64,000 nt of DNA from Saccharomycopsis phalli (Eukaryota > Ascomycota > Saccharomycetes > Ascoideales > Saccharomycopsidaceae). Positions 1 to 64,000 of this stretch are shown piece by piece; position 1 is the stretch's first letter; every line of letters starts with the position of its first letter. Made by a program: the position numbers and the translations under genes. The notes beneath the pieces are model-generated. The model made no database searches, had not been told where the DNA came from, and saw only the letters and a list, made by a program, of their open reading frames with translations. Where the stretch lies: contig CP073214.1 of NCBI GenBank assembly GCA_020342235.1, positions 744,001 to 808,000 of the forward strand, given 5' to 3'.

Positions 1-279
1 TCGGTAAGTATGTAATGAAATTACCAGTGGAAGCCATTCCTTGAGAAATCTCAAGATATCCTCATTCTGGTTCCCCAAATACCATAATACCTTGTTATTG
101 GAGTCTCTTGTGTTAGCATGAAAAGGAAACTACTATTTTGAAGCATGTAGCTAATGTCTTTGTGTGCTATTTATTGTACCTTGGGGTATTCTAAGTATAC
201 AACTATATGGTATAAAATCGAGCGGAATAAAGGACTGTATATAACTAAAATATGAATGATAGAATGTATAAATCAATGA

Positions 280-960
280 TTAACGCGTGATCCACCCACC
301 TAGTAGCCGTATCGGGTATCCAATTACAAGGATTTGTCTACGTGATGAATGTAATATAGTAGCTAAGATACGGGTCGCTAGAGAAACTAAAATATATTTT
401 CCTACCTATTTTAAAGAAAATGAGGCTATTTATAGTTGGGAAAGACAGTCTAATAATTTTGGTTGCTTGGTGAAAACCTTGCGGGTTCAGTTGCTATTGT
501 GCAAGGTGTGAAGTCTGGCGCGAAATAACAAGACTTGTCACGAGAATAGGACAACCAGTAACTACATAAAATGACCTATAATGAGAGTTAAAAAGCTTAT
601 AAGCACATAGAGCGGTCTATAATAATAATCAGACATATGCCGAGTTGTAACAATAGGAAGCACAGAACTCGTATCAGAATGAATTAAAATAGGGATGTGC
701 AATATAGTAACTAGGATATGAGTTGGTAAAATAGCTAAAATATATTTGCTTGACTATTCTGAGAAAAGTCTGACTATATATTTGAAAATGAAATAAAATA
801 ATCTTTTACCAGAGAAGAACCAAGACCTATTGGAAATAGCTCTTATTTTCGAAGACGGTAATGTCAGGAAGAAACAAAACACAACAGATAAAATGAAGAA
901 GCACAATTACTAGAAAGCTACGGAAATTGTGCGTAGCCAAGAAGCATGTGAGAAACTAAC
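280..960. repeat. Decayed dispersed repeat, two related units
   Basis: This stretch has no credible gene. It holds two related non-coding units, with cores at about 359-446 and 707-790, sharing a string like gtaactaggatac followed by a tract like tctgactatttata. The same core recurs at 27632-27719. A second block at 564-617 (acataaaatg ... acatagagc) recurs at 28172-28223. The copies differ at many positions, so the element is old. It could be LTR remnants of a retrotransposon or another non-coding repeat. I see no protein-coding part and cannot define the ends or name a family. Confidence 0.5.
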
Positions 961-1255
961 AGATTAGTGTAGCTTCAGGAAAGAAATGTAACCCTTTTTA
1001 TTACAGAAAGTGACCTTACTACAATGGCCAAGTCACCACTATTAATCAAAAGAAATATAATTAAAAAAATATTCAAATTGATGACTCGAAAAAAGAAAAA
1101 TATTTCCAACATATGGATTCTACAAAAATTAAAACCAAACATTGAAACCAAGCATTTAAACCAAACATTCTACTTTACCAAAAATTAATTATCCCAAATA
1201 TGACACACGTGAAAGCCAACATCACTTAATTAAACAATAATATTTTCTTTATTTC

Positions 1256-2479
1256 TCAGTTACCTCTGACTGTGGCTTCACATTTTAACTTCTCAATATG
1301 CTCGTCTAACCATACTGTGTTATTCTCGAAATATCTAGAGCACCCTGCACATCTTCCACCAGTATTGTGCCGTTCGGTAGATTTTGTGCCAGCAGGATAG
1401 ACAAAGTGAAGTGCTTTTAAGTGTGTTTTGTAAGTGTCCTTGCGAGAAAAGCCTCCACTAGGATGGCACTGGCTTCCATTAGGAAACCTCTTGGACCTTA
1501 TCACCTTAGTCTTATTATCAGAAGCCCGGAAAAAGGGACAAACAAAAGTATTATATGAATTATGCTTCTTCATGTGTCTAGAGAGGTACCCCTTTACCTT
1601 GAAACAAGCAGAGCAGTGCGAACAGACAAACACTGGAGGGCATTGACTTTTATTGATACTTGGCAACTTTTCTTTAGTCATGATTGCCCCACTCCCATTT
1701 CCTGCGAGTCTAGTGATTGATACTCCGTCTGAAATGATAGTTTTGCTATTTTTGCTATGGGCCTTGAAGTCTCCCACAAAGCTTTCGGTGCTGCACACAG
1801 AATTGGAGTTTGTATTCCTTTGACTTCTTATATCTAGAGATAACGATAAATCCAACACTGTTTCGCGAAAAGCAGGCTTCTTAACTTCCTCCAATGTTTG
1901 TCGTCCAGTGGCAGACGTCCGAGAAAGTCGATAATCGTCCATTGACATTATCTTGGCTTTTTTCAACATACCATTTGATGGGTGTCTCAGGTACGTCAAG
2001 TTGGATCTCTTCTTATCACATTGGTTCACTGATTGTTCCTGTGACCAATAATCAGCGAACTCGTTAATACAAAGCGGAAAATATTCGTCCTGTGCAGTGG
2101 ATTCTGTTATTTTCCCCACATGCTGGATTCTGTTTGATTGCTCCCCTTTCATATCAAACTTAAAATATCCCACGAATCCCTCACCCAAGCTATTGAGTAC
2201 ATCGTAATTGGGATGCAAGTGTGCTTCAGATACCGATGCACACGGAGTGATAAGTGATTGTCCATAGTCGATATCTGCGGATGGAAAATCAAAAGAAAAT
2301 TCATCGGGTTCTTCTATCTTGATGTAGTTTGTGCGAAAACTTGGAATAGCTTTTGGATCTGGAGGAAGTGATACAATTGCATCAAAGTCTGAAGACATGG
2401 CCGTATCCAACTGTAATTGGGATATGTCTAAAACTGTGTTCCCACCAAATTCATCTTCTAAATTGTTTAATTCAAGCAT
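1256..2479 (-). CDS. STP-family C2H2 zinc-finger transcription factor
   Basis: A 407-residue protein whose last 125 residues match the zinc-finger region of the STP1/STP2/STP3/STP4 family. The first finger is a clean C2H2 at C286, C289, H302 and H306 (CSHCSACFKVKGYLSRHMKKH spans it). It is followed by the family's atypical second finger with GGFSRKDTYKTHLKALH and a third Cys/His cluster near residues 377-405. In Saccharomyces and Candida, Stp1/Stp2 are cytoplasmic precursors cleaved after amino-acid sensing by the SPS complex, then enter the nucleus to switch on permease genes. The N-terminal half here is acidic and Ser-rich, but I cannot confirm the cleavage signal. The reading frame extends 38 codons further upstream, but only to a GTG; the first ATG is at 2479. 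Which STP paralogue this is cannot be settled by eye. Confidence 0.85.
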   Translation of the reverse strand: MLELNNLEDEFGGNTVLDISQLQLDTAMSSDFDAIVSLPPDPKAIPSFRTNYIKIEEPDEFSFDFPSADIDYGQSLITPCASVSEAHLHPNYDVLNSLGEGFVGYFKFDMKGEQSNRIQHVGKITESTAQDEYFPLCINEFADYWSQEQSVNQCDKKRSNLTYLRHPSNGMLKKAKIMSMDDYRLSRTSATGRQTLEEVKKPAFRETVLDLSLSLDIRSQRNTNSNSVCSTESFVGDFKAHSKNSKTIISDGVSITRLAGNGSGAIMTKEKLPSINKSQCPPVFVCSHCSACFKVKGYLSRHMKKHNSYNTFVCPFFRASDNKTKVIRSKRFPNGSQCHPSGGFSRKDTYKTHLKALHFVYPAGTKSTERHNTGGRCAGCSRYFENNTVWLDEHIEKLKCEATVRGN

Positions 2480-3767
2480 GATAACTAAAAACCTATATAT
2501 ACAATGAGGTTTGGAATCGGTGATCGAACCTAAATAAATTATCCGATGCTTCAATGTAAACAAAATAGATACTGGCTTGAAATAAACGATCACAATTAGT
2601 AAAGAGACAAATGTATCAGTGTAAAGTCTTAAAAAAGCAGTACCGATTTTATAAATTGAGTATCTCCGGTATATTTATGTAAATGATTTAATTCTGCTGG
2701 TATGGATCTACCAAGTGATGGTGAAAATCATAGGGCAATATGCATCATCATGCCGATGATTACATGCCTTATGGAAAAATTAATAAATAATAGCGGGTGA
2801 TTAGTTCCAAATTTCCAGGGACGCATTTACCAGAAAGTGGGGTACTATTAAATTGTAGCCCTAATTATAGATAAAGCACGTGAAACTGAGGGTAAGATTT
2901 TACTGTTGGCGACGGCAAAGTGCTTTGCAGTACATGTGGCGCCGTAATTATTATCTTGTTCCTGTTGTTGATCGTAGTTTTTGCAATGTATATTTTGGGA
3001 TACTGTTGAGTATCATAATCTTTATCGACTAAGGAAGCTTCCAAGATCTGTCATTGTCTTGCCTGTCAACTGAAATGTCAATTACGATTACTTGATCTTG
3101 TATTATTGTCTCACTTCAGCCTTGCCTTGACGATGACTTAGTAGCGTGCGACACACAACTTAAATTGTTGCTGTTTCATCTCGTGTATACCAAATGCTTA
3201 TCAGCAGAGCGTCGATCTCATTGAAGATTTCCACCACTGTATAATGATGGTGCCTTAATATTTAAGTATCGTGCCCAGCACTACATTGTATGGGACAATT
3301 TAACTTGTATAAGCTGGAATATAATAGCAGGTTGTTCCGGAAAATACACGAGATAAGTTTTATTACTACGCCATCTTCCACATCTTAGTTGGGGAAGTTC
3401 CAGCCAATGGCATGCTTTAAAAGCATATGCTAACTGGAGTTGCTTGTACAAGGATCATTTATCTGCTATCAGCTGGCCCCGTGGTCTTCTTCCCTATTAG
3501 CATACACGCATACACACATTTCTTGAGTTTAATTTAAAATATATACTTGTGTGAGGTTATCGCCTTGAGCTTCGTGGACTAGAAGTTTGATAGGCGATCT
3601 ACAGTGTCAGCCACAGTATGGGTCACTTATTTTTATGGTATGATTTTCGTACACATTGCATCGGATCAAATAAGAACAAGCCGTGCCGAATATTCAATGT
3701 ATGCGGTTAGCTGCCCGTGCGCAACCTCATCATTACCATTTTCTTTTTTTCCCTTTGGAATCGCAGC
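2480..3767. other. Divergent intergenic region, STP-like / UBA4
   Basis: About 1.3 kb between two divergent genes. I see no convincing reading frame, tRNA or repeat. Short open frames here either lack an ATG or are the upstream extension of UBA4. The region presumably carries both promoters; no specific site stood out. Confidence 0.5.
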
Positions 3768-4979
3768 ATGGCAACAAACTGTGCCCTTAGTCTCGAGGAG
3801 TATTCTAGGTATGGCCGGCAGATGACGGTGCGGCAGATGGGGGCCGTCGACGGTCAGCTTGGATTAAAACAGAGCAAAGTTCTAGTTGTTGGTGCAGGGG
3901 GTTTAGGCTGTCCAGCATTGATGTATCTAGCTGGGTCTGGAGTAGGGACAATTGGCATTGTAGACGACGATATTGTGGATGTGCTGAACCTTCACAGACA
4001 GGTTATACACACTACTTCACGTGTGGGGTGGTTGAAGACTCAGAGTGCAAAATTTTTTTTGGCTGAGTTGAATCCGCTAATTCATGTTATAACCCACAAT
4101 GAGAGGCTTACTAATGACAATGCCTTTGACATTATTGGCCAATACGACCTTGTTTTGGACTGTACCGATACACCTGTAGCACGCTACTTGATAAACGATG
4201 TCAGCGTGATCCTAGGAAAGCCCATTGTGTCCGGTTCTGGCTTACAGACAGAGGGTCAACTAACAATCTTAAACTATCTCGGTGGACCTTGTTACCGGTG
4301 CTTTTACCCCGTTCCACCTTCCCCAAGTGCTGTCACCAGCTGCTCAGATGGTGGTGTTGTTGGTCCTTGCATTGGAATAGTAGGGACAATGATGGCTACC
4401 GAGGCCTTGAAGGTGCTTACCAAGTGGTATGAGAACAACCCGCTGAAATTCAATGCGTTTCTAACGATATACAGCGGCTTCAATGACTCGGCCCTGCAGT
4501 CTATGCGAACATTTGTGATGCGCAAAAAACAAAAGACCTGTCTCGTGTGTGGAGAATCCCCGCAGGTGAGCCAGTCCAAGATCTTATCTGGGGAGCTTAA
4601 TTACAATATCTTCTGTGGAGGCAAAATAGACTATAATGTAGTTGATGCCTGCGAACAAATTAGCGTTGCGGAGTACAATGCCAAATACTACAAAGAAGTA
4701 GGGAGCACCCATCACTTGATAGACTGCAGACCCCTAGAGCATTTCAATGTGGTGCATCTTTCTGGGTCGATCAATATCCCATTGGCAGACATGAAGGCCC
4801 AAAAGGAGCTTTCAGTATTAGATGGAAAGGAAATTTTCATCATTTGCCGATATGGCAACGACTCAAGGTTAGCAACAAGGTTGCTAAAGGAGAAGTACAA
4901 TTATGACAATGTGCGTGACGTCAAAGGGGGTTTGGACAAATGGTCCGATTTGGTTGATTCATCACTCCCGAAATATTAA
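3768..4979 (+). CDS. UBA4: Uba4: E1-like activating enzyme and sulfurtransferase for Urm1
   Basis: A 403-residue protein with the MoeB/ThiF-type E1 fold followed by a C-terminal rhodanese domain, the architecture of yeast Uba4 and human MOCS3. It adenylates the C-terminus of the ubiquitin-like protein Urm1 and passes sulfur to it, for tRNA wobble-uridine thiolation and protein urmylation. Visible features are the nucleotide-binding loop VVGAGGLGCPA, zinc-binding CYRC and CLVC pairs, the E1 cysteine at about C192 in TSCSDGG, and the rhodanese cysteine at about C360 in CRYGNDS. The frame is open upstream, but the ATG at 3768 gives the family N-terminus (LSLEEYSRYGRQM). A CTG codon at 3984 falls where the family has the Ser of SNLHRQ, supporting CTG = Ser. 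Confidence 0.95.
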   Translation: MATNCALSLEEYSRYGRQMTVRQMGAVDGQLGLKQSKVLVVGAGGLGCPALMYLAGSGVGTIGIVDDDIVDVLNLHRQVIHTTSRVGWLKTQSAKFFLAELNPLIHVITHNERLTNDNAFDIIGQYDLVLDCTDTPVARYLINDVSVILGKPIVSGSGLQTEGQLTILNYLGGPCYRCFYPVPPSPSAVTSCSDGGVVGPCIGIVGTMMATEALKVLTKWYENNPLKFNAFLTIYSGFNDSALQSMRTFVMRKKQKTCLVCGESPQVSQSKILSGELNYNIFCGGKIDYNVVDACEQISVAEYNAKYYKEVGSTHHLIDCRPLEHFNVVHLSGSINIPLADMKAQKELSVLDGKEIFIICRYGNDSRLATRLLKEKYNYDNVRDVKGGLDKWSDLVDSSLPKY

Positions 4980-5229
4980 ATGCACTCACTTTTTGTAGGC
5001 TAAACCACACCGCGTTTTTGATAAGATGGTATTCACATACAGCCGGGTTAGTACATCTCGTATTCATTTTTAACTTTTTGTTCGTTCTGGATCGGTCACT
5101 GACTACAAAATTCATTAAACATTAGCATCACCTTTCTACCCAAAAGAATCCTCTATAAATCAAAATAACACATATAACGACGAAGTCTGGGATAATGCAA
5201 ATCATATGGTATACCTCGTCTCTAGTCTC

Positions 5230-5517
5230 TTAAATAATAAAGTCCTTGTCATCAAGATACGTTGGCATCGTAAGAGACGTTTGTTCAAAGTGAATATTTG
5301 GCGTATCATCTAGCACTCCAGAATAATGGCAGTGGGGCATTGGCCATGAGAGTGATAATAACACCAAGATAAATAGAAAACACGCGAGCACAAAGGCTAT
5401 AAATACCATCCTCTGATGCTGCTGCTGCACTTCTTCTAATTCAATATTTCTTCTATTTGACCATTCAATCGCCTGGCTCCCAGAAGCCTTCTCTATGTCA
5501 AACAGAAACTCTGCCAT
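5230..5517 (-). CDS. Small single-pass membrane protein, function unknown
   Basis: A 95-residue frame with a clear ATG. It has a charged, Gln-rich N-terminal segment (residues 1-36), one strongly hydrophobic stretch at about 37-59 (MVFIAFVLACFLFILVLLSL) and a polar, mildly acidic C-terminus. This is a plausible tail of a small single-pass membrane protein. I do not recognise a family. It lies 250 bp downstream of UBA4 in convergent orientation, and about 0.8 kb of sequence lies upstream. It is kept because composition and hydrophobic pattern look protein-like, but chance cannot be excluded. Confidence 0.5.
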   Translation of the reverse strand: MAEFLFDIEKASGSQAIEWSNRRNIELEEVQQQHQRMVFIAFVLACFLFILVLLSLSWPMPHCHYSGVLDDTPNIHFEQTSLTMPTYLDDKDFII

Positions 5518-6317
5518 GTTATTCGGGGAGTATATTAATTAACTTCTGACCTGATGTCACCTAACAAAAAACTAATATGATTAGTAAGACAATAAAAGCC
5601 ACTTTCAATTTTTGACAGTGTCAACCCAGGCTTTAGTAGAGTATCCTTAGTTTTTGAAGGATGGGGATACTAAACTAATATAGTAATTCCTTCATTATAG
5701 AAACGTGCTTCTAGTGTCTCTGTCACGTTTTAATTACTTTTGTGACGTTGCGCGCATAATATTGCATTTGATATTCCCTCTAGGCCATAATTAGTCAATC
5801 ATCGCCTAGCGGGTATTTATAATTATGAACCCTACCCGGGCTTTGACCCTATATATAGTGAATTGACACAGATTTGCGCGAAAAATGGGCCTAGAGGGCC
5901 AATTTCATTATCGAAACTATCGCAATATCTATACTGTATACCGCCCATCCTCTGGAGTGAAAAATTTTCTTGGCTTACCAGTCATTATGCACATTATGCG
6001 GAAGGAACCACGTCCTGCCTTTGTCGCAAGGATCAACAGTAAGCCAATTGTTTCACAGCAACAAAAAAAAAGGCCTCATAAGGCTCCATTGATAAATTTC
6101 GCCGTTTGCGTAGGTTAATAATAGAAACTTACCTGTCTTTCAATATTGCCATCGAGAACATGGATTTCAATTCAAATACGGTTCATGCACCTCCTTGAAG
6201 TGGGTACTCATTCAACTACTTTTGGACCTGTCGTCCACCACCACTACATGTTTGAATATGCATCATCTGCCATTTAGAAAAATATCATTATACTCATTAC
6301 ATACTTCTAAATGAGTA
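5518..6317. other. Intergenic region with one doubtful short frame
   Basis: About 800 bp upstream of the small membrane protein and downstream of PIB2. A plus-strand frame of 77 codons with an ATG at 5885 lies 30 bp after a TATA-like ctatatatag. Its product is basic, has no recognisable domain and could be chance. No other structure was seen. Confidence 0.35.
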
Positions 6318-7796
6318 CTAAAACGTACTCCATTCATACTCTGCATCCTCATCAGGGATTTCTGCCGTCACCCGTTTTGCTTCAACACTGACAACCGGTC
6401 GGTCTTCTGGAGTCTCTCCATCCGCCGCTAATTCTGTCAATTTCTGCCTCACAAACGTCTTGTACTCCTTGTGGCATCGCACACATGACTTGTAGTCGTA
6501 TCCAATTTCCTCAATGTGCTCCTTTGGATTGACAAAATCACTGACATCAAACAACTTGTAGTTTAAGTTTGCGTCCAATTTGACAGTGTAGCCCAAACAG
6601 CTGTCACAAAATATCAATCCGCAGTACCGACAGTGATGTTTTCGGTTGAGCAAGTTGAACTCCTTCTTGCATCCGGCACAATTCTTGGCACTAGCATCTG
6701 GTTTCCAGTGACTCGTTCTTATTTTGGGCCTTTCAATATTATTAAGACTGACACTGCTCTCGCTCTTTATGAGGCTTGTCAACGAGGACTTGATAGATAA
6801 CGCCATGTTTGTCTCAGTAGTGGGATGTGATCCATTCTGTGACGTTCTAGGTGACGATACTGGGCTTGTGGAGGACGACGAGTTGGGCGAGTGATGGAAA
6901 AAATAACCAATGAGAGAAGTGGTCGATGCTGGCGACACTGCCTCTGAGTGATTATTACTATGCCCTGTCTGGATTTTTGCGAGGCTCTTCTTTGAAATTC
7001 CGCTGGCGTTGATAAAACTTCCGTTCTTGCTACCGATTGGCAGAGTTTTTGTGCGCTGCTGGTACCGTTTCTGCTTCTCCTTCAAGTTTGCATAGTACTC
7101 CAGCGGATCTATTTCTTCGGTCTTGCGAATCACTGCCGGAACATACAATGGCCGACTAATTCCCTCTGGCAATTCGTCCTCGTGCATGTACTTGCTCTTT
7201 CTGCGCAAGTTCTTTTTGTCGTTAATAACTTCCTGGTTAGAGAAGATGTTCACCCGGCTAGGATCCACCAGAACTGGTCGGTGTTGAGGCCTCTGTGTGC
7301 TCCGAATCATATTGTCGACTGGAGTACTGTTTTCTGAGGCAGCAGCGTTCTGTCCAAAGATGTCATTGTAGTCACTAGTCTTGCTTTCCCTGCTGCTGTC
7401 ACTATTATTATTATTGGACGGAATCAATTCGTTGTTCTCAATATACTGCAAATAGTGCTTCTTCCCTGCACTGTTTACGTTGCTGTTGGCGCTATTTGTC
7501 TGCTCAGATGAGTCACTCTGCCGTTTTTTGAGCTCATGACTAAGACTCACAAACGAAGGAACCTGCTTATCACTATCTGTATTTTCCAGCACGCCGCTAG
7601 CCTTCAGACAGGGTGTATCCACTTCTTCGGCATCACTGCTTCTCGTAACACTATTCTTTTCCTGGCCTCTTGTGTCTTCATCCCCTACCATGTTCCCCAT
7701 TGCAAGAAGCAGAAGCTTCTTCAAAGCTTGCTCCGTGAGACTTTTCTGCTCCTGGGCGGCAACAACCTCATCTTCATCTTCACTCCTTACAACCAT
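6318..7796 (-). CDS. PIB2: Pib2: FYVE-domain PI3P-binding regulator of TORC1
   Basis: A 492-residue protein that is largely polar and disordered up to a FYVE zinc finger at about residues 364-446. The FYVE signatures are all present: WKPD, the basic RKHHCR motif, and paired cysteines ending at SCVRC. As in yeast Pib2, the finger contains a long insert between its later cysteine pairs, and the protein ends in a short acidic-aromatic tail (DEDAEYEWSTF). In Saccharomyces, Pib2 sits on vacuole and endosome membranes through PI3P and signals glutamine to TORC1, with the C-terminal tail needed for activation. That tail and the long insert separate it from other FYVE proteins such as Vps27, Pep7 and Pib1. 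It is divergent from HOS2 across 444 bp. Confidence 0.85.
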   Translation of the reverse strand: MVVRSEDEDEVVAAQEQKSLTEQALKKLLLLAMGNMVGDEDTRGQEKNSVTRSSDAEEVDTPCLKASGVLENTDSDKQVPSFVSLSHELKKRQSDSSEQTNSANSNVNSAGKKHYLQYIENNELIPSNNNNSDSSRESKTSDYNDIFGQNAAASENSTPVDNMIRSTQRPQHRPVLVDPSRVNIFSNQEVINDKKNLRRKSKYMHEDELPEGISRPLYVPAVIRKTEEIDPLEYYANLKEKQKRYQQRTKTLPIGSKNGSFINASGISKKSLAKIQTGHSNNHSEAVSPASTTSLIGYFFHHSPNSSSSTSPVSSPRTSQNGSHPTTETNMALSIKSSLTSLIKSESSVSLNNIERPKIRTSHWKPDASAKNCAGCKKEFNLLNRKHHCRYCGLIFCDSCLGYTVKLDANLNYKLFDVSDFVNPKEHIEEIGYDYKSCVRCHKEYKTFVRQKLTELAADGETPEDRPVVSVEAKRVTAEIPDEDAEYEWSTF

Positions 7797-8240
7797 AGCC
7801 TTGCTGTTAAATTAAGATCGTTTTTTTAATAGTTTTGGTACTATAAGCAATAATTTTTATGATTCCGCCGAGCATCTTCCACTATCATACACCGGGTAAC
7901 GCGAGGCAATTTGTTATCGGCCAATCACCAGAGTCTAAAAATATTGGAGCGTATGCAAGGTCGTGTGCGCCTTAGATCTATGATATTAGAACCAATATCC
8001 TGTTTTACAAGTGTATCAGTAACATATGTCGCCATGTCGCTAATATACTTCAGTTTACTTCACTTCAAAACGCCGTGGAGTAAAGTGTGGAGGATCAGAG
8101 AGTCATTGAAGCGGCATCATGACTATATCCATTTTGGGGTAAACCTTACTCTTGGTTGTTGATTATGTAAGACAGGAGGGTAACATGTATCTGTATCGAT
8201 TTTCCTAGGTAGTATACTTGCAAAGGCAGGAGCATAGAGC

Positions 8241-9593
8241 ATGGCCCTTCACTTTAGTGATACGTTTTCGAGTGATAAGAAGACAACTAAAGAGACGCCA
8301 TTATATGAAGAACTAGCGGTTACGAATAAAACACATGTGCTGTACCACTATAATTCGGATGTGTCAAACTTCCATTATGGACCGCACCATCCAATGAAAC
8401 CCCTTCGTTTGATGCTCACAGACCATTTAGTGGCGTCCTATAGTCTATGTGACAAGATGGACTTATATCAGACACGTCCCGCTACTAGAGAGGAATTGCT
8501 CCGGTTCCATTCCACTGAATACATCAATTTTCTTGAGAAAGTCACTCCAGAGAGTCTCACAAAGAACAACAGCAAAGAGTTCAATATCGGAGATGACTGT
8601 CCTATTTTTGATGGGGTTTATAATTATGGCTCAATGTATGCTGGATCATCTCTTGATGCCACCTCCAAATTAATTAGTGGAGTTAGTGACATTGCGATTA
8701 ATTGGTCTGGAGGATTACACCATGCCAAGAAGTACGCACCAAGTGGGTTTTGCTATATTAACGATATTGTCCTTCTGATATTGGAGTGTCTAAAATATTA
8801 CCCCAGGGTATTGTATATTGATATTGACTTGCATCATGGGGACGGAGTACAGGAGGCATTTTATACAACCGATAGAGTGATGACAGTATCGTTTCACAAG
8901 TACAACGGAACTTTCTTCCCTGGTACAGGAAACTTTAATGAGATTGGAATCGGCCGCGGCAAGAACTTTGCTGTGAATGTTCCATTGAGAGATGGTATAG
9001 AGGACGATAACTACATCAAGCTCTTCAAGTCCATCATGGAGCCCATAATAGCCACGTTCCAGCCAAGCGTGATAGTTCAACAATGTGGTGCTGACTCCTT
9101 GGGGTGCGACAGATTGGGGTGCTTTAATTTAAATATAAAAGCACATGGCGCATGTGTGAGATATATTCAATCGTTTGGTTTACCAATGTTGGTTCTAGGA
9201 GGAGGCGGTTATACTCCTCGGAATGTTTCAAGACTTTGGTGTTACGAAACTAGTGTGCTAAACAATGTGGAGCTTCCAAATGGAAAATTACCAGACACAC
9301 TTCCATACAAGTCGTTTTTCGGACCAGATTTCTCATTGCATCCGAATCTTGGAGACAGAATCGAGAACAAAAACACCAAAAAATACTTGGAGAGTGTGCG
9401 TATCCGTATATTGGAGCAGCTTCGATTTTTGAATGGGGCACCTAGTGTTAGGATGGACAATTTACCCGAGAACTATTTCCAGATTACAGAGGAGGAGGAA
9501 AAGGAGCTAAAGGAGTTGAGTGAGGAGTATGATAAGGACCGGGCCTGGAAAATGAAGCAGGACAATTCGCAGATAGGCGAGCTCCATTTATAG
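8241..9593 (+). CDS. HOS2: Hos2: class I histone deacetylase (Set3 complex)
   Basis: A 450-residue zinc-dependent histone deacetylase, very close in length and sequence to Saccharomyces Hos2 (452). Conserved landmarks are [10 protein letters not shown] near the N-terminus, the active-site GGLHHAKK, metal-binding [19 protein letters not shown] and the GGGGYT loop. Hos2 is the catalytic subunit of the Set3 complex, which deacetylates nucleosomes in transcribed genes; in Candida this complex influences morphogenesis. CTG codons at 8340 and 8775 fall at positions that are serine in yeast Hos2 (VSYHF and IVLSIL), which is strong evidence for Ser decoding of CTG. The ATG at 8241 is the natural start. 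Confidence 0.95.
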
Positions 9594-10622
9594 AAAGTTT
9601 GTTTGTAAATAATGTACACTAGATGGGATTTCAGATGTAATGATTCACCATCGGTATCGAACAGGGGGTGTCAATACATTTGCCACTTGCCTTTCGTTGC
9701 TAGGGGCTGCCAACAAATGCATATGCTATGCAATGCACTCAGTTTCGTTGAGAGCCCTCATCAATGGTATATATAGACCGCAAATGCTTCGCTTGTTATT
9801 GATACAAAGGCGTAAATATTATATAAAATGTTCTGATATACCAAAGGTGGCATTCAATAGATTATGATATTCTTTTATGATGTTGCAGAATTATTTGCGC
9901 GGCGCTTTCTCGGGGTCATTTATATGTTGTTACTGATGACCGAGTTAGAGATAGCCTTCCCTACAAAATATCGGTCCACTACAATAATGTTGCAAGCGCC
10001 ACTGTAGATAGCCACAAGTACTACTTAGATAATTCAATGGACTGAGTTGGGGCTGTCCTAATTGCCCTGCCTTTGATGAGAAAGGATATCTTTCAAATAG
10101 AATTAAGGTTTCACAACCATTAAAGTGTATCACCAGAGTACCATCTAGCCGTTAATTTCGAAAAATTTATATAAATTAGAATCTGAACGAGTGAGAGGCA
10201 GTAGTTAATATTATCTTCGTCGGATGCCGTTTTTTCCCTGTCTGTAGTTACTTTTATTCCCCCTTCCCCCTCTCCAGTGACTTCCTCTGGAGATTTTTCA
10301 TAGTGTCCTAATTGGTTACACACAAACTAGGCGATTGATTCAGTTTCCAAACCACAAGAGAGTTAATCACACAAATTTAAAATACACAATATTGATTCAG
10401 TGGCTAATATTAGTGGTTTTATATTTTTGTGAAATTATAGTTGCGCATTTTTCTGGGCAAACTGGTGGCTTTTCTCCAAGTGACAAGTCATTTTTTCTCT
10501 GGATATTTTATACCAGGCTCTCTTTTCATTTGTTGAAAGGTTCCGTTACCACACCATTCATATAGTGACCGGTGGAAGATTATATATATTAGTTTGTTAT
10601 ATTTATCATACAGACTATTAAT
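9594..10622. other. Intergenic region upstream of PUF4
   Basis: About 1 kb between two plus-strand genes. Short frames here have no recognisable product. A pyrimidine-rich stretch lies around 10225-10290 and AT-rich sequence precedes the PUF4 ATG; a long 5' leader for PUF4 is possible but not shown. No RNA gene was seen. Confidence 0.4.
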
Positions 10623-12968
10623 ATGGACATCCTCTCCTCCAGTCCTAGCTCCATGACTACAAATGGTTTGGGCTATTTTAACAACCAAAAGCCGAATCTC
10701 ACCGCCCCATCCTCTTCCGGGTCCTCAAATAATTCAATTCTGATGATTAATCAGGACCCTCCTCAGACTGATGATGATTTGGATATTGTTACGGCCTTGG
10801 GGGGCTTGGATTTGGACTACGATACACCTCGTCGCTATTCAGATAATGCTCCCAACAAGGACAATTTCGAGTTGCAAGACAAGTTATCGTTTAATTTATT
10901 GGACTTTGAGAACAAGTCTCTGAATCAACCTTCTTGGTCCGTCTCTCTGTTCAAACCAGAGAACAGGATTGCTTTTGCTGACAAGTCAAGATTTATTCAT
11001 ACCGCAAGTCGCTCAGTGTCCAACCCATTATTCTCTTCTTTGGAGAATTCCTCAAGGGAATCTGTTGGTAGACAGCCTCCTCCATCGAACAACTTTCAGG
11101 CTTCTTCTGGTTTTGAGGAATCTCGGCCTTTTCCCTTGAATGAGATTGACCAAAACTTGTTGGCCAACAACCCAAAGTCACATGTACCAAGTAACCTGTT
11201 GGGAGCCAATCCTTTGTGGCAAAAGAATTTGAAGACGAGACTAGTTGAGGGCAACTATGAACACAAGCGAAGTTGGTCCATTGCTAGTTATTCAACTAAC
11301 GACCCCAAACACGATGGTGCACAGGAGCCTGGTGACGAGTTACAGACTGTGATTGAAGTTGCTTCTCCAACTGTTGGCAACTTCAATAAGCCTGTTAAAA
11401 ACATACCTTATCAGAAGTTTGGCAGAAATCATGTCCCTGTCAACTACAACTATCCAAACGTTCTGATTCCACCTAGCAACATCACAATGTCCAATAATTA
11501 CATGTCAGTGAACCAGTACCGCTCACCAGAGTATAACAACAATCAGTATGGTGTTCATTACAATCATAGAAACAATTTCAATTATAATAATGGTTATAAT
11601 AACGGCTACAACAATAACAACAGCTACAACAACAATAGTTACAACAATAACTACAGTAACAATGGCTACAGCAACAACAACAACAACAACAACAGCAACA
11701 GCTTTAATAACTCCTACAACAACGGTTATAACAACGGTTACAATAGTAACAATAACAACAATAGTTACAATCCAAACAATAATGGACATGCCAATAGAAG
11801 AATCTACTCAAATGAGGCACAGAACAATACCAGAAAGAGGGGTGATGATGCTGCAAAATTTTTAAATGCCTCCGTGGATGACTTCAAAGGACAAATATAT
11901 TCTTTGTGTAAGGACCAGCATGGTTGTCGTTTCTTGCAACGGCAGTTAGACATGTATGATATCCACAAGAAGGAGAATAAGAAAGTTGTCAATACCACAG
12001 GTATCACAGGTGTCACTGAGAGTTACGCAGCCACGTTAATATTCAACGAAATCAATACCAAGATAGTGGAGTTGATGACCGACCAATTTGGGAATTATCT
12101 TATTCAGAAGTTATTGGATCAAATCACTTCCAAACAGAGAATCCAGTTGATTCGGAATTCGTGCCAGTCATTTATTCAAATCTCATTTGATTCACATGGG
12201 ACCAGAGCACTCCAAAAGTTAATCGAGGTTATTAGTACCCAAGAAGAAAATCTCATCATAATTAAGTCGTTTGAAAACGATATTGTCTCCTTGTCAAGAG
12301 ACTTAAACGGAAACCATGTTGTCCAAAAGATGTTAACAAAGTTCAACTATAAGCCTTCTAATATTCAATTTATATTCGACGCTGCATGCAAAAATTGCAT
12401 TAAGATTTCCACCCACAGACATGGCTGTTGTGTATTGCAAAGATGCTTGGATTATGGGTCCGTTGAGCAGTGCAAGCAATTGTCGTTGGTAATTGCAAAG
12501 AATTGTTTGAACTTGGCTGTTGATCCTTTTGGGAACTACGTTGTACAATATGTGTTGACAAAGGGCGAAGAGGAGTCGACAAACATCATCGTGGACGCCA
12601 TTTTGTCCAAGGTTCTCTTGTTATCGACACATAAGTTTGGGTCAAACGTTATTGAAAAGATTTTGCGGATTGATTCTTTGTCGCATAATGTTATCAATGA
12701 AATCTTACGCAGTGCGAAGAACAGTACTATTCTTGGAAACCCAAATGGTGCCACGGCTCCTCCACTTAACATGTTTTTATCTAAACTTTTGCATGATCCA
12801 TATGGCAACTATGTCTTACAAACTGTGTTGGATGTTGCGGAAAGACCTGTGCAGTTCAACGAATTGTCGGATTTGATTCGCCCTATTCTACCAACGGTTC
12901 GAAACACAGCGCATGGTAGAAGAATTGCTGCCAAGTTTCACCAACTGCAAACATTACCTAATGTCTAA
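10623..12968 (+). CDS. PUF4: Puf4-type Pumilio RNA-binding protein
   Basis: A 781-residue protein with a long Ser/Asn-rich disordered N-terminal half and a Pumilio-homology domain of eight repeats over the last 350 residues or so. Repeat cores read IYSLCKDQHGCRFLQ, ELMTDQFGNYLIQK, ISFDSHGTRALQK, LSRDLNGNHVVQK, ISTHRHGCCVLQR, LAVDPFGNYVVQY, LSTHKFGSNVIEK and LLHDPYGNYVLQT. This order and spelling match Saccharomyces Puf4, rather than Puf3 or Mpt5. Puf4 binds 3' UTR elements of mRNAs, many for ribosome biogenesis, and promotes deadenylation and decay. An Asn/Tyr repeat tract (about 11537-11790) sits between the disordered part and the RNA-binding domain. The segment between PUF repeats 1 and 2 carries an insert of about 25 residues compared with yeast Puf4. 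Confidence 0.88.
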   Translation: MDILSSSPSSMTTNGLGYFNNQKPNLTAPSSSGSSNNSILMINQDPPQTDDDLDIVTALGGLDLDYDTPRRYSDNAPNKDNFELQDKLSFNLLDFENKSLNQPSWSVSLFKPENRIAFADKSRFIHTASRSVSNPLFSSLENSSRESVGRQPPPSNNFQASSGFEESRPFPLNEIDQNLLANNPKSHVPSNLLGANPLWQKNLKTRLVEGNYEHKRSWSIASYSTNDPKHDGAQEPGDELQTVIEVASPTVGNFNKPVKNIPYQKFGRNHVPVNYNYPNVLIPPSNITMSNNYMSVNQYRSPEYNNNQYGVHYNHRNNFNYNNGYNNGYNNNNSYNNNSYNNNYSNNGYSNNNNNNNSNSFNNSYNNGYNNGYNSNNNNNSYNPNNNGHANRRIYSNEAQNNTRKRGDDAAKFLNASVDDFKGQIYSLCKDQHGCRFLQRQLDMYDIHKKENKKVVNTTGITGVTESYAATLIFNEINTKIVELMTDQFGNYLIQKLLDQITSKQRIQLIRNSCQSFIQISFDSHGTRALQKLIEVISTQEENLIIIKSFENDIVSLSRDLNGNHVVQKMLTKFNYKPSNIQFIFDAACKNCIKISTHRHGCCVLQRCLDYGSVEQCKQLSLVIAKNCLNLAVDPFGNYVVQYVLTKGEEESTNIIVDAILSKVLLLSTHKFGSNVIEKILRIDSLSHNVINEILRSAKNSTILGNPNGATAPPLNMFLSKLLHDPYGNYVLQTVLDVAERPVQFNELSDLIRPILPTVRNTAHGRRIAAKFHQLQTLPNV
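11537..11790 (+). repeat. Asn/Tyr low-complexity codon repeat in PUF4
   Basis: Tandem aac/aat codons interrupted by tac/ggc/agc give YNN, NGY and NNN runs of roughly 85 residues. Such prion-like tracts are typical of yeast RNA-binding proteins and vary in length between strains. The tract keeps frames open on both strands, but those are repeat artefacts. Confidence 0.9.
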
Positions 12969-13977
12969 ACCTATCATATTCGAAGCTAAGAAAAAAATTG
13001 AGAAACAAAAAAAAAATTGTATTAAAAAATCACTTAAAAAAAAAAACAAATTAGTAAACTTTGTATAATTAGAGAGTTGCTATCTCTTATTTAATTATTT
13101 ATGTATGTATATTTTATATAACGAGGGTATTTTTTTAATGTACAATATTCATCTTCGGTTAATTTCTGTAATTGACAAACAATTTTGCCGCTCTTATGCC
13201 CTTAGTTACCATGACGTGTTAGTTTATACTTTAATGTTTCATTAGTCGCGCAGGTTGAGGGATTTTGTTAGCCGATAGTTTCAAAGCTTATTTATGTAGT
13301 TAACTAATAGGTGCGTTTAATTTTCAACATGGAAAATGAATAGGACCTGTATAACCAAAACAACAAAGTAAAGCGGCTGGTATTGATTAAAAAGGATTAA
13401 CAATAAGTCGTCCCAGTGTTTACATGAGGAACTGTCGTCTTATCTCACATTGTAGATAAAAAAAACCAGTCATGTGATTCCCCTTTTCAATGTAAAGTGA
13501 ATCACAAACCCCTAGAATGTGAAACTTTAATCTGTATGGTCAATGTACTCCATTGCCATGGGACAGTGGAACTGCCGGACCGGTACTGGGGATTGGATGA
13601 GTATTCAGCCTTACATGGGGTATTGGTTTATGCATATTCATAAACACCCAAGGACATCAAACAAAAAGGTCCACACCATAGACACGCGGTGAAATATAGT
13701 CCGGTTTCCCGCGGAGCGCAACCATACTGATAGCCAATGCCAAATCTGTTGGGTACTATTGCGCATGTAGTTGCGTGTCGCTGGAGATTTCAGAGTAGTC
13801 CAAAATTGCTGATTGCTGATCTAGGATGGCTAGGCCTCCCGATGAAATGATTAGACTATGCATGTACTAAGGATACTTGACTCCTTCTCCGCACAGTGGG
13901 CCAATGATATTACCCGTCGGTTAAAAATGGCGATGACGCCTATGATACATACGGAAACGAGCAATTGCTAGATTTCA
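12969..13977. other. Intergenic region, PUF4 3' end and reductase promoter
   Basis: About 1 kb. The first 150 bp contain several A-runs and AT-rich sequence suited to PUF4 3'-end formation (12990-13050). Nearer the reductase, cccgcggag at about 13708-13716 resembles the inverted CGG core bound by Gal4-type zinc-cluster factors such as pleiotropic drug response regulators. This is a weak resemblance. No gene was seen. Confidence 0.35.
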
Positions 13978-15034
13978 ATGAGCAGCTGGGATATCAAGTA
14001 AGTAAGCAAGAGATTTGGATCACGTTCTAATTGCTAGGAAAGTGTTAGTGACTGGCGGAACGGGTTTCATCGGGGCCCATGTAGTTGAGCAATTACTCGA
14101 CCAGAACATCAAGGTTGTGCTTACCACTAGAAGCTTAGACAAGGCACGGGAGTTTATCAAGCAAAGGGCTGGGAAAGAGTCGTTAATTGAACCGGTGGTG
14201 ATTCTGGATTTTGAGAATACTGGCACGACGAATGCGTTTGTTTCTGCTGCCAAGGACTGCGATGGTATAATTCATGTAGCCAGTCCGTTCAGTTACACGG
14301 TAGCAAACGTGGAGGAGGAGCTTCTCAAGCCGGCAATCCACGGAGTGAAACTCATCTTGGAGGCGGCCGAGAAGAACAAATCCGTCAAGAGAATTGTCTT
14401 GACTTCTTCGTTTGCCTCGGTGCTTGACATGGCACGCGGATTCGGCCCGGGGTTCACCTACACGGCTGAGGATTGGAATCCAATCACGTATGAGGAGTCG
14501 TGCACTTCCCCTGCGGTTGATGCGTATCGAGGGTCGAAAAAGTATGCGGAATTGGAGGCCTGGGACTATGTCAGAGACCGGAAACCGCATTTCGACTTGG
14601 TCACGCTCTGTCCGCCAATGACATTTGGGCCGGTGCTCCACCCTGTGAGCAACGTCAAGGACTTGAATGTGTCGAACGCAGTGTTGTGGGGCATCGCTAC
14701 TGGTGAACATCCATTACCTGTGTCACGAGTGCCGGTGTGGATTGATGTCCGAGATTTGGCGACCATGCATGTCAAGTCACTTTTGGACGAGGCCATTAGC
14801 AACAAGCGATATGTTCCGTGCTCACCAGAGAAGTTTTCGTATGCCCAGGCTGCCAAGGTCATCAAGGATAAGAAGTTGAGTGAGGTGGTCACCGAGGACT
14901 ACAGCAACCAAGACATGTATCCTGAAAGCTATGACTTGGACTGGAAGACGGTACAGAAGGACTTGGGGATTACGTTCCATACATTTGAAAATTGTGTGGC
15001 AGATAGTATTCGCCAGTTTAACAAAATGCAATAG
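13978..15034 (+). CDS. GRE2-type NADPH-dependent carbonyl reductase (extended SDR), spliced
   Basis: Exons 13978-13997 and 14038-15034 give a 338-residue protein starting MSSWDIKKVLVTGGTGFIGA. Without splicing, the long frame has only a TTG to begin with; the 40-nt intron puts the Rossmann motif TGGTGFIG at the family position next to a proper ATG. It is an extended short-chain dehydrogenase of the Gre2/cinnamyl-alcohol/dihydroflavonol reductase group: glycine motif near residues 12-18, SSFASV with the catalytic Ser, and Y-x-x-S-K-K in AYRGSKKYAE as the Tyr/Lys pair. Relatives reduce methylglyoxal, isovaleraldehyde and many ketones with NADPH and are stress-induced. Yeasts of this clade carry many paralogues, so the substrate is not predictable. 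ERG4 follows in the same direction. Confidence 0.85.
13998..14037 (+). other. 40-nt spliceosomal intron in GRE2-type reductase
   Basis: The donor is gtaagt and the acceptor ends ttgctag. A branch-like ttctaat lies with its A 7 nt before the 3' end. Retention would give an immediate stop (AAG TAA). Removal joins AA|G as Lys7 and continues into KVLVTGG. Confidence 0.8.
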
Positions 15035-15064
15035 ATGTATACATTGATCTGAGACTTGAACAAT

Positions 15065-15078
15065 TGCGCCATGGCGCA
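15065..15078. other. Perfect 14-bp palindrome tgcgccatggcgca
   Basis: This lies between the reductase stop and the ERG4 sterol-response sites. It could be a dimeric factor site or a small hairpin in the reductase 3' end. No function can be assigned from sequence. Confidence 0.4.
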
Positions 15079-15143
15079 GTCATGGCTTAGCTTGTAGTCC
15101 CTGGTTTTCAGCACGAATTTCTGCAAATGTTGTCACGTGCACA

Positions 15144-15157
15144 TCGTATCTCGTATA
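15144..15157 (+). promoter_or_regulatory. Tandem sterol-response-like sites in the ERG4 promoter
   Basis: tcgtatc at 15144-15150 is directly followed by tcgtata at 15151-15157. TCGTATA is the core of the sterol regulatory element recognised by Upc2/Ecm22 in yeasts. The sites lie 36-49 bp before the ERG4 ATG and overlap a TATA-rich stretch. Their place in front of an ergosterol gene fits known regulation; binding itself is inferred. Confidence 0.6.
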
Positions 15158-15192
15158 TATAAATTATATATGAATTTCACTTGTCTACCAAC

Positions 15193-16578
15193 ATGAGTGA
15201 ATCCAGCGTGTTACTTGAGGATAGAAACAAGCGGGACCCGCGCTATCTTCGTCCTGAGGAGATTGAGTACGAGTTTGGCGGGATTCCAGGTGTCATTGGC
15301 ATGTTGCTCGGATTCCCAGCCTTGATGTACTACATGTGGCTCTCGGCGGAATTCTATGGTGGTGTACCAGCGTGGCCAGCTGAAGGAGAGTCGTTTGGCG
15401 ACTTTTTTGCAACCATTGGTGGTCTATTGATGGACCATGCTGTTCCTTCATGGAAGGCGTGGGCAATCTTTTGTGGGTTCTTTATCACCCAAGCTGTGTT
15501 TTACGTAACCCTTCCAGGCATCTGGACAGTGGGCCAGCCATTGAAGCACTTGAACAACAAGCGGTTGCCATACTTTTGCAATGCGTTGGCGTCGTTTTAC
15601 ACTACATTTGCCATTGTGAGTGCCCTCCACTTTACTGGGATTTTCAAGTTGTACACCATTCTCACCATGTTTGGCGAGATTATGACCGTGGCAATCATCT
15701 TGGGGTTTGTACTCACCATCATCTTGTATGTGTACACGCTCCATGTGAGCGGTGACTACCACCGAATGACTGGCTGCCACATTTACGATTTCTTTGTGGG
15801 AGCCCCACTCAACCCACGGATTGGGATCCTCGACTTCAAAATGTTCTTTGAGGTGCGCATTCCTTGGTTTATTTTGTTCTTGCTCACCTATGCGTTGGTT
15901 CTCAAGCAGCATGAGCAGTACGGGAAGGTTTCTGTTCAAGCCTGGTTCCTTTTGTATGGCCATTGGTTGTACGCCAACGCTTGTAGCAAGGGCGAGGAGC
16001 TCATTGTGCCTACATGGGACATGGCCTATGAGAAGTTCGGCTTCATGCTTTTGTTCTGGAACATTGCAGGTGTGCCATTCACCTACTGCCACGTCACCTT
16101 GTTCTTGTACTACCACGACCCATCCGAGTACAACTGGTCCACTGGGTACAATGTGTTTTTGTTTGCTTTGCTTACCGGGGCGTACTATGTTTTTGACACC
16201 TGCAATGCGCAAAAGAACACGTTTAGAAAAGTCATCAACGGCGACAAGAACATCCGCAAGCTGTTCCCGTACTTGCCATGGCTGTATTTGGAGAACCCAA
16301 ACTACATCAAGTGCGAGAATGGCAGCTTTTTGCTCACTGATGGGTGGTACAAGTACGGCAGAAAGATGCACTACACTGCTGACTGGATTCAGGCATGTAG
16401 TTGGTCGTTGATGTGCGGCTTTGCCTCGCCATTTATTTGGTTCTTTCCATGTTTCTTTTTTGTTGTGTTGGTCCATCGGGCATTTAGAGACGAACACAGC
16501 TGCCGCAAGAAGTATGGCAAGGACTGGGATCGATATCTCAAGGCATGCCCATATAGATTTATTCCATATGTGTTTTAG
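15193..16578 (+). CDS. ERG4: Erg4: sterol C-24(28) reductase
   Basis: A 461-residue multi-pass membrane protein matching Erg4, the last enzyme of ergosterol synthesis, which reduces the C24(28) double bond using NADPH in the endoplasmic reticulum. Conserved blocks include EIEYEFGG near the start, [42 protein letters not shown] and the C-terminal KYGKDWDRY...[10 protein letters not shown]. These distinguish it from Erg24, the C-14 reductase of the same superfamily. The open frame begins at a TTG, but the first ATG at 15193 gives the family-like N-terminus. Tandem Upc2-type sites lie just upstream. A CTG at 16261 lies where yeast Erg4 has Thr, consistent with Ser. It converges with LIA1 148 bp downstream. 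Confidence 0.95.
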
Positions 16579-16726
16579 CATGAATATAGAGCACTAGTAA
16601 TTGCATTACAATGTAAATTGCACCTCGTATTGGGTAGTGGCATGGCAATGCTTGCCAATACAACAAATCCATCTTACAATACCAATCCATCTTACATCGT
16701 TCATCAGCATACATTACCTACTCAAG

Positions 16727-17656
16727 CTACACCGTGTACTCAAGCTCACCACTAGTCTGATACTCATTCATGTCAAGCGCCACAATTGCACTCTCCTTCA
16801 CCACCTGTACCTTGTCGTTCAACTGCTCTCTCAAAATCGGCAACACCTCCGCCGAATCAATGTCGCCTAGCGCCTCTGCCGCCTCGTGTCGGACCATTGG
16901 TGCCTCAGTGGTGTCTTTCAACACCTTGACGAGGTCAGGTACGACAACCGGGTTACAGAGCTGGCCAAAAATGTACGCGATTTCATGCTTGAACAACGCA
17001 GAGTCGTCGGCAAATCCACTGGCAAGTGCCTTACATGCCTCGTCCGACCCAATGTCCCGTAGCCTGAACATCGCCCGGTACCGCTGGAACAATGGCTCCT
17101 CCTTGTCGTTCAAGATCTTCTGCAACTCAGCAATCTTGTAGTCTTTCTCGATCGAAAGCGGCGGCGCTGGATCGATGCTGGTGAACAACGAGTCCGCCAA
17201 CTTCTCCTTGTTGACCGCCTGCTGCTTGGTCCAATTGATCCGCTCAATTGCCAACTCGCACGTCTCCCGGATCTCCACCATCGGATCGTTCTTCCAGTAC
17301 TCATTGAGGAGGTTTAGCGATTCCTCGTCGGCCAAAGCTCCAAGTGCTTCAGCCGCCTCATGGCGCACCATACATTGCTGCAGGGGATCCTTTAATACCG
17401 CCCGCAAGTACTGGGCCGCAGTCGGGTTGCTAGTCTGGCCCAACACGTATGCGACCTCGTGCTTGAGAAGCTCAGACGGGTCGTTGAAGGAATCATTGAT
17501 GTACTTTATGGCCAAGTTGGCACGCGCTGGATCGGACTCAAACTCAGACCCGATGGATTTGAGATTAAATAGCACCCGGAATCGGAGAGGAAGTGGCTCG
17601 CTTCCGGACTTGTTGACAAGAATATCCCGTAATTTCTCAAGGTTTTCCTCGCTCAT
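16727..17656 (-). CDS. LIA1: Lia1: deoxyhypusine hydroxylase
   Basis: A 309-residue all-helical HEAT-repeat protein. It hydroxylates the deoxyhypusine residue of translation factor eIF5A, completing hypusine formation. The symmetric pair of metal-binding HE motifs is plain: KHEVAYVLGQ and RHEAAEALGAL in the N-terminal half, then KHEIAYIFGQ and RHEAAEALGDI in the C-terminal half, which ligate the di-iron centre. The frame is open 19 codons upstream to another ATG, but the start at 17656 (MSEENLEKLRDILVNKSG) fits the family. No peculiarities were seen. Confidence 0.93.
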   Translation of the reverse strand: MSEENLEKLRDILVNKSGSEPLPLRFRVLFNLKSIGSEFESDPARANLAIKYINDSFNDPSELLKHEVAYVLGQTSNPTAAQYLRAVLKDPLQQCMVRHEAAEALGALADEESLNLLNEYWKNDPMVEIRETCELAIERINWTKQQAVNKEKLADSLFTSIDPAPPLSIEKDYKIAELQKILNDKEEPLFQRYRAMFRLRDIGSDEACKALASGFADDSALFKHEIAYIFGQLCNPVVVPDLVKVLKDTTEAPMVRHEAAEALGDIDSAEVLPILREQLNDKVQVVKESAIVALDMNEYQTSGELEYTV

Positions 17657-17851
17657 TGCTCTTTGATGAATATTCTGCAGTGAAAAAAAAAATTGTCCAG
17701 CAGGTGCCATCATGACAGGTGATGCTCAACCGACAGTGTTGCGGCTCAAAAACCAAGACTACTAGCACTAGAGGGCAGTTGTGGATGTCATTTGATATTT
17801 ATTTCACAAAATTTACAAACGTCGCAACTATTCTCGTGGCTAGCTGACAAC

Positions 17852-18205
17852 ATGACCCAACCATTGGCCCACATCCACACACAAGTCCAACAAATACAAT
17901 TGCCAGACACATGTTGTAAAATAGCTGATATTGCCAAGATATCAGAGAGACGAAAATTGCCAAAATCGTATGGAAATGACACAACTTGGGCAACATCACC
18001 ATATGTGCATGTACCAGTCTCATGGGTCTATGAAATTTCAGTTCCATTCATTCCGAGCAACGACATTTTTCAATTCCACAAAAGATTTCCCACCCATGTT
18101 ATAATAGACAGTCCTGTTTTAACAGTACCACAATATGTTATACTTACACTGTTGATCATTATTCCCCAATCCAGACAATCTATTAATAAACCATCACATC
18201 TGTAA
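17852..18205 (+). CDS. Doubtful 117-codon frame, no recognised family
   Basis: An open frame between LIA1 and PMA1 with an ATG at 17852, encoding a polar N-terminal half and a short hydrophobic stretch near the end (LTVPQYVILTLLIII). No motif or family is recognised. It lies in the only 760-bp space that also carries the LIA1 promoter and the PMA1 3' end. Open frames of this size do arise by chance, so this is a weak candidate. Confidence 0.2.
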   Translation: MTQPLAHIHTQVQQIQLPDTCCKIADIAKISERRKLPKSYGNDTTWATSPYVHVPVSWVYEISVPFIPSNDIFQFHKRFPTHVIIDSPVLTVPQYVILTLLIIIPQSRQSINKPSHL

Positions 18206-18419
18206 ATCCCTTGTAATACCACCAAACAGTGACAAGGCACCAAGGAACCATGCATCCAACCAAACAGTATATAAAACACACTACAACTGTAATTAATAAT
18301 TAATATATTGAATCTAACAATAAAAAATATTCGGATATTTGAATACGACCCTAACGGGGAATCTCAATACTCTGAAAAAGAACAAAAAGTACGGATTAGC
18401 CAAGGCACGAAGTTGATCC

Positions 18420-21137
18420 TTAACCAGACTTTTCGTGTTGAGTAGAGACTCTTCTCATGGCGACAACGAAGTCCTCGAGAGATCTTTGTGGGGCAGCCTC
18501 CTTAATTGGTTGTCCGTTCATAAATCTGTCAAAGGCTTCAGATTGACTCATCAAAACGTAAGCGCCTCCCATGACACAGAAGACACCAAAAGACCAGATC
18601 CAGACACGCACAACAGTAACAATGTCGGTCCAGTTTTGAGACCACCATCCAAAGAGGGTGAAACAGGTAGCAATGATGTCGACAATGAAGACGGCACCAG
18701 ACAATTGCCAGGATGGAATAGATGACCAGAAAGGACCTTCAGCTCTGGTGATGAAAATCAACCAGTTCTCGGTCAAGGAAATTTGGAGGAAGAGAACACC
18801 GTCAACAGCACCGAAGTTTTGGATAATACCACCCTTCTTCATGAACATGGTGGTCAAAGTAATCCAGGTTCCGACGGCGAGAATGACACCAAGGATAATG
18901 GACATACCCCATAATCTTGGGAGGTTCCACTTGACAGGTGTGTGGGAGTAAGGAGCATTGTCGTAAGCAATGGCAAGAGTGGCAACATCAGCGAAAATAG
19001 CAATAAAAACAACCAAGTTAATGTCCAACGAGTTGTTAAGGATGGCAATCCAGAGACCCAAGAACAATTCCAAGTGCAAAGACAAAGCAATACGGTACAC
19101 AACGTACGCGTACATTCTGTGGAAAATTTGACGAGAAGTCTTCAAGGCGTCGATAATGGCAGAAAGACCTGGAGCAAGGAAAACAATGTCGGCAGCGGAT
19201 CTGGCAGCGTCAGAGGCACCCTCAACGGCAATACCAGTGTCAGCCTTCTTCAAGGATGGAGCATCGTTAACACCGTCACCAGTCATGGCAACCAAGTAAC
19301 CTCTGTTTTGCAAAATCTCAACGGCGTTGTACTTGTGTTGTGGGAAAACCTCGGCGAAACCATCGGCGTTCTCAACGAAGTCAGCAATCTCAGAACCTGG
19401 CATGTCACCTCCTCCGGAAAGACCCAATCTCTCAGCGTTGTAAATGTTAGTACCCAAACCCAATTGACGACAAGTCTCCTTAGCAATACCAACGGCATCA
19501 CCAGTTAACATCTTAACTCTCAAACCCAAAGATCTAGCCTCGTTAACAGTCTGTGCAGTGTCATCTCTTGGAGGGTCCAAACATGGCATAATACCCATAA
19601 TTTCCCAGTGGTTCTCACCTCTCTTTCTAGCAACACCAAGGGATCTGAATCCTCTGGAGGCAAACTCGGCAACCTTGTTCTCGTAAGCTTCGTGGACATC
19701 TTCTGGAATTGGGTGGTCTTCTTCGACAGTCTTAAGGACGAAAAGTGGAGCACCCTTAACACAGATGATCTTCTCTCCATCTGGAGACTCAACGTAAGCA
19801 ACAACCTTCTTGGAAACTGGGTCAAATGGGTGGAACTCGAGGACCTTGTATTGCAAAAGAGCAGCCTTGGCTCTTGGGTAGTTAGCAAGAGACTTGAGGA
19901 AAGCCTTGTCAATAGCGTCAAGACCCTTCTTCTTTCTCGAAGCAGCAAGAGTAGCAGTAAGCATCAACTCGTCAGCGGTAACACCGGCAACAGTGTATGG
20001 CTCGTACAAAGAAAGCTTGTTCTTGGTCAAAGTACCGGTCTTGTCGGAACAGAGGATCTCAACACCGGCCAAGGACTCGATAGCAGAAAGCTTTTGAACA
20101 ATAGCCTTCTTCTTAGCAAGGTAAGCAGCACCGACAGCCATGGTGGTGGTAACGACAGCTGGCAAACCAACTGGAACACCGACAATAGTAATAGCCAAAG
20201 TGTATCTGAGGATTCTGACAATCTTGGAAGTTCTGTAGAAACAAGCAGTCCAGATAACAAGAAGAGTGACAATCACACAGACCAAAAGAGTAGTACCAAT
20301 ACCGTTCAAGACTTCAGTGAAGTGACCGGTACCAGAGGCAGCCTTGTTAACCAAAGCAGCGGCACGTCCAACGAAAGTGTTGTCACCAGTAGCAGTAACA
20401 ATCATGAAACATTCACCACGCTTAACAGTAGAGGAAGAGAACATGTCGTCACCTTGGTGCTTGTCAACAGCAAGAGACTCACCAGTAATAGCAGATTGAT
20501 CAACTTGAAGGAAACAGTCCTCAGAGACAAGTCTTCCGTCAGCTGGGACAACGGTACCTTCCTCCAATTGAAGGATTTCACCTGGGACAACCTCATTAGC
20601 TGGAATCTCAACTAAAGCACCGTTACGGATAACAAAGGCAGAGTTGGCAAGAGTCTTCTTCAACTCATCAACAATAGAACCAGCTTGGAATTCTTGGATG
20701 AAACCAACAGCGGCATTAAGCAACAACAAAGCGCAAATGACACCGAAATCAACCCAGTCCTCCAAACCAGCAGCAAGAATAGCAGCGGCCTCCATAACAA
20801 ATTGGATAGGACCAATGAAAAACAAGGCAAACTTAACAAACATGTTCTCCTTCTCCTCTGCCATCTGGTTCAAACCGTACTTCTTTCTTCTCTTTCTAAC
20901 CTCATCGTCACTCAAACCTTGTTGAGGGTTGGTTTGAAGCAACTCCTCTGGAACAGGTCTGTAAGAAGTAGCAGCTCCATCTTCCTCTTCCTCATCATCG
21001 TCTCCTCCGTGGTGAGATTGGAGGTCATCAATCAAAGCATCGATGTCCTCGTCGTCGTCATCACCGGCAGGAGCCTTGTCAAGAGGCTTTTCCTTGGTTG
21101 GCTCAATGGCTGGGTCAACAGTTACTTTCTCAGACAT
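18420..21137 (-). CDS. PMA1: Pma1: plasma-membrane H+-ATPase
   Basis: A 905-residue P3A-type proton pump, essentially identical in layout to fungal Pma1. It hydrolyses ATP to export protons and sets the membrane potential and cytosolic pH. Visible are an acidic N-terminus ([14 protein letters not shown]), TGES in the actuator domain, the phosphorylation motif [23 protein letters not shown] and the hinge [10 protein letters not shown]. The C-terminal autoinhibitory tail keeps [11 protein letters not shown], whose Ser/Thr pair is phosphorylated on glucose activation in Saccharomyces. Codon use is highly biased, as expected for one of the most abundant membrane proteins. That bias opens several long antisense frames, which are shadows. 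Confidence 0.97.
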
Positions 21138-24056
21138 TGTGATCTAATGGGTATTTTATTTAAGGGTAAAGAGATAAACTCAACCAAAAAGAAAATCACA
21201 AGTGAAAGATATCAAAAAAGAACAAGAAAAATAATCGGACAATGTGGATATTTAAATGAAATATTGAGTGGAAATATTGAGCCAATCAGAGAGGTCCTGT
21301 ACATGGCTGCAAAACATAGGCGAGGTCATGCATGATATATTCCTAAAACATTCGGCCAGAATAAGAAAGGCCGAAAATTTCTAGGAAAGAAAAGAATGCA
21401 ATGACGAGGGCTAATTAATTCTCGCACATTTCCTTCCTCGAGAATATGGCACACCTACGGGCTTATTGTGCGGCTTTGGTAAAAAATAACTGTAAATAAG
21501 ATTTTATTGTGCGGGATTTGCTCGGTATTGTGGGAACATCGGATGTACATCTATCACCGTTGCTAAAAAATAACTCAAGTAGACAAGAAAATATCTCGAT
21601 CATGGGAAACATTGCAGCCAAACTGTCCCACCAAGGAAAGTGATGCAGGAGTGGCGACGGTTGTCTGGAGCCAAGTTGGTACAGGCTTATACGTATTTCA
21701 AAGGAAATGCAATTATTATGAGAGGCCGTCTTACTTAGCAACCAAGTTTGTAGCATATACATCCCTGTTAGACTGGGAGCTACTGTGGTTCACCTCGGTG
21801 CCTATCGGAACTATACTATTTCGTAATGTATTGACCTTAATTGGGAAAGCCGGGTGTCCCTTTCGATGTAGATTCCCCTATAAAAATTTACAGCTTGCTA
21901 AACGAGTTACTGTTCAAGAAGTTTTGAAAATGTTTAGCGTGAAATGCCTCGAGACGCTAGATTATCATTGCCAATCCTTCATCCCCGTTCCTTTCTTTTT
22001 TTTTTCCGCCTCGATATTTCACTGCAATTTTCTTTAGCCGTTTCTTTTATATCACGTGCTGACATGGTGCGTCGACGCAAGATTAAAGTTTAGCATAATC
22101 TGTCTGTTTATATTTTCTTTTCTAGGACCTATGGGAAAGGATGTTGTGTTTTGAGTACTTTAAATTTTAGGAGATTGTAAATAGTGCAGTACGTTCAAAA
22201 CATAAACAATAACATTGATAGGACAATATGGAATCCCTGAACCGGACCGACTTGTCTCAAAATGGTGACCCACCTCTATAACCTTAATTTGTCAACTAGT
22301 ATTACATCATGACCCGCGAAGTAGACAATCATAAATATATCTGTTGAAAATCAGCAGTCTGCTTAGACTACGTGAGGATTCCATATACTATCCAATTATT
22401 TACTCAGCTTGTCCGAATAGTGCTATTTTAGACAGTATGCACACTTGTTTCAAAGTACCATGGGGGGCTGGCTAGTGACCAAGAGTAGGATAAAGGACCT
22501 TTCTACACTATCCTAAGCAAACTGTGCCATTTTCTTTGTTATATCCGGACAAACCTCATTTTCCGTGGGCATGGGCTTACCCATTACTCCGATGCCGACA
22601 GTGCATACTAGTGCTTGAAATTGAATTCGGGCTTGTACCACAACTTGTTGAGATAATATCATCCCCGGATACAAGAACCTAGCATGCTTCTGTCCGTCTA
22701 ATTTTGCGGAGTACTGGAGTTCAATTGCAGGTATCGCCGTTTGTAGCAAAAGTGCGATATTTTTCGTTGTAAAGATTTTCGACGCGTGATTTGGTCACAC
22801 TGTATTGTTTCGGTTCGCATGGCATTTCCCTCGAAAAATTTTCGACTACTATGCTATACATATGAGCGATTTTTTGTACGAGGAAATCTTGCATTAGAGG
22901 TTGTCATTGGATAGCCCGGGTGTTATCTTACTCCTATCATGGCTGATTCCGCAATTACAGCCGAGTTACCATTAGCCCAGTTCCGAGCTTGTACGCTTCC
23001 GTCTGTGTGCCGGGGAAGTCTTTCTCCTATACTTCGCTTACGTCATTTCTTCGGGATGTTTGACTCTTTGGGATGCAGGAACGTTGTGATATCTTACACA
23101 TTAAATTCTCACTGTAATTACAATGTCGTAGTCAAGACCATTATTACCCACATCTTGACTATGTTACTGCCGCAGTATTACATAGGCTTCTATTATGTTA
23201 ACGGCGCAATCCGAGCTAACGAATAGCTAGCTTTACAAGACTTAATGACTAAATTTTATTTGAGCAAAGCCTCGAAGCTCCGAAAAAGAAATTACAAATT
23301 GAATCTTGTCTATTATTGTATCCATCTATTATTTTCCGGACATGCTTTATGCAGGCTTTTAACTATATTGAGCCTCTTCTACGAATATCATAGAAAGTAA
23401 TTCTAGTTCTGTAATAAAAATTATTATAGAGATATTACTGGCGACACTTTAATAACCGGAGTTGTTTCCCTGGTACAGGCCCTGATGTAAGTTTGTAAAA
23501 AATTTCAAATATCCACTTTGACCTACTCGGGAGAATTTGTCAATAGTATAAAGCTTACTTAAATTTATTCAAATTAATTTTTTTAACTACTTGATTTATT
23601 AATCCGATTATTGGGGCAGTTTGCTATGAAAGCGTTGTGCTCCGATTGGGTTTATTACATTTATACTTTATACAATCCCAGTTTAAAATGACTGCAAAGT
23701 AGTGATTTCCGAGAATAAAGAAACTTCCAAAAAAGCAGTAATGGAAAAATTAAATTTACTGACACTACTTGATTAATTACATTTTAGATGTCAAACAAAA
23801 GTGTCATACAAAAAGAAGTTTTCCAGGTTAATAGCCATACTCGGAGGTACGTCTGCAGGTGAAACTTTTCTATGCGTGTGCGTTGAGCGAAGAACAAAGC
23901 TCGAAATATGGTGCGGATTGCATGGGGCGCCATGCACTCAGGATACATATTTTCAACTCTATTAACGTCAAAGCAACAGATAAAGTTGTATATGGTTGGG
24001 CTATCAATTTACCGAAGCGTTACATATTCTAAACCTATAGATGTTATTTGAGACGC
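21138..24056. other. 2.9-kb gene-poor region between PMA1 and UTP15
   Basis: No frame here has both an ATG and protein-like content. The 95-codon frame at 22939-23226 and the short frames at 21612 and 22513 (both lacking a proper ATG at the named start) are not convincing. The first 300-500 bp must hold the PMA1 promoter. The rest is AT-rich without tRNA, snoRNA or repeat that I could recognise. A short hairpin, gcatgg-ggcg-ccatgc, lies near 23917-23932. A long PMA1 regulatory region, an unrecognised non-coding RNA, or a degenerated gene are all possible. Confidence 0.4.
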
Positions 24057-25556
24057 TCAGGCCGTCAACAACTGTAGCATACCTTCAATCTTGTTAGCCT
24101 CATTACTTTTCCGAATCTCAACATCGATCTTTCTTCTCAATACAACAAATAATTCTTCCAACAACAAGCTCTTTTCTATCAAATCACCATACTCCCTAAA
24201 GACAATCACCAAATAATCCACTAGTATATCTAAACATTTTATATCGTCCAAGTTTTTGATACTCCAGGACAAAAATGGCTCCAAGGTGGCATCGTGCCGA
24301 TTACGCAACACAATAGTGACTTTCCCTAGTTTTTTCAATTCCTCCAATATTGTCAATGTAATGTCCTTTGGCACGCCCTGCTGGAAAGCAAGATCAAAAG
24401 CCTCCGACCACTGGAACGAGTTGAGCAACTTTTCGAATTTCTGAGGCTTCTTGCTGTTTTTGTCCTTTTCTCCCACAATCCTATGCTCAAACTCACCATG
24501 ATACTCGGTTCCTCGGATGATTCTCCCATACGCACTGCTAATGTTGCTCTTTAATTCTCCCTTCTTTGGCGGCGCCTTACCCACTTTTTTACTACGGATC
24601 AGCAACAAACCCGAGGTAAGTCCCGTGACAAAGTGCTTAGAATCAGGCGAGACCCCACAACTAAGAACCCCGGAGCCAAACTTCCAACCAAACTTCACCT
24701 CCCAATTGATTTGTGAAATGTCATATATTTTCACATGTCCGTCAAGCGATCCAGCCAACAAGTTGTTATCGCCTGCCATACTCAAACAGCTCACGGTCTT
24801 GGTGAAGTTCGACAACTTTTTGGTAAGCTTATGGCTAGGAATGTCCCATGCCTTCACGTAGTTTGATCCACTTGTGACTAAACTATTCTGGCTGATGGAG
24901 ACTATGTCTTCCACAGGTGCATCGTGGTGGAACTCCATGATGCTGCTGTGACTTTTAACTCTACTATCAAAGACCCGGATAATTCCATCATAACAACCAG
25001 TGGCTATCAAATTATGCTGGTCCTTGACAAACGTGGCGCTTCTTATATAATCGCCGTGGTCGTTGAAATCCAACAATGCCTGATTTGTGCGGGTGATATC
25101 ATACAACTTTGCGGTCTTGTCGTCTGAGGCAACAAGCAACTGAGACAGCAAAGACGGATGGAATCTCGTCACATGGACCGGGTATTGTGACGCCTGAATT
25201 GTCACCAACACCGTCCGTGGATTAAAGGCATCAAACACCTGCACCAATCCACTGGAATCACCGGCTATAAGAAGCTTACCATCGTACCGGTACTCTCCGC
25301 TATACGCTGTTTCCTTAAATCGCAGAAATGTCTTGACTATCTGCCGGGTTTTGGAGGAGAAGACCTGTATTCGTGCCGAAGAAGTCACGGCGATATCATA
25401 CGGGGACACTGGGTTAAAGTGTATATGCGTGATGGCATTGTGTTCCTTCACCAACTGGGTGTTTCCAAATGACCGCCAGTACTTCTGCTCCGGTGTTCTG
25501 GTACTGGCTAGCACCGGATTTCGAATCACTTGCACCCGCTGTTTTGTAGATGACAT
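24057..25556 (-). CDS. UTP15: Utp15: WD40 subunit of the small-subunit processome
   Basis: A 499-residue protein with a seven-bladed WD40 propeller (roughly residues 30-330) and the conserved C-terminal UTP15 domain ending RIEGMLQLL-like (NKIEGMLQLLTA). Matching blocks include TPEQKYWR, LVKEHNAITHIHFNP, ASDDKTAKLYDI and LAGSLDGHVKIYD. Utp15 belongs to the t-UTP/UtpA complex, which binds the 5' external spacer of pre-rRNA and links its transcription to early processing in the nucleolus. A second in-frame ATG lies five codons upstream (25571); the one at 25556 gives the better N-terminus. It is divergent from AIP1 with only 100 bp between starts. Confidence 0.93.
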   Translation of the reverse strand: MSSTKQRVQVIRNPVLASTRTPEQKYWRSFGNTQLVKEHNAITHIHFNPVSPYDIAVTSSARIQVFSSKTRQIVKTFLRFKETAYSGEYRYDGKLLIAGDSSGLVQVFDAFNPRTVLVTIQASQYPVHVTRFHPSLLSQLLVASDDKTAKLYDITRTNQALLDFNDHGDYIRSATFVKDQHNLIATGCYDGIIRVFDSRVKSHSSIMEFHHDAPVEDIVSISQNSLVTSGSNYVKAWDIPSHKLTKKLSNFTKTVSCLSMAGDNNLLAGSLDGHVKIYDISQINWEVKFGWKFGSGVLSCGVSPDSKHFVTGLTSGLLLIRSKKVGKAPPKKGELKSNISSAYGRIIRGTEYHGEFEHRIVGEKDKNSKKPQKFEKLLNSFQWSEAFDLAFQQGVPKDITLTILEELKKLGKVTIVLRNRHDATLEPFLSWSIKNLDDIKCLDILVDYLVIVFREYGDLIEKSLLLEELFVVLRRKIDVEIRKSNEANKIEGMLQLLTA

Positions 25557-25656
25557 TGGTGAGATGAGCATGAAAAAAATTTACAATCAACCAGCACACG
25601 TAAACCACGTGACCAGTTGGTGATAGGCGCAAGCCCCTATATAGTAAAGTGCCTAC
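25557..25656. promoter_or_regulatory. 100-bp bidirectional promoter, UTP15 / AIP1
   Basis: The two start codons are 100 bp apart. The gap contains cacgtg at 25606-25611, the E-box bound by Cbf1-type factors, which in CUG-Ser yeasts are tied to ribosome-related genes. It also has tatatag at about 25638-25644, suited as the AIP1 TATA element. Which gene the E-box serves is inference. Confidence 0.45.
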
Positions 25657-27513
25657 ATGTCCATTACACACAGTGAGTAATTACCGGTTTGTAGCATTCA
25701 TCTAACAACAACAGGAGACACATGGGCGCCATTGCCGTCGACTACCCGCGCTACTCCAGTTCATCTTTCGTACGACGCGAAATCTGACCGGCTCGCTTAC
25801 CCTAGTGGTAAATCGATTTACCTTCGCTCAGTATCCCAACCACAAAAGGTGACTCAATTCAAGGCTCACAATGTGAATACCACAGTTGCAAAGTTTTCGC
25901 CGTCTGGATTTTATGTTGCCTCGGCTGACGAGAGCGGAAACGTAAAAGTTTGGGATGCCGTCGGCGAGGACAGCATCATCAAGGGGGAATTCCCAGTTAT
26001 TAGCGGCAGAATCAATGACGTCGCATGGGACTCGGACTCCAAGCGGATAATTGCCGTCGGAAATGGGAAGGAGCGGTTCGGACACTGCTTTACTTTCGAT
26101 TCAGGTAACACCGTGGGCGAAATCTCAGGCCATTCTGCGCAGATTTCTGCAGTAGCCATCAAGCCAACAAGACCTTTCCGGGCGGCCACTGTTTCTGATG
26201 ACGCAGGGCTTGTCTTTTTGTCGGCACCTCCTTACAAATTCATCTCGTCGGTGCGAAACCACCACACTAATTTCATCCGTGACGTGGCGTACTCTCCAGA
26301 TGGGAAGTACATTGTGAGTGTTGGTTCTGACAAGAAGATCGTGGTCTACGACGGTGCTAGTGGTGAATTCATCAAGGAAATTGCTGACAAAAATGGTGCT
26401 GCTCATGACGGTGGTATTTTCGGAGTCTCCTGGGTGTTGGGACAAGCTTCGCAATTTGTCACTTGTTCCACTGATGCCTCGGTGAAAGTCTGGGACATTG
26501 AGTCAGGCGAGGCATTGAACTCCTGGAAGTTGGACAGAGTATTGGAGAACCAGCAACTCGGGGTTGCTTCTACCAAGGAATACATCATTTCTTTGTCGTT
26601 CAATGGTGACTTGAACTATTTCCAAGTCGGCCACGCCGCCCCGGTAAAAGTCGTTAGAGGACACCAAAAGTCAATCACCGCTTTAACCGTTACTGGCAAG
26701 GAGTTGTTCTCGGGAAGCTACGACGGGCGAATCGCCCGGTGGGATTTAACCTCGAATGGTGAAGCAAAGTATATCGAAGGACTGGGACACACCAATCTTG
26801 TGACTGACTTGATAAGCCACAAGAATGTGGTGATTAGTGGTGGATGGGATGACGTCATAACCAAGATTGAGAACTTGAAGTTCGAGGACAGCCAGCTGAT
26901 CCAGTTGGAAGGCCAGCCGCTCAAATTGTCGGCCATCAACAGCGCCGGGTTGTACGGATTGGTTACTAACGACGGCCAGTTGCAAATTATTGACAGCAAT
27001 TCCAATAAGAAAGTGGTCAGTAAGAAACTTGACTTTGAAGCAGGCACCGTGGACGTTAGTGATGACATTGTGGTAGTTGGTGATGACCGGTCCTACAACG
27101 TCCATTTCTTGAGTATCAAGGACTTGAGCACAATAGCCGGTCACAGCCTCAAGGTAACTTACAAGCCAAGTTACATCAGCATCTCTCCGGATGCGAAGTA
27201 TGTCGCTGTGGGAGACACTTCTGGGAAGATTGTGTTGTATAACATAGCTGAAAAGGCAATACAGACTTCCAGGTGGGCATTCCACACTTCAAGAATAAGT
27301 TCTATAGCCTGGAGATCCGACAGCAAGTATGTGGTCTCCGGTAGTTTGGACACCAATATTATAATTTACAGTGTTGAGAGACCAATCAAGAACATAAAGA
27401 CATTGAACACACACAAGGACGGAGTAAACAGAGTCGTCTGGGTCGACGATAATACTATTGTCAGTGGCGGAAATGACTCTGCAATTAAGTTCTGGGATGT
27501 TAAATTGGCTTAG
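25657..27513 (+). CDS. AIP1: Aip1: actin-interacting protein 1, spliced
   Basis: Exons 25657-25672 and 25715-27513 encode 604 residues beginning MSITHRDTWAPLPSTTRATP. The unspliced frame starts only at a TTG; the ATG at 25722 is in another frame and soon stops. Splicing a 42-nt intron restores a start like that of other fungal Aip1 proteins, leading into the conserved PVHLSYD. The protein is a double seven-bladed WD40 propeller that works with cofilin to disassemble actin filaments in cortical patches. Typical repeats are VKFSPSGFYVASADESGNVKVWD-like near the start, and YISISPDAKYVAVGDTSGKI and VSGSLDTNIIIYSV near the end. Length matches the family (about 610). Confidence 0.93.
25673..25714 (+). 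other. 42-nt spliceosomal intron in AIP1
   Basis: The donor is gtgagt. The branch-like motif tctaac is followed by aacaacag, with the branch A 9 nt from the 3' end. The first exon is only 16 nt (five codons and one base). Retention stops translation at once (CAC AGT GAG TAA). Confidence 0.85.
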
Positions 27514-27599
27514 TAGTTAAACAGCTAAAATATATTCTTTTGCTTGAATAATTTCTAATGTAACTTGTTACTCTGTTAATCTGTAACATATTTTTTGTA

Positions 27600-28250
27600 A
27601 TGTGGTAGCTAGGATACGTTTTGATAAAATTGTAACTAGGATACGAGTGGGTGAAATAGCAAAAATAAATTTGTGTGACTATTCAAAGAAGATTCTGACT
27701 ATTTATACTTGGAAAAAGGAGAAATGTTTTCTTCGTAGTAAGAAATGGACTTGGCTAGACATTGCTTTTGTACAGGAGATTGGGCCAGAAAACAAGTTAG
27801 AAGAAAAGACAAGAAAATGAACAAATAAAAAAATCCAAAGAAGATCAAATAAGAAGTTCAAAGAAGAGCAAATAAGATGCTTTAAAAAGGATAAGAAGTT
27901 ATGAGAAAGACTATACTGTGGGAAGGGAATGGACTTGGTTAGGTCATTTCCTTTGGGCCAGGCACGACGTAACAAAAAATATTAGGGCAAACCTTCTTCT
28001 TCATTACAAGTCGCTTGAAAATTTCAAAAACAGTCTGACCTTGTATAGTTGGGAAAACAGGACTACCAATCTTGATATATACGAGCTGATTCCACAATTT
28101 TCATCTTTTATTATGTAGTATAGAAAGTCCAAAGGGAAATAGAAGGACTCAGGAGAATGCAATAACCAAGTACATAAAATGGTCTGAATGACGATAAGAA
28201 AGCTCACTAGTACATAGAGCAGTCAAGTATAAGAATTGGACAGGTAATAA
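27600..28250. repeat. Dispersed repeat copy related to the left-edge repeat
   Basis: The gene-free stretch after AIP1 holds a copy of the repeat seen at 280-960: core 27632-27719 and distal block 28172-28223. It also contains internal duplications: aatggacttgg...ttgtacagg at 27743 resembles aatggacttgg...gggccagg at 27928, and the tctgac...ttggaaaa tract occurs twice. The pattern of nested, diverged repeats fits an old element, possibly LTR remnants. No coding part is visible, and the family and ends are undetermined. Confidence 0.5.
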
Positions 28251-28437
28251 GCTGAAACAAAAGCCAGTGACTTGTACCAAGATGCAAAAACAGGCATGTA
28301 ACTTCATTACAGCCTGAAAACCTCACAGTATACGCTCATATCATGCCTCAAGACACGCATCGAATACTCTATCTGGTACTTCAAACAAACCACAGTATGC
28401 TCATTCTACCCCGAAAAGCGAATAATCTTTTTATGTT

Positions 28438-29289
28438 TCAAATTGGTGGCTGGACTCTCAGTAGCACATCCTCAACCACCAAGTCAGCATCCCATGCATG
28501 CATCATCAATTTTACCAACTCAACATCACTTCCCCAGTGCAAGCTTGCCTCGTCTTCATAGTCACAAAGTGTAATAATCAAGGGGAAAAATTTGCGTGCC
28601 GCCAACTTAACAATTACAGGGGTCACATACGAATACCCGTTAATTAACGCGATGCATTTCACCAACAACTCAAAGTCCTTAATAAACCTAGTAGGAACAC
28701 CCTCAGAAACAACTCGATGGTTCCTTATAAACACAATAATATCCAATATATATCGTCTAATTTCCGGAATCATTGTCACTTTCAGCACACGTTCCCGAAA
28801 CTCCATTATCTGATCCCTGCCAAATTCCTCACTGGTGTCCAAAGCCAGCTCAGAAAATTCCACCAACTGAGCATACCGGAACCAGAATTCATCCTGCAAA
28901 TAGCGGTATAAACACGCCTCATTTCCCTGTATTGATTCTATTATCGCCACTATTAGGAATATATTGTTGTCTTGTAACGCTTGTCTGGCCTTGATAAGCT
29001 CCAACAAGGCCACCTGGAACTTTTGTGAGGTTCTTTCTAATCCCCGGATGATAATAACCAATCTACTGCTCGGCAATCCCACATCCTCATTTAAGTTATT
29101 GACCAGGCTCTTGCTGTCACATACCAACACCTTGATCTCTGGCTCTTGGAATTGGAAAACTTTGCTATTAATGTGTATTAACTGCCTTTCGCAACTCACC
29201 ACATCGTTACTAGAGACAATAAGGTGCTTTCCGCCTATAAGACACAACCTCTCCGATGTGATTAAGTTACTATCCACCTTGGTATCCAT
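28438..29289 (-). CDS. MTC2: Mtc2-like protein (maintenance of telomere capping)
   Basis: A 283-residue protein that I match to yeast Mtc2. Shared signatures are RRYILDIIVFIRNHR, LHWGSDVELVKLMM and the extreme C-terminus VVEDVLLRVQPPI, which mirrors yeast VVKNVLSKVVPPV. The fold resembles the lid and sensor part of AAA/MoxR ATPases, without a clear Walker A motif. In Saccharomyces, loss of MTC2 is synthetically sick with cdc13-1; the biochemical role is unknown. The protein is shorter than the yeast one (about 349). It is divergent from the ZZ-domain gene across 161 bp. Confidence 0.75.
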   Translation of the reverse strand: MDTKVDSNLITSERLCLIGGKHLIVSSNDVVSCERQLIHINSKVFQFQEPEIKVLVCDSKSLVNNLNEDVGLPSSRLVIIIRGLERTSQKFQVALLELIKARQALQDNNIFLIVAIIESIQGNEACLYRYLQDEFWFRYAQLVEFSELALDTSEEFGRDQIMEFRERVLKVTMIPEIRRYILDIIVFIRNHRVVSEGVPTRFIKDFELLVKCIALINGYSYVTPVIVKLAARKFFPLIITLCDYEDEASLHWGSDVELVKLMMHAWDADLVVEDVLLRVQPPI

Positions 29290-29450
29290 CCTGTAAATTT
29301 CCAGATTGCCGGTTCTTTTCTATAGGTCCTGCACTGGCTTACATTCCCCCACTTCCCTGTACATATTTGGTCATCTCAAGGGTGGCGCTCAAAGGAAAAA
29401 AGTATATAAGCAGCCAAGTCTCCACAGTGTCGTTCCTGATCAGCCCAAGC

Positions 29451-32243
29451 ATGAATAACAAACCTATTTGTGTCAAGTTACGGTACTTTTCAACCGATGC
29501 CGAGTCGGGGGAAATTGTAACACTCAAGAAGGTTATCAAGGTTCTCCCTCAGGTTGTCAATGCAGACCAATTTCCACAAATCATCAAGAAGATTTTGGAC
29601 ACTGACGGTGACATTGTTTTGAAACGCAAGTCTCGAAAGAAGAAGAAGTTTGTGCATTTGAAGTCAGCGGATGATTTTAAGGCGGTCGAAGGCGCATTGA
29701 AGGTTAAGAATCACATCAAGTTGGTGGCAATTGAAAGAGATACAGTGGACAGGGTCGACTTCAACCGGTTATTTGAGGAAAAGGACTTTTATGATTTTGA
29801 TGTCAGTAAAAGCACCACTTCTACCATCCGGATACCTGTGACCGAGCAAGATGAATTGTCAAAGCCCGGTAACAAGGAGGAATGGACCAACCCTTACAGT
29901 GATATTCATCTGAAATTAATTGAGGAATTAAAGAGTTTTTTGAATGATAATTTAGTTAAGAAAGTTACTGACAAATTATCTGATGCTACAAAAGATCTTA
30001 ATGAAGTTCTCAAGTCGATTAATTTCGCTGATCTGCCTGTTCAACCCAAACATACAAACAGCTTTGACAAGGTGGTTCACCATAGATTTATATGTGACAA
30101 CTGCTATCCTAGAGGTTTAGAAACGGCTGCATCCTACATTTCTGGTGTAAGATACAAGTGTTTGGAGTGCTTCGACGTTGATCTTTGTGAGCAATGTGAA
30201 ACATCCGAAGTTTCCTTCAATGGGCATCTACCTTTCCATTCTATGGCTAAAATTAAGATACCCACCAGAGGTCCTAAACCAGGTCCTTCGATTAACTTGA
30301 ATAAAGAAGCGGGCGTTGCTTGTACACAATTTGAAAGACCAAGAGAACCACCAAAGAAACGAGAATCGAACAAATGTCCAGGTACTTTTTATCAGCCGGC
30401 TGCGGAGATCCCTCATATTATTAACAAATGTAATGTATGTTTGAGGGATATTGAACGTCAGAACAACAGTTATTATTGTTGCAATAAGTGCGACTTTGAT
30501 TTGTGTGATTCCTGTTTTCCTCAGCTTAACAACAATACTGATCATAATTTGGTGTTCTTCAAATCTGATAATGATGCTAGTGCATCAGCAGGATCACCAG
30601 CAAGTCATCAATTTGTTTATTGTAACAATTGTTTGGAGTCTAATCGGTCAAGAGACTTTATTCAGGGAACTAGAATTCACTGCTTGGAATGCGATGACTA
30701 TGATTTGTGCTATCGTTGTTTTAAAGAAAGTCCGCTGTTAAAAGATCATTTCTTTTCTCATAAGATGAAAGTAATCCCGGCACCTAGAATTGTCGGTGCC
30801 TTGACTGAGTCAAGCACTGCAAGAGATTCTCCTTCTACATTTTATCTTTGCGACTCTTGCAATTATTTCGGGATTTCTAATGCGCTTGATCACACGAGAT
30901 ACCATTGTACCGAGTGTGGATTCAATATGTGTGGCTTCTGTTTTGATGACAGGGCGCAATTTAATACTCATAGATCACATCATAAGATCGAAATGATTGA
31001 AGAGGAACGCAAGACTGCCAGCGACGGTAAAATTAACGTTCCAAAGGAGTCGAGTACTAAACGGTCCGCAGGGGAAATATTTTTAGGTGATGATCCCGAA
31101 AATGAGTTAATCGCTTTGTTTGATATGTCTACTTATTTCGAACTTTTGAGTTATTTCGCGAAGATTGAAGATGAAGATAATGCTGTCATCTTCAGAAAAC
31201 TCTGTCAATTGGTGAGTAAAAGCATGGAAATGGAAAAATCAGAGGCACTTGATTCCGATCCACTTCTGAAATCAATCTACGAGGACTCTGCCGAGTCTTG
31301 TTTGCCACCAATTGTGGAGGAACTTTCCATCGGGAAGATCACCCTTGATGACTCAGCAGCTAAAAAAAGCAATGTTACTTCTGGGATTACATCACCGGTC
31401 ATGACCCAACCGGTTCAGAGTTGTTCACTGGATACTCAAGTGTACAAACTAACCGGTCAATCAATTGAAGACTTTTCTGGTGATTCCTTTGGACAGCCAG
31501 TGCAAACTGAGGCTACCACTGAACAATCTGAGACATTGTCTGATGTGGCTCATGAACCAACTCGCGATAAAGGCAGTGCTGAGCAAACAATTGAACACAT
31601 TTCTGATGATTCATTTGGCCAACCGGTACCAGTTGAAGTGACAGATGATACGTCTGAGGCTATGCCAGCCGAACCGGTTAAGGACCACCTTGAGACGTCG
31701 TCTGAAGTAAAGCCTGAATTGCATGCGAGCGAGATGAATGCTGAACAATCAATTGAAGGCTTTTCTGATGATTCGTTTGGGCAGCCAGTACAAATTGAGG
31801 CTACTACTGAACAGTCTGAGACGCCATCTGAAGTAAAGACTAAACTGGCTGAAAGCGAAATTAATGTTGAACAATCAATTGAAGAATTTTCTGACGATTT
31901 GTTTGGACAACCAGTACCTGTTGAAGCGGGCCAGGAGGTTGGCAGTGAGATTCTATCAGGAAACTCTGAAGGGTCGCAAACCAGGGCGACCAATTCTCAG
32001 TCTACTTCGTTAATCATCTTGCCTACGCTAATGAGGGAGTCATCAATATTTATTGATGCTGAAAGCAGTTTGGGAGCGGAAGGGGCTGAGAAAGTTCCTG
32101 ACAATGATAAGGTAGACCATGCTGTCAATGAGGACCGGGCGGAAATGCTTGAGGACTATGATGTGGTGAGCTCAAATTGGGATTCGGATGTCGAGAATAT
32201 AAGCGAGGCTTACGAAATATTGGACTCTGACTTTGAGAACTAA
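29451..32243 (+). CDS. NBR1-like multi-ZZ protein, candidate selective-autophagy receptor
   Basis: A 930-residue protein. Residues 1-100 look like a PB1 domain (basic strand, then a FVHLKSADDFKAVEGAL segment like the acidic half of PB1). Four ZZ-type zinc fingers follow at about 215-263, 327-375, 391-440 and 467-515, each with C-x2-C pairs and a CxxCxxxLCxxC-like core. Residues 670-826 hold four spaced copies of a QSIExFSDDSFGQPV motif. The acidic C-terminus carries two possible Atg8-binding motifs, YDVV (903-906) and YEIL (921-924). PB1, ZZ and a C-terminal AIM together are the layout of NBR1/p62-type receptors; fission-yeast Nbr1 also has several ZZ domains. No NBR1-type FW domain was seen. 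The start at 29451 is the first ATG and follows a TATA (tatataa) about 45 bp upstream. The receptor role is inferred. Confidence 0.7.
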   Translation: MNNKPICVKLRYFSTDAESGEIVTLKKVIKVLPQVVNADQFPQIIKKILDTDGDIVLKRKSRKKKKFVHLKSADDFKAVEGALKVKNHIKLVAIERDTVDRVDFNRLFEEKDFYDFDVSKSTTSTIRIPVTEQDELSKPGNKEEWTNPYSDIHLKLIEELKSFLNDNLVKKVTDKLSDATKDLNEVLKSINFADLPVQPKHTNSFDKVVHHRFICDNCYPRGLETAASYISGVRYKCLECFDVDLCEQCETSEVSFNGHLPFHSMAKIKIPTRGPKPGPSINLNKEAGVACTQFERPREPPKKRESNKCPGTFYQPAAEIPHIINKCNVCLRDIERQNNSYYCCNKCDFDLCDSCFPQLNNNTDHNLVFFKSDNDASASAGSPASHQFVYCNNCLESNRSRDFIQGTRIHCLECDDYDLCYRCFKESPLLKDHFFSHKMKVIPAPRIVGALTESSTARDSPSTFYLCDSCNYFGISNALDHTRYHCTECGFNMCGFCFDDRAQFNTHRSHHKIEMIEEERKTASDGKINVPKESSTKRSAGEIFLGDDPENELIALFDMSTYFELLSYFAKIEDEDNAVIFRKLCQLVSKSMEMEKSEALDSDPLLKSIYEDSAESCLPPIVEELSIGKITLDDSAAKKSNVTSGITSPVMTQPVQSCSLDTQVYKLTGQSIEDFSGDSFGQPVQTEATTEQSETLSDVAHEPTRDKGSAEQTIEHISDDSFGQPVPVEVTDDTSEAMPAEPVKDHLETSSEVKPELHASEMNAEQSIEGFSDDSFGQPVQIEATTEQSETPSEVKTKLAESEINVEQSIEEFSDDLFGQPVPVEAGQEVGSEILSGNSEGSQTRATNSQSTSLIILPTLMRESSIFIDAESSLGAEGAEKVPDNDKVDHAVNEDRAEMLEDYDVVSSNWDSDVENISEAYEILDSDFEN
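31458..31928 (+). repeat. Four spaced copies of a QSIExFSDDSFGQPV coding repeat
   Basis: Copies start at 31458, 31584, 31746 and 31872, separated by variable Glu/Thr/Ser-rich linkers that are themselves similar (EATTEQSET twice). Repetition of a short acidic-hydrophobic motif suggests multiple docking sites for one partner. It is not a known named repeat to me. Confidence 0.85.
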
Positions 32244-32490
32244 TTTGATGCTAATGAATGGGTAAATGGCTTTGGGGGTGTTTGATTTTATTTATATAGG
32301 GAAAATAGGGGAAAAACAAAAAAAAAATGCTGTTTTGATGGGGCAACGTAGTGTCTGCGATTTTACACAATTTGGGTCAGTGGTTCGATCTGTATACACC
32401 GGGTAACTACCTTCGTGTCGAATCACGAGGGTTATATTTATATATTGTTAGTGACCAGTCAAATTTCCCAAACTTTCTTAGTATAACAAG

Positions 32491-32745
32491 ATGTTGAATT
32501 TAATTTCTAAAACCGCAACCGTCTCAATTGGAAGCAAGAGACTCTTTAGCAAGGCTGCCACTGCTTATGGTGGGAATGTTGGTGCTGGGTCTGAGGCTTT
32601 CAACAAAAAGGAGAAGGCCGAGGAAGACAGATATGTTAAGCAACTTGAGCAAGAGCAGTTGAAGAAATTGCGGGACAGCTTGGCTCAACTTAAGGAGAAG
32701 ACCAGTGAGTTGGAGAACAAGATTGGTGAGATTGAGAAGAAATAA
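32491..32745 (+). CDS. INH1: Inh1: mitochondrial F1Fo-ATPase inhibitor (IF1)
   Basis: An 84-residue protein with a basic, Ser/Thr-rich mitochondrial presequence (about residues 1-22, MLNLISKTATVSIGSKRLFS) and a mature part matching yeast Inh1/Stf1. That part has YGGNVGAGSEAFNKKEKAEEDRYVKQ, the inhibitory segment, followed by a helical coiled coil (QLEQEQLKKLRDSLAQLKEK). IF1 binds the catalytic interface of F1 when the matrix acidifies and blocks ATP hydrolysis. Whether this is the counterpart of Inh1 or of its paralogue Stf1 is not separable here. Confidence 0.92.
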   Translation: MLNLISKTATVSIGSKRLFSKAATAYGGNVGAGSEAFNKKEKAEEDRYVKQLEQEQLKKLRDSLAQLKEKTSELENKIGEIEKK

Positions 32746-33340
32746 ATGATTGGGGTCGACCTCTGACTACCGTATGTAACTATTCCAATGAACGTATTCG
32801 ATATGTCATTATTGTAGCCAGAACACAATAAGAAAGTGGCAAAGGTAGATTTGTGCCGGCCGATTTATTTCATATGAGTCAGGAGCTTATGTTTTACTCA
32901 TGGTAAAGTGCTTGCGCCGTTCCATGGGAAGAAGGTGTTGGGCAAGACAGCGAAAACAAACAGGAAGATAATCAAATAATGCCAAGCCGTATTGCCTAAA
33001 AGAACTCCCATTCTGTTCAATTGACCTCATACTTAGCTTAATCTCCCATTTATTTAATATATTCTATGTTGGGCGAATTCCGATTATTGTCCCCGGACAG
33101 CTTCTGCAGTGACAGGGAAGTCTTTGCTCAGAGCCCGCTATAGTGATTATCAAATAATTATTTCCGAGTCAAATATTACTCTCAAGAAAATGGTTGTCCT
33201 GAGCCCTCTATTTTATTCGATCAAACTTTTGTCAAACCATTATACAACTGTCGCTTACATTATCCGCATCCATCACGTTCTCCAGGAAATTTGTGCAATT
33301 TGAATGCGGTCCAAAATATACAATTTAAATCACGACAAGA
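32746..33340. other. Intergenic region, INH1 to PEX8-like
   Basis: About 600 bp. The only longer open frame (33109-33303) begins at a GTG and has no recognisable content. It probably carries the INH1 3' end and the promoter of the next gene. Confidence 0.4.
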
Positions 33341-35359
33341 ATGAAACTTGGACCGGAAGGTCAAAAAATTTTGAATGAGGCTTCCAGGTCATCCAGTAAT
33401 TCAACTATTACAGTTACTAAACAGCAGGACATAAACTCCCAGGTAGAGTATCTTATTGGTGTGCTACTGGGTGACAGTCCTGTTGAGTCTAGGCTATTAT
33501 TGCTGAATGTCGTTTACTATTTACCGAAATTAAAGGATGATTTTCTAGTCACCCGGTTGATGGAGGCGGTAATTTTGTCGCCGAAACTCGTTCAAGATGG
33601 CCGCGTTGACTTTGACACTTTGTATTTCCTTATTGAAGCAATAAGTCATGCATTTGACATTAAAATAAAGGTATCCAGTCCAACTATTCCTTTGGTGAGA
33701 TTCTACAATGCAGTATTATCAGGAATACAGGCGAATAACATTAAGTCACCTCTTAATTCTGTCAAGCAAAATCTTGTGATTGCGGGAATGCTTGCGGCAA
33801 ATAATACACTTGAGAGGTATTCATCTCTCGAGGACCAATTATTTTTCAGAGAGTTTTACAAAACGGTATTGAAGTTGTTTATTGACAATTCCAGCCTGCT
33901 ATCGTTACTCAATGGAGGCGGCCCAAAGACGTACGAGATCAAAGCACTAAACTTTATAGCCGTTGCCTGCGTGTTTCCGGTTTTACAAGATTCCCAAAAG
34001 AAATACTTAAACCACGTTGATATTTTAGTATTTGGAGTAGATCTCGTCCTCAACTCCCGACATGGGTTCAACAACTTTGAAGTCACAGACATTGAGGAGA
34101 TGCAAATCGAGACCTTCAAACAGAAGCCAATGATGAAGCTATTTAACAAAATAGCCTTTGTTCTTAGATATTGTCTCGCCGAGACTGGCGGAATTAATAG
34201 AATAGATGTGATTCTGGCCTGTGTGGAACGCATAGTTATATTTTCACAGGCTGTTTATACGACTACAGAAATGATACAGAGACAGTCAGAAACGGAGAAG
34301 GAAGGATACGGGGACCTTTTGAAGGAGATTCTCTTTTTTTTGACCATTGTGTTTCAAGGGTTTGCAGACCATATACTTACTAGCCCCGCTTTAACCACCA
34401 GAATAAGTATATCATGGTTTGCCCCAAAGATCAATCAGAGGGATGTATTACTTCAAACAGCCTCAGGTGTATTGAAGTCACTTTATTATTTGCATTTCAT
34501 AATTGAGTCCATTGGTAGTGGGTTCCTGATTTATAAGTTTGTCCTGGTAGTGATCACAGACTTGATCAAACTGACCAAGCAAGGTGAGATTTTAAGCGAC
34601 TACTTCGTGAGCGACATTGACTTTACCAATTTGATTGACAATAAGTTGAACAGAGCCAAATTTTTATATCTATTAGGCTACTGGGAGGCCCTAGTGCTCA
34701 CATGCAGCAGTGAATATTTCGACTTGGTGATAAATCCAGTGATTACGGAATTCATAACCAAACCGTACCGAACAATAAACTTTTCCGCGACTATCGCGAC
34801 AAGAGACATTCTAGAAAGCGCACATTCGGTCAAACTAAGTAGTCTCCTGCTTGAGGTCAATGCCAAAACGAACGCAAAAGAGTCTGTTGACTATTTATAC
34901 AGAATCACTCAGCAGTTTCCCTTGGTGTTGAGTTCTCACCAATTGGCATTGGCAGTGACTTCGGTTGCTAGCCATACACACCCAGGAGCAGTTATTGGCC
35001 AATATAATACTGGTTTACAGCGACAATTGCTTCTGAGATTGTATCAGGTTGTGGTTTCTGAGCCACCTGGAAAGAGACTTGATGAATTTTTGACTGCCAC
35101 TGGCTCAAAATCTGTTCCTCCTACAACTAGGGCAGGCTATATTCTGGCATTTATCCAAGCCTTGCCATTCATTGAGGACAGCCAATTGTTACTGTGGCTA
35201 GAAAAATTAAATGAACAAATTTCAAAAAGCACAATGGATGAAAGATTGTTCTGTGAAGGAAAATTATGGGATACGCTAAGCGGTGATTTGGGACTTGTAA
35301 AGGCTGACATTGCCATTAAATGGTGGTACAACAAGAACCGTGAATTGGCACATCTCTAA
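33341..35359 (+). CDS. PEX8: Probable Pex8: intraperoxisomal peroxin
   Basis: A 672-residue, Leu-rich, mostly helical protein without strong membrane segments. The length suits yeast Pex8 (about 590-710). The C-terminal region (GYILAFIQALPFI ... LWLEKLNEQI ... LWDTLSGDLGLVKADIAIKWWY) resembles what I recall of Pex8. The last three residues, AHL, fit the PTS1 consensus [SAC]-[KRH]-[LM], and Pex8 is a matrix-side peroxin normally ending in a PTS1. Pex8 links the docking and RING subcomplexes of the peroxisomal import machinery and helps unload the receptor Pex5. I cannot run a profile search, so an uncharacterised HEAT-like protein remains possible. Confidence 0.6.
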   Translation: MKLGPEGQKILNEASRSSSNSTITVTKQQDINSQVEYLIGVLLGDSPVESRLLLLNVVYYLPKLKDDFLVTRLMEAVILSPKLVQDGRVDFDTLYFLIEAISHAFDIKIKVSSPTIPLVRFYNAVLSGIQANNIKSPLNSVKQNLVIAGMLAANNTLERYSSLEDQLFFREFYKTVLKLFIDNSSLLSLLNGGGPKTYEIKALNFIAVACVFPVLQDSQKKYLNHVDILVFGVDLVLNSRHGFNNFEVTDIEEMQIETFKQKPMMKLFNKIAFVLRYCLAETGGINRIDVILACVERIVIFSQAVYTTTEMIQRQSETEKEGYGDLLKEILFFLTIVFQGFADHILTSPALTTRISISWFAPKINQRDVLLQTASGVLKSLYYLHFIIESIGSGFLIYKFVLVVITDLIKLTKQGEILSDYFVSDIDFTNLIDNKLNRAKFLYLLGYWEALVLTCSSEYFDLVINPVITEFITKPYRTINFSATIATRDILESAHSVKLSSLLLEVNAKTNAKESVDYLYRITQQFPLVLSSHQLALAVTSVASHTHPGAVIGQYNTGLQRQLLLRLYQVVVSEPPGKRLDEFLTATGSKSVPPTTRAGYILAFIQALPFIEDSQLLLWLEKLNEQISKSTMDERLFCEGKLWDTLSGDLGLVKADIAIKWWYNKNRELAHL

Positions 35360-35583
35360 TTAGCACATATACTATTAAAGGGTGTGTAGTAATTCATTGT
35401 ACACTACGTTTGTCTACCTATTCCCTAATATGGTTGCGGAGAAGTCAGGAGATTGATGTACGTAGCAATGGGTCAAAATATGATCGTACACGTGATATGG
35501 CAGGGGTAGATGGTGTTGGTCTTTGTAGTCTTGATTGCTACTTTGCAACAAAAGGCCTATGCACATAGACGCACGTCTTCCAG

Positions 35584-35630
35584 CTCTAGAATATTCTGGC
35601 ACATTCGGGATGCTTGCTTCCTGAATGTTC
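35584..35630 (+). promoter_or_regulatory. Two heat-shock elements in the Hsp70 promoter
   Basis: A perfect three-unit heat-shock element, ttcctgaatgttc, lies at 35618-35630. A near-perfect one, ctctagaatattc, lies at 35584-35596. A TATA box, tataaaag, follows at 35650. Hsf1 binding at such inverted nGAAn arrays drives SSA-type genes in yeasts. Confidence 0.85.
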
Positions 35631-35714
35631 CAATTGATATCCAAGCAATTATAAAAGGAGCAACAATTTCCAAAAGATTTTTTTTCACACAACTTTACAC
35701 TACATTTTTCAAGT

Positions 35715-37673
35715 ATGTCTAAAGCTATTGGAATTGATTTGGGAACAACATATTCTTGTGTTGCTCACTTTGCCAACGACAGAGTGGAAATTATTGCCAA
35801 CGATCAAGGTAATAGAACCACCCCGTCGTATGTTGCTTTCACTGATTCTGAAAGATTAATTGGTGATGCTGCTAAGAATCAGGCAGCCATGAACCCAAAG
35901 AACACCGTCTTTGATGCCAAGCGTTTAATTGGTAGAAAGTTTGATGACCAAGAGGTTCAAACTGATATCAAGCACTTTCCATTTAAGGTTGTAAATGAGG
36001 CAGGCAAACCAAAGATTGAGGTTGAATACAAGGGAGAGACCAAAACCTTTACCCCTGAAGAGATCTCTTCAATGGTTCTTGCAAAGATGAAGGAAACAGC
36101 CGAGTCTTTCTTGGGTACTGAAGTCAAGGATGCTGTGATTACCGTGCCAGCTTACTTCAATGACTCCCAAAGACAGGCCACCAAAGATGCTGGTTTGATT
36201 TCTGGACTTAATGTCTTGAGAATTATTAATGAGCCAACTGCTGCTGCTATTGCCTATGGGTTGGATAAGAAGGATCAGGGCCATGGTGAACACAATGTCT
36301 TGATCTTTGACTTGGGTGGAGGAACTTTTGATGTTTCCTTGTTGTCCATTGATGACGGTATTTTCGAGGTTAAGGCCACTGCTGGTGACACTCACTTGGG
36401 TGGTGAAGATTTCGACAACAGATTGGTGAATCACTTTATCCAAGAATTTAAGAGAAAGAACAAGAAGGACTTGTCTGGTAATCAAAGATCCTTGAGAAGA
36501 TTGAGAACTGCTTGTGAAAGAGCAAAGAGAACATTGTCCTCTTCTACTCAAACTTCCATCGAGATTGACTCTTTGTACGAGGGAATTGACTTTTACACCT
36601 CTCTTACTAGAGCCAGATTTGAAGAATTGTGTGGTGACTTGTTCAGATCTACCCTTGACCCTGTTGAGAAGGTCTTGAAGGACTCCAAGTTGGACAAGTC
36701 TTCGATCCATGAGATTGTCCTTGTTGGTGGTTCTACTAGAATTCCAAAGGTCCAGAAGTTGGTCTCTGACTTCTTCAATGGAAAAGAGCCAAACAGATCC
36801 ATCAATCCAGATGAGGCTGTTGCCTACGGTGCTGCTGTGCAGGCAGCTATCTTGACAGGTGACACCTCTTCCAAGACCCAAGACTTGTTATTGTTGGATG
36901 TTGCTCCATTGTCCTTGGGTATTGAGACTGCTGGTGGTGTCATGACCAAGTTGATCCCAAGAAACTCTACCATCCCAACCAAGAAGTCTGAGACTTTCTC
37001 TACCTACGCTGACAACCAACCAGGTGTGTTGATCCAGGTGTACGAGGGTGAGAGAACCAAGACCAAGGACAACAACTTGTTGGGTAAGTTTGAGTTGTCT
37101 GGTATCCCACCAGCACCAAGAGGCGTCCCACAAATTGAAGTCACCTTTGATATTGATGCCAACGGTATCTTGAACGTGTCTGCTGTTGAAAAGGGAACTG
37201 GTAAGACTAGTAAGATTACCATCACCAACGACAAGGGTAGATTGTCCAAGGAGGACATTGAGAGAATGGTGTCTGAGGCTGAGAAGTTCAAGGATGACGA
37301 CGAGAAGGAAGCTGAAAGAATCTCAGCCAGAAACGGACTCGAGTCTTATGCCTACTCGTTGAAGAACACTGCTTCTGAAGCCAACTTCAAAGAGAAGGTT
37401 GACGCTGCTGACTTGGAGGCCTTGAATAAGGCCATTGAGGAAACCACACAATGGTTAGACACCAATACCACTGCCAGTACCGAAGAGTTCAAGGACAGAC
37501 AAAAGGAGTTGGAAGGTATCTCCAATCCTATAATGACCAAGTTCTATTCTGCTGGCGGTGCCCCAGGTGGAGCTCCAGGAGCTGGAGCCCCAGGAGGGTT
37601 CCCAGGAGCTGGTGGAGCCCCAGGAGGTGAAGCTGGTGGCAGCAGTGGGCCAACAGTTGAGGAAGTCGACTAG
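35715..37673 (+). CDS. SSA1: Cytosolic Hsp70 chaperone, SSA family
   Basis: A 652-residue Hsp70. The nucleotide-binding domain starts [16 protein letters not shown] and carries [14 protein letters not shown] and [11 protein letters not shown]; the linker is [16 protein letters not shown]. The C-terminus has a Gly/Pro/Ala-rich segment and ends EEVD, the tail that docks TPR co-chaperones such as Sti1, so this is a cytosolic or nuclear form, not mitochondrial or ER. SSA proteins fold nascent chains, disaggregate proteins and assist import into organelles. In Candida the surface-exposed form also binds antimicrobial peptides. Two heat-shock elements lie upstream. Whether it corresponds to SSA1 or SSA2 cannot be told by eye; the symbol marks the family. 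Confidence 0.95.
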
Positions 37674-37833
37674 TCCTGTTACTTGTTTATATTTTATAAT
37701 GTGTTTTTTTTATAGGTTGCATAAATGAATGGAGTGAGAAAATAACTGTAGAAATTTGAAAATTACATGCTGTGGGGTTGTGATTTATAGGAGTGATTGC
37801 TACATGCGGGAAACAGGGAAACAGAATATATCA

Positions 37834-38778
37834 TTATGGTAGAGCGATAGTGTTCATTAAGAATGCGTCTATTCCGGCGACATTCATCAAATTGTTATGG
37901 TTGTTGTCGTTAGAATATGGCAGGTCATTAAACAATTGGTTGATCATGTCCCACTCACCCTCATTGATCAGCGGTATGGTAACTTGATGCAAATCACACT
38001 CAGGGATACCAGCAATGAGTGGCATCGTGTCGTCGCGCGGTTCAAAGAAAGGACTATCCATGGCGTCGTCAAAATCGGGACACCCAAAGTCGAACATTGG
38101 TGCCGTAGGAGTTTCTGTGCTCATGAAATCACTAGTATTGCTGCTAATCGTGGTAATGGGCAACTGATTGTCGTCGGTTGTCCCACTGAGTGGGCTGTCA
38201 GGCTCAATAGAGCTGACTTTCAGGTGATTCATGGATCGTTCGAGGTCACAGCCCTCAATGTCCGTTACCATTTCCGGTTCAGAGATGACTGCCTGGAACT
38301 TGTTTTTGTCCAAGTTTTTTTGAATGTCTTCCATGAAGCATTTTTCATTGAACACAGCCGCGAGATCACAGCACAGATTTCTGAGCGGATGGTTGTGTTC
38401 GCCATTGACTAGAGCAATCGACCACTTGTTGGTTCTGGTGGAGTAGTTGGCCCTTATCCTGAAGGGACACTTGTCGCGTGTGTGGGCCTTTTTTTGCATC
38501 AATTTTTGCTTTGTTTGAAACGAGTCGAGCAAGCCCTGCTCTTTCAACATCAACTTTTGTTTCTTTGAAACCCTTGTTTGTCGCGTTCTCTTGAAGCTAG
38601 AGCTGTAACGGTAGCTTTTACATTTGAAGACGATTTTGTGAGTGTCGGAACGTTCAATGACAATTAAAATACCCAAGGGCATAAGCTTGTTTTGGATCCA
38701 AGATTTGATGTCCTTGCTATCATTGAACATGGGCCGTTGGTTGTTAGGCCCAAAGAGAAGATCGCTGGCGGTTATCAT
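37834..38778 (-). CDS. AFT-domain (WRKY-GCM1 fold) transcription factor, paralogue 1
   Basis: A 314-residue protein whose N-terminal region (about 20-132) matches the DNA-binding domain of yeast iron regulators Aft1/Aft2: DIKSWIQNKLMPLGILIVIERSD, then a zinc site built from C53, C104, H128 and H130 (KCPFRIRANYS ... EHNHPL). A basic insert separates the first two ligands. The C-terminal half is acidic and Ser/Pro-rich (DFGCPDFDDAMDSPFFEP), as in activation domains. It lacks the Cys-Asp-Cys motif through which Aft1/2 bind Fe-S clusters, so iron sensing of that type is doubtful. A close relative lies 1.6 kb away (40358-41338). Candida Rbf1 belongs, as I recall, to the same domain family, so I give no symbol. 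Confidence 0.8.
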   Translation of the reverse strand: MITASDLLFGPNNQRPMFNDSKDIKSWIQNKLMPLGILIVIERSDTHKIVFKCKSYRYSSSFKRTRQTRVSKKQKLMLKEQGLLDSFQTKQKLMQKKAHTRDKCPFRIRANYSTRTNKWSIALVNGEHNHPLRNLCCDLAAVFNEKCFMEDIQKNLDKNKFQAVISEPEMVTDIEGCDLERSMNHLKVSSIEPDSPLSGTTDDNQLPITTISSNTSDFMSTETPTAPMFDFGCPDFDDAMDSPFFEPRDDTMPLIAGIPECDLHQVTIPLINEGEWDMINQLFNDLPYSNDNNHNNLMNVAGIDAFLMNTIALP

Positions 38779-39586
38779 ACTAGTGGATATCAGTAATTAA
38801 TGATATAGCAAAAGGGAATATTGAGTGTGGCTAGTATTCATAAATAGAAGCAGTACAATGAAATTGAGGCTTGAGCGATGAAGGTTTTTTGGGTGGATGT
38901 TTGTTCTTATAGTCATCCAAGATGCAGGCGAATGCATCCCCAAGCACTGATGGAAAAGATAAAACTTTGCTAGGAGTTAAATGGTATGTTGATTTGCCGC
39001 TTCGGAAAAGCTGATTGCACTAAGTAGATTTAGCGAAAGTATAACCGGTGTGTTATACGACAGAAGATGCTAATTATAAATCTCCAGGAATGGATGCGTT
39101 CTGAGTGTGAAATGGTGCTTGAACGTCCACAAATCTCGTGAAGCAATTCCGTAAACCGGGCCAATGGTGCCAAGACTTTACCTTTTCAGCCGGCGACGGC
39201 AGTGTATTAGACTTTTTGCTGGTGGCTATCGATTCCATCTATAAGTCAGTTGGGCTTAGTATGAATGCTCTACGGGTCGACACCGTGGATAATCTTATGG
39301 TCCAATAACTAATTCATATATTGTGCTGTATTCCACTTTAACCATGTACTACAACAGCCTGTCGTACACCTACTACATCACCAATTACAAGACTGTCGTT
39401 TATCTTTTTCATCTATTGCAGAATACGATCCTCATTCAGACTAGCCACATGCCACCGCACTATATTACATCTAATTGCATATTTACTCGGACTCGAACCG
39501 CCCCAGAACCTCAGTAGGCTCTGGCCCAACACGGGTCTAAATTATTTGCATAAAGACCCTCATATATTAAAGTTGTAAAACTAACC
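38779..39586. other. Intergenic region upstream of AFT paralogue 1
   Basis: About 800 bp containing the promoter of the AFT-domain gene and the 3' side of the secreted-peptide gene. I saw no gene-like frame, RNA gene or repeat. Confidence 0.4.
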
Positions 39587-39880
39587 CTATCTTTCGCTGA
39601 GGCAGAGGCATACCCCGTCTGCTTTACAAGCCGCGGGAGCAAAACTGTCAAACGTCAAACCTCGACAGTTGTAGCTGCAATCAGCAAACTCAGCACAGTA
39701 GTCTAACTCGCACCACGCCTCACAGCCGTACCAGCTATTGTCCGGGGTAGCCACGGCAACAATCAGCTCCGAGGTATGTGTAGGGTGAAGCCATGGACCA
39801 GTTCCTGGCAACCACTGTGGTTGTTTGTTATATCCATAACAATGAGCAAGAAACAATAGATACAATAGCATAAAAAACAT
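39587..39880 (-). CDS. Small secreted cysteine-rich peptide with a defensin-like cysteine pattern
   Basis: A 97-residue frame. Residues 1-16 form a hydrophobic signal peptide (MFFMLLYLLFLAHCYG), and the mature part has eight cysteines: 53, 57, 62, 68, 72, 85, 91 and 93. The last six follow C-x5-C-x3-C-x12-C-x5-C-x-C. The C-x3-C plus C-x-C combination is the signature of the cysteine-stabilised alpha-beta fold of defensins. An extra C-x3-C pair precedes it. A TATA-like tatatat lies about 30 bp before the ATG at 39880. No family is recognised by sequence, so the fold is inferred from spacing alone. The gene is intact and sits between two AFT-domain genes on the same strand. Residue 39 is CTG-encoded, hence probably Ser. 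Confidence 0.55.
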   Translation of the reverse strand: MFFMLLYLLFLAHCYGYNKQPQWLPGTGPWLHPTHTSELIVAVATPDNSWYGCEAWCELDYCAEFADCSYNCRGLTFDSFAPAACKADGVCLCLSER

Positions 39881-40357
39881 AATTTGGCGACTCTCGAGTG
39901 ATATATAGTGTGGTTGCTAAATCCTTGCACGTCCGTGCCTATATATACCAACAGCTGACACGTTTACCATCCCTGGCTGTTAGGTACGTTACAGAGAGAA
40001 TCAGTTACGTCAGCTTACTAACATGAAACTAACCCGATCCTAGAAGGAATATTTTCTACTCCGAACCACCAACCGCAAGGGGAGCAGGACAACTCACCCG
40101 AGAAAGCGGGCAGCTTTGGATCGGGCACTCAAAGATTTGCGGTCAATTTGATCTAAACTCTGTACATGGCGAATCCATGATGAGCCCCAAATTTCTCTTC
40201 CATAAAAAGAACTCGTGGGTATTGATTTTGTACAATGTACCACATTCCAAATAACTTGGTGGGTCCCTATGCGTGCTGATTTATCCCCCGGATCCCTTCC
40301 CACAAACAGTTTCACGGTTTCTAGTATTACATCAGGATGCATGCAACTGTCACCTTA
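39881..40357. other. Intergenic region between secreted peptide and AFT paralogue 2
   Basis: About 480 bp with the promoter of the secreted-peptide gene near 39890-39960. Other short frames here lack recognisable content. Confidence 0.4.
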
Positions 40358-41338
40358 TTATATCACCTTTTCCTTGGACAAGCTCTTTTTTACATTGTCT
40401 ATTACGTCCGATAGTAGCTCCCGCTTTTCCTCCTCGGAGAACTTTCGCACGTCCCCCACTCCGCCCTTCTTTACAATCTTGTCTAGAATCACCCCATTCA
40501 CAAGCGAATTAAGCTCGTCAGCCTTCTCCTTTACTGTGATTTTGTCGTCAATGGTATCGTCCTTGTATTGTTGAGGGCCACTCAAACCCGGTATATCAGA
40601 TGCATTTAGTGACGCTATGGTATGGTTCAAGTCATTCAGCTCCCGCTGCTGCATGTTTGAGTTGTATAGCTGCGACGCGATTAGTGTGTAGTTTGGAGGT
40701 GCCAAAATCGTGAACACCCCTGCCCCCGACACATCATTACTTCCTGGATGTGTGGCAGCATTAACTGCAGCTGCAGCAGCGGCGGCAGCAGCTTCATTAT
40801 TTTCCGGCAGGCTATCAAAGTTACCGAGCCTGGCATGCGAAAGATCTATAGGTGTCAGGTTGTTGATAAACAGCTTATTAGGATATAGAGGATGGTTATG
40901 CTGATCATTTACTATTGAAATGTTCCACTTGCCCACTTTCTTGGAATAATTTGCTCGAATCTTGAAGCAGCATTCATTGTATCTTTTGTCATTTTTGTCA
41001 TCCAAGCTAGTCTCTTTGCCCTGGCTCAAGTCATCTAGCTCTGACTCCTTTTGGTGTTCTTTTAAAACCCCTCGGTGCCGACAACGAAACACGATCTTCT
41101 TATTATCCGACCGTTCAATCGCCACGAGAATACCTAGAGGTGCAAGCTTAGACTGAAGCCAAGGCTTTATTGCATATCTGTATGTCAATGAGGTGTTTCG
41201 AATCTCCCGGGAATTGATTTCGTCGAGACTCAATAAATCGTGCAACGGCGAAGGATTTAGCTTTTTATAATTAATCCCATCGTACGGCATCGCCTTGACG
41301 TCGAGCTTCATCTGGTCATACGGTCGTTTATTAGACAT
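40358..41338 (-). CDS. AFT-domain (WRKY-GCM1 fold) transcription factor, paralogue 2
   Basis: A 326-residue relative of the protein at 37834-38778. The DNA-binding domain at about 52-152 has KPWLQSKLAPLGILVAIERSDNKKIVFRC, with zinc ligands C86, C123 or C124, H147 and H149 (CCFKIRANYS ... DQHNHPL). The insert between the first two ligands is acidic here but basic in the other paralogue, so the two probably read DNA differently. A run of about ten alanines follows the domain. The C-terminal third is charged and helical (FSEEEKRELLSDVIDNVKKSL). No Cys-Asp-Cys iron-sensing motif was seen. The duplication is local but old, as similarity is limited to the domain. Confidence 0.8.
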   Translation of the reverse strand: MSNKRPYDQMKLDVKAMPYDGINYKKLNPSPLHDLLSLDEINSREIRNTSLTYRYAIKPWLQSKLAPLGILVAIERSDNKKIVFRCRHRGVLKEHQKESELDDLSQGKETSLDDKNDKRYNECCFKIRANYSKKVGKWNISIVNDQHNHPLYPNKLFINNLTPIDLSHARLGNFDSLPENNEAAAAAAAAAVNAATHPGSNDVSGAGVFTILAPPNYTLIASQLYNSNMQQRELNDLNHTIASLNASDIPGLSGPQQYKDDTIDDKITVKEKADELNSLVNGVILDKIVKKGGVGDVRKFSEEEKRELLSDVIDNVKKSLSKEKVI

Positions 41339-41545
41339 TGTACAGTAGTTGCAAATGCCTAGAATGGGGGTGAAAAGAAGTGGGAAAACATTTTACGAAA
41401 TCCCAAGTGGGGTGAATTCACTCACTTTAGTCACGTGTCAGTAAAACAGCTACATCAACTTGAATGGACAGATGCATTGAAGTATATATTACAATAGTAA
41501 CGTAAAAAGGGACCAGCCCTGGACTCCACTAATATCAGCAGACTT

Positions 41546-42790
41546 TTAGCAATCATTGTATGTTCTAGATGTGATTGGTGTAGGGATAATGCCGTTTTTC
41601 ATCAACACTTGGAAATCCCATTGGTCAGAATTTCCCATTTTCCAGTTCCAGAAAAACCAGCCATAGCCCTTTTCGTAGGAATTTAATTGTGCTTGGACAA
41701 ATCTACTCATGAGTGCCTTGTCGTTATCTGACCATTGCGAGATCGACTGTACGTAGATCGATGACGTGTTAGAGTCCCAGACAGCAGTGAACTCGCCAAC
41801 CACTTCCTTATATGATAACCCTGCCATTTGGTTTCCCCATTGGCACACTTGGCTGATTTTGCCCTCAAAGTCAAGGTCTTGGTACTGCTGTGCGTAGAGA
41901 ACGTAGAAATGTGTGTCATAGACAATATTCGGGTCACTGTTCCAGGAAGCTGATGACCATGCCCCTTGTGGTTGAAACCCATCATGAAGAACCACGTTCT
42001 GATGCAGTCCAACGGTGTTGCGCACACTATCAATTGTCTCACCGTAAAAGCTTGTCAACCCGTTAACCGAGACCCCCGGTTGTCCAATCAACGGCTCATT
42101 CACTAGTTCGATACCAATGACCACATCGCTCCAGCTGGCACCACCATACTTGGCAAACATATAATCCAAGACCTCAACGGTCTCGTTCATGTTGTTTGAG
42201 TTGGACCAATTGCAAACATTAAATTGGCCACTAGAGCCTTGTCCGTTCTGGCCTCCTGGGACACCATGCAAGTCGATCCACACCTTGAGATTGTATGTTC
42301 TGGCCCAGCCTAATGCATTCTCCAATTGACGAACCTGACTCCCTTTGTAGAATTTGTCCACAGGCAACAACTTGAATGCCCAATAACCAATTGGAATTCT
42401 CACGGCGTTCAAGCCACTTGCCTGTATAGCCTGGAAATCTGCCTCATTGATCCAGCTATTGTAATGGGACTCTAAGAGCCGTCCAGCAGCTGAATATCCC
42501 AAGTCACCAACAAAGTTGAACTCGTCCTCGGGGATGTTTCCACCAGGGAATACACTATTGGAGAACAAGTCTGTATTTATCCAAGGCTCAAGCACTAGCC
42601 AACCTCCAAGGTTAACGCCGCGAATGGGGCCATTGGATTTATCATAAGTATAAATGTCGCCTGAAGATCCTGTATCCACCACAGAAGTCCAGTTCAAGGT
42701 GTCAAAGTCCGTAGAAGCGGGCCTAGAACGCGTGGTGACTGCGGCATATGAGACACTCACAATAAATAACAAGGAGAATAAGGCAACCAT
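41546..42790 (-). CDS. EXG1: Exg1/Xog1-type exo-1,3-beta-glucanase (GH5)
   Basis: A 414-residue secreted glycoside hydrolase. A signal peptide (about residues 1-16) precedes a short pro-segment, then the GH5 subfamily 9 barrel. Conserved blocks are PIRGVNLGGWLVLEPWI, GLNAVRIPIGYWA, WIDLHGVPGGQNG, GIELVNEPL with the acid/base Glu, and VVGEFTAVW with the nucleophile Glu. Sequons for N-glycosylation are present (NWT, NWS, NET). Such enzymes trim beta-1,3-glucan during wall remodelling and are major secreted proteins in Candida (Xog1). A (TA)12 microsatellite lies about 30 bp upstream of the ATG at 42790, at the place of a TATA element. Confidence 0.93.
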   Translation of the reverse strand: MVALFSLLFIVSVSYAAVTTRSRPASTDFDTLNWTSVVDTGSSGDIYTYDKSNGPIRGVNLGGWLVLEPWINTDLFSNSVFPGGNIPEDEFNFVGDLGYSAAGRLLESHYNSWINEADFQAIQASGLNAVRIPIGYWAFKLLPVDKFYKGSQVRQLENALGWARTYNLKVWIDLHGVPGGQNGQGSSGQFNVCNWSNSNNMNETVEVLDYMFAKYGGASWSDVVIGIELVNEPLIGQPGVSVNGLTSFYGETIDSVRNTVGLHQNVVLHDGFQPQGAWSSASWNSDPNIVYDTHFYVLYAQQYQDLDFEGKISQVCQWGNQMAGLSYKEVVGEFTAVWDSNTSSIYVQSISQWSDNDKALMSRFVQAQLNSYEKGYGWFFWNWKMGNSDQWDFQVLMKNGIIPTPITSRTYNDC

Positions 42791-42820
42791 GAGATAGTGA
42801 TATACAACCAGAAATTAAGG

Positions 42821-42844
42821 ATATATATATATATATATATATAT
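42821..42844. repeat. (AT)12 microsatellite in the EXG1 promoter
   Basis: Twelve perfect dinucleotide units 30 bp upstream of the EXG1 start codon. They may act as TATA element or leader, and length changes could alter expression. Confidence 0.95.
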
Positions 42845-43486
42845 TTGTCGCCAAGAGATCTAATAGATCGATCTGGTGCATGATTCCACTCGCTCCTTGA
42901 TGCTGGATGCCACTAGTATAGATCAGCAATGAGGGAACTCCAACATAATCATGTCATCCTAACTAAATTACCAAGGGAAAGTAGAAAATTTCATGGCACC
43001 GCCTTGTTTGGAGTCGCTATATTTATCTCCGAATGATGGCTTTCATCTCGTCATGACGGTATCAAACCTTATGGTCCGTGCAGGACTAAAACAAAAGTCT
43101 GGATGGTAGCCAGAAATGTTTCATAACAATATACATATGATTATCTCACATTACCCAAGGTTTCTTTCATTGTGGACCTGTATTCCCTGTTCTATGTATT
43201 CATTTATAGTTTGGGTACATAAGACACCACAAGTCCAAAACATTGCTGGTTAGGGTTACTAAGCGGAGACAGATTTTTCGCACCAAGCTCAAGACATACC
43301 GAATTTAGTGGCATCTACTCATATCCATTATAAATAATAGCCTTTGATGCAATAGGCTAGGCTGGAATTCTTCAAAAAGAAAATTTCTTCATTACATGGT
43401 TGTTTTTAAGTCACGTTGACATTGGTTTTTTATACACTAGAATTTTTTTAGTACAGTGATAGCATTGTTTATTATGTTGGTTTGAA
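42845..43486. other. Divergent intergenic region, EXG1 / unknown gene
   Basis: About 640 bp of promoter sequence for two divergent genes. It is AT-rich near the right-hand gene. No gene, RNA or repeat was recognised besides the microsatellite. Confidence 0.4.
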
Positions 43487-44941
43487 ATGAGCCAATTACA
43501 AGATCAAAAATTGAACGCAAAGAAGCTTAGTAAATTGGATTTTTCGATTAATACCGAAGAACTAATGCCACGCCATGAGTGTTCCCAGGCCAAGTCCTTG
43601 GAAATACTAGCTTTTGAGAATGAGTTGAAAGACTTACTCCACTCTGCAAATAGCTTGAATGAAACGCAAAAAAAGGCCATTGAAAGCTTGCTAAAGTCAG
43701 CCTTTGACTTATTTTTATCGCCTATAAACAATTCTCCCGGTGAATCTCACTCATTTATTGACCTCGCGTCCTTGAAGACCTTCAAGAGAATCCAGTCCAT
43801 CGTGACATGCTTATCCTCCTTGATAATAACCATATCCGACCAGAGCAACACTCCAGAAATCGCAAACACTTCCAATAGTCATCCAAACAAGACACCTATT
43901 ATAAATGAGGAACAATTTGACAAATTGTCCCCATTGGACAGCTACAGCCGCAGAAGACCATCATCCTCGAGCTATTTGGGCTCACCATTAAAAAACAAAA
44001 TCAATGTCAAGGTGAACTTGGGCAAGTATGGCAACACTGTGGAAGATGATGAGTTCAAGGAGACATTTGATGAAGACAGTGAGTTTTCGGATGATGACCA
44101 CAGCATCAGGATGCCAACCAGTATGAGCTTTACTAGAAAGTCTCTGATTAAAGACCAATCCAATACAGATGTTGTTCGCGGTTCGCCATACACGAGCCAA
44201 CGATTCAAAATGAGCAACGGCTATAATGAAATGTCCCCAGTGCTAAACACCCAGCACAAGTTTACCTCGTCACCATCAATTAAAAGCAGCAGATTCAGAT
44301 CCACGCCTACAGAGCAGTATCGATATACACAAGTAAATAATGCGGGCGCAAATACCATATACGATGGCGAGGCAAACTCGAATTCCTGGAAGGCCAAGAC
44401 CCGATCCATGGTATACGAGAACGAGTATCCGGTGGTGAGTCGCAGCAACAGCACACGGAGAGGAATGAATCCACAACAGCGGATGTCCTTTCCGGGTTTC
44501 TCGTACAATCGGTTTGACCTGGACGACTTTTCCAAGTCTCAAAACGATATTGAGGACGGGTTCATTGACATGAATAAGCAGTTTGATTACGCCAAAAGTT
44601 ATGGTTATAGCAATGACAATGGGAGCTTTGTTGCTAATAATAGTGCCAATAGCGGCTTTAATAACGGAAGCACATATTCACAGCAAATTCTGCTTCACAA
44701 ACAGAAGCTAAAGAAACTCGAGGCCCTTGAAAAAATGAGACAGCAGACGTCCTCAGGGAATCCTAATCACAGTTATAGCCGCTTTGAGGAATCCGGGTCT
44801 CCACAAAGGAATGGCAATAGCTTTAATAACTTTGAGGAGTTCACAGAGTTCTTGCACGACACAAATAACGACGATTATCTCCATTATGATAGAGACATGT
44901 CTAACCGGAGCTTTGGTAAAAGAAACTCGGTTAGATTTTAG
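43487..44941 (+). CDS. Unknown 484-residue Ser/Asn-rich protein
   Basis: I do not recognise this gene. The N-terminal 110 residues look helical (AKSLEILAFENELKDLLHSA, NETQKKAIESLLKSAFDLFL). The middle is disordered and rich in Ser, Asn, Arg and Tyr, with several SP/TP and RxxS sites. A short Lys/Gln-rich helix (QILLHKQKLKKLEALEKMRQ) lies near residues 405-425, and the tail is acidic with FEEFTEFLHD before a basic end. This composition is common in yeast cytoskeletal, polarity or cell-cycle proteins that are phosphorylated heavily, but no domain supports a specific role. The frame has a good ATG and a length well beyond chance. It converges with MNP1 80 bp downstream. Confidence 0.8.
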   Translation: MSQLQDQKLNAKKLSKLDFSINTEELMPRHECSQAKSLEILAFENELKDLLHSANSLNETQKKAIESLLKSAFDLFLSPINNSPGESHSFIDLASLKTFKRIQSIVTCLSSLIITISDQSNTPEIANTSNSHPNKTPIINEEQFDKLSPLDSYSRRRPSSSSYLGSPLKNKINVKVNLGKYGNTVEDDEFKETFDEDSEFSDDDHSIRMPTSMSFTRKSLIKDQSNTDVVRGSPYTSQRFKMSNGYNEMSPVLNTQHKFTSSPSIKSSRFRSTPTEQYRYTQVNNAGANTIYDGEANSNSWKAKTRSMVYENEYPVVSRSNSTRRGMNPQQRMSFPGFSYNRFDLDDFSKSQNDIEDGFIDMNKQFDYAKSYGYSNDNGSFVANNSANSGFNNGSTYSQQILLHKQKLKKLEALEKMRQQTSSGNPNHSYSRFEESGSPQRNGNSFNNFEEFTEFLHDTNNDDYLHYDRDMSNRSFGKRNSVRF

Positions 44942-45021
44942 GGCCGAGGTGGCATCGTATTTATTGCATTTCCTACAGGTTAATATATTCATTTCTTGTT
45001 ATATACATGTTGTTGGTCTGT

Positions 45022-45571
45022 CTACTCAAGACTGACCTTGGCTCCCAACTCCTCCAATACCTTTTTGATTTTCTCGGCGTCTTCCTTGGTCACATTTTCC
45101 TTCAACATCTTTGGTGCGCTCTCCACGAATTTTTTACTCTCAACTAACGACAATCCCAACAATCCCTTGACTTCCTTAATAACCTTTGGCTTCGTCTTGG
45201 CGTCAAAGCTCTCCAACTTAACGTTGAAGATAGTCTTTTCCTCGGCCTCCTCTTTCACCTCTGCAGCCTCTTCCGCTGGTGCTGCTGCTGCTGGTGCGGA
45301 TCCTGCTGCTGGGAAAGAGATATCTGGAATGTTCAACGTAGACTTCAATTCATTGATGAGCGAAGAAGTCTCAAGAAGAGTTAATTTCGAAATTTGGTCG
45401 ACAATGGTGGTGATTTTAGGGTCGACTGGAGCAGCGGCCTCAGTCGAGTTGTATCTCACAGTCAATGGTCGGAGTTGAAATCTAAATGTCAGTAAGCACG
45501 GTGTAATAACAGAAAGACACATACCTGGTAATTGTGCGTAAACCACTTCTTGAAAGACGAGCCACAGACAT
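45022..45571 (-). CDS. MNP1: Mnp1: mitochondrial ribosomal protein bL12m (L7/L12), spliced
   Basis: Exons 45571-45525 and 45481-45022 (minus strand) encode 168 residues. The spliced N-terminus, MSVARLSRSGLRTITRFQLR, is a typical arginine-rich mitochondrial presequence. The unspliced frame would start with an unrelated hydrophobic stretch. The mature part has the L7/L12 N-terminal dimerisation region, an Ala/Pro/Glu-rich hinge (GSAPAAAAPAEEAAEVKEEA) and the C-terminal domain (FNVKLESFDAKTKPKVIKEVKGLLGLSLVESKKFVES). It forms the flexible stalk of the mitoribosome that recruits translation GTPases. It is divergent from RPB9 with 118 bp between starts. Confidence 0.93.
45482..45524 (-). other. 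43-nt spliceosomal intron in MNP1
   Basis: On the minus strand the donor is gtatgt, with branch motif tactgac and acceptor atttag; the branch A lies 7 nt from the 3' end. Joining AG|A gives Arg16. This is the most canonical of the four introns. Confidence 0.9.
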
Positions 45572-45689
45572 TGCGTTTATATTGGAAATATGTAATCCAG
45601 TCGTTGGAAGTAAATTTTCATCACAGCGCACGCCGGGTAACATGTGAAAAGTATAGCGCAGCGCATGGTGAATGAGTCGCAGACAGGCA
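45572..45689. promoter_or_regulatory. 118-bp bidirectional promoter, MNP1 / RPB9
   Basis: The start codons of a mitoribosomal protein gene and an RNA polymerase II subunit gene are only 118 bp apart, so they must share promoter space. No strong TATA box is visible, as expected for housekeeping genes. Confidence 0.6.
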
Positions 45690-46076
45690 ATGACTTCTTT
45701 CAAGTTTTGTTCCGAATGGTAAGTGCATTGTCGTATAGATATTGCCGGCGATTAACAAAGCAGCAACAATATGTTGTATCCTAGAGAAGACAAGGAGAAC
45801 AGCAGGCTCCTATTCTCGTGTCGTAATTGCAACTACACCGAGTTGGCGGACGACCCAAAGGTATATCGGCATGAGTTGAAAGCAGATGTCGGGGAAACTG
45901 CTGGTGTTATCCAAGATATTGGAAGTGATCCTACTTTGCCTAGAACAGATAAGGAATGTCCGTATTGTCACACACACAATTGCGTGTTTTTCCAGTCGCA
46001 GATCCGAAAGAAAGATACCAGTATGGTGTTATTTTACGTTTGCTTAAACTGCTCCCGGCAGTTTAAGAGTGCATAG
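45690..46076 (+). CDS. RPB9: Rpb9: RNA polymerase II subunit, spliced
   Basis: Exons 45690-45718 and 45764-46076 encode 113 residues. The spliced start, [20 protein letters not shown], matches yeast Rpb9 ([20 protein letters not shown]) and supplies the first two zinc ligands, C7 and C10; C29 and C32 complete the N-terminal ribbon. The C-terminal TFIIS-like ribbon has CPYC and CLNC with [13 protein letters not shown]. Rpb9 affects start-site choice, proofreading and elongation. Without the small first exon the frame would begin at an internal Met (LYPREDK) and lose half the zinc site. It ends slightly earlier than the yeast protein (122 residues), with a shortened tail. Confidence 0.95.
45719..45763 (+). 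other. 45-nt spliceosomal intron in RPB9
   Basis: The donor is gtaagt, the branch-like motif gattaac, and the acceptor aaagcag, with the branch A 9 nt from the end. The intron splits the codon of zinc ligand C10 (TG|C). An alternative acceptor 3 nt upstream (aaag) would insert one Ser; the cag site matches the family exactly. Confidence 0.88.
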
Positions 46077-46520
46077 GCATGTGTCAGTTTGTATATTATA
46101 AATTTTCAAGGACTTGATTGTGCTGCTATAATTATGGGTGACTTTAAGTCCGTCCCCGAGTTGCGGATCAGAATGTGTCTCAGCAACATGTCAATGTCAC
46201 TCAAAAAAAAAAAAATGTAACCCCGGTATGATCATCCGCTGTAGCTGAGTATCTCGACCTATTCATGTGTCAAAATATTTCCGGAAACATTCAACACCCC
46301 ATACCTTCCTTGTTATATTCGCCTAAACAAGTCCACTGATCCCCACTGCACCAACTGAAATTCTGGTTATGTGCACAGGAGCACATCTTCGTCTATACCA
46401 ATATAGCGACTTGTTTTTTATACACAATCCTGTGTGGATCTGCAATCTCCTTCTCCCTTGTTTGTTGCACGCCCTTGTTAACCCATAATATAGTCTCCGG
46501 TGGTTGATAAGTTCTCTAAA
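46077..46520. other. Intergenic region upstream of TPK2
   Basis: About 440 bp. It holds a 13-nt A-run near 46203-46215 and presumably the RPB9 terminator and TPK2 promoter. No other element was recognised. Confidence 0.4.
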
Positions 46521-47738
46521 ATGAACTATCAACAGAATTTCCAAGCTCCACAACAGCCACACCTGGGATTACCGTCACCTTATGCTCCTCCGCAACAGGT
46601 GTCTAACGTATCACCATATCCAACGACAAAACATTCGCCAGAGACAGGCCAGTCGGAAATTCCGCGGATCCCTACATACGAGGAATTGCAGGCCCAGGCA
46701 AAGAGCCGGGAGCAGCAGCTACACGCCAATAACAGCTCTCAGCTTGCTTCATTTTTGCCCAACAAGTCTACTGTGACAAAGGGCAAATATGCGTTGAAGG
46801 ACTTCCAGATCATGCGAACCCTTGGTACCGGATCCTTTGGCCGGGTCCACTTAGTCCGTTCAGTCCACAACGGGCGATTCTATGCTATTAAGGTGTTGAA
46901 AAAAGCCCAGATTATCAAAATGAAGCAGGTGGAGCATACAAACGACGAACGGACCATGCTCAAGTTAATTGACCACCCGTTTATCATCCGCATGTGGGGC
47001 ACGTTCCAAGATGCCAAACATTTGTTTATGGTAATGGACTACATCGAGGGAGGCGAGTTGTTTTCGCTACTCCGCAAATCGCATCGGTTCCCAAACCCCG
47101 TGGGAAAATTCTATGGCGCAGAGGTCGTTCTTGCGTTGGAATATCTCCACTCCCACAACATTATTTACCGAGACTTGAAGCCGGAAAATATCCTAATTGA
47201 CAGATATGGCCACATCAAGATCACCGATTTTGGGTTTGCCAAAGAAGTCCCCTTCTACACGTGGACTTTGTGCGGCACTCCAGACTACATTGCTCCGGAG
47301 GTTATTACTGCCAAACCATACAACAAGTCCGTCGACTGGTGGTCGTTGGGTATCCTAATCTACGAGATGTTGACCGGATACACTCCGTTTTACGACAAGC
47401 AGCCAATCAAGACGTACGAGAAGATTCTCCGAGGAAAAGTAAATTATCCACCTCTGTTGGAACCTGCCGCCGTAGATTTGTTGACCAAGCTAATCACGGC
47501 TGACTTGACAAGACGTTTGGGAAACTTGCAGTATGGTGCCCAGGACATTAAGAACCATCACTGGTTCAACGAAGTGGTATGGGATAAGCTTTATGCCAAG
47601 GACATTTTGACTCCTTATGAGCCACCAGTGACCGCTGGAGTTGGCGATACCAGTTTGTTTGACTACTATCCAGAGGCCGAGTCGGACTACGGAGCCACAG
47701 GATCAGATCCTTACGAACAGTATTTTCTCAATTTCTAA
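46521..47738 (+). CDS. TPK2: Tpk2-type catalytic subunit of cAMP-dependent protein kinase
   Basis: A 405-residue AGC kinase. The N-terminal 85 residues are Gln/Pro-rich and disordered; the kinase domain follows with GTGSFGRV (glycine loop), [15 protein letters not shown] (catalytic loop), ITDFGFAK, and the activation loop [14 protein letters not shown] with its phosphorylatable Thr. The C-terminal AGC tail ends in the hydrophobic motif YFLNF. PKA drives growth, glycolysis and, in Candida, hyphal development. The Gln/Pro-rich N-terminus and length fit Candida Tpk2 rather than Tpk1, but paralogue choice is by recollection. The open frame starts at a GTG; the first ATG is 46521. It converges with CHK1, 91 bp apart. 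Confidence 0.92.
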
Positions 47739-47829
47739 CTGTGCTGCTTTGTACATGTTTATATTTTTCTACTAGATTATATTGGTTTGGGTCTATTTGG
47801 AATTTAGAAAAGTGTCATTTCTAGTGTAG

Positions 47830-49446
47830 TTACACTATGCTCTGATCTATGTACACCGCCTGCCTACATAGAACAGTTATCTTCTTAAAGAACTTTCTCC
47901 ACTCTAATGGGTCTCCCTTGGATTTCACAAACTCAATCTTCTTCAACGATAAGTTGGGGATTTTTGAGATCTTAATGGAGCCTCTAAGATTCATCCTTCG
48001 TGAGTCCAATGTGTGTATTAACAACTTAATAGGATTGCCACCTTGTTTGAAATTTACGTCGCTGGTGTTTCTGAAGTTATCTTCAGCTGTAGGCACTCCT
48101 GATTGATGAAGCGAGTCTAATATTATGGGTATTAAAGACTCAATCGGTAGAATAGAGAAGAACCGGGTCAACCGGTCAGCACTGCTGAAATATTCTTTAA
48201 CTGCAGTCTGGAGATCTTCGTCTTTAAGAGGAGCCGTTTGGTCTCCGGCATTAATAAACTGTAACACCGCGGGATCTTTTGATATTAGCTGATACTTCAC
48301 CAACTCCGAGTCCTTCTTGTCCCGTCGCCGTTTACTGTATTCAGACACTTCTTGCTGAGAAGCAAAATTCGTACCATAATCATCAACGACAAATTTAGCT
48401 ACGTCCACCACTGGTTGAGATGTCGCAAACTCTTGTTGATATGCCTGTGACATTTGTGTGGCTTGAGTAGCTTGTTGAGTAGCCTTGAAAAACTCATCAT
48501 CCGATAAACTTATTTTCAAGTTTGATAATAACCTACTAAGTAAAATCTTTGGATTCTCACAGAGACCACTGGAGTTTGCCAATGAGTTGGCTTTGTTCAC
48601 CCATGGATGCTTCCGAATTCGTTCAATCAGTAACCGGCCTTCGCAGTCTATTTTCAACAACGACTTCAATAATGCAATTACTTCTGTACTGAGCTTTGAC
48701 CATGGATAGCACATGTAAATGTTGTCTCCATGCTCCATATAATATTTAAAGTCTGGGTCATGAACTGTAGGTTCTTCCCATAACGTTTCGCCTGTAAGTA
48801 ACACATACAATAGCACACCACATGACCAGATATCTGTCAATTCGGGTCGGTATCCGTTCGATTGTGCCACCTCTGGTGCCATATAAGGAGGTGAGCCACA
48901 TGCTTTGTATGCGAGTCGTGATTCGCCTGTTTTTTTCCTGTATACACAGGCCAACCCAAAGTCTGCGATCTTCAAGTTCCCATGCTTGTCTAATAGTATA
49001 TTTTCCGGCTTAATGTCCCTATGAGCTACACCTAGTTTGTGTATAAAGTCAATAGCCCCAATTAACTGGTAAAAATAAAAATGTGCAACCTGTTCATCCA
49101 CACCAACATCAGGCTCTATTTTGTCAAACAAGTCACCAGACAGAGCTAATTCCATAATCATCCAAAGATAATTCTTATCACTACCAGCGTCATAGAGCTG
49201 TATTATATTTGGATGGCCGTGACAGCTTTTGTGTATCATCAATTCGCGCGAAATATCGTCATCTTTAAGCCCAAACTGATGACAATATTGCCGGTTGATA
49301 AACTTGATTGCAAACGCTTTATTCGGATTCTTTTTCAAATGGGCTAATTTCACAAAGGCAAAGGAACCTTGCCCTAGAGTCTTGACATATTGGACACCTT
49401 TAATTTGAGGAACATAGTCTCTTTGAGAGAGAGGAATCTCACTCAT
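47830..49446 (-). CDS. CHK1: Chk1: DNA-damage checkpoint kinase
   Basis: A 538-residue protein with an N-terminal kinase domain. It shows LGQGSFAFVKLA, AIKFINRQYCHQFG, HRDIKPENILL, IADFGLACVYRKKTGESRL and KACGSPPYMAPEV, all as in yeast Chk1 (527 residues). The C-terminal third (LTRFFSILPIESLIPIILDSL ... DPLEWRKFFKKITVLCRQAVY) is the regulatory region. A Gln/Thr-rich segment near residue 330-360 contains SQ/TQ dipeptides (ATQQATQATQMSQ, TSQ) that suit Mec1/ATR phosphorylation. Chk1 halts the metaphase-anaphase transition after DNA damage by stabilising securin in budding yeast. The ATG at 49446 is preferred over the frame's upstream extension. Confidence 0.93.
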   Translation of the reverse strand: MSEIPLSQRDYVPQIKGVQYVKTLGQGSFAFVKLAHLKKNPNKAFAIKFINRQYCHQFGLKDDDISRELMIHKSCHGHPNIIQLYDAGSDKNYLWMIMELALSGDLFDKIEPDVGVDEQVAHFYFYQLIGAIDFIHKLGVAHRDIKPENILLDKHGNLKIADFGLACVYRKKTGESRLAYKACGSPPYMAPEVAQSNGYRPELTDIWSCGVLLYVLLTGETLWEEPTVHDPDFKYYMEHGDNIYMCYPWSKLSTEVIALLKSLLKIDCEGRLLIERIRKHPWVNKANSLANSSGLCENPKILLSRLLSNLKISLSDDEFFKATQQATQATQMSQAYQQEFATSQPVVDVAKFVVDDYGTNFASQQEVSEYSKRRRDKKDSELVKYQLISKDPAVLQFINAGDQTAPLKDEDLQTAVKEYFSSADRLTRFFSILPIESLIPIILDSLHQSGVPTAEDNFRNTSDVNFKQGGNPIKLLIHTLDSRRMNLRGSIKISKIPNLSLKKIEFVKSKGDPLEWRKFFKKITVLCRQAVYIDQSIV

Positions 49447-50363
49447 GATCCGTGCTATTGGTACAGAAAACAAAAGACTATATTGAAGGTAAACAGTGCA
49501 GTCACGTGTATCAGTAAGTCGTCTACCAGAAATTCAAGCCTGGCACTTAGCTTGAGGTATTATTTGACCTTCCAGGTATATTATAGTTACTAGCATAAAA
49601 TGCGATTATATATTTATAAAGCTGTGCATAGAGCCCTACTTGCAGGTTCTAAATTTACCCAAATTGAAAAGGCTGTGTATAATCCATCTGTCTGATTAGT
49701 TTAACGTGATTTCCAATGTTGTCATCTTTTAAAGTTATTTATTTGTTGCGTGTTCTAGAAACTAATTAAAACCACAGGCTAAGTTCCTGTCATACCAAAA
49801 TTCAAAACATACGCTGACGCAACCATTAGACGGAAAGAGATTATAAGCATATTCGATATCTTGCCGTAATTTTTTTCCACCCATAAAGATCAGTACTGTT
49901 GCTACAAATTTAGCATTGCTAATATACAATCAAAAAGATTACTGGTTTATAAGTTTACCAAAGACTGCTGCTGGAAAATCTATTAAATGCAATAAACAGA
50001 CACGATGATAAACGGATACAGCAAAATTTAAGTTTTGTGTTTACATTTCCCCAATTGGTTGAATATGCTTTCAGCCTCAATGTAGGATCAGCCTTGGTAA
50101 ACTCTGGTACCTGTTTGGGACATAAGGGGCTGTATGGCTACAACGCAAATCCTTACCCGCCTGAATACACACGTGACATAGCCTGGTCCAGTAGTTCGTG
50201 TCATCAATCCATCAAACAACAATATTTGACGAGAGAGAGTCACAGTAAATATTTTACTTCGAGATAGTCATTGATCGGCTTTAGGGTTACCATATACTAT
50301 AATTATATTTAATTTAGGCACTTTGATTTTGCGCCCCTTGACTAGCACATACCATTTTAAGCA
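49447..50363. other. Divergent intergenic region, CHK1 / RGD1
   Basis: About 0.9 kb, AT-rich, with no convincing coding frame; the 76-codon frame at 50037-50267 has no recognisable content. No tRNA or snoRNA signature was recognised. Confidence 0.4.
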
Positions 50364-52472
50364 ATGAATATTAACCGGCAAAGTGTTGACTTAAGCTCTC
50401 GGCCGGGGACAGGCCAGACTGCCGGAGTGTCCCCAAGTTCATTACCCAGTGCCACTTCTCCAGAACTTCCGGAGATTCCTACACAGAACGCAGAAGCCCT
50501 TCCCAAGTTCTCTACGGAACTATTAAACGATGACAAGGTCTTGCAAGTTTTGAACTCAGATGCAGCCTTGGACGCATTATTGAAGCGCCTCAAAGAATCG
50601 ATTATCAATTGCGAGGAATTTGCAAAGTTTATCAAGAAGAAGTCTGGGTTTCAAGAAGATTATGATTATCAGGTACGCAAGTTAGCCAAGAACACTCAGG
50701 AGTATTTAAGAAACAATGCTTCAAATATTCGCCAAGATTCCTTCACCAAAAGTTTTGAGCAAATTGTCAACTTTGATGATCGATTGCATAACGTTGGTGC
50801 GGCGTATGTCACAGCCCTCCAGCAAATGTCGGAGGAATTGTTCCAACTTAGTAATACCATGCTTAGACAACGTCGAATCTTGAAGGACGAAGGGAAAAGA
50901 AAAGAAAAGGAGGTGGCAGATGCAGTTGTTGCTGCGGAAAAAGCTAAGATAAAGTACGATAATTTGTGCCTTGAATTGGACCGTGTACGAACCAACGAGC
51001 CTACGAAAAAATTCACATTGAAGGGTTCCAAGACGACTTCACAGCAGGAGGAGGAGTTGCTAAACAAGATCGAGCATGCGCAGAATGATTATAATGTCAA
51101 AGTGACGCTTGCAAAGCGACAGAGAGAAGACTTGATGAAAGCAGCTCGGCCACAAAACCTGAAGGCACTCAAGGATTTGATCGTGGAAATAGATTTGGCC
51201 ATGAGTGTCCAGTTGCAAAAATACTGTACGTGGTGTGAAAATCTCCTCATGAACTCTGGGGTGTTGATCAGTCCAATCAGAGCTGACGCTCGAAAGAGTT
51301 CGATGAAGACTCTAGCGGCTAGCGTGGACAATGAGCGGGACTTGTTTAACTATTTAATGAAGTTCCTGCGAGCCCCTTCCTCAAAGAGTTTACAGCCTGT
51401 GGACTTTGTAATTCACCCTACATTGTCAAACAGCCAGGCCAATTATAATGCCAACTTCAGCCATTCGACTTCTAATACACCCCTTAATATCAAGCGGTCA
51501 AGTTCCGTAGTACTGAAAAAACAGGGTCTTGGCTCGCCGCTTGCTGCTACCGCCAACCCGGGATTACTCAATGTTAAGGAAGAAAGTCATCCTGCTAATT
51601 CCAACAGACTTAGTTACGTTCCAGGCCCACATACATCAAGAGACACATTTGGCAACAACAATGCCTTTGGCAACAACAATGCCTTTAGCAATAACAATGC
51701 CTTTAGCAACAACAATGCCGCCAGCGTAAATAATCCTGCTACCGGCGATGAGAATTTTGGTGAAAATTACCCAGCTAACAGTACTTCACACAGTGCGTTG
51801 CCGTCTACTGCGGAGCTCACAAGTATTGTGAAAAATCATCCACGACCAGCAAATAACCCTTTGATGTTTGGAGGGCGCATTGACGATTTGTGTTTGTTCG
51901 AGGAGGAGTCGGTACCTTTTATTGTTAAGCAATGTATCAACATTATTGACACATACGGCATCCGGCTAGAGGGAATATATCGTACCAGTGGGAATGTGTC
52001 CAAGGTTCAGTTACTTAAGGATGCGCTCAATAATGACCGTTCTTTGATGGACAAACTTCTTGTTGCACCGGAGAAGCGAGTTGATAGCGATTTCTACTGT
52101 ATTGCTTCCTTATTGAAACTCTACTTTTCGCAATTATCCGAGCCATTGTTGACCAACCTGTTGTATCCAAGATTTGTGGCGTCTGTCAAAATAAGAAACC
52201 CAGGCAGTCGATTGAAGAGTTTGCACGAGTCTGTGTTTGAGATGCCAGATGCAAACTACTTCACATTAAGAGCCATTATATTCCATCTCAACAGAGTGGC
52301 AGAGAACGAGGCGTATACCAGAATGACGCCACAGAGTCTTGGGATAATCTGGGGACCTAACTTATTACCGTCGGAGCAGGCTACTGCTGAGGATATTAGT
52401 CTACAAGGCCAGATTATCACAGAATTAATGAAGTTTGCTGAGGATATTTTTGTGCCAGAGGAAGAGGAGTAG
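50364..52472 (+). CDS. RGD1: Rgd1: F-BAR and RhoGAP protein
   Basis: A 702-residue protein with an F-BAR membrane-binding domain (about 50-330, helical, with ALLKRLKESIINCEEFAKFIKKK at its start), a disordered Ser/Asn-rich linker, and a C-terminal RhoGAP domain (about 510-695). The arginine finger is in GIYRTSGNVSK, and the later motif NRVAENEAYTRMTPQSLGIIWGPNLL is typical. Yeast Rgd1 (666 residues) stimulates GTP hydrolysis by Rho3 and Rho4 and acts at sites of polarised growth. The linker includes four perfect or near-perfect 18-bp repeats (51648-51719). The stop codon is only 35 bp from that of the convergent transporter gene. Confidence 0.93.
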   Translation: MNINRQSVDLSSRPGTGQTAGVSPSSLPSATSPELPEIPTQNAEALPKFSTELLNDDKVLQVLNSDAALDALLKRLKESIINCEEFAKFIKKKSGFQEDYDYQVRKLAKNTQEYLRNNASNIRQDSFTKSFEQIVNFDDRLHNVGAAYVTALQQMSEELFQLSNTMLRQRRILKDEGKRKEKEVADAVVAAEKAKIKYDNLCLELDRVRTNEPTKKFTLKGSKTTSQQEEELLNKIEHAQNDYNVKVTLAKRQREDLMKAARPQNLKALKDLIVEIDLAMSVQLQKYCTWCENLLMNSGVLISPIRADARKSSMKTLAASVDNERDLFNYLMKFLRAPSSKSLQPVDFVIHPTLSNSQANYNANFSHSTSNTPLNIKRSSSVVLKKQGLGSPLAATANPGLLNVKEESHPANSNRLSYVPGPHTSRDTFGNNNAFGNNNAFSNNNAFSNNNAASVNNPATGDENFGENYPANSTSHSALPSTAELTSIVKNHPRPANNPLMFGGRIDDLCLFEEESVPFIVKQCINIIDTYGIRLEGIYRTSGNVSKVQLLKDALNNDRSLMDKLLVAPEKRVDSDFYCIASLLKLYFSQLSEPLLTNLLYPRFVASVKIRNPGSRLKSLHESVFEMPDANYFTLRAIIFHLNRVAENEAYTRMTPQSLGIIWGPNLLPSEQATAEDISLQGQIITELMKFAEDIFVPEEEE
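51648..51719 (+). repeat. Four 18-bp tandem repeats in RGD1 (FGNNNA/FSNNNA)
   Basis: Units tttggcaacaacaatgcc start at 51648, 51666, 51684 and 51702, with slight changes in the last two (agc for ggc, aat for aac). They are in frame and extend the disordered linker, so copy number can change without breaking the protein. Confidence 0.95.
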
Positions 52473-52507
52473 CTACATGGTTGAATATCAAAATACACGT
52501 ATATAAT

Positions 52508-53815
52508 CTAGTTAATTAATTTACCTGCCCAATCTAAAACCTCCAAGCTAGTTACAACTACAAAAATTGTGGTTGGTAATGTTAAAACCACATAACCCCA
52601 GAACAAGACGCCTGCCATTTCTTGTTCATACAACTCATTCAACTGACATATCTGCGACAACTGGATGGCAGGAGGAGAAATGGTTAATATAAATGCCACA
52701 ATTAAAAAAATTGGATCGTCCAAAATAGATATCTCAATGTACTTCACGCACAATGCAATAATAGGGAGAAGAATAATAGGTGGCAATATCATTCGGGATA
52801 TAAGAGACCCAAATATTATTTTCTTATAGTTTCTGCTTGCCACAGGAGTCTCTGAGCTAGGGCATAAATTGGACCCCAAAACCACCAAAATTAATGGAAT
52901 AGATACACTCCCCAAATCACGGATAGCAGACGCTAGCGTATTTTGTACAAACCCGTTATCGACAAAAAAGGCCTTTTGTAAAGCCGGAATCGAAGCAACG
53001 AGCACTGACAATGCCATCGAGTATAGTGGTGGATTCATAAACTCCAAGAAGCCCTTGAGTTTGGTGCCGAAATAGCTGCTCCAAGAACGACGAGGAAAGA
53101 ACTCCTGCAATTCGGATTCGGGCAGGCTAATTTCTTCAGGTTCAAGACCCTCTGGAACCGGCAGAGCATGTACGGAATTCAAAACTTGGTCGTCATCATC
53201 ATCCCTATACAGAGCTGAACTCTGTTCAGAGTCCAAATTCTTGGCATATGGATCGTATTCCAATTCCCGGGGACTCCGTCTTCGTAAAAGTGTATTGTAC
53301 CCCCAAGACCACCGGAGAACCTGACCTAATTGCTGGAAGATTAACAAATATAAAATGCCTCTAGAGGCCACTTTATCATTTGTGTCGTCATCTAATATGT
53401 CCCAATACAAGTTTGGCAATGTGTAAGCAAGTGCCACAGTCAAAGACACGGGAAGAGAATTGGAGTTACCAAAGACAGACATTGCAGTCACATAGTTTGA
53501 TTCTGGTTCGTTGAGTCGTAGCGCATGGGAAGTTAACCGTGCGCACAATACCGACACACCCGTGGATAATGCATAGAAGATTGGAATGATAGATATCTCT
53601 AAGATCTTCTTGAGGGATAATGAAGGCGCCAATTTGCTGAAAATAAGTGCCGGTGTAAAAAGGTTCACATTCAATAAGGAAATATACTTTTGAGACTGGG
53701 GGCTCAATAATCCAACCTTTGCACACACAAAACCAGCAATACAGATAAAAATCACTTGCACCGTAGCTTGAAAAGTGAGGAAGGATATGTGGGAATAAGA
53801 TAAACCGACTGTCAT
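52508..53815 (-). CDS. PIN/auxin-efflux-carrier-family membrane transporter (ECM3-like)
   Basis: A 435-residue membrane protein with two hydrophobic halves of about five segments each, separated by a hydrophilic loop (about residues 180-250) rich in Arg, Asp and Glu. Signatures of the auxin efflux carrier / Ecm3 family include VKVGLL-like AKVGLLSPQSQKYISLLNVNLFTPALIFSKLA near the start, MSVFGNSNSLPVSL, and LVVLGSNLCPSS in the second half. Yeast relatives (Ecm3, YNL095C, YOR092W) lie in the ER or vacuole and their substrates are not established. No auxin role is implied. Confidence 0.85.
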   Translation of the reverse strand: MTVGLSYSHISFLTFQATVQVIFICIAGFVCAKVGLLSPQSQKYISLLNVNLFTPALIFSKLAPSLSLKKILEISIIPIFYALSTGVSVLCARLTSHALRLNEPESNYVTAMSVFGNSNSLPVSLTVALAYTLPNLYWDILDDDTNDKVASRGILYLLIFQQLGQVLRWSWGYNTLLRRRSPRELEYDPYAKNLDSEQSSALYRDDDDDQVLNSVHALPVPEGLEPEEISLPESELQEFFPRRSWSSYFGTKLKGFLEFMNPPLYSMALSVLVASIPALQKAFFVDNGFVQNTLASAIRDLGSVSIPLILVVLGSNLCPSSETPVASRNYKKIIFGSLISRMILPPIILLPIIALCVKYIEISILDDPIFLIVAFILTISPPAIQLSQICQLNELYEQEMAGVLFWGYVVLTLPTTIFVVVTSLEVLDWAGKLIN

Positions 53816-54394
53816 TTCAACTCAATTACGAGTTATTATTATTCCAAGGATAAATTGCAGGATCGCAAATGATTAAGTTACCAAGGAAAACTTTTTAGTA
53901 TGGTAATATCTCGTTGTGTTGCAGATAAAAGGGGCAGCAAATAATTTTTATGGCAAGGAATCTCAGTCGGACTTATCCCAGTTGGAGGATGCACGTGGGG
54001 TGATACTGGCTTGGGCTGTGGCGAGTGATTGAGGTAGGGAAGTGTGTAATCATGCCATTTGCGTCATCAAGGAGGCAATACCATTATTTTGCTGCCGTCC
54101 CCTTGGACGCCTTATCGGCTTTTTCTTTGATAATCAAATGCCAAGACGAGGCTATGCACATTTTTCGTTGGCTGTGGGAGCTTGGGATGGCCCAGCGTCA
54201 AACAACTGTAATTTAACAACACGTATTAAAGTGAAATTTCTTTTACTGTCCGTGACACGATATTAAACAAGGCTACAGGCAGAAAATATCATTTTCTTGG
54301 ACGGAATTTGATGTTTCATTGCTTATCAGTGAAATGTATATTTGTTGTATTACACACGACCATGCATGACTAGATGCGGGCGTCTGAGGACCAG
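53816..54394. other. Intergenic region, transporter promoter / CCC2 3' end
   Basis: About 580 bp with the transporter's promoter on the left. Short frames at 54025-54266 lack recognisable content. Nothing else was seen. Confidence 0.4.
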
Positions 54395-57300
54395 CTAGAT
54401 CTTAGAAGGGTCCCATTTCCGCAAACTCAACGAACTGGTCACCACACAAACACTACTCATGCTCATTGCAGCAGCAGCAAACAACGGGTGGACAATGCCA
54501 ATCATTGCCATGGGAATCATGAGCAAGTTATAGATGCTGGCCAATAGAAAGTTTAATTTTATGGTTCTGAATGTCTTCTTACTTAAATCCAATGCAAGAA
54601 GCAAGTTGCGGAGACTCAGATCCAATAAAATTACGTCGGCGGCTGAAGCAGCAATATCCGTAGAGTCATTGAATGATACCCCCACATCTGCACTGGTGAT
54701 TGCTGCAGCATCGTTAATTCCATCACCAATAAACAACACCTTTGATGAATTCTGAATATTAGTAACAATCTCTTCCTTCCGCTCTGGTGATATTTCAGCA
54801 AATATGTTAGCAAGTGGAATATTAAGCGACTGCCCAATGTATTTGGCAATCTTGTAGTTGTCTCCTGTCACCATGAGCGTATCTAACTTCTTCAAATGTA
54901 ACTGGTTAATAACGTCGGCAGCTTCCTCCTTTAACTGGTCCTTAAGCACCAAGTTCCCTAAATGCACATCATTGATAGAAACATGTATAATGGTTCCCAC
55001 ACGGGACTCTTTGGTTTGAGGACCAGGGCTTACCAACTTTGAGTTGCCAACCTTGATGTTCAACTTTTTCTGGTTGTAGACAAAATTTCCCTCCACTCCT
55101 TGACCCACTATATACTTTGAATCAATAGTGTCCGCATTCAATGTAGGCTTATCAATGCTCTCACAGTGACATAATATAGATTTGCTGACAGGGTGGCTAT
55201 TATTTCGCTCCATGAGTCCAATCAAGTACCACAAATCCCTTTCCTGTAACCCAAACAAGCTTTCAGTCTTTTCAAAATCAAGTCGTATCTTGGACAACTT
55301 CATTTTACCAGTAGTCAACGTGTTAGTTTTATCAAATAATATAGAACTAACTTGGGTCAACAGCTCAAAAACATCTCCTCCCTTAACCAATATACCGTTT
55401 TGAGCACCAGTACCTGTGGCAACCATAATGGCAGTAGGCGCAGCTAACCCCAAAGCACAAGGACAAGCTATGACAATGACGCTGATTGCAATCTTAAGGC
55501 AATTAAAGAACACGCCATTCAGCTTATGCACGATAAATGTATTTGGATAAATAAAATTAGTTTCCAGAATTATTTTGAAAGAGACCACTGTGTACCACGT
55601 AATAAACGTGAGTACGGATAACAATATTATAAAAGGAACAAATCTGGAAGCAATGTAGTCACTAAATTTTTGGATTGGGGCCTTTTTGAATTGTGCGTTT
55701 CTTACCAATGTGATTATCTTTGATAGTTTAGTCTGCTGGCCAACTTGGGTTACCTTTAAGTAGAGCAAATTGGACAAGTTAATGGATCCTCCAATAACTT
55801 CTGAAGAAACAGTCTTCATCACAGGCAATGATTCTCCTGTCATTAAAGACTCATTTACTTCAGACTCACCGTAAACAACAACTCCATCTGACGGGATCTT
55901 GTCTCCTGGTCTAACCACTAAAATGTCATTTAACTGTATCAAGTCCACCGACATCTCCTCGATTTCATAATCATTCGGGTTAAATGTATCTAGTACAATT
56001 GGGCCTTTTACAAGGTTGCATTTTTGTGGAATGAGCTTCATTAATTCCGACAAGGATGTAGTGGTCTGAGCTTTTGCTTTGGACTCCAACCATTTACCCA
56101 AGCTAATGAATATGAACAACATAGTGGAAGTATCAAATAACAACATTGGGTGATGAGCGTTGGCTAACACAATATTAAGCAACATGGCATACACGGAAAA
56201 CACATATGACACAGTGGTGGAGATCGTCACCAACACATCCATAGTAGCAGCACCATGCTTCAATGATTTATATGATGAAATATAGAAGCTTCTGCCCACT
56301 GTGTATTGCAAATAAGAAGTGAGAGCAAGACATACAATGTCTTCTAGGTACAACCCGGTTATTATTCTGCAGGATATCATCATTTTAACATGATGTGGTA
56401 GGATATGACCAAAAAGAAAAACCGGGAATCCACATATTAAAGAACTCACAAAGTTTTTTCTCCAATACTGGATCTCCTTGATTTTGGACAAGGAGTGTAG
56501 TTGCGTGTCATTCATACTATTACTAGAGTTCACGAGTAGTACGTCCATGGCTAATTCCTCCCTGATATACTCAATGATATCGCGGACGCCCACCAAGCTA
56601 GTGTCATAAGTAATTTGTAAGTTATGATTATCATAGCTGACAGATATTATACCCGAGAATTTCTGCTGAACCACCGTTGAAATTTGCTCATCAGGAAACT
56701 TGGCGTTGCCATGTAACTTTATAGTAATAGAATCCACCTTGCTCTCATCTGGAACCTGGCTAGTGAGAATCACTGCTTCGAACCCACAATCTTCAATCAG
56801 ATCCCTTAGTTCTTCTGGAGTAACCTTGTTATTGTGAATTATTATAGCCTCTTCTGTTAATAGAGAGACATCCACGCTGATGACATTGGTAAGATTTTTT
56901 GTAGCATTGATAATCGATTCCACGCATGAACTGCACGTCATTCCCTTGATGGACAATTTGGTTATAAGCTTATCTGATTTACCTGTGTCAATCAAAGAGG
57001 CATCAAAGCCACAGTCAGATATCTTTTCAATCACTTGATCAGAGCTGATCATGCTAGTATGACTGATCATCGCTTCCTCTGTCATTAGTGAGACATCCAC
57101 AGACATTATATTTTCGTCTTCCATGAGAGCTTGTTTGATTGATTCGACACAAGATGAACATGTCATGCCTTTTATACTAACCTTGGTTAATTCGGTGGTG
57201 TTCTTTGGCGATTCAACTGAGCTGACTATTGTGGCATCAAACCCGGCTTCTTCAATCTGTTGTCTCAAATATTCCAGCGATATATTATTATTGTGAAAAA

Positions 57301-57544
57301 CTTGGGCTTGGTTCGTCATCAACGATACATCCGCATTTTTAACACCGTTTATTTTTATCAACTTCTCGTGAATGGAGTTGGAACAAGCGGAACATGTCAT
57401 TCCTTCAATTCCGAATGTTGTCAGAACATCTCCTTGACCCAGAAACCTACTATCGCCGAGAGAAACAGCGGGTGTCTCCACGAGAGGGATCTGAGAATAC
57501 TCTCCAGATCGGTTCTTCGAAAACCATGAAGCCAATTTGCTCAT
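54395..57544 (-). CDS. CCC2: Ccc2-type copper-transporting P1B-ATPase
   Basis: A 1049-residue heavy-metal ATPase. The N-terminus has three metal-binding domains with GMTCSAC or GMTCSSC, followed by a fourth HMA-like domain (about 270-345) that has lost its Cys pair. Then come about eight membrane helices with the copper-site CPC (VIACPCALGL), LMTGESLPV, NSHPVS, MVTGDN and GDGINDAAA. Ccc2 loads copper from Atx1 into the Golgi for Fet3-type multicopper oxidases. The phosphorylation loop reads DKTNTLT (D738-T744) where the superfamily has DKTGTLT, from an AAC codon at 55322-55324; the catalytic Asp itself is intact. Candida also has the copper exporter Crp1, but the length and domain count suit Ccc2 better. 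Confidence 0.87.
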   Translation of the reverse strand: MSKLASWFSKNRSGEYSQIPLVETPAVSLGDSRFLGQGDVLTTFGIEGMTCSACSNSIHEKLIKINGVKNADVSLMTNQAQVFHNNNISLEYLRQQIEEAGFDATIVSSVESPKNTTELTKVSIKGMTCSSCVESIKQALMEDENIMSVDVSLMTEEAMISHTSMISSDQVIEKISDCGFDASLIDTGKSDKLITKLSIKGMTCSSCVESIINATKNLTNVISVDVSLLTEEAIIIHNNKVTPEELRDLIEDCGFEAVILTSQVPDESKVDSITIKLHGNAKFPDEQISTVVQQKFSGIISVSYDNHNLQITYDTSLVGVRDIIEYIREELAMDVLLVNSSNSMNDTQLHSLSKIKEIQYWRKNFVSSLICGFPVFLFGHILPHHVKMMISCRIITGLYLEDIVCLALTSYLQYTVGRSFYISSYKSLKHGAATMDVLVTISTTVSYVFSVYAMLLNIVLANAHHPMLLFDTSTMLFIFISLGKWLESKAKAQTTTSLSELMKLIPQKCNLVKGPIVLDTFNPNDYEIEEMSVDLIQLNDILVVRPGDKIPSDGVVVYGESEVNESLMTGESLPVMKTVSSEVIGGSINLSNLLYLKVTQVGQQTKLSKIITLVRNAQFKKAPIQKFSDYIASRFVPFIILLSVLTFITWYTVVSFKIILETNFIYPNTFIVHKLNGVFFNCLKIAISVIVIACPCALGLAAPTAIMVATGTGAQNGILVKGGDVFELLTQVSSILFDKTNTLTTGKMKLSKIRLDFEKTESLFGLQERDLWYLIGLMERNNSHPVSKSILCHCESIDKPTLNADTIDSKYIVGQGVEGNFVYNQKKLNIKVGNSKLVSPGPQTKESRVGTIIHVSINDVHLGNLVLKDQLKEEAADVINQLHLKKLDTLMVTGDNYKIAKYIGQSLNIPLANIFAEISPERKEEIVTNIQNSSKVLFIGDGINDAAAITSADVGVSFNDSTDIAASAADVILLDLSLRNLLLALDLSKKTFRTIKLNFLLASIYNLLMIPMAMIGIVHPLFAAAAMSMSSVCVVTSSLSLRKWDPSKI

Positions 57545-60177
57545 CCTATGTGGTTAGACTTTTTTTGAAATCCTGATGGTCAGATCATTATTAGTAAGAA
57601 ATCGCACCCTCATTACCCGCCCAACGGCGCCAGATGCTTCATGGAGAATGTGAAGAGATCGGTGGAAATGTAGAACGCAACAGCACACATTTAGTAGTGT
57701 AATTCGGTCGCATATCATAGAACAAGTTTATTTCTCTGGCCTTGGACATCTTTGACGAAGTGGATTGTAACGTGGATTGAGATAGTAATATCCAGAGTAG
57801 TCGGCAACGGTGAGTGGATTTCCCCAGTTGGTATAGATTTTCAAATATCATCAATGCCTGATAGAGAATCGAAATCGGCCCATTAGAGAGATCATCGCAT
57901 TTATTTTTTTTTTGCTGTAATTGGAGATTGGAATGTATCAGATGCATCGGAGATCGGACCGGAAATATCCAAGTAAAACCATAAATCCAAGACTATCTCG
58001 GCTATTTTAACAAAGTTATATATCATATCAATGTCTTTGAAGCGTACTATTATACGATAGATAATATTTGAAAGATGAAACCTAATCGGCTGAAATGACA
58101 TATAATTTTGCTTTTGACCACATTCTCCAGAAGCATGCTCAAAATTTTTATACAAATAAAAGGTGTTCTTCTCTCGGCTTTCAGATAGCAGCGCCTTTCT
58201 TAGCCGTGGGGTAACCATTTCTCTTGGCAGCCTACTGTAGTTATAGACATCAAGTAAGTAAGTACTGTTTCTATTATTATCATTATTATCAGTGATAATC
58301 ATCTCGTTGCCCTGTAGGTCTATACTATCCTTTTGGCGGAAAGGCATGTACTGTCGAATAGAACGCATTTGGCCAGAAGAAAAAATACAAGCCAGCCGAA
58401 ATACAGTCTGGTATACGGGCATCTTAGAAATACTATGGCTATTCTACGCCTCGCATCCAGTTATTGAACTGTTAGTGTACTCTGACCAACAAGTACTGAA
58501 CTTTCAACTTTTAAACTGCAAAGTGATCGGCAGTCATTCAAGATCGCCGAATAAGCCGCGTAAACTTAACCTTCAGATGGCCTCATATATATCCTTTAAT
58601 GCAGCGAGTTGAAAATCATGGATTAATTAGTCTTTTCAAAACAAGCACGAAGGTTCGGAGAGTAAGGCTTACCCTGTGTATATTAGAATTCTTATATTGT
58701 AAAATGACCTAATAATGGAGAATAAACTTAGCGGTAAGGCTTATTCAATCTTTGACAAGTCTTTACTTACTAGACAAGGCTTTCATTTCGAATAAACGAC
58801 TTGTCCTTTGTAGATGTTTATAAGTTAAACTAGCGAGTTGGAAACATGTAAAAGGACCACGGAATTTTCTCTAATACTCTGAGACACTAGAACGTATTTC
58901 TTATGGTGTATCAACAACTTAAGATTACGGATGCTAGAATGTTTGGTACTAGTTGTCATACAAAACAGCAACCTATTTAAGACATTCTAAATATTACTAT
59001 TAGCCTCAAATTTGCTCGCGTTAGCTTTTGCTTTTTGTAAAACATGTATCCGCCTAGTACTGGTTAGACTTTGTAGCAACTTCGTATTCCAGAATGTCAT
59101 GACGCAACCCACGGATGAGGAAATACGGAATACAATACTGAAATACACACTAGTGAAGAGACATGTACCCCTTCACTGGAATATTAGTATAAGGTTTTGC
59201 TGGCTTGACGGAGAATATGCTTGCTCATCCTAGCGGAATTTAAGCTTTTGAGTCTATATGTGCTTCCCATCGTAAATGAGCGAACTGTGATGGACTATCA
59301 AAGCAATGAGGGTAGTTTGATAACTTTGATAGCTGAACAGTAAATTTATACAGAAAAAGAAAATATAAAATGAACCATTACGTCATTTTGTAAATACGCA
59401 ATTACTGTAGCATTTGCAATACGTTGATCTAACGATATGAAAAGAATACACATATATATTTATTTCTGTCTTAAAGATAAAGTCAATACAATGCGATTCC
59501 TTCGTAATACTTTGCTGACCATGCTCATAAGCAATCCTATTCCCAATGGAATCTTAATTATCATTGTGGCTCTGAAAACTTACAATAACAATAAGAGCAG
59601 GTACCAGGGGCCTTTCCCTACTTTCCTAAACCAGAAAAAACCGAACTCACTTTCTGACGCATTAAAACTTGGGCAAGTATCATAATAATACATTCGCGGC
59701 ATGTCTTACCAAAATGCTCGTCTACGCATGTCTTAAACTTATCAGACACTCAATTGAATAGTGAAAATTTCATCTCATAATTGAGTTAATTAATAGAAAA
59801 ATTCTGTGTCTTAAACTTACAATTCACTTAATGGGCTATCAAAATTTTATTTATAATCGAGATGACCTGTGTAATACAATGTCTTAAACATGAAACCAAT
59901 GAATGTCATTCGTTAAGTGCATATATTGGGTGCTTATTATAATGCAAACCAACCTGTTAACAAGCGTGGCCAACCTGGAATTGCGAGGTAAAAGTGACGC
60001 AAACTCCTGGTGCTTCTCACGCTTCAAGACAACTCTGCAGTCAGTCAACTGGTACATCATCAATTCTGCCAGACATCACGTCTCATTACATACATAACTG
60101 ACACCTAGCAGCAGCAGCAGGTATAGAGACAACTTGAATCAACTTGGTTGTCGGACTTCCACCACCCGCCCAAAAAT
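57545..60177. other. 2.6-kb gene-poor region between CCC2 and RIO1
   Basis: Apart from a possible orphan frame (57901-58422), nothing here looks like a conserved gene. Several frames of 60-80 codons exist without protein-like features; one at 59491-59685 encodes a short hydrophobic stretch. Around 58703-58730 the string aaatgaccta...atgg resembles part of the dispersed repeat at 571-585, a weak match. A cagcagcagcagg run lies near 60110. No tRNA or other RNA gene was recognised. Confidence 0.35.
57901..58422 (-). CDS. Possible orphan gene, 173 codons
   Basis: An open frame with a proper ATG at 58422. The product has a hydrophobic/aromatic C-terminal third (IIYRIIVRFKDIDMIYNFVKIAEIVLDLWFYLD), a basic middle (REMVTPRLRKALL) and an Asn/Asp run (DNNDNNRN). 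No family is recognised. A second frame of 102 codons overlaps its end on the same strand (57639-57947), so a further intron joining the two is conceivable but no clear splice signals were identified. Its length makes chance unlikely but not excluded in a 2.6-kb gap. Confidence 0.35.
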   Translation of the reverse strand: MPVYQTVFRLACIFSSGQMRSIRQYMPFRQKDSIDLQGNEMIITDNNDNNRNSTYLLDVYNYSRLPREMVTPRLRKALLSESREKNTFYLYKNFEHASGECGQKQNYMSFQPIRFHLSNIIYRIIVRFKDIDMIYNFVKIAEIVLDLWFYLDISGPISDASDTFQSPITAKKK

Positions 60178-61497
60178 CTACTTTTTCGCCGTCTTCTTGA
60201 TTAACTTCCGTTTCACATGCTTTTTCATCTTGACCTTCCGTTTCTCTTGCTTCTCTTCTTTAGCCTGCTGTTTGCGAAGCTTCTTCTCGTCTTTATCCTC
60301 ATATTTCTTTCCCTTTAATGGCTTGTCTTCGCGGTCCAGGTATTCATCTTCAATATCACTGTCTTCACTTTCACTTTCCTCGCTTGATGTGTCACCTGAG
60401 CTCTCAGAAATTCCCTCAACCACCATGCTTCGGAAGACATCAATCTTCCCCTCTTTGAATTTACTGAAATCCTCCTCCTCCAAGCTGTTCAAGTCTCGCA
60501 TTAAATACAAACTACGGAATATTTGGTCTTCCTTTTCATCTTCATCTGTCCGCTTGACCTTGTGCTGCTGTAAAACCTTGGTTAAATCAACCTGGGTCTC
60601 TTCGACGCTTTCACCGTATTGCTTTTTCACATCAATTAGCTCCTCAGAAACAAATTTGAAAATCTCCTTCTCCATATAAACCTCCAAATTATGTTTCTTC
60701 TCGAAGTAGTCATTAATGTTTTTAATATCCATTCGGAGAAAGTCCAACGCCATTGGATGGCTCGGCTCTATGGACTGAGACACATCGATAATATACACTT
60801 TGCCTTGGTGAATAATTAAATTATACTCGCTCAAATCCGCATGTATCAATTTGCACTTCTGATACATCAACCGCATATTCACGACAACTTCTTCATAAAC
60901 TCTCTGTACCTCCTCACTACTTTCAAATTCATAGTCCTTCAATTTCGGAGCGGGCCAACCCTTTCTATCTGAGGACAAAAATTCCATCATCAAAATGTTC
61001 GATCGCAACTCCACTGGCTCGGGCACATTAAACCCGTTTAACTTTAATCGCTTCAAATTACGAAACTCCTTCTCACTCCACACTCGTATTAACTTTCGGG
61101 GATTTATCTTATTACTGTTCTTAAAGTGCTTGAACCGGAACTCTCCATTAATGTATCGCTCTCTGTCTTTGAAAACTAGAACCGATGTCTTGTAGACTTT
61201 AATTGCATATTGCATATCTGTTTCGTCATTAATTCCATAGTATATGTTCGCCTCCTTACCAGTACTGAGACATCCGTCAATTTTGCTAAGCAAGCCACTT
61301 TTGATAAATTTATTCAACTGCCTCCAGGTCTTTGGATCAATGGCATTCTCAATTGTAGCCCGGTCACTCTTATCCTTTTCGATCCTCACGGACTTAGTAC
61401 TATCCTTAAGCTTATCAGAATACCTCGCCAAAATATTTCCATTGACCGAATCATCATAAGAGATGTTTAAATCTTCGATCTTACCCTCCAAACTCAT
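60178..61497 (-). CDS. RIO1: Rio1: atypical protein kinase/ATPase of 40S maturation
   Basis: A 439-residue RIO-family kinase. It has the RIO ATP loop STGKEANIYYG, AIKVYKTS, the catalytic HADLSEYNLI and the metal-binding IIDVSQSIEPSHP, all in the Rio1 spelling rather than Rio2 or Rio3. The C-terminal 110 residues are acidic (SSEESESEDSDIEDEY) then strongly basic (KKLRKQQAKEEKQEKRKVK), as in yeast Rio1. It acts in late cytoplasmic maturation of the small ribosomal subunit and in rDNA regulation. A PAC-like gatgag (minus strand) lies at 61561-61556, about 60 bp upstream, as in many ribosome-biogenesis genes. Confidence 0.95.
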   Translation of the reverse strand: MSLEGKIEDLNISYDDSVNGNILARYSDKLKDSTKSVRIEKDKSDRATIENAIDPKTWRQLNKFIKSGLLSKIDGCLSTGKEANIYYGINDETDMQYAIKVYKTSVLVFKDRERYINGEFRFKHFKNSNKINPRKLIRVWSEKEFRNLKRLKLNGFNVPEPVELRSNILMMEFLSSDRKGWPAPKLKDYEFESSEEVQRVYEEVVVNMRLMYQKCKLIHADLSEYNLIIHQGKVYIIDVSQSIEPSHPMALDFLRMDIKNINDYFEKKHNLEVYMEKEIFKFVSEELIDVKKQYGESVEETQVDLTKVLQQHKVKRTDEDEKEDQIFRSLYLMRDLNSLEEEDFSKFKEGKIDVFRSMVVEGISESSGDTSSEESESEDSDIEDEYLDREDKPLKGKKYEDKDEKKLRKQQAKEEKQEKRKVKMKKHVKRKLIKKTAKK

Positions 61498-61555
61498 TGC
61501 ATCTCTCTTTAACCTTAGGTCGACAAAAGAAAAAAAGTTATAAAATCAGGGTAAC

Positions 61556-61561
61556 CTCATC
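61556..61561 (-). promoter_or_regulatory. PAC-like element upstream of RIO1
   Basis: The minus strand reads gatgag, the core of the polymerase A and C box found in front of ribosome-biogenesis genes. Six bases alone are weak evidence; position and gene class give it some weight. Confidence 0.3.
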
Positions 61562-62456
61562 TACATTACGACTTGCAAAAAAAAAAAAACGAAACAAAAC
61601 AGCTTCAACTGGTTTAGAGCCCTTTTAAATTTTCGTTTGAAACCAGAAGTTCGCTGTGCAGTGCATGTATCTAGTCTTGCCAGGGATAGAAGGCCTTTGA
61701 GCAGCTACCATCAAAATCACTTCGCAACATATTTTAAAAATAGAAATATGCATAAAGTCACCATGTCCTCAGCCTCTGGGAGTTTAGCCATGTAATTACA
61801 GTGGATTACCTAACAACACAATAAAGGACTAACGCATAATTGTTACCCGGGAAGCTACAGACAATGCTTGAATTGGGCATCTGCATAGCTATTTTGGGCC
61901 AGGCACAGATAATAAGACCAACCAATTTGATCGGAGGCAACCCTTGTCGTTGTATATATAAATATTTTTTACTTGAATTTTTGAGTATATCTTTTCGGTC
62001 CGTTGACGGCCTCATGGTGTAAAACGAGACTAACAAAATTAGATTTAGGTTTTGGCATTTATTTGTGGCGATTTTATGTTAAAATTTATGGTAACACCAG
62101 TTGTATCACCACGAAAACATGCGTATTCACGCATTGGAACCAGCTACCCCAATCACCGTATACAGTATACAGAGGGTGAAACATGTACCTATTTTCTACA
62201 AATTTGTCTAGTAGTGGGGGTGAAAGACAAATTAACGGTTAGTGGTACCTGGCGCATGTGTCTGCAATGTATAGTAATGTATGTCTTTAAGTCTTAGACA
62301 ATCTGCTACTGGGTTAAATTGTAAATCATCACTTTTATATATTATGGGCATTCCGATCTGGACCAGTTTTTTTTTACTCCAACGAGCTAATTACCTGACC
62401 CTCACATACTATACGTGGAATACAATTCTTTCTTCTAATAAGTTACCTTAACTTAA
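61562..62456. other. Left part of the RIO1 / TEC1 divergent region
   Basis: About 0.9 kb with no convincing gene. It includes a 13-nt A-run near 61577-61589. Together with the repeat array to the right it probably forms the long regulatory region of TEC1, which is typical for morphogenesis regulators in Candida. Confidence 0.4.
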
Positions 62457-62625
62457 GTCACTCCTTTAAACATCAGTTTAAGAAAGAATTGCCTTCTATT
62501 AATTCAACAGAAGTCAAATTTAGCTTGCTACTGCTACAACAAATAAAATAACAAGATAAACACACTGTCACTCCTTTAACATTTAGTCACTCCTTTACTG
62601 TCATTCCTTTTACTGTCGTTCCTTA
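62457..62625 (+). promoter_or_regulatory. Five-copy GTCAYTCCTTTA-like array upstream of TEC1
   Basis: Copies occur at 62457-62469 (gtcactcctttaa), 62567-62579 (same), 62586-62597 (gtcactccttta), 62600-62610 (gtcattccttt) and 62615-62625 (gtcgttcctta). The fourth contains cattcc, the consensus TEA/ATTS-domain site CATTCY; the others differ from it by one base. The array ends 35 bp before the ATG of TEC1, which encodes a TEA-domain protein, so autoregulation is an obvious possibility. It may alternatively lie in the 5' leader. Confidence 0.5.
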
Positions 62626-62660
62626 CACTATATTATAACAAAACAAAACTTTTTATCAAC

Positions 62661-64000
62661 ATGTTTGAAGAAGACCGCAAGAATTTGCCAATGATTGTTG
62701 ATATTTCTATCAGCGACGATGGCAGACAAATTTACCAAGTTCATGAGACCAAAGCTCCAGTTCGAATGAAGATGCCAAGCACCGGTGATGCCAAAATTGA
62801 AGTTAAAGATGAAAAAGACATTGGAAAGAGATCTTTTGACGAAGTTGGCGGATACGAGGAAGTTTCTAAGAAGCAAATGAAGTTCGACAGAAGTCCAGCT
62901 TTCAAGCGTTTTGAAGACGAAACCGAAGTATGGGGACCTGAGGCTGAAGCTGCATTTGAGGAGGCGTTGAGAATTATTCCAAAAAACGGCTTGAGTAAAA
63001 TCAAGGTTAGTGGAAGATCTTGTGGGCGAAATGAGTTAATCAGTGACTACATCTTGCAAGAGACTGGGAAGTTGCGTACCCGGAAGCAAGTAAGTAGTCA
63101 CATCCAAGTTATTAAGAACTTGAAGAAGAACCAAGAGATTATTACTTTGATTAATAATGGGCCTAGTGACCCAAATTCTTTGAAGAAGTTTGAGGAGGTA
63201 TTTTCTAAAATCACTTTTCAAAAATCCATTGGTGAGAACACGCAGTTGATGAACATCAACAAAAAGACGAGTCGCCGCAGATTCTCGTACAACCCAAAGG
63301 CCAACTGCGAGGTTGGATTGCAAGGCTTTGAAATGAAATACTTGAATAAGTCCTTGTCGGTCTTGAAGTCAAAAGAATTTGACACTCCATTGAAATTGAA
63401 GAGTGATGCAAACATTGGCAATAGATTCCCAGGTTTGTTTGAATTGGTTAGCAACAACACTATTCCATCGTTACATGGAATGTGTAAATTGAGTTTGCCA
63501 AGCAACTTCAACCAGGAGAAGAACATTGGCAATTATAACACTAACATCAACTTGGAGTTGAAAAACTTGTCGGTGAACGAGTCCAGCTGGTCTTGTCTTA
63601 CTGTTGTTTATTCTTTCGGCCAGGAGGTCGTGAGATTAAGTGACTCTGTCCAAATTGTTAACCAACACGTTGCAAACGGAGTCAAGAACATTGAAGTAAA
63701 GGTTAAGTTTGCCACTGAATTTTGGGATGCTTTCTTTGCCTCATTGGAGAAGGCTAATGCTGGTAACTTGTATGATGATAATCAAAAGAATGTTGCCATC
63801 AGAGCTATCACTGTCAAGCAGATTATCTTCAAGGATAACTTTGCTATGGAGGGCCCTCAAGCTCCTGCAAGTATCTTGAAGAAGGATATCAGATCCATCT
63901 TATTGTGGGAATTTTTGCGGGTGAATAGCCCTGCAAAGGCAATGACGTCTGTCAGAAGAATCCACTTACCAACTACCCAGTCACCACAGTTGGCTACTCC
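62661..64000 (+). CDS. TEC1: Tec1: TEA/ATTS-domain transcription factor (partial, runs off right edge)
   Basis: The frame is open from the ATG at 62661 to the window end (446 codons seen). The TEA domain occupies about residues 91-155: VWGPEAEAAFEEALRIIP, then KIKVSGRSCGRNELISDYI and the recognition helix region TRKQVSSHIQVIKNLKKN. The rest is Asn/Ser/Lys-rich with folded-looking stretches (LTVVYSFGQEVVRLSDSVQIV). Tec1 activates filamentation, adhesion and biofilm genes in Saccharomyces and Candida, downstream of MAPK and PKA signals. The start follows an AT-rich leader and a repeat array with TEA-type sites. The C-terminus is not in the window. Confidence 0.92.
   Translation, partial: MFEEDRKNLPMIVDISISDDGRQIYQVHETKAPVRMKMPSTGDAKIEVKDEKDIGKRSFDEVGGYEEVSKKQMKFDRSPAFKRFEDETEVWGPEAEAAFEEALRIIPKNGLSKIKVSGRSCGRNELISDYILQETGKLRTRKQVSSHIQVIKNLKKNQEIITLINNGPSDPNSLKKFEEVFSKITFQKSIGENTQLMNINKKTSRRRFSYNPKANCEVGLQGFEMKYLNKSLSVLKSKEFDTPLKLKSDANIGNRFPGLFELVSNNTIPSLHGMCKLSLPSNFNQEKNIGNYNTNINLELKNLSVNESSWSCLTVVYSFGQEVVRLSDSVQIVNQHVANGVKNIEVKVKFATEFWDAFFASLEKANAGNLYDDNQKNVAIRAITVKQIIFKDNFAMEGPQAPASILKKDIRSILLWEFLRVNSPAKAMTSVRRIHLPTTQSPQLAT

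Follow-up and report, generated by a model that had tools for sequence, protein, structure and literature searches.

The FW domain is described as a signature present in all Nbr1 proteins (PMC9233695), and a review of the family, which gives FW plus either PB1 or ZZ as its search criterion for NBR1, reports the loss of the UBA domain in most fungi (PMC9582228). According to the published accounts, ZZ domains bind cargo in Schizosaccharomyces pombe Nbr1 (SpNbr1) and in Chaetomium thermophilum Nbr1 (CtNbr1), the latter to CtApe1 (PMC9233695, PMC9582228), and a fungal Nbr1 with four ZZ domains is already on record (PMC9233695, PMC12042473). The FW domain of CtNbr1 is described as binding Ams1 via the N-terminal di-glycine of that protein. 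Saccharomyces cerevisiae is reported to have no Nbr1, and the extent to which Cvt/NVT-type targeting of hydrolases is conserved is called uncertain (PMC9233695).

In this study we analyzed a gene of the CUG-Ser yeast Saccharomycopsis phalli that lies in a window of 64,000 nucleotides, the whole stretch of DNA covered here (contig CP073214.1, positions 744,001 to 808,000). The original prediction, made from the letters, described an NBR1-like candidate receptor with a PB1-like N-terminus, four ZZ fingers and the acidic C-terminal motifs YDVV and YEIL. We directly observed the open reading frame (ORF), its ZZ fingers, its sequence relationship to SpNbr1, its motifs and its candidate partner genes. 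The reading that we favor, with a probability of roughly 0.6, is that the gene product is an NBR1-derived receptor for selective autophagy, which uses ZZ fingers for cargo, has lost a recognizable FW domain and would bring hydrolases to the vacuole via Atg8.

The coding region and its N-terminal part are as follows.

29451..32243, + strand: intact ORF of 930 amino acids encoding the NBR1-like multi-ZZ protein (table 12 translation)
29451..29741, + strand: residues 1-97, predicted beta-beta-alpha-beta-beta-alpha-beta unit, PB1-like (beta-grasp), from single-sequence AlphaFold2

Under table 12 the frame is uninterrupted, as originally predicted; an in-frame stop lies 192 bases upstream of its start, and no further in-frame ATG occurs between the two. 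CTG accounts for 6 of the 63 TTA, TTG and CTN codons in the ORF, and its translation as serine is an assumption. The alignment of the Ape1-like protein of this genome to S. cerevisiae Ape1 agrees weakly with this assumption: of that protein's four CTG codons, three are covered and stand opposite Val, Lys and Ser rather than Leu. No relatives of the ORF were found in the IMG/VR and GTDB contigs, as expected for a eukaryotic gene. Elsewhere in the window, an AFT-type transcription-factor domain (PF08731) was detected in two separate ORFs, 37834-38778 and 40358-41338, both on the - strand, close together and beside an HSP70 gene.

The protein contains 12 CxxC pairs arranged as four groups of three, that is, three per finger. 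The Pfam cut-offs are 21.4 bits for ZZ, 26 for C1_2 and 27.5 for ZZ_ADA2.

30072..30260, + strand: ZZ1, residues 208-270; Pfam ZZ at 34.4 bits; SpNbr1, KCMF1 and p62 matches
30414..30566, + strand: ZZ2, residues 322-372, degenerate; ZZ at 19.5 bits and C1_2 at 22.7 bits, both below cut-off
30606..30779, + strand: ZZ3, residues 386-443; Pfam ZZ at 33.5 bits; first half of the co-linear match to SpNbr1 ZZ1-ZZ2
30834..31004, + strand: ZZ4, residues 462-518; ZZ_ADA2 at 20.4 and ZZ at 10.5 bits, both below cut-off; second half of the co-linear SpNbr1 match

The four predicted ZZ-type fingers are real, with ZZ1 and ZZ3 passing the Pfam cut-off and ZZ2 and ZZ4 degenerate and below it. ZZ1 keeps both the FDVDLC pattern and an acidic residue within the first CxxC (CDNC), acidic positions that we take to be those of the p62-type N-terminus-binding pocket. 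ZZ2 and ZZ3 keep DxD but carry Asn in their first CxxC; in ZZ4 the DxD is lost (GFNMC), and the cysteine pairs, the histidines and the first acidic residue remain. In the 14.1-Mb genome the ORF encodes the only multi-ZZ protein detected. A genome-wide search with PF00569 gave four matches, two of them in this ORF; the other two lie in what appear, from sequence and domain content, to be Ada2-like and Rsc8/Swi3-like proteins, and the idea that the genome encodes another ZZ receptor was therefore rejected. The finger number is within the one to four of the NBR1 family, and the fingers are related to those of known Nbr1.

The nearest relatives of the protein in the PDB are SpNbr1 and KCMF1. In phmmer searches, the full protein matched SpNbr1 first (the Ams1 fusion 7dd9, whole-sequence E-value 4.2e-5) and KCMF1 second (2.7e-4), and the ZZ2-ZZ4 stretch again matched SpNbr1 first (4.8e-6, co-linear over two consecutive fingers), with KCMF1 at 1e-4. 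For ZZ1, SpNbr1 also led by whole-sequence E-value (8.9e-5 versus 2.7e-4), whereas the best single-domain E-value was better for KCMF1 (2.7e-4) than for SpNbr1 (0.019); the small lead of SpNbr1 arises in part because two of its fingers are matched. In the reverse direction, a search of the genome with SpNbr1 ZZ1-ZZ2 at E-values up to 10 returned three matches, all of them in this ORF (1.2e-6, 0.04 and 0.06). No RING, HECT or other catalytic domain exceeded the Pfam cut-off in the whole protein, and zf-RING_4, IBR and FYVE appeared in fragments only below cut-off, over the cysteines of ZZ2 and ZZ4. UBA gave no Pfam match in the whole protein or in fragments, which is expected for fungi and hence not decisive. 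The PDB and Pfam comparisons did not clearly mark the protein as an orthologue of a ZZ protein from outside autophagy. The predicted NBR1-type identity holds in that SpNbr1 is the best PDB match and reciprocal matches fall in this ORF only, but it is incomplete in that KCMF1 is a close second and FW was not found. Taken together, a relationship of the 930-aa protein to Nbr1 is supported; judged by sequence, it is a ZZ-related, NBR1-like protein and, by strict definition, no full NBR1.

The original prediction of an NBR1-type layout had overlooked that FW, the family signature, is absent at the sequence level. PF16158 (FW; NBR1, N_BRCA1_IG) gave no match in Pfam searches of the whole protein at E-values up to 1 or of fragments at up to 10. 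Tryptophan occurs in the protein only at positions 145 and 910, and none lies at 146-909. The region that follows the fingers contains one further predicted element.

31125..31283, + strand: residues 559-611, weakly predicted helices with no beta sandwich seen (AlphaFold2, single sequence, pLDDT 43, low confidence)

Residues 525-660 as a whole were predicted as helical at pLDDT 43 in a model too poor to use, and residues 661-930 are acidic and repetitive. Both AlphaFold2 predictions, of the N-terminus and of residues 525-660, were single-sequence runs without an alignment of yeast orthologues. A divergent FW-like immunoglobulin fold, as in Atg19, may hide in the protein. Elsewhere in the genome, one PF16158 match (G000:C2:301974-302093, 21.6 bits against a cut-off of 28) was rejected as chance because it contains two in-frame TAG codons and spans a frame of 41 amino acids; ARAGORN found no tRNA at locus L005. 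The Ams1 ORF of this genome starts with MTGN, with no di-glycine after Met, and the ligand of FW would therefore be missing as well; this single observation fits the loss of FW.

The predicted PB1-like N-terminus was not confirmed by sequence. Pfam gave no PB1 match in the whole protein or in fragments, a genome search with PF00564 at E-values up to 1 gave five matches that did not include this ORF, and none of the eight PDB matches of residues 1-100 (phmmer, E-values up to 10) was a PB1 domain. A home-made profile built from four PB1 sequences of the same genome scored 3.0 bits on residues 1-111, a score reached by 287 of 2000 shuffles, with an hhalign probability of 0.2%; seven of 128 sequence windows from five proteins beat residues 1-111 with this profile, and six of these seven came from the NBR1-like protein itself, scoring up to 6.2 bits. 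PB1 as proven by sequence was accordingly rejected. The structural check was divided: the elements of the N-terminal model follow the order of PB1, but the structure match is weak and the comparison did not distinguish the model from other beta-grasp folds, which it also resembles. The model suggests a PB1 domain at the N-terminus. The unit carries a basic SRKKKK loop, which presumably sits where type I PB1 domains have the acidic OPCA loop. Two different proteins of the same genome (L010 and L012) have PB1 by PF00564 and are possible PB1 partners; they look like CBS-repeat plus PB1 proteins.

The C-terminal tail is strongly acidic, with a net charge of -52 over residues 625-930, and contains four repeat units and two candidate Atg8-interacting motifs (AIMs).

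31458..31505, + strand: repeat unit 1, QSIEDFSGDSFGQPVQ, residues 670-685
31584..31631, + strand: repeat unit 2, QTIEHISDDSFGQPVP, residues 712-727
31746..31793, + strand: repeat unit 3, QSIEGFSDDSFGQPVQ, residues 766-781
31872..31919, + strand: repeat unit 4, QSIEEFSDDLFGQPVP, residues 808-823
32157..32168, + strand: YDVV, residues 903-906, candidate Atg8-interacting motif (acidic [WFY]xx[ILV] rule)
32211..32222, + strand: YEIL, residues 921-924, candidate Atg8-interacting motif (same rule)

The repeat (31458-31919) is a 16-residue acidic motif, QSIE-FSDDSFGQPV, in four units. Its cores are identical at 11-14 of 16 positions in pairwise comparison, with 2-5 synonymous codon differences per pair, and the 20 residues that follow each core agree at 2-5 positions in five of the six pairs and at 11 in the remaining one. 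The cores are more alike than the flanks, and the repeat core therefore seems to have been kept while the flanks drifted.

YDVV at 903 and YEIL at 921 are present where they had been predicted, both within the last 28 residues of the protein. Our AIM rule, [WFY]xx[ILV] with at least three acidic and no basic flank residues, was set when the sequence was already known, and under it, when the 281-residue tail was shuffled 20,000 times, at least two AIM-like motifs fell within the last 35 residues in 0.135% of cases. At least two occurred anywhere in that tail in 7.4% of shuffles, and when just the last 40 residues were shuffled, the figure was 3.9%. Motifs of the YxxV and YxxL types make weaker AIMs than W- or F-type motifs. 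When all window ORFs of at least 150 amino acids were compared, overlapping frames included, only one of 32 had an AIM-like motif in its last 35 residues, namely the NBR1-like ORF.

These motifs bear on the strongest of the alternatives, according to which the protein is an NBR1 homologue that uses the ESCRT route, like SpNbr1 in the NVT pathway, with C-terminal Yxx[VL] motifs that would not be Atg8 binders. We consider this improbable, though the best match is SpNbr1, whose pathway is described as needing ESCRT and not the conventional autophagy machinery (PMC9233695, PMC8997447). Against it stand the pair of acidic AIM-like motifs close to the C-terminus of the protein, the sole such case among the 32 ORFs, and published accounts of a C. 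thermophilum Nbr1 with an LIR (PMC9233695) and of a Beauveria bassiana Nbr1 with an AIM that binds Atg8 (PMC12042473).

The genome encodes candidate partners for the receptor that we favor. Genes for Atg8 and Atg11 are present. A 524-aa Ape1-like M18 peptidase is nearest to vacuolar aminopeptidase 1, the match setting in after roughly 65 residues, and a second, Ape4-like M18 peptidase has its nearest match, from residue 8, in the aspartyl aminopeptidase part of the SpNbr1 fusion 7dde. One Ams1-type GH38 protein is encoded as well. The vacuolar delivery of hydrolases that had been proposed thus has candidate cargo of the Ape1, Ape4 and Ams1 types in the same genome, together with Atg8 and Atg11. 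The Ape4-like M18 peptidase gene, a possible cargo gene (L007, G000:C3:739284-740660), lies on the same contig 3.3 kb before the start of the window and about 33 kb from the receptor gene; this closeness is probably a coincidence. PF12744 (ATG19) gave no match in the genome at E-values up to 10, but it gave none in the control genomes either; in the 930-aa protein there was no match at up to 1.

The set of encoded hydrolases is also relevant to a somewhat less probable alternative, namely an NBR1 homologue that mainly carries peroxisomes, aggregates or another organelle instead of vacuolar hydrolases. The Nbr1 proteins of Sordaria and Beauveria are described as acting in pexophagy (PMC9582228, PMC12042473), but SpNbr1, the best match, is reported to carry hydrolases by its ZZ domains (PMC8997447), and Ape1-, Ape4- and Ams1-like proteins are all found in this genome. 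Least probable of the three is a multi-ZZ adaptor outside autophagy, such as a KCMF1-like adaptor for N-degrons or a ubiquitin ligase, with C-terminal motifs due to chance. In its favor, KCMF1 comes second among the PDB matches and is ahead of SpNbr1 by single-domain E-value for ZZ1, and PB1 and FW are unrecognized by sequence. Against it, the catalytic domains of such a system are missing above cut-off, the co-linear two-finger match goes to SpNbr1, and the tail motifs also count.

For the NBR1-derived autophagy receptor, we infer each binding step and the route by analogy. At least one ZZ finger, most likely ZZ1 and ZZ3, would bind oligomeric cytosolic Ape1, Ape4 and Ams1 by their N-termini and surfaces, as modeled on the ZZ domains of S. 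pombe and Chaetomium Nbr1. Both the PB1-like unit at the N-terminus and the cargo, being multimeric, would contribute to clustering. The acidic YDVV and YEIL motifs would bind Atg8 and the tail would engage the C-terminal claw-like region of Atg11; the cargo would then be enclosed and brought to the vacuole. Of the readings considered, this one, with ZZ fingers holding cargo and a tail for Atg8, draws on the evidence in full. CtNbr1 is reported not to bind CtApe4, CtApe2 or CtLap2 (PMC9233695); cargo lists therefore vary among fungi, which counts against the analogy.

A more far-reaching and doubtful idea is that the Nbr1 of CUG-Ser yeasts discarded FW, placed all hydrolase recognition, including that of Ams1, on the ZZ fingers and gained a disordered tail whose four-fold QSIE-FSDDSFGQPV repeat offers the autophagy scaffold a multivalent docking site, a path opposite to that of Saccharomyces. 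If this were true, an FW-less Nbr1 would stand beside a ZZ-less Atg19, and neither cargo-binding domain of NBR1 would be indispensable. Likewise, if FW is truly gone and Ams1 is still delivered, another domain must have taken over its recognition, which has been proposed for S. pombe. Our literature search, conducted mostly by title, found no Nbr1-like protein of a CUG-Ser yeast or without FW, and a 2010 perspective on fungal homologues may cover one.

Of the known proteins, KCMF1, a ZZ-containing E3 partner, resembles the yeast protein in its ZZ finger and is its second-best PDB match, but the yeast protein has four ZZ fingers and no E3-type domain over cut-off, and its architecture differs from that of KCMF1. 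SpNbr1, the NVT receptor, is the best sequence match with two tandem ZZ fingers; unlike the yeast protein with its four, it is described as having three ZZ domains (PMC8997447), and its FW is reported as present but degenerate and its route as ESCRT (PMC9233695). S. pombe is also said to have no Ape1 homologue (PMC9233695), whereas this genome encodes an Ape1-like protein. CtNbr1 shares PB1 (here PB1-like), four ZZ domains, an LIR (here candidate motifs) and a genome with Ape1 and Ams1 (PMC9233695). PB1, four ZZ domains and an LIR are thus already combined in CtNbr1 as described (PMC9233695), and the layout itself is therefore not new. CtNbr1 has FW, which was not found in the yeast protein; as far as recognizable domains go, the missing FW is the variation on the Chaetomium-type layout. 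Atg19/Atg34 of S. cerevisiae are alike in the proposed role as hydrolase receptors, the PB1-like start and the C-terminal LIR (candidate motifs in the yeast protein), as the review describes them (PMC9582228). Atg19 is described there as having lost ZZ and kept an FW-like Ams1-binding domain (PMC9582228), the reverse of the yeast protein, which has no PF12744 match. A budding yeast that has both a multi-ZZ Nbr1-like protein and enzymes of the Ape1, Ape4 and Ams1 types permits a direct test of which domain carries which cargo, and it would stand between the S. pombe-type and S. cerevisiae-type models.
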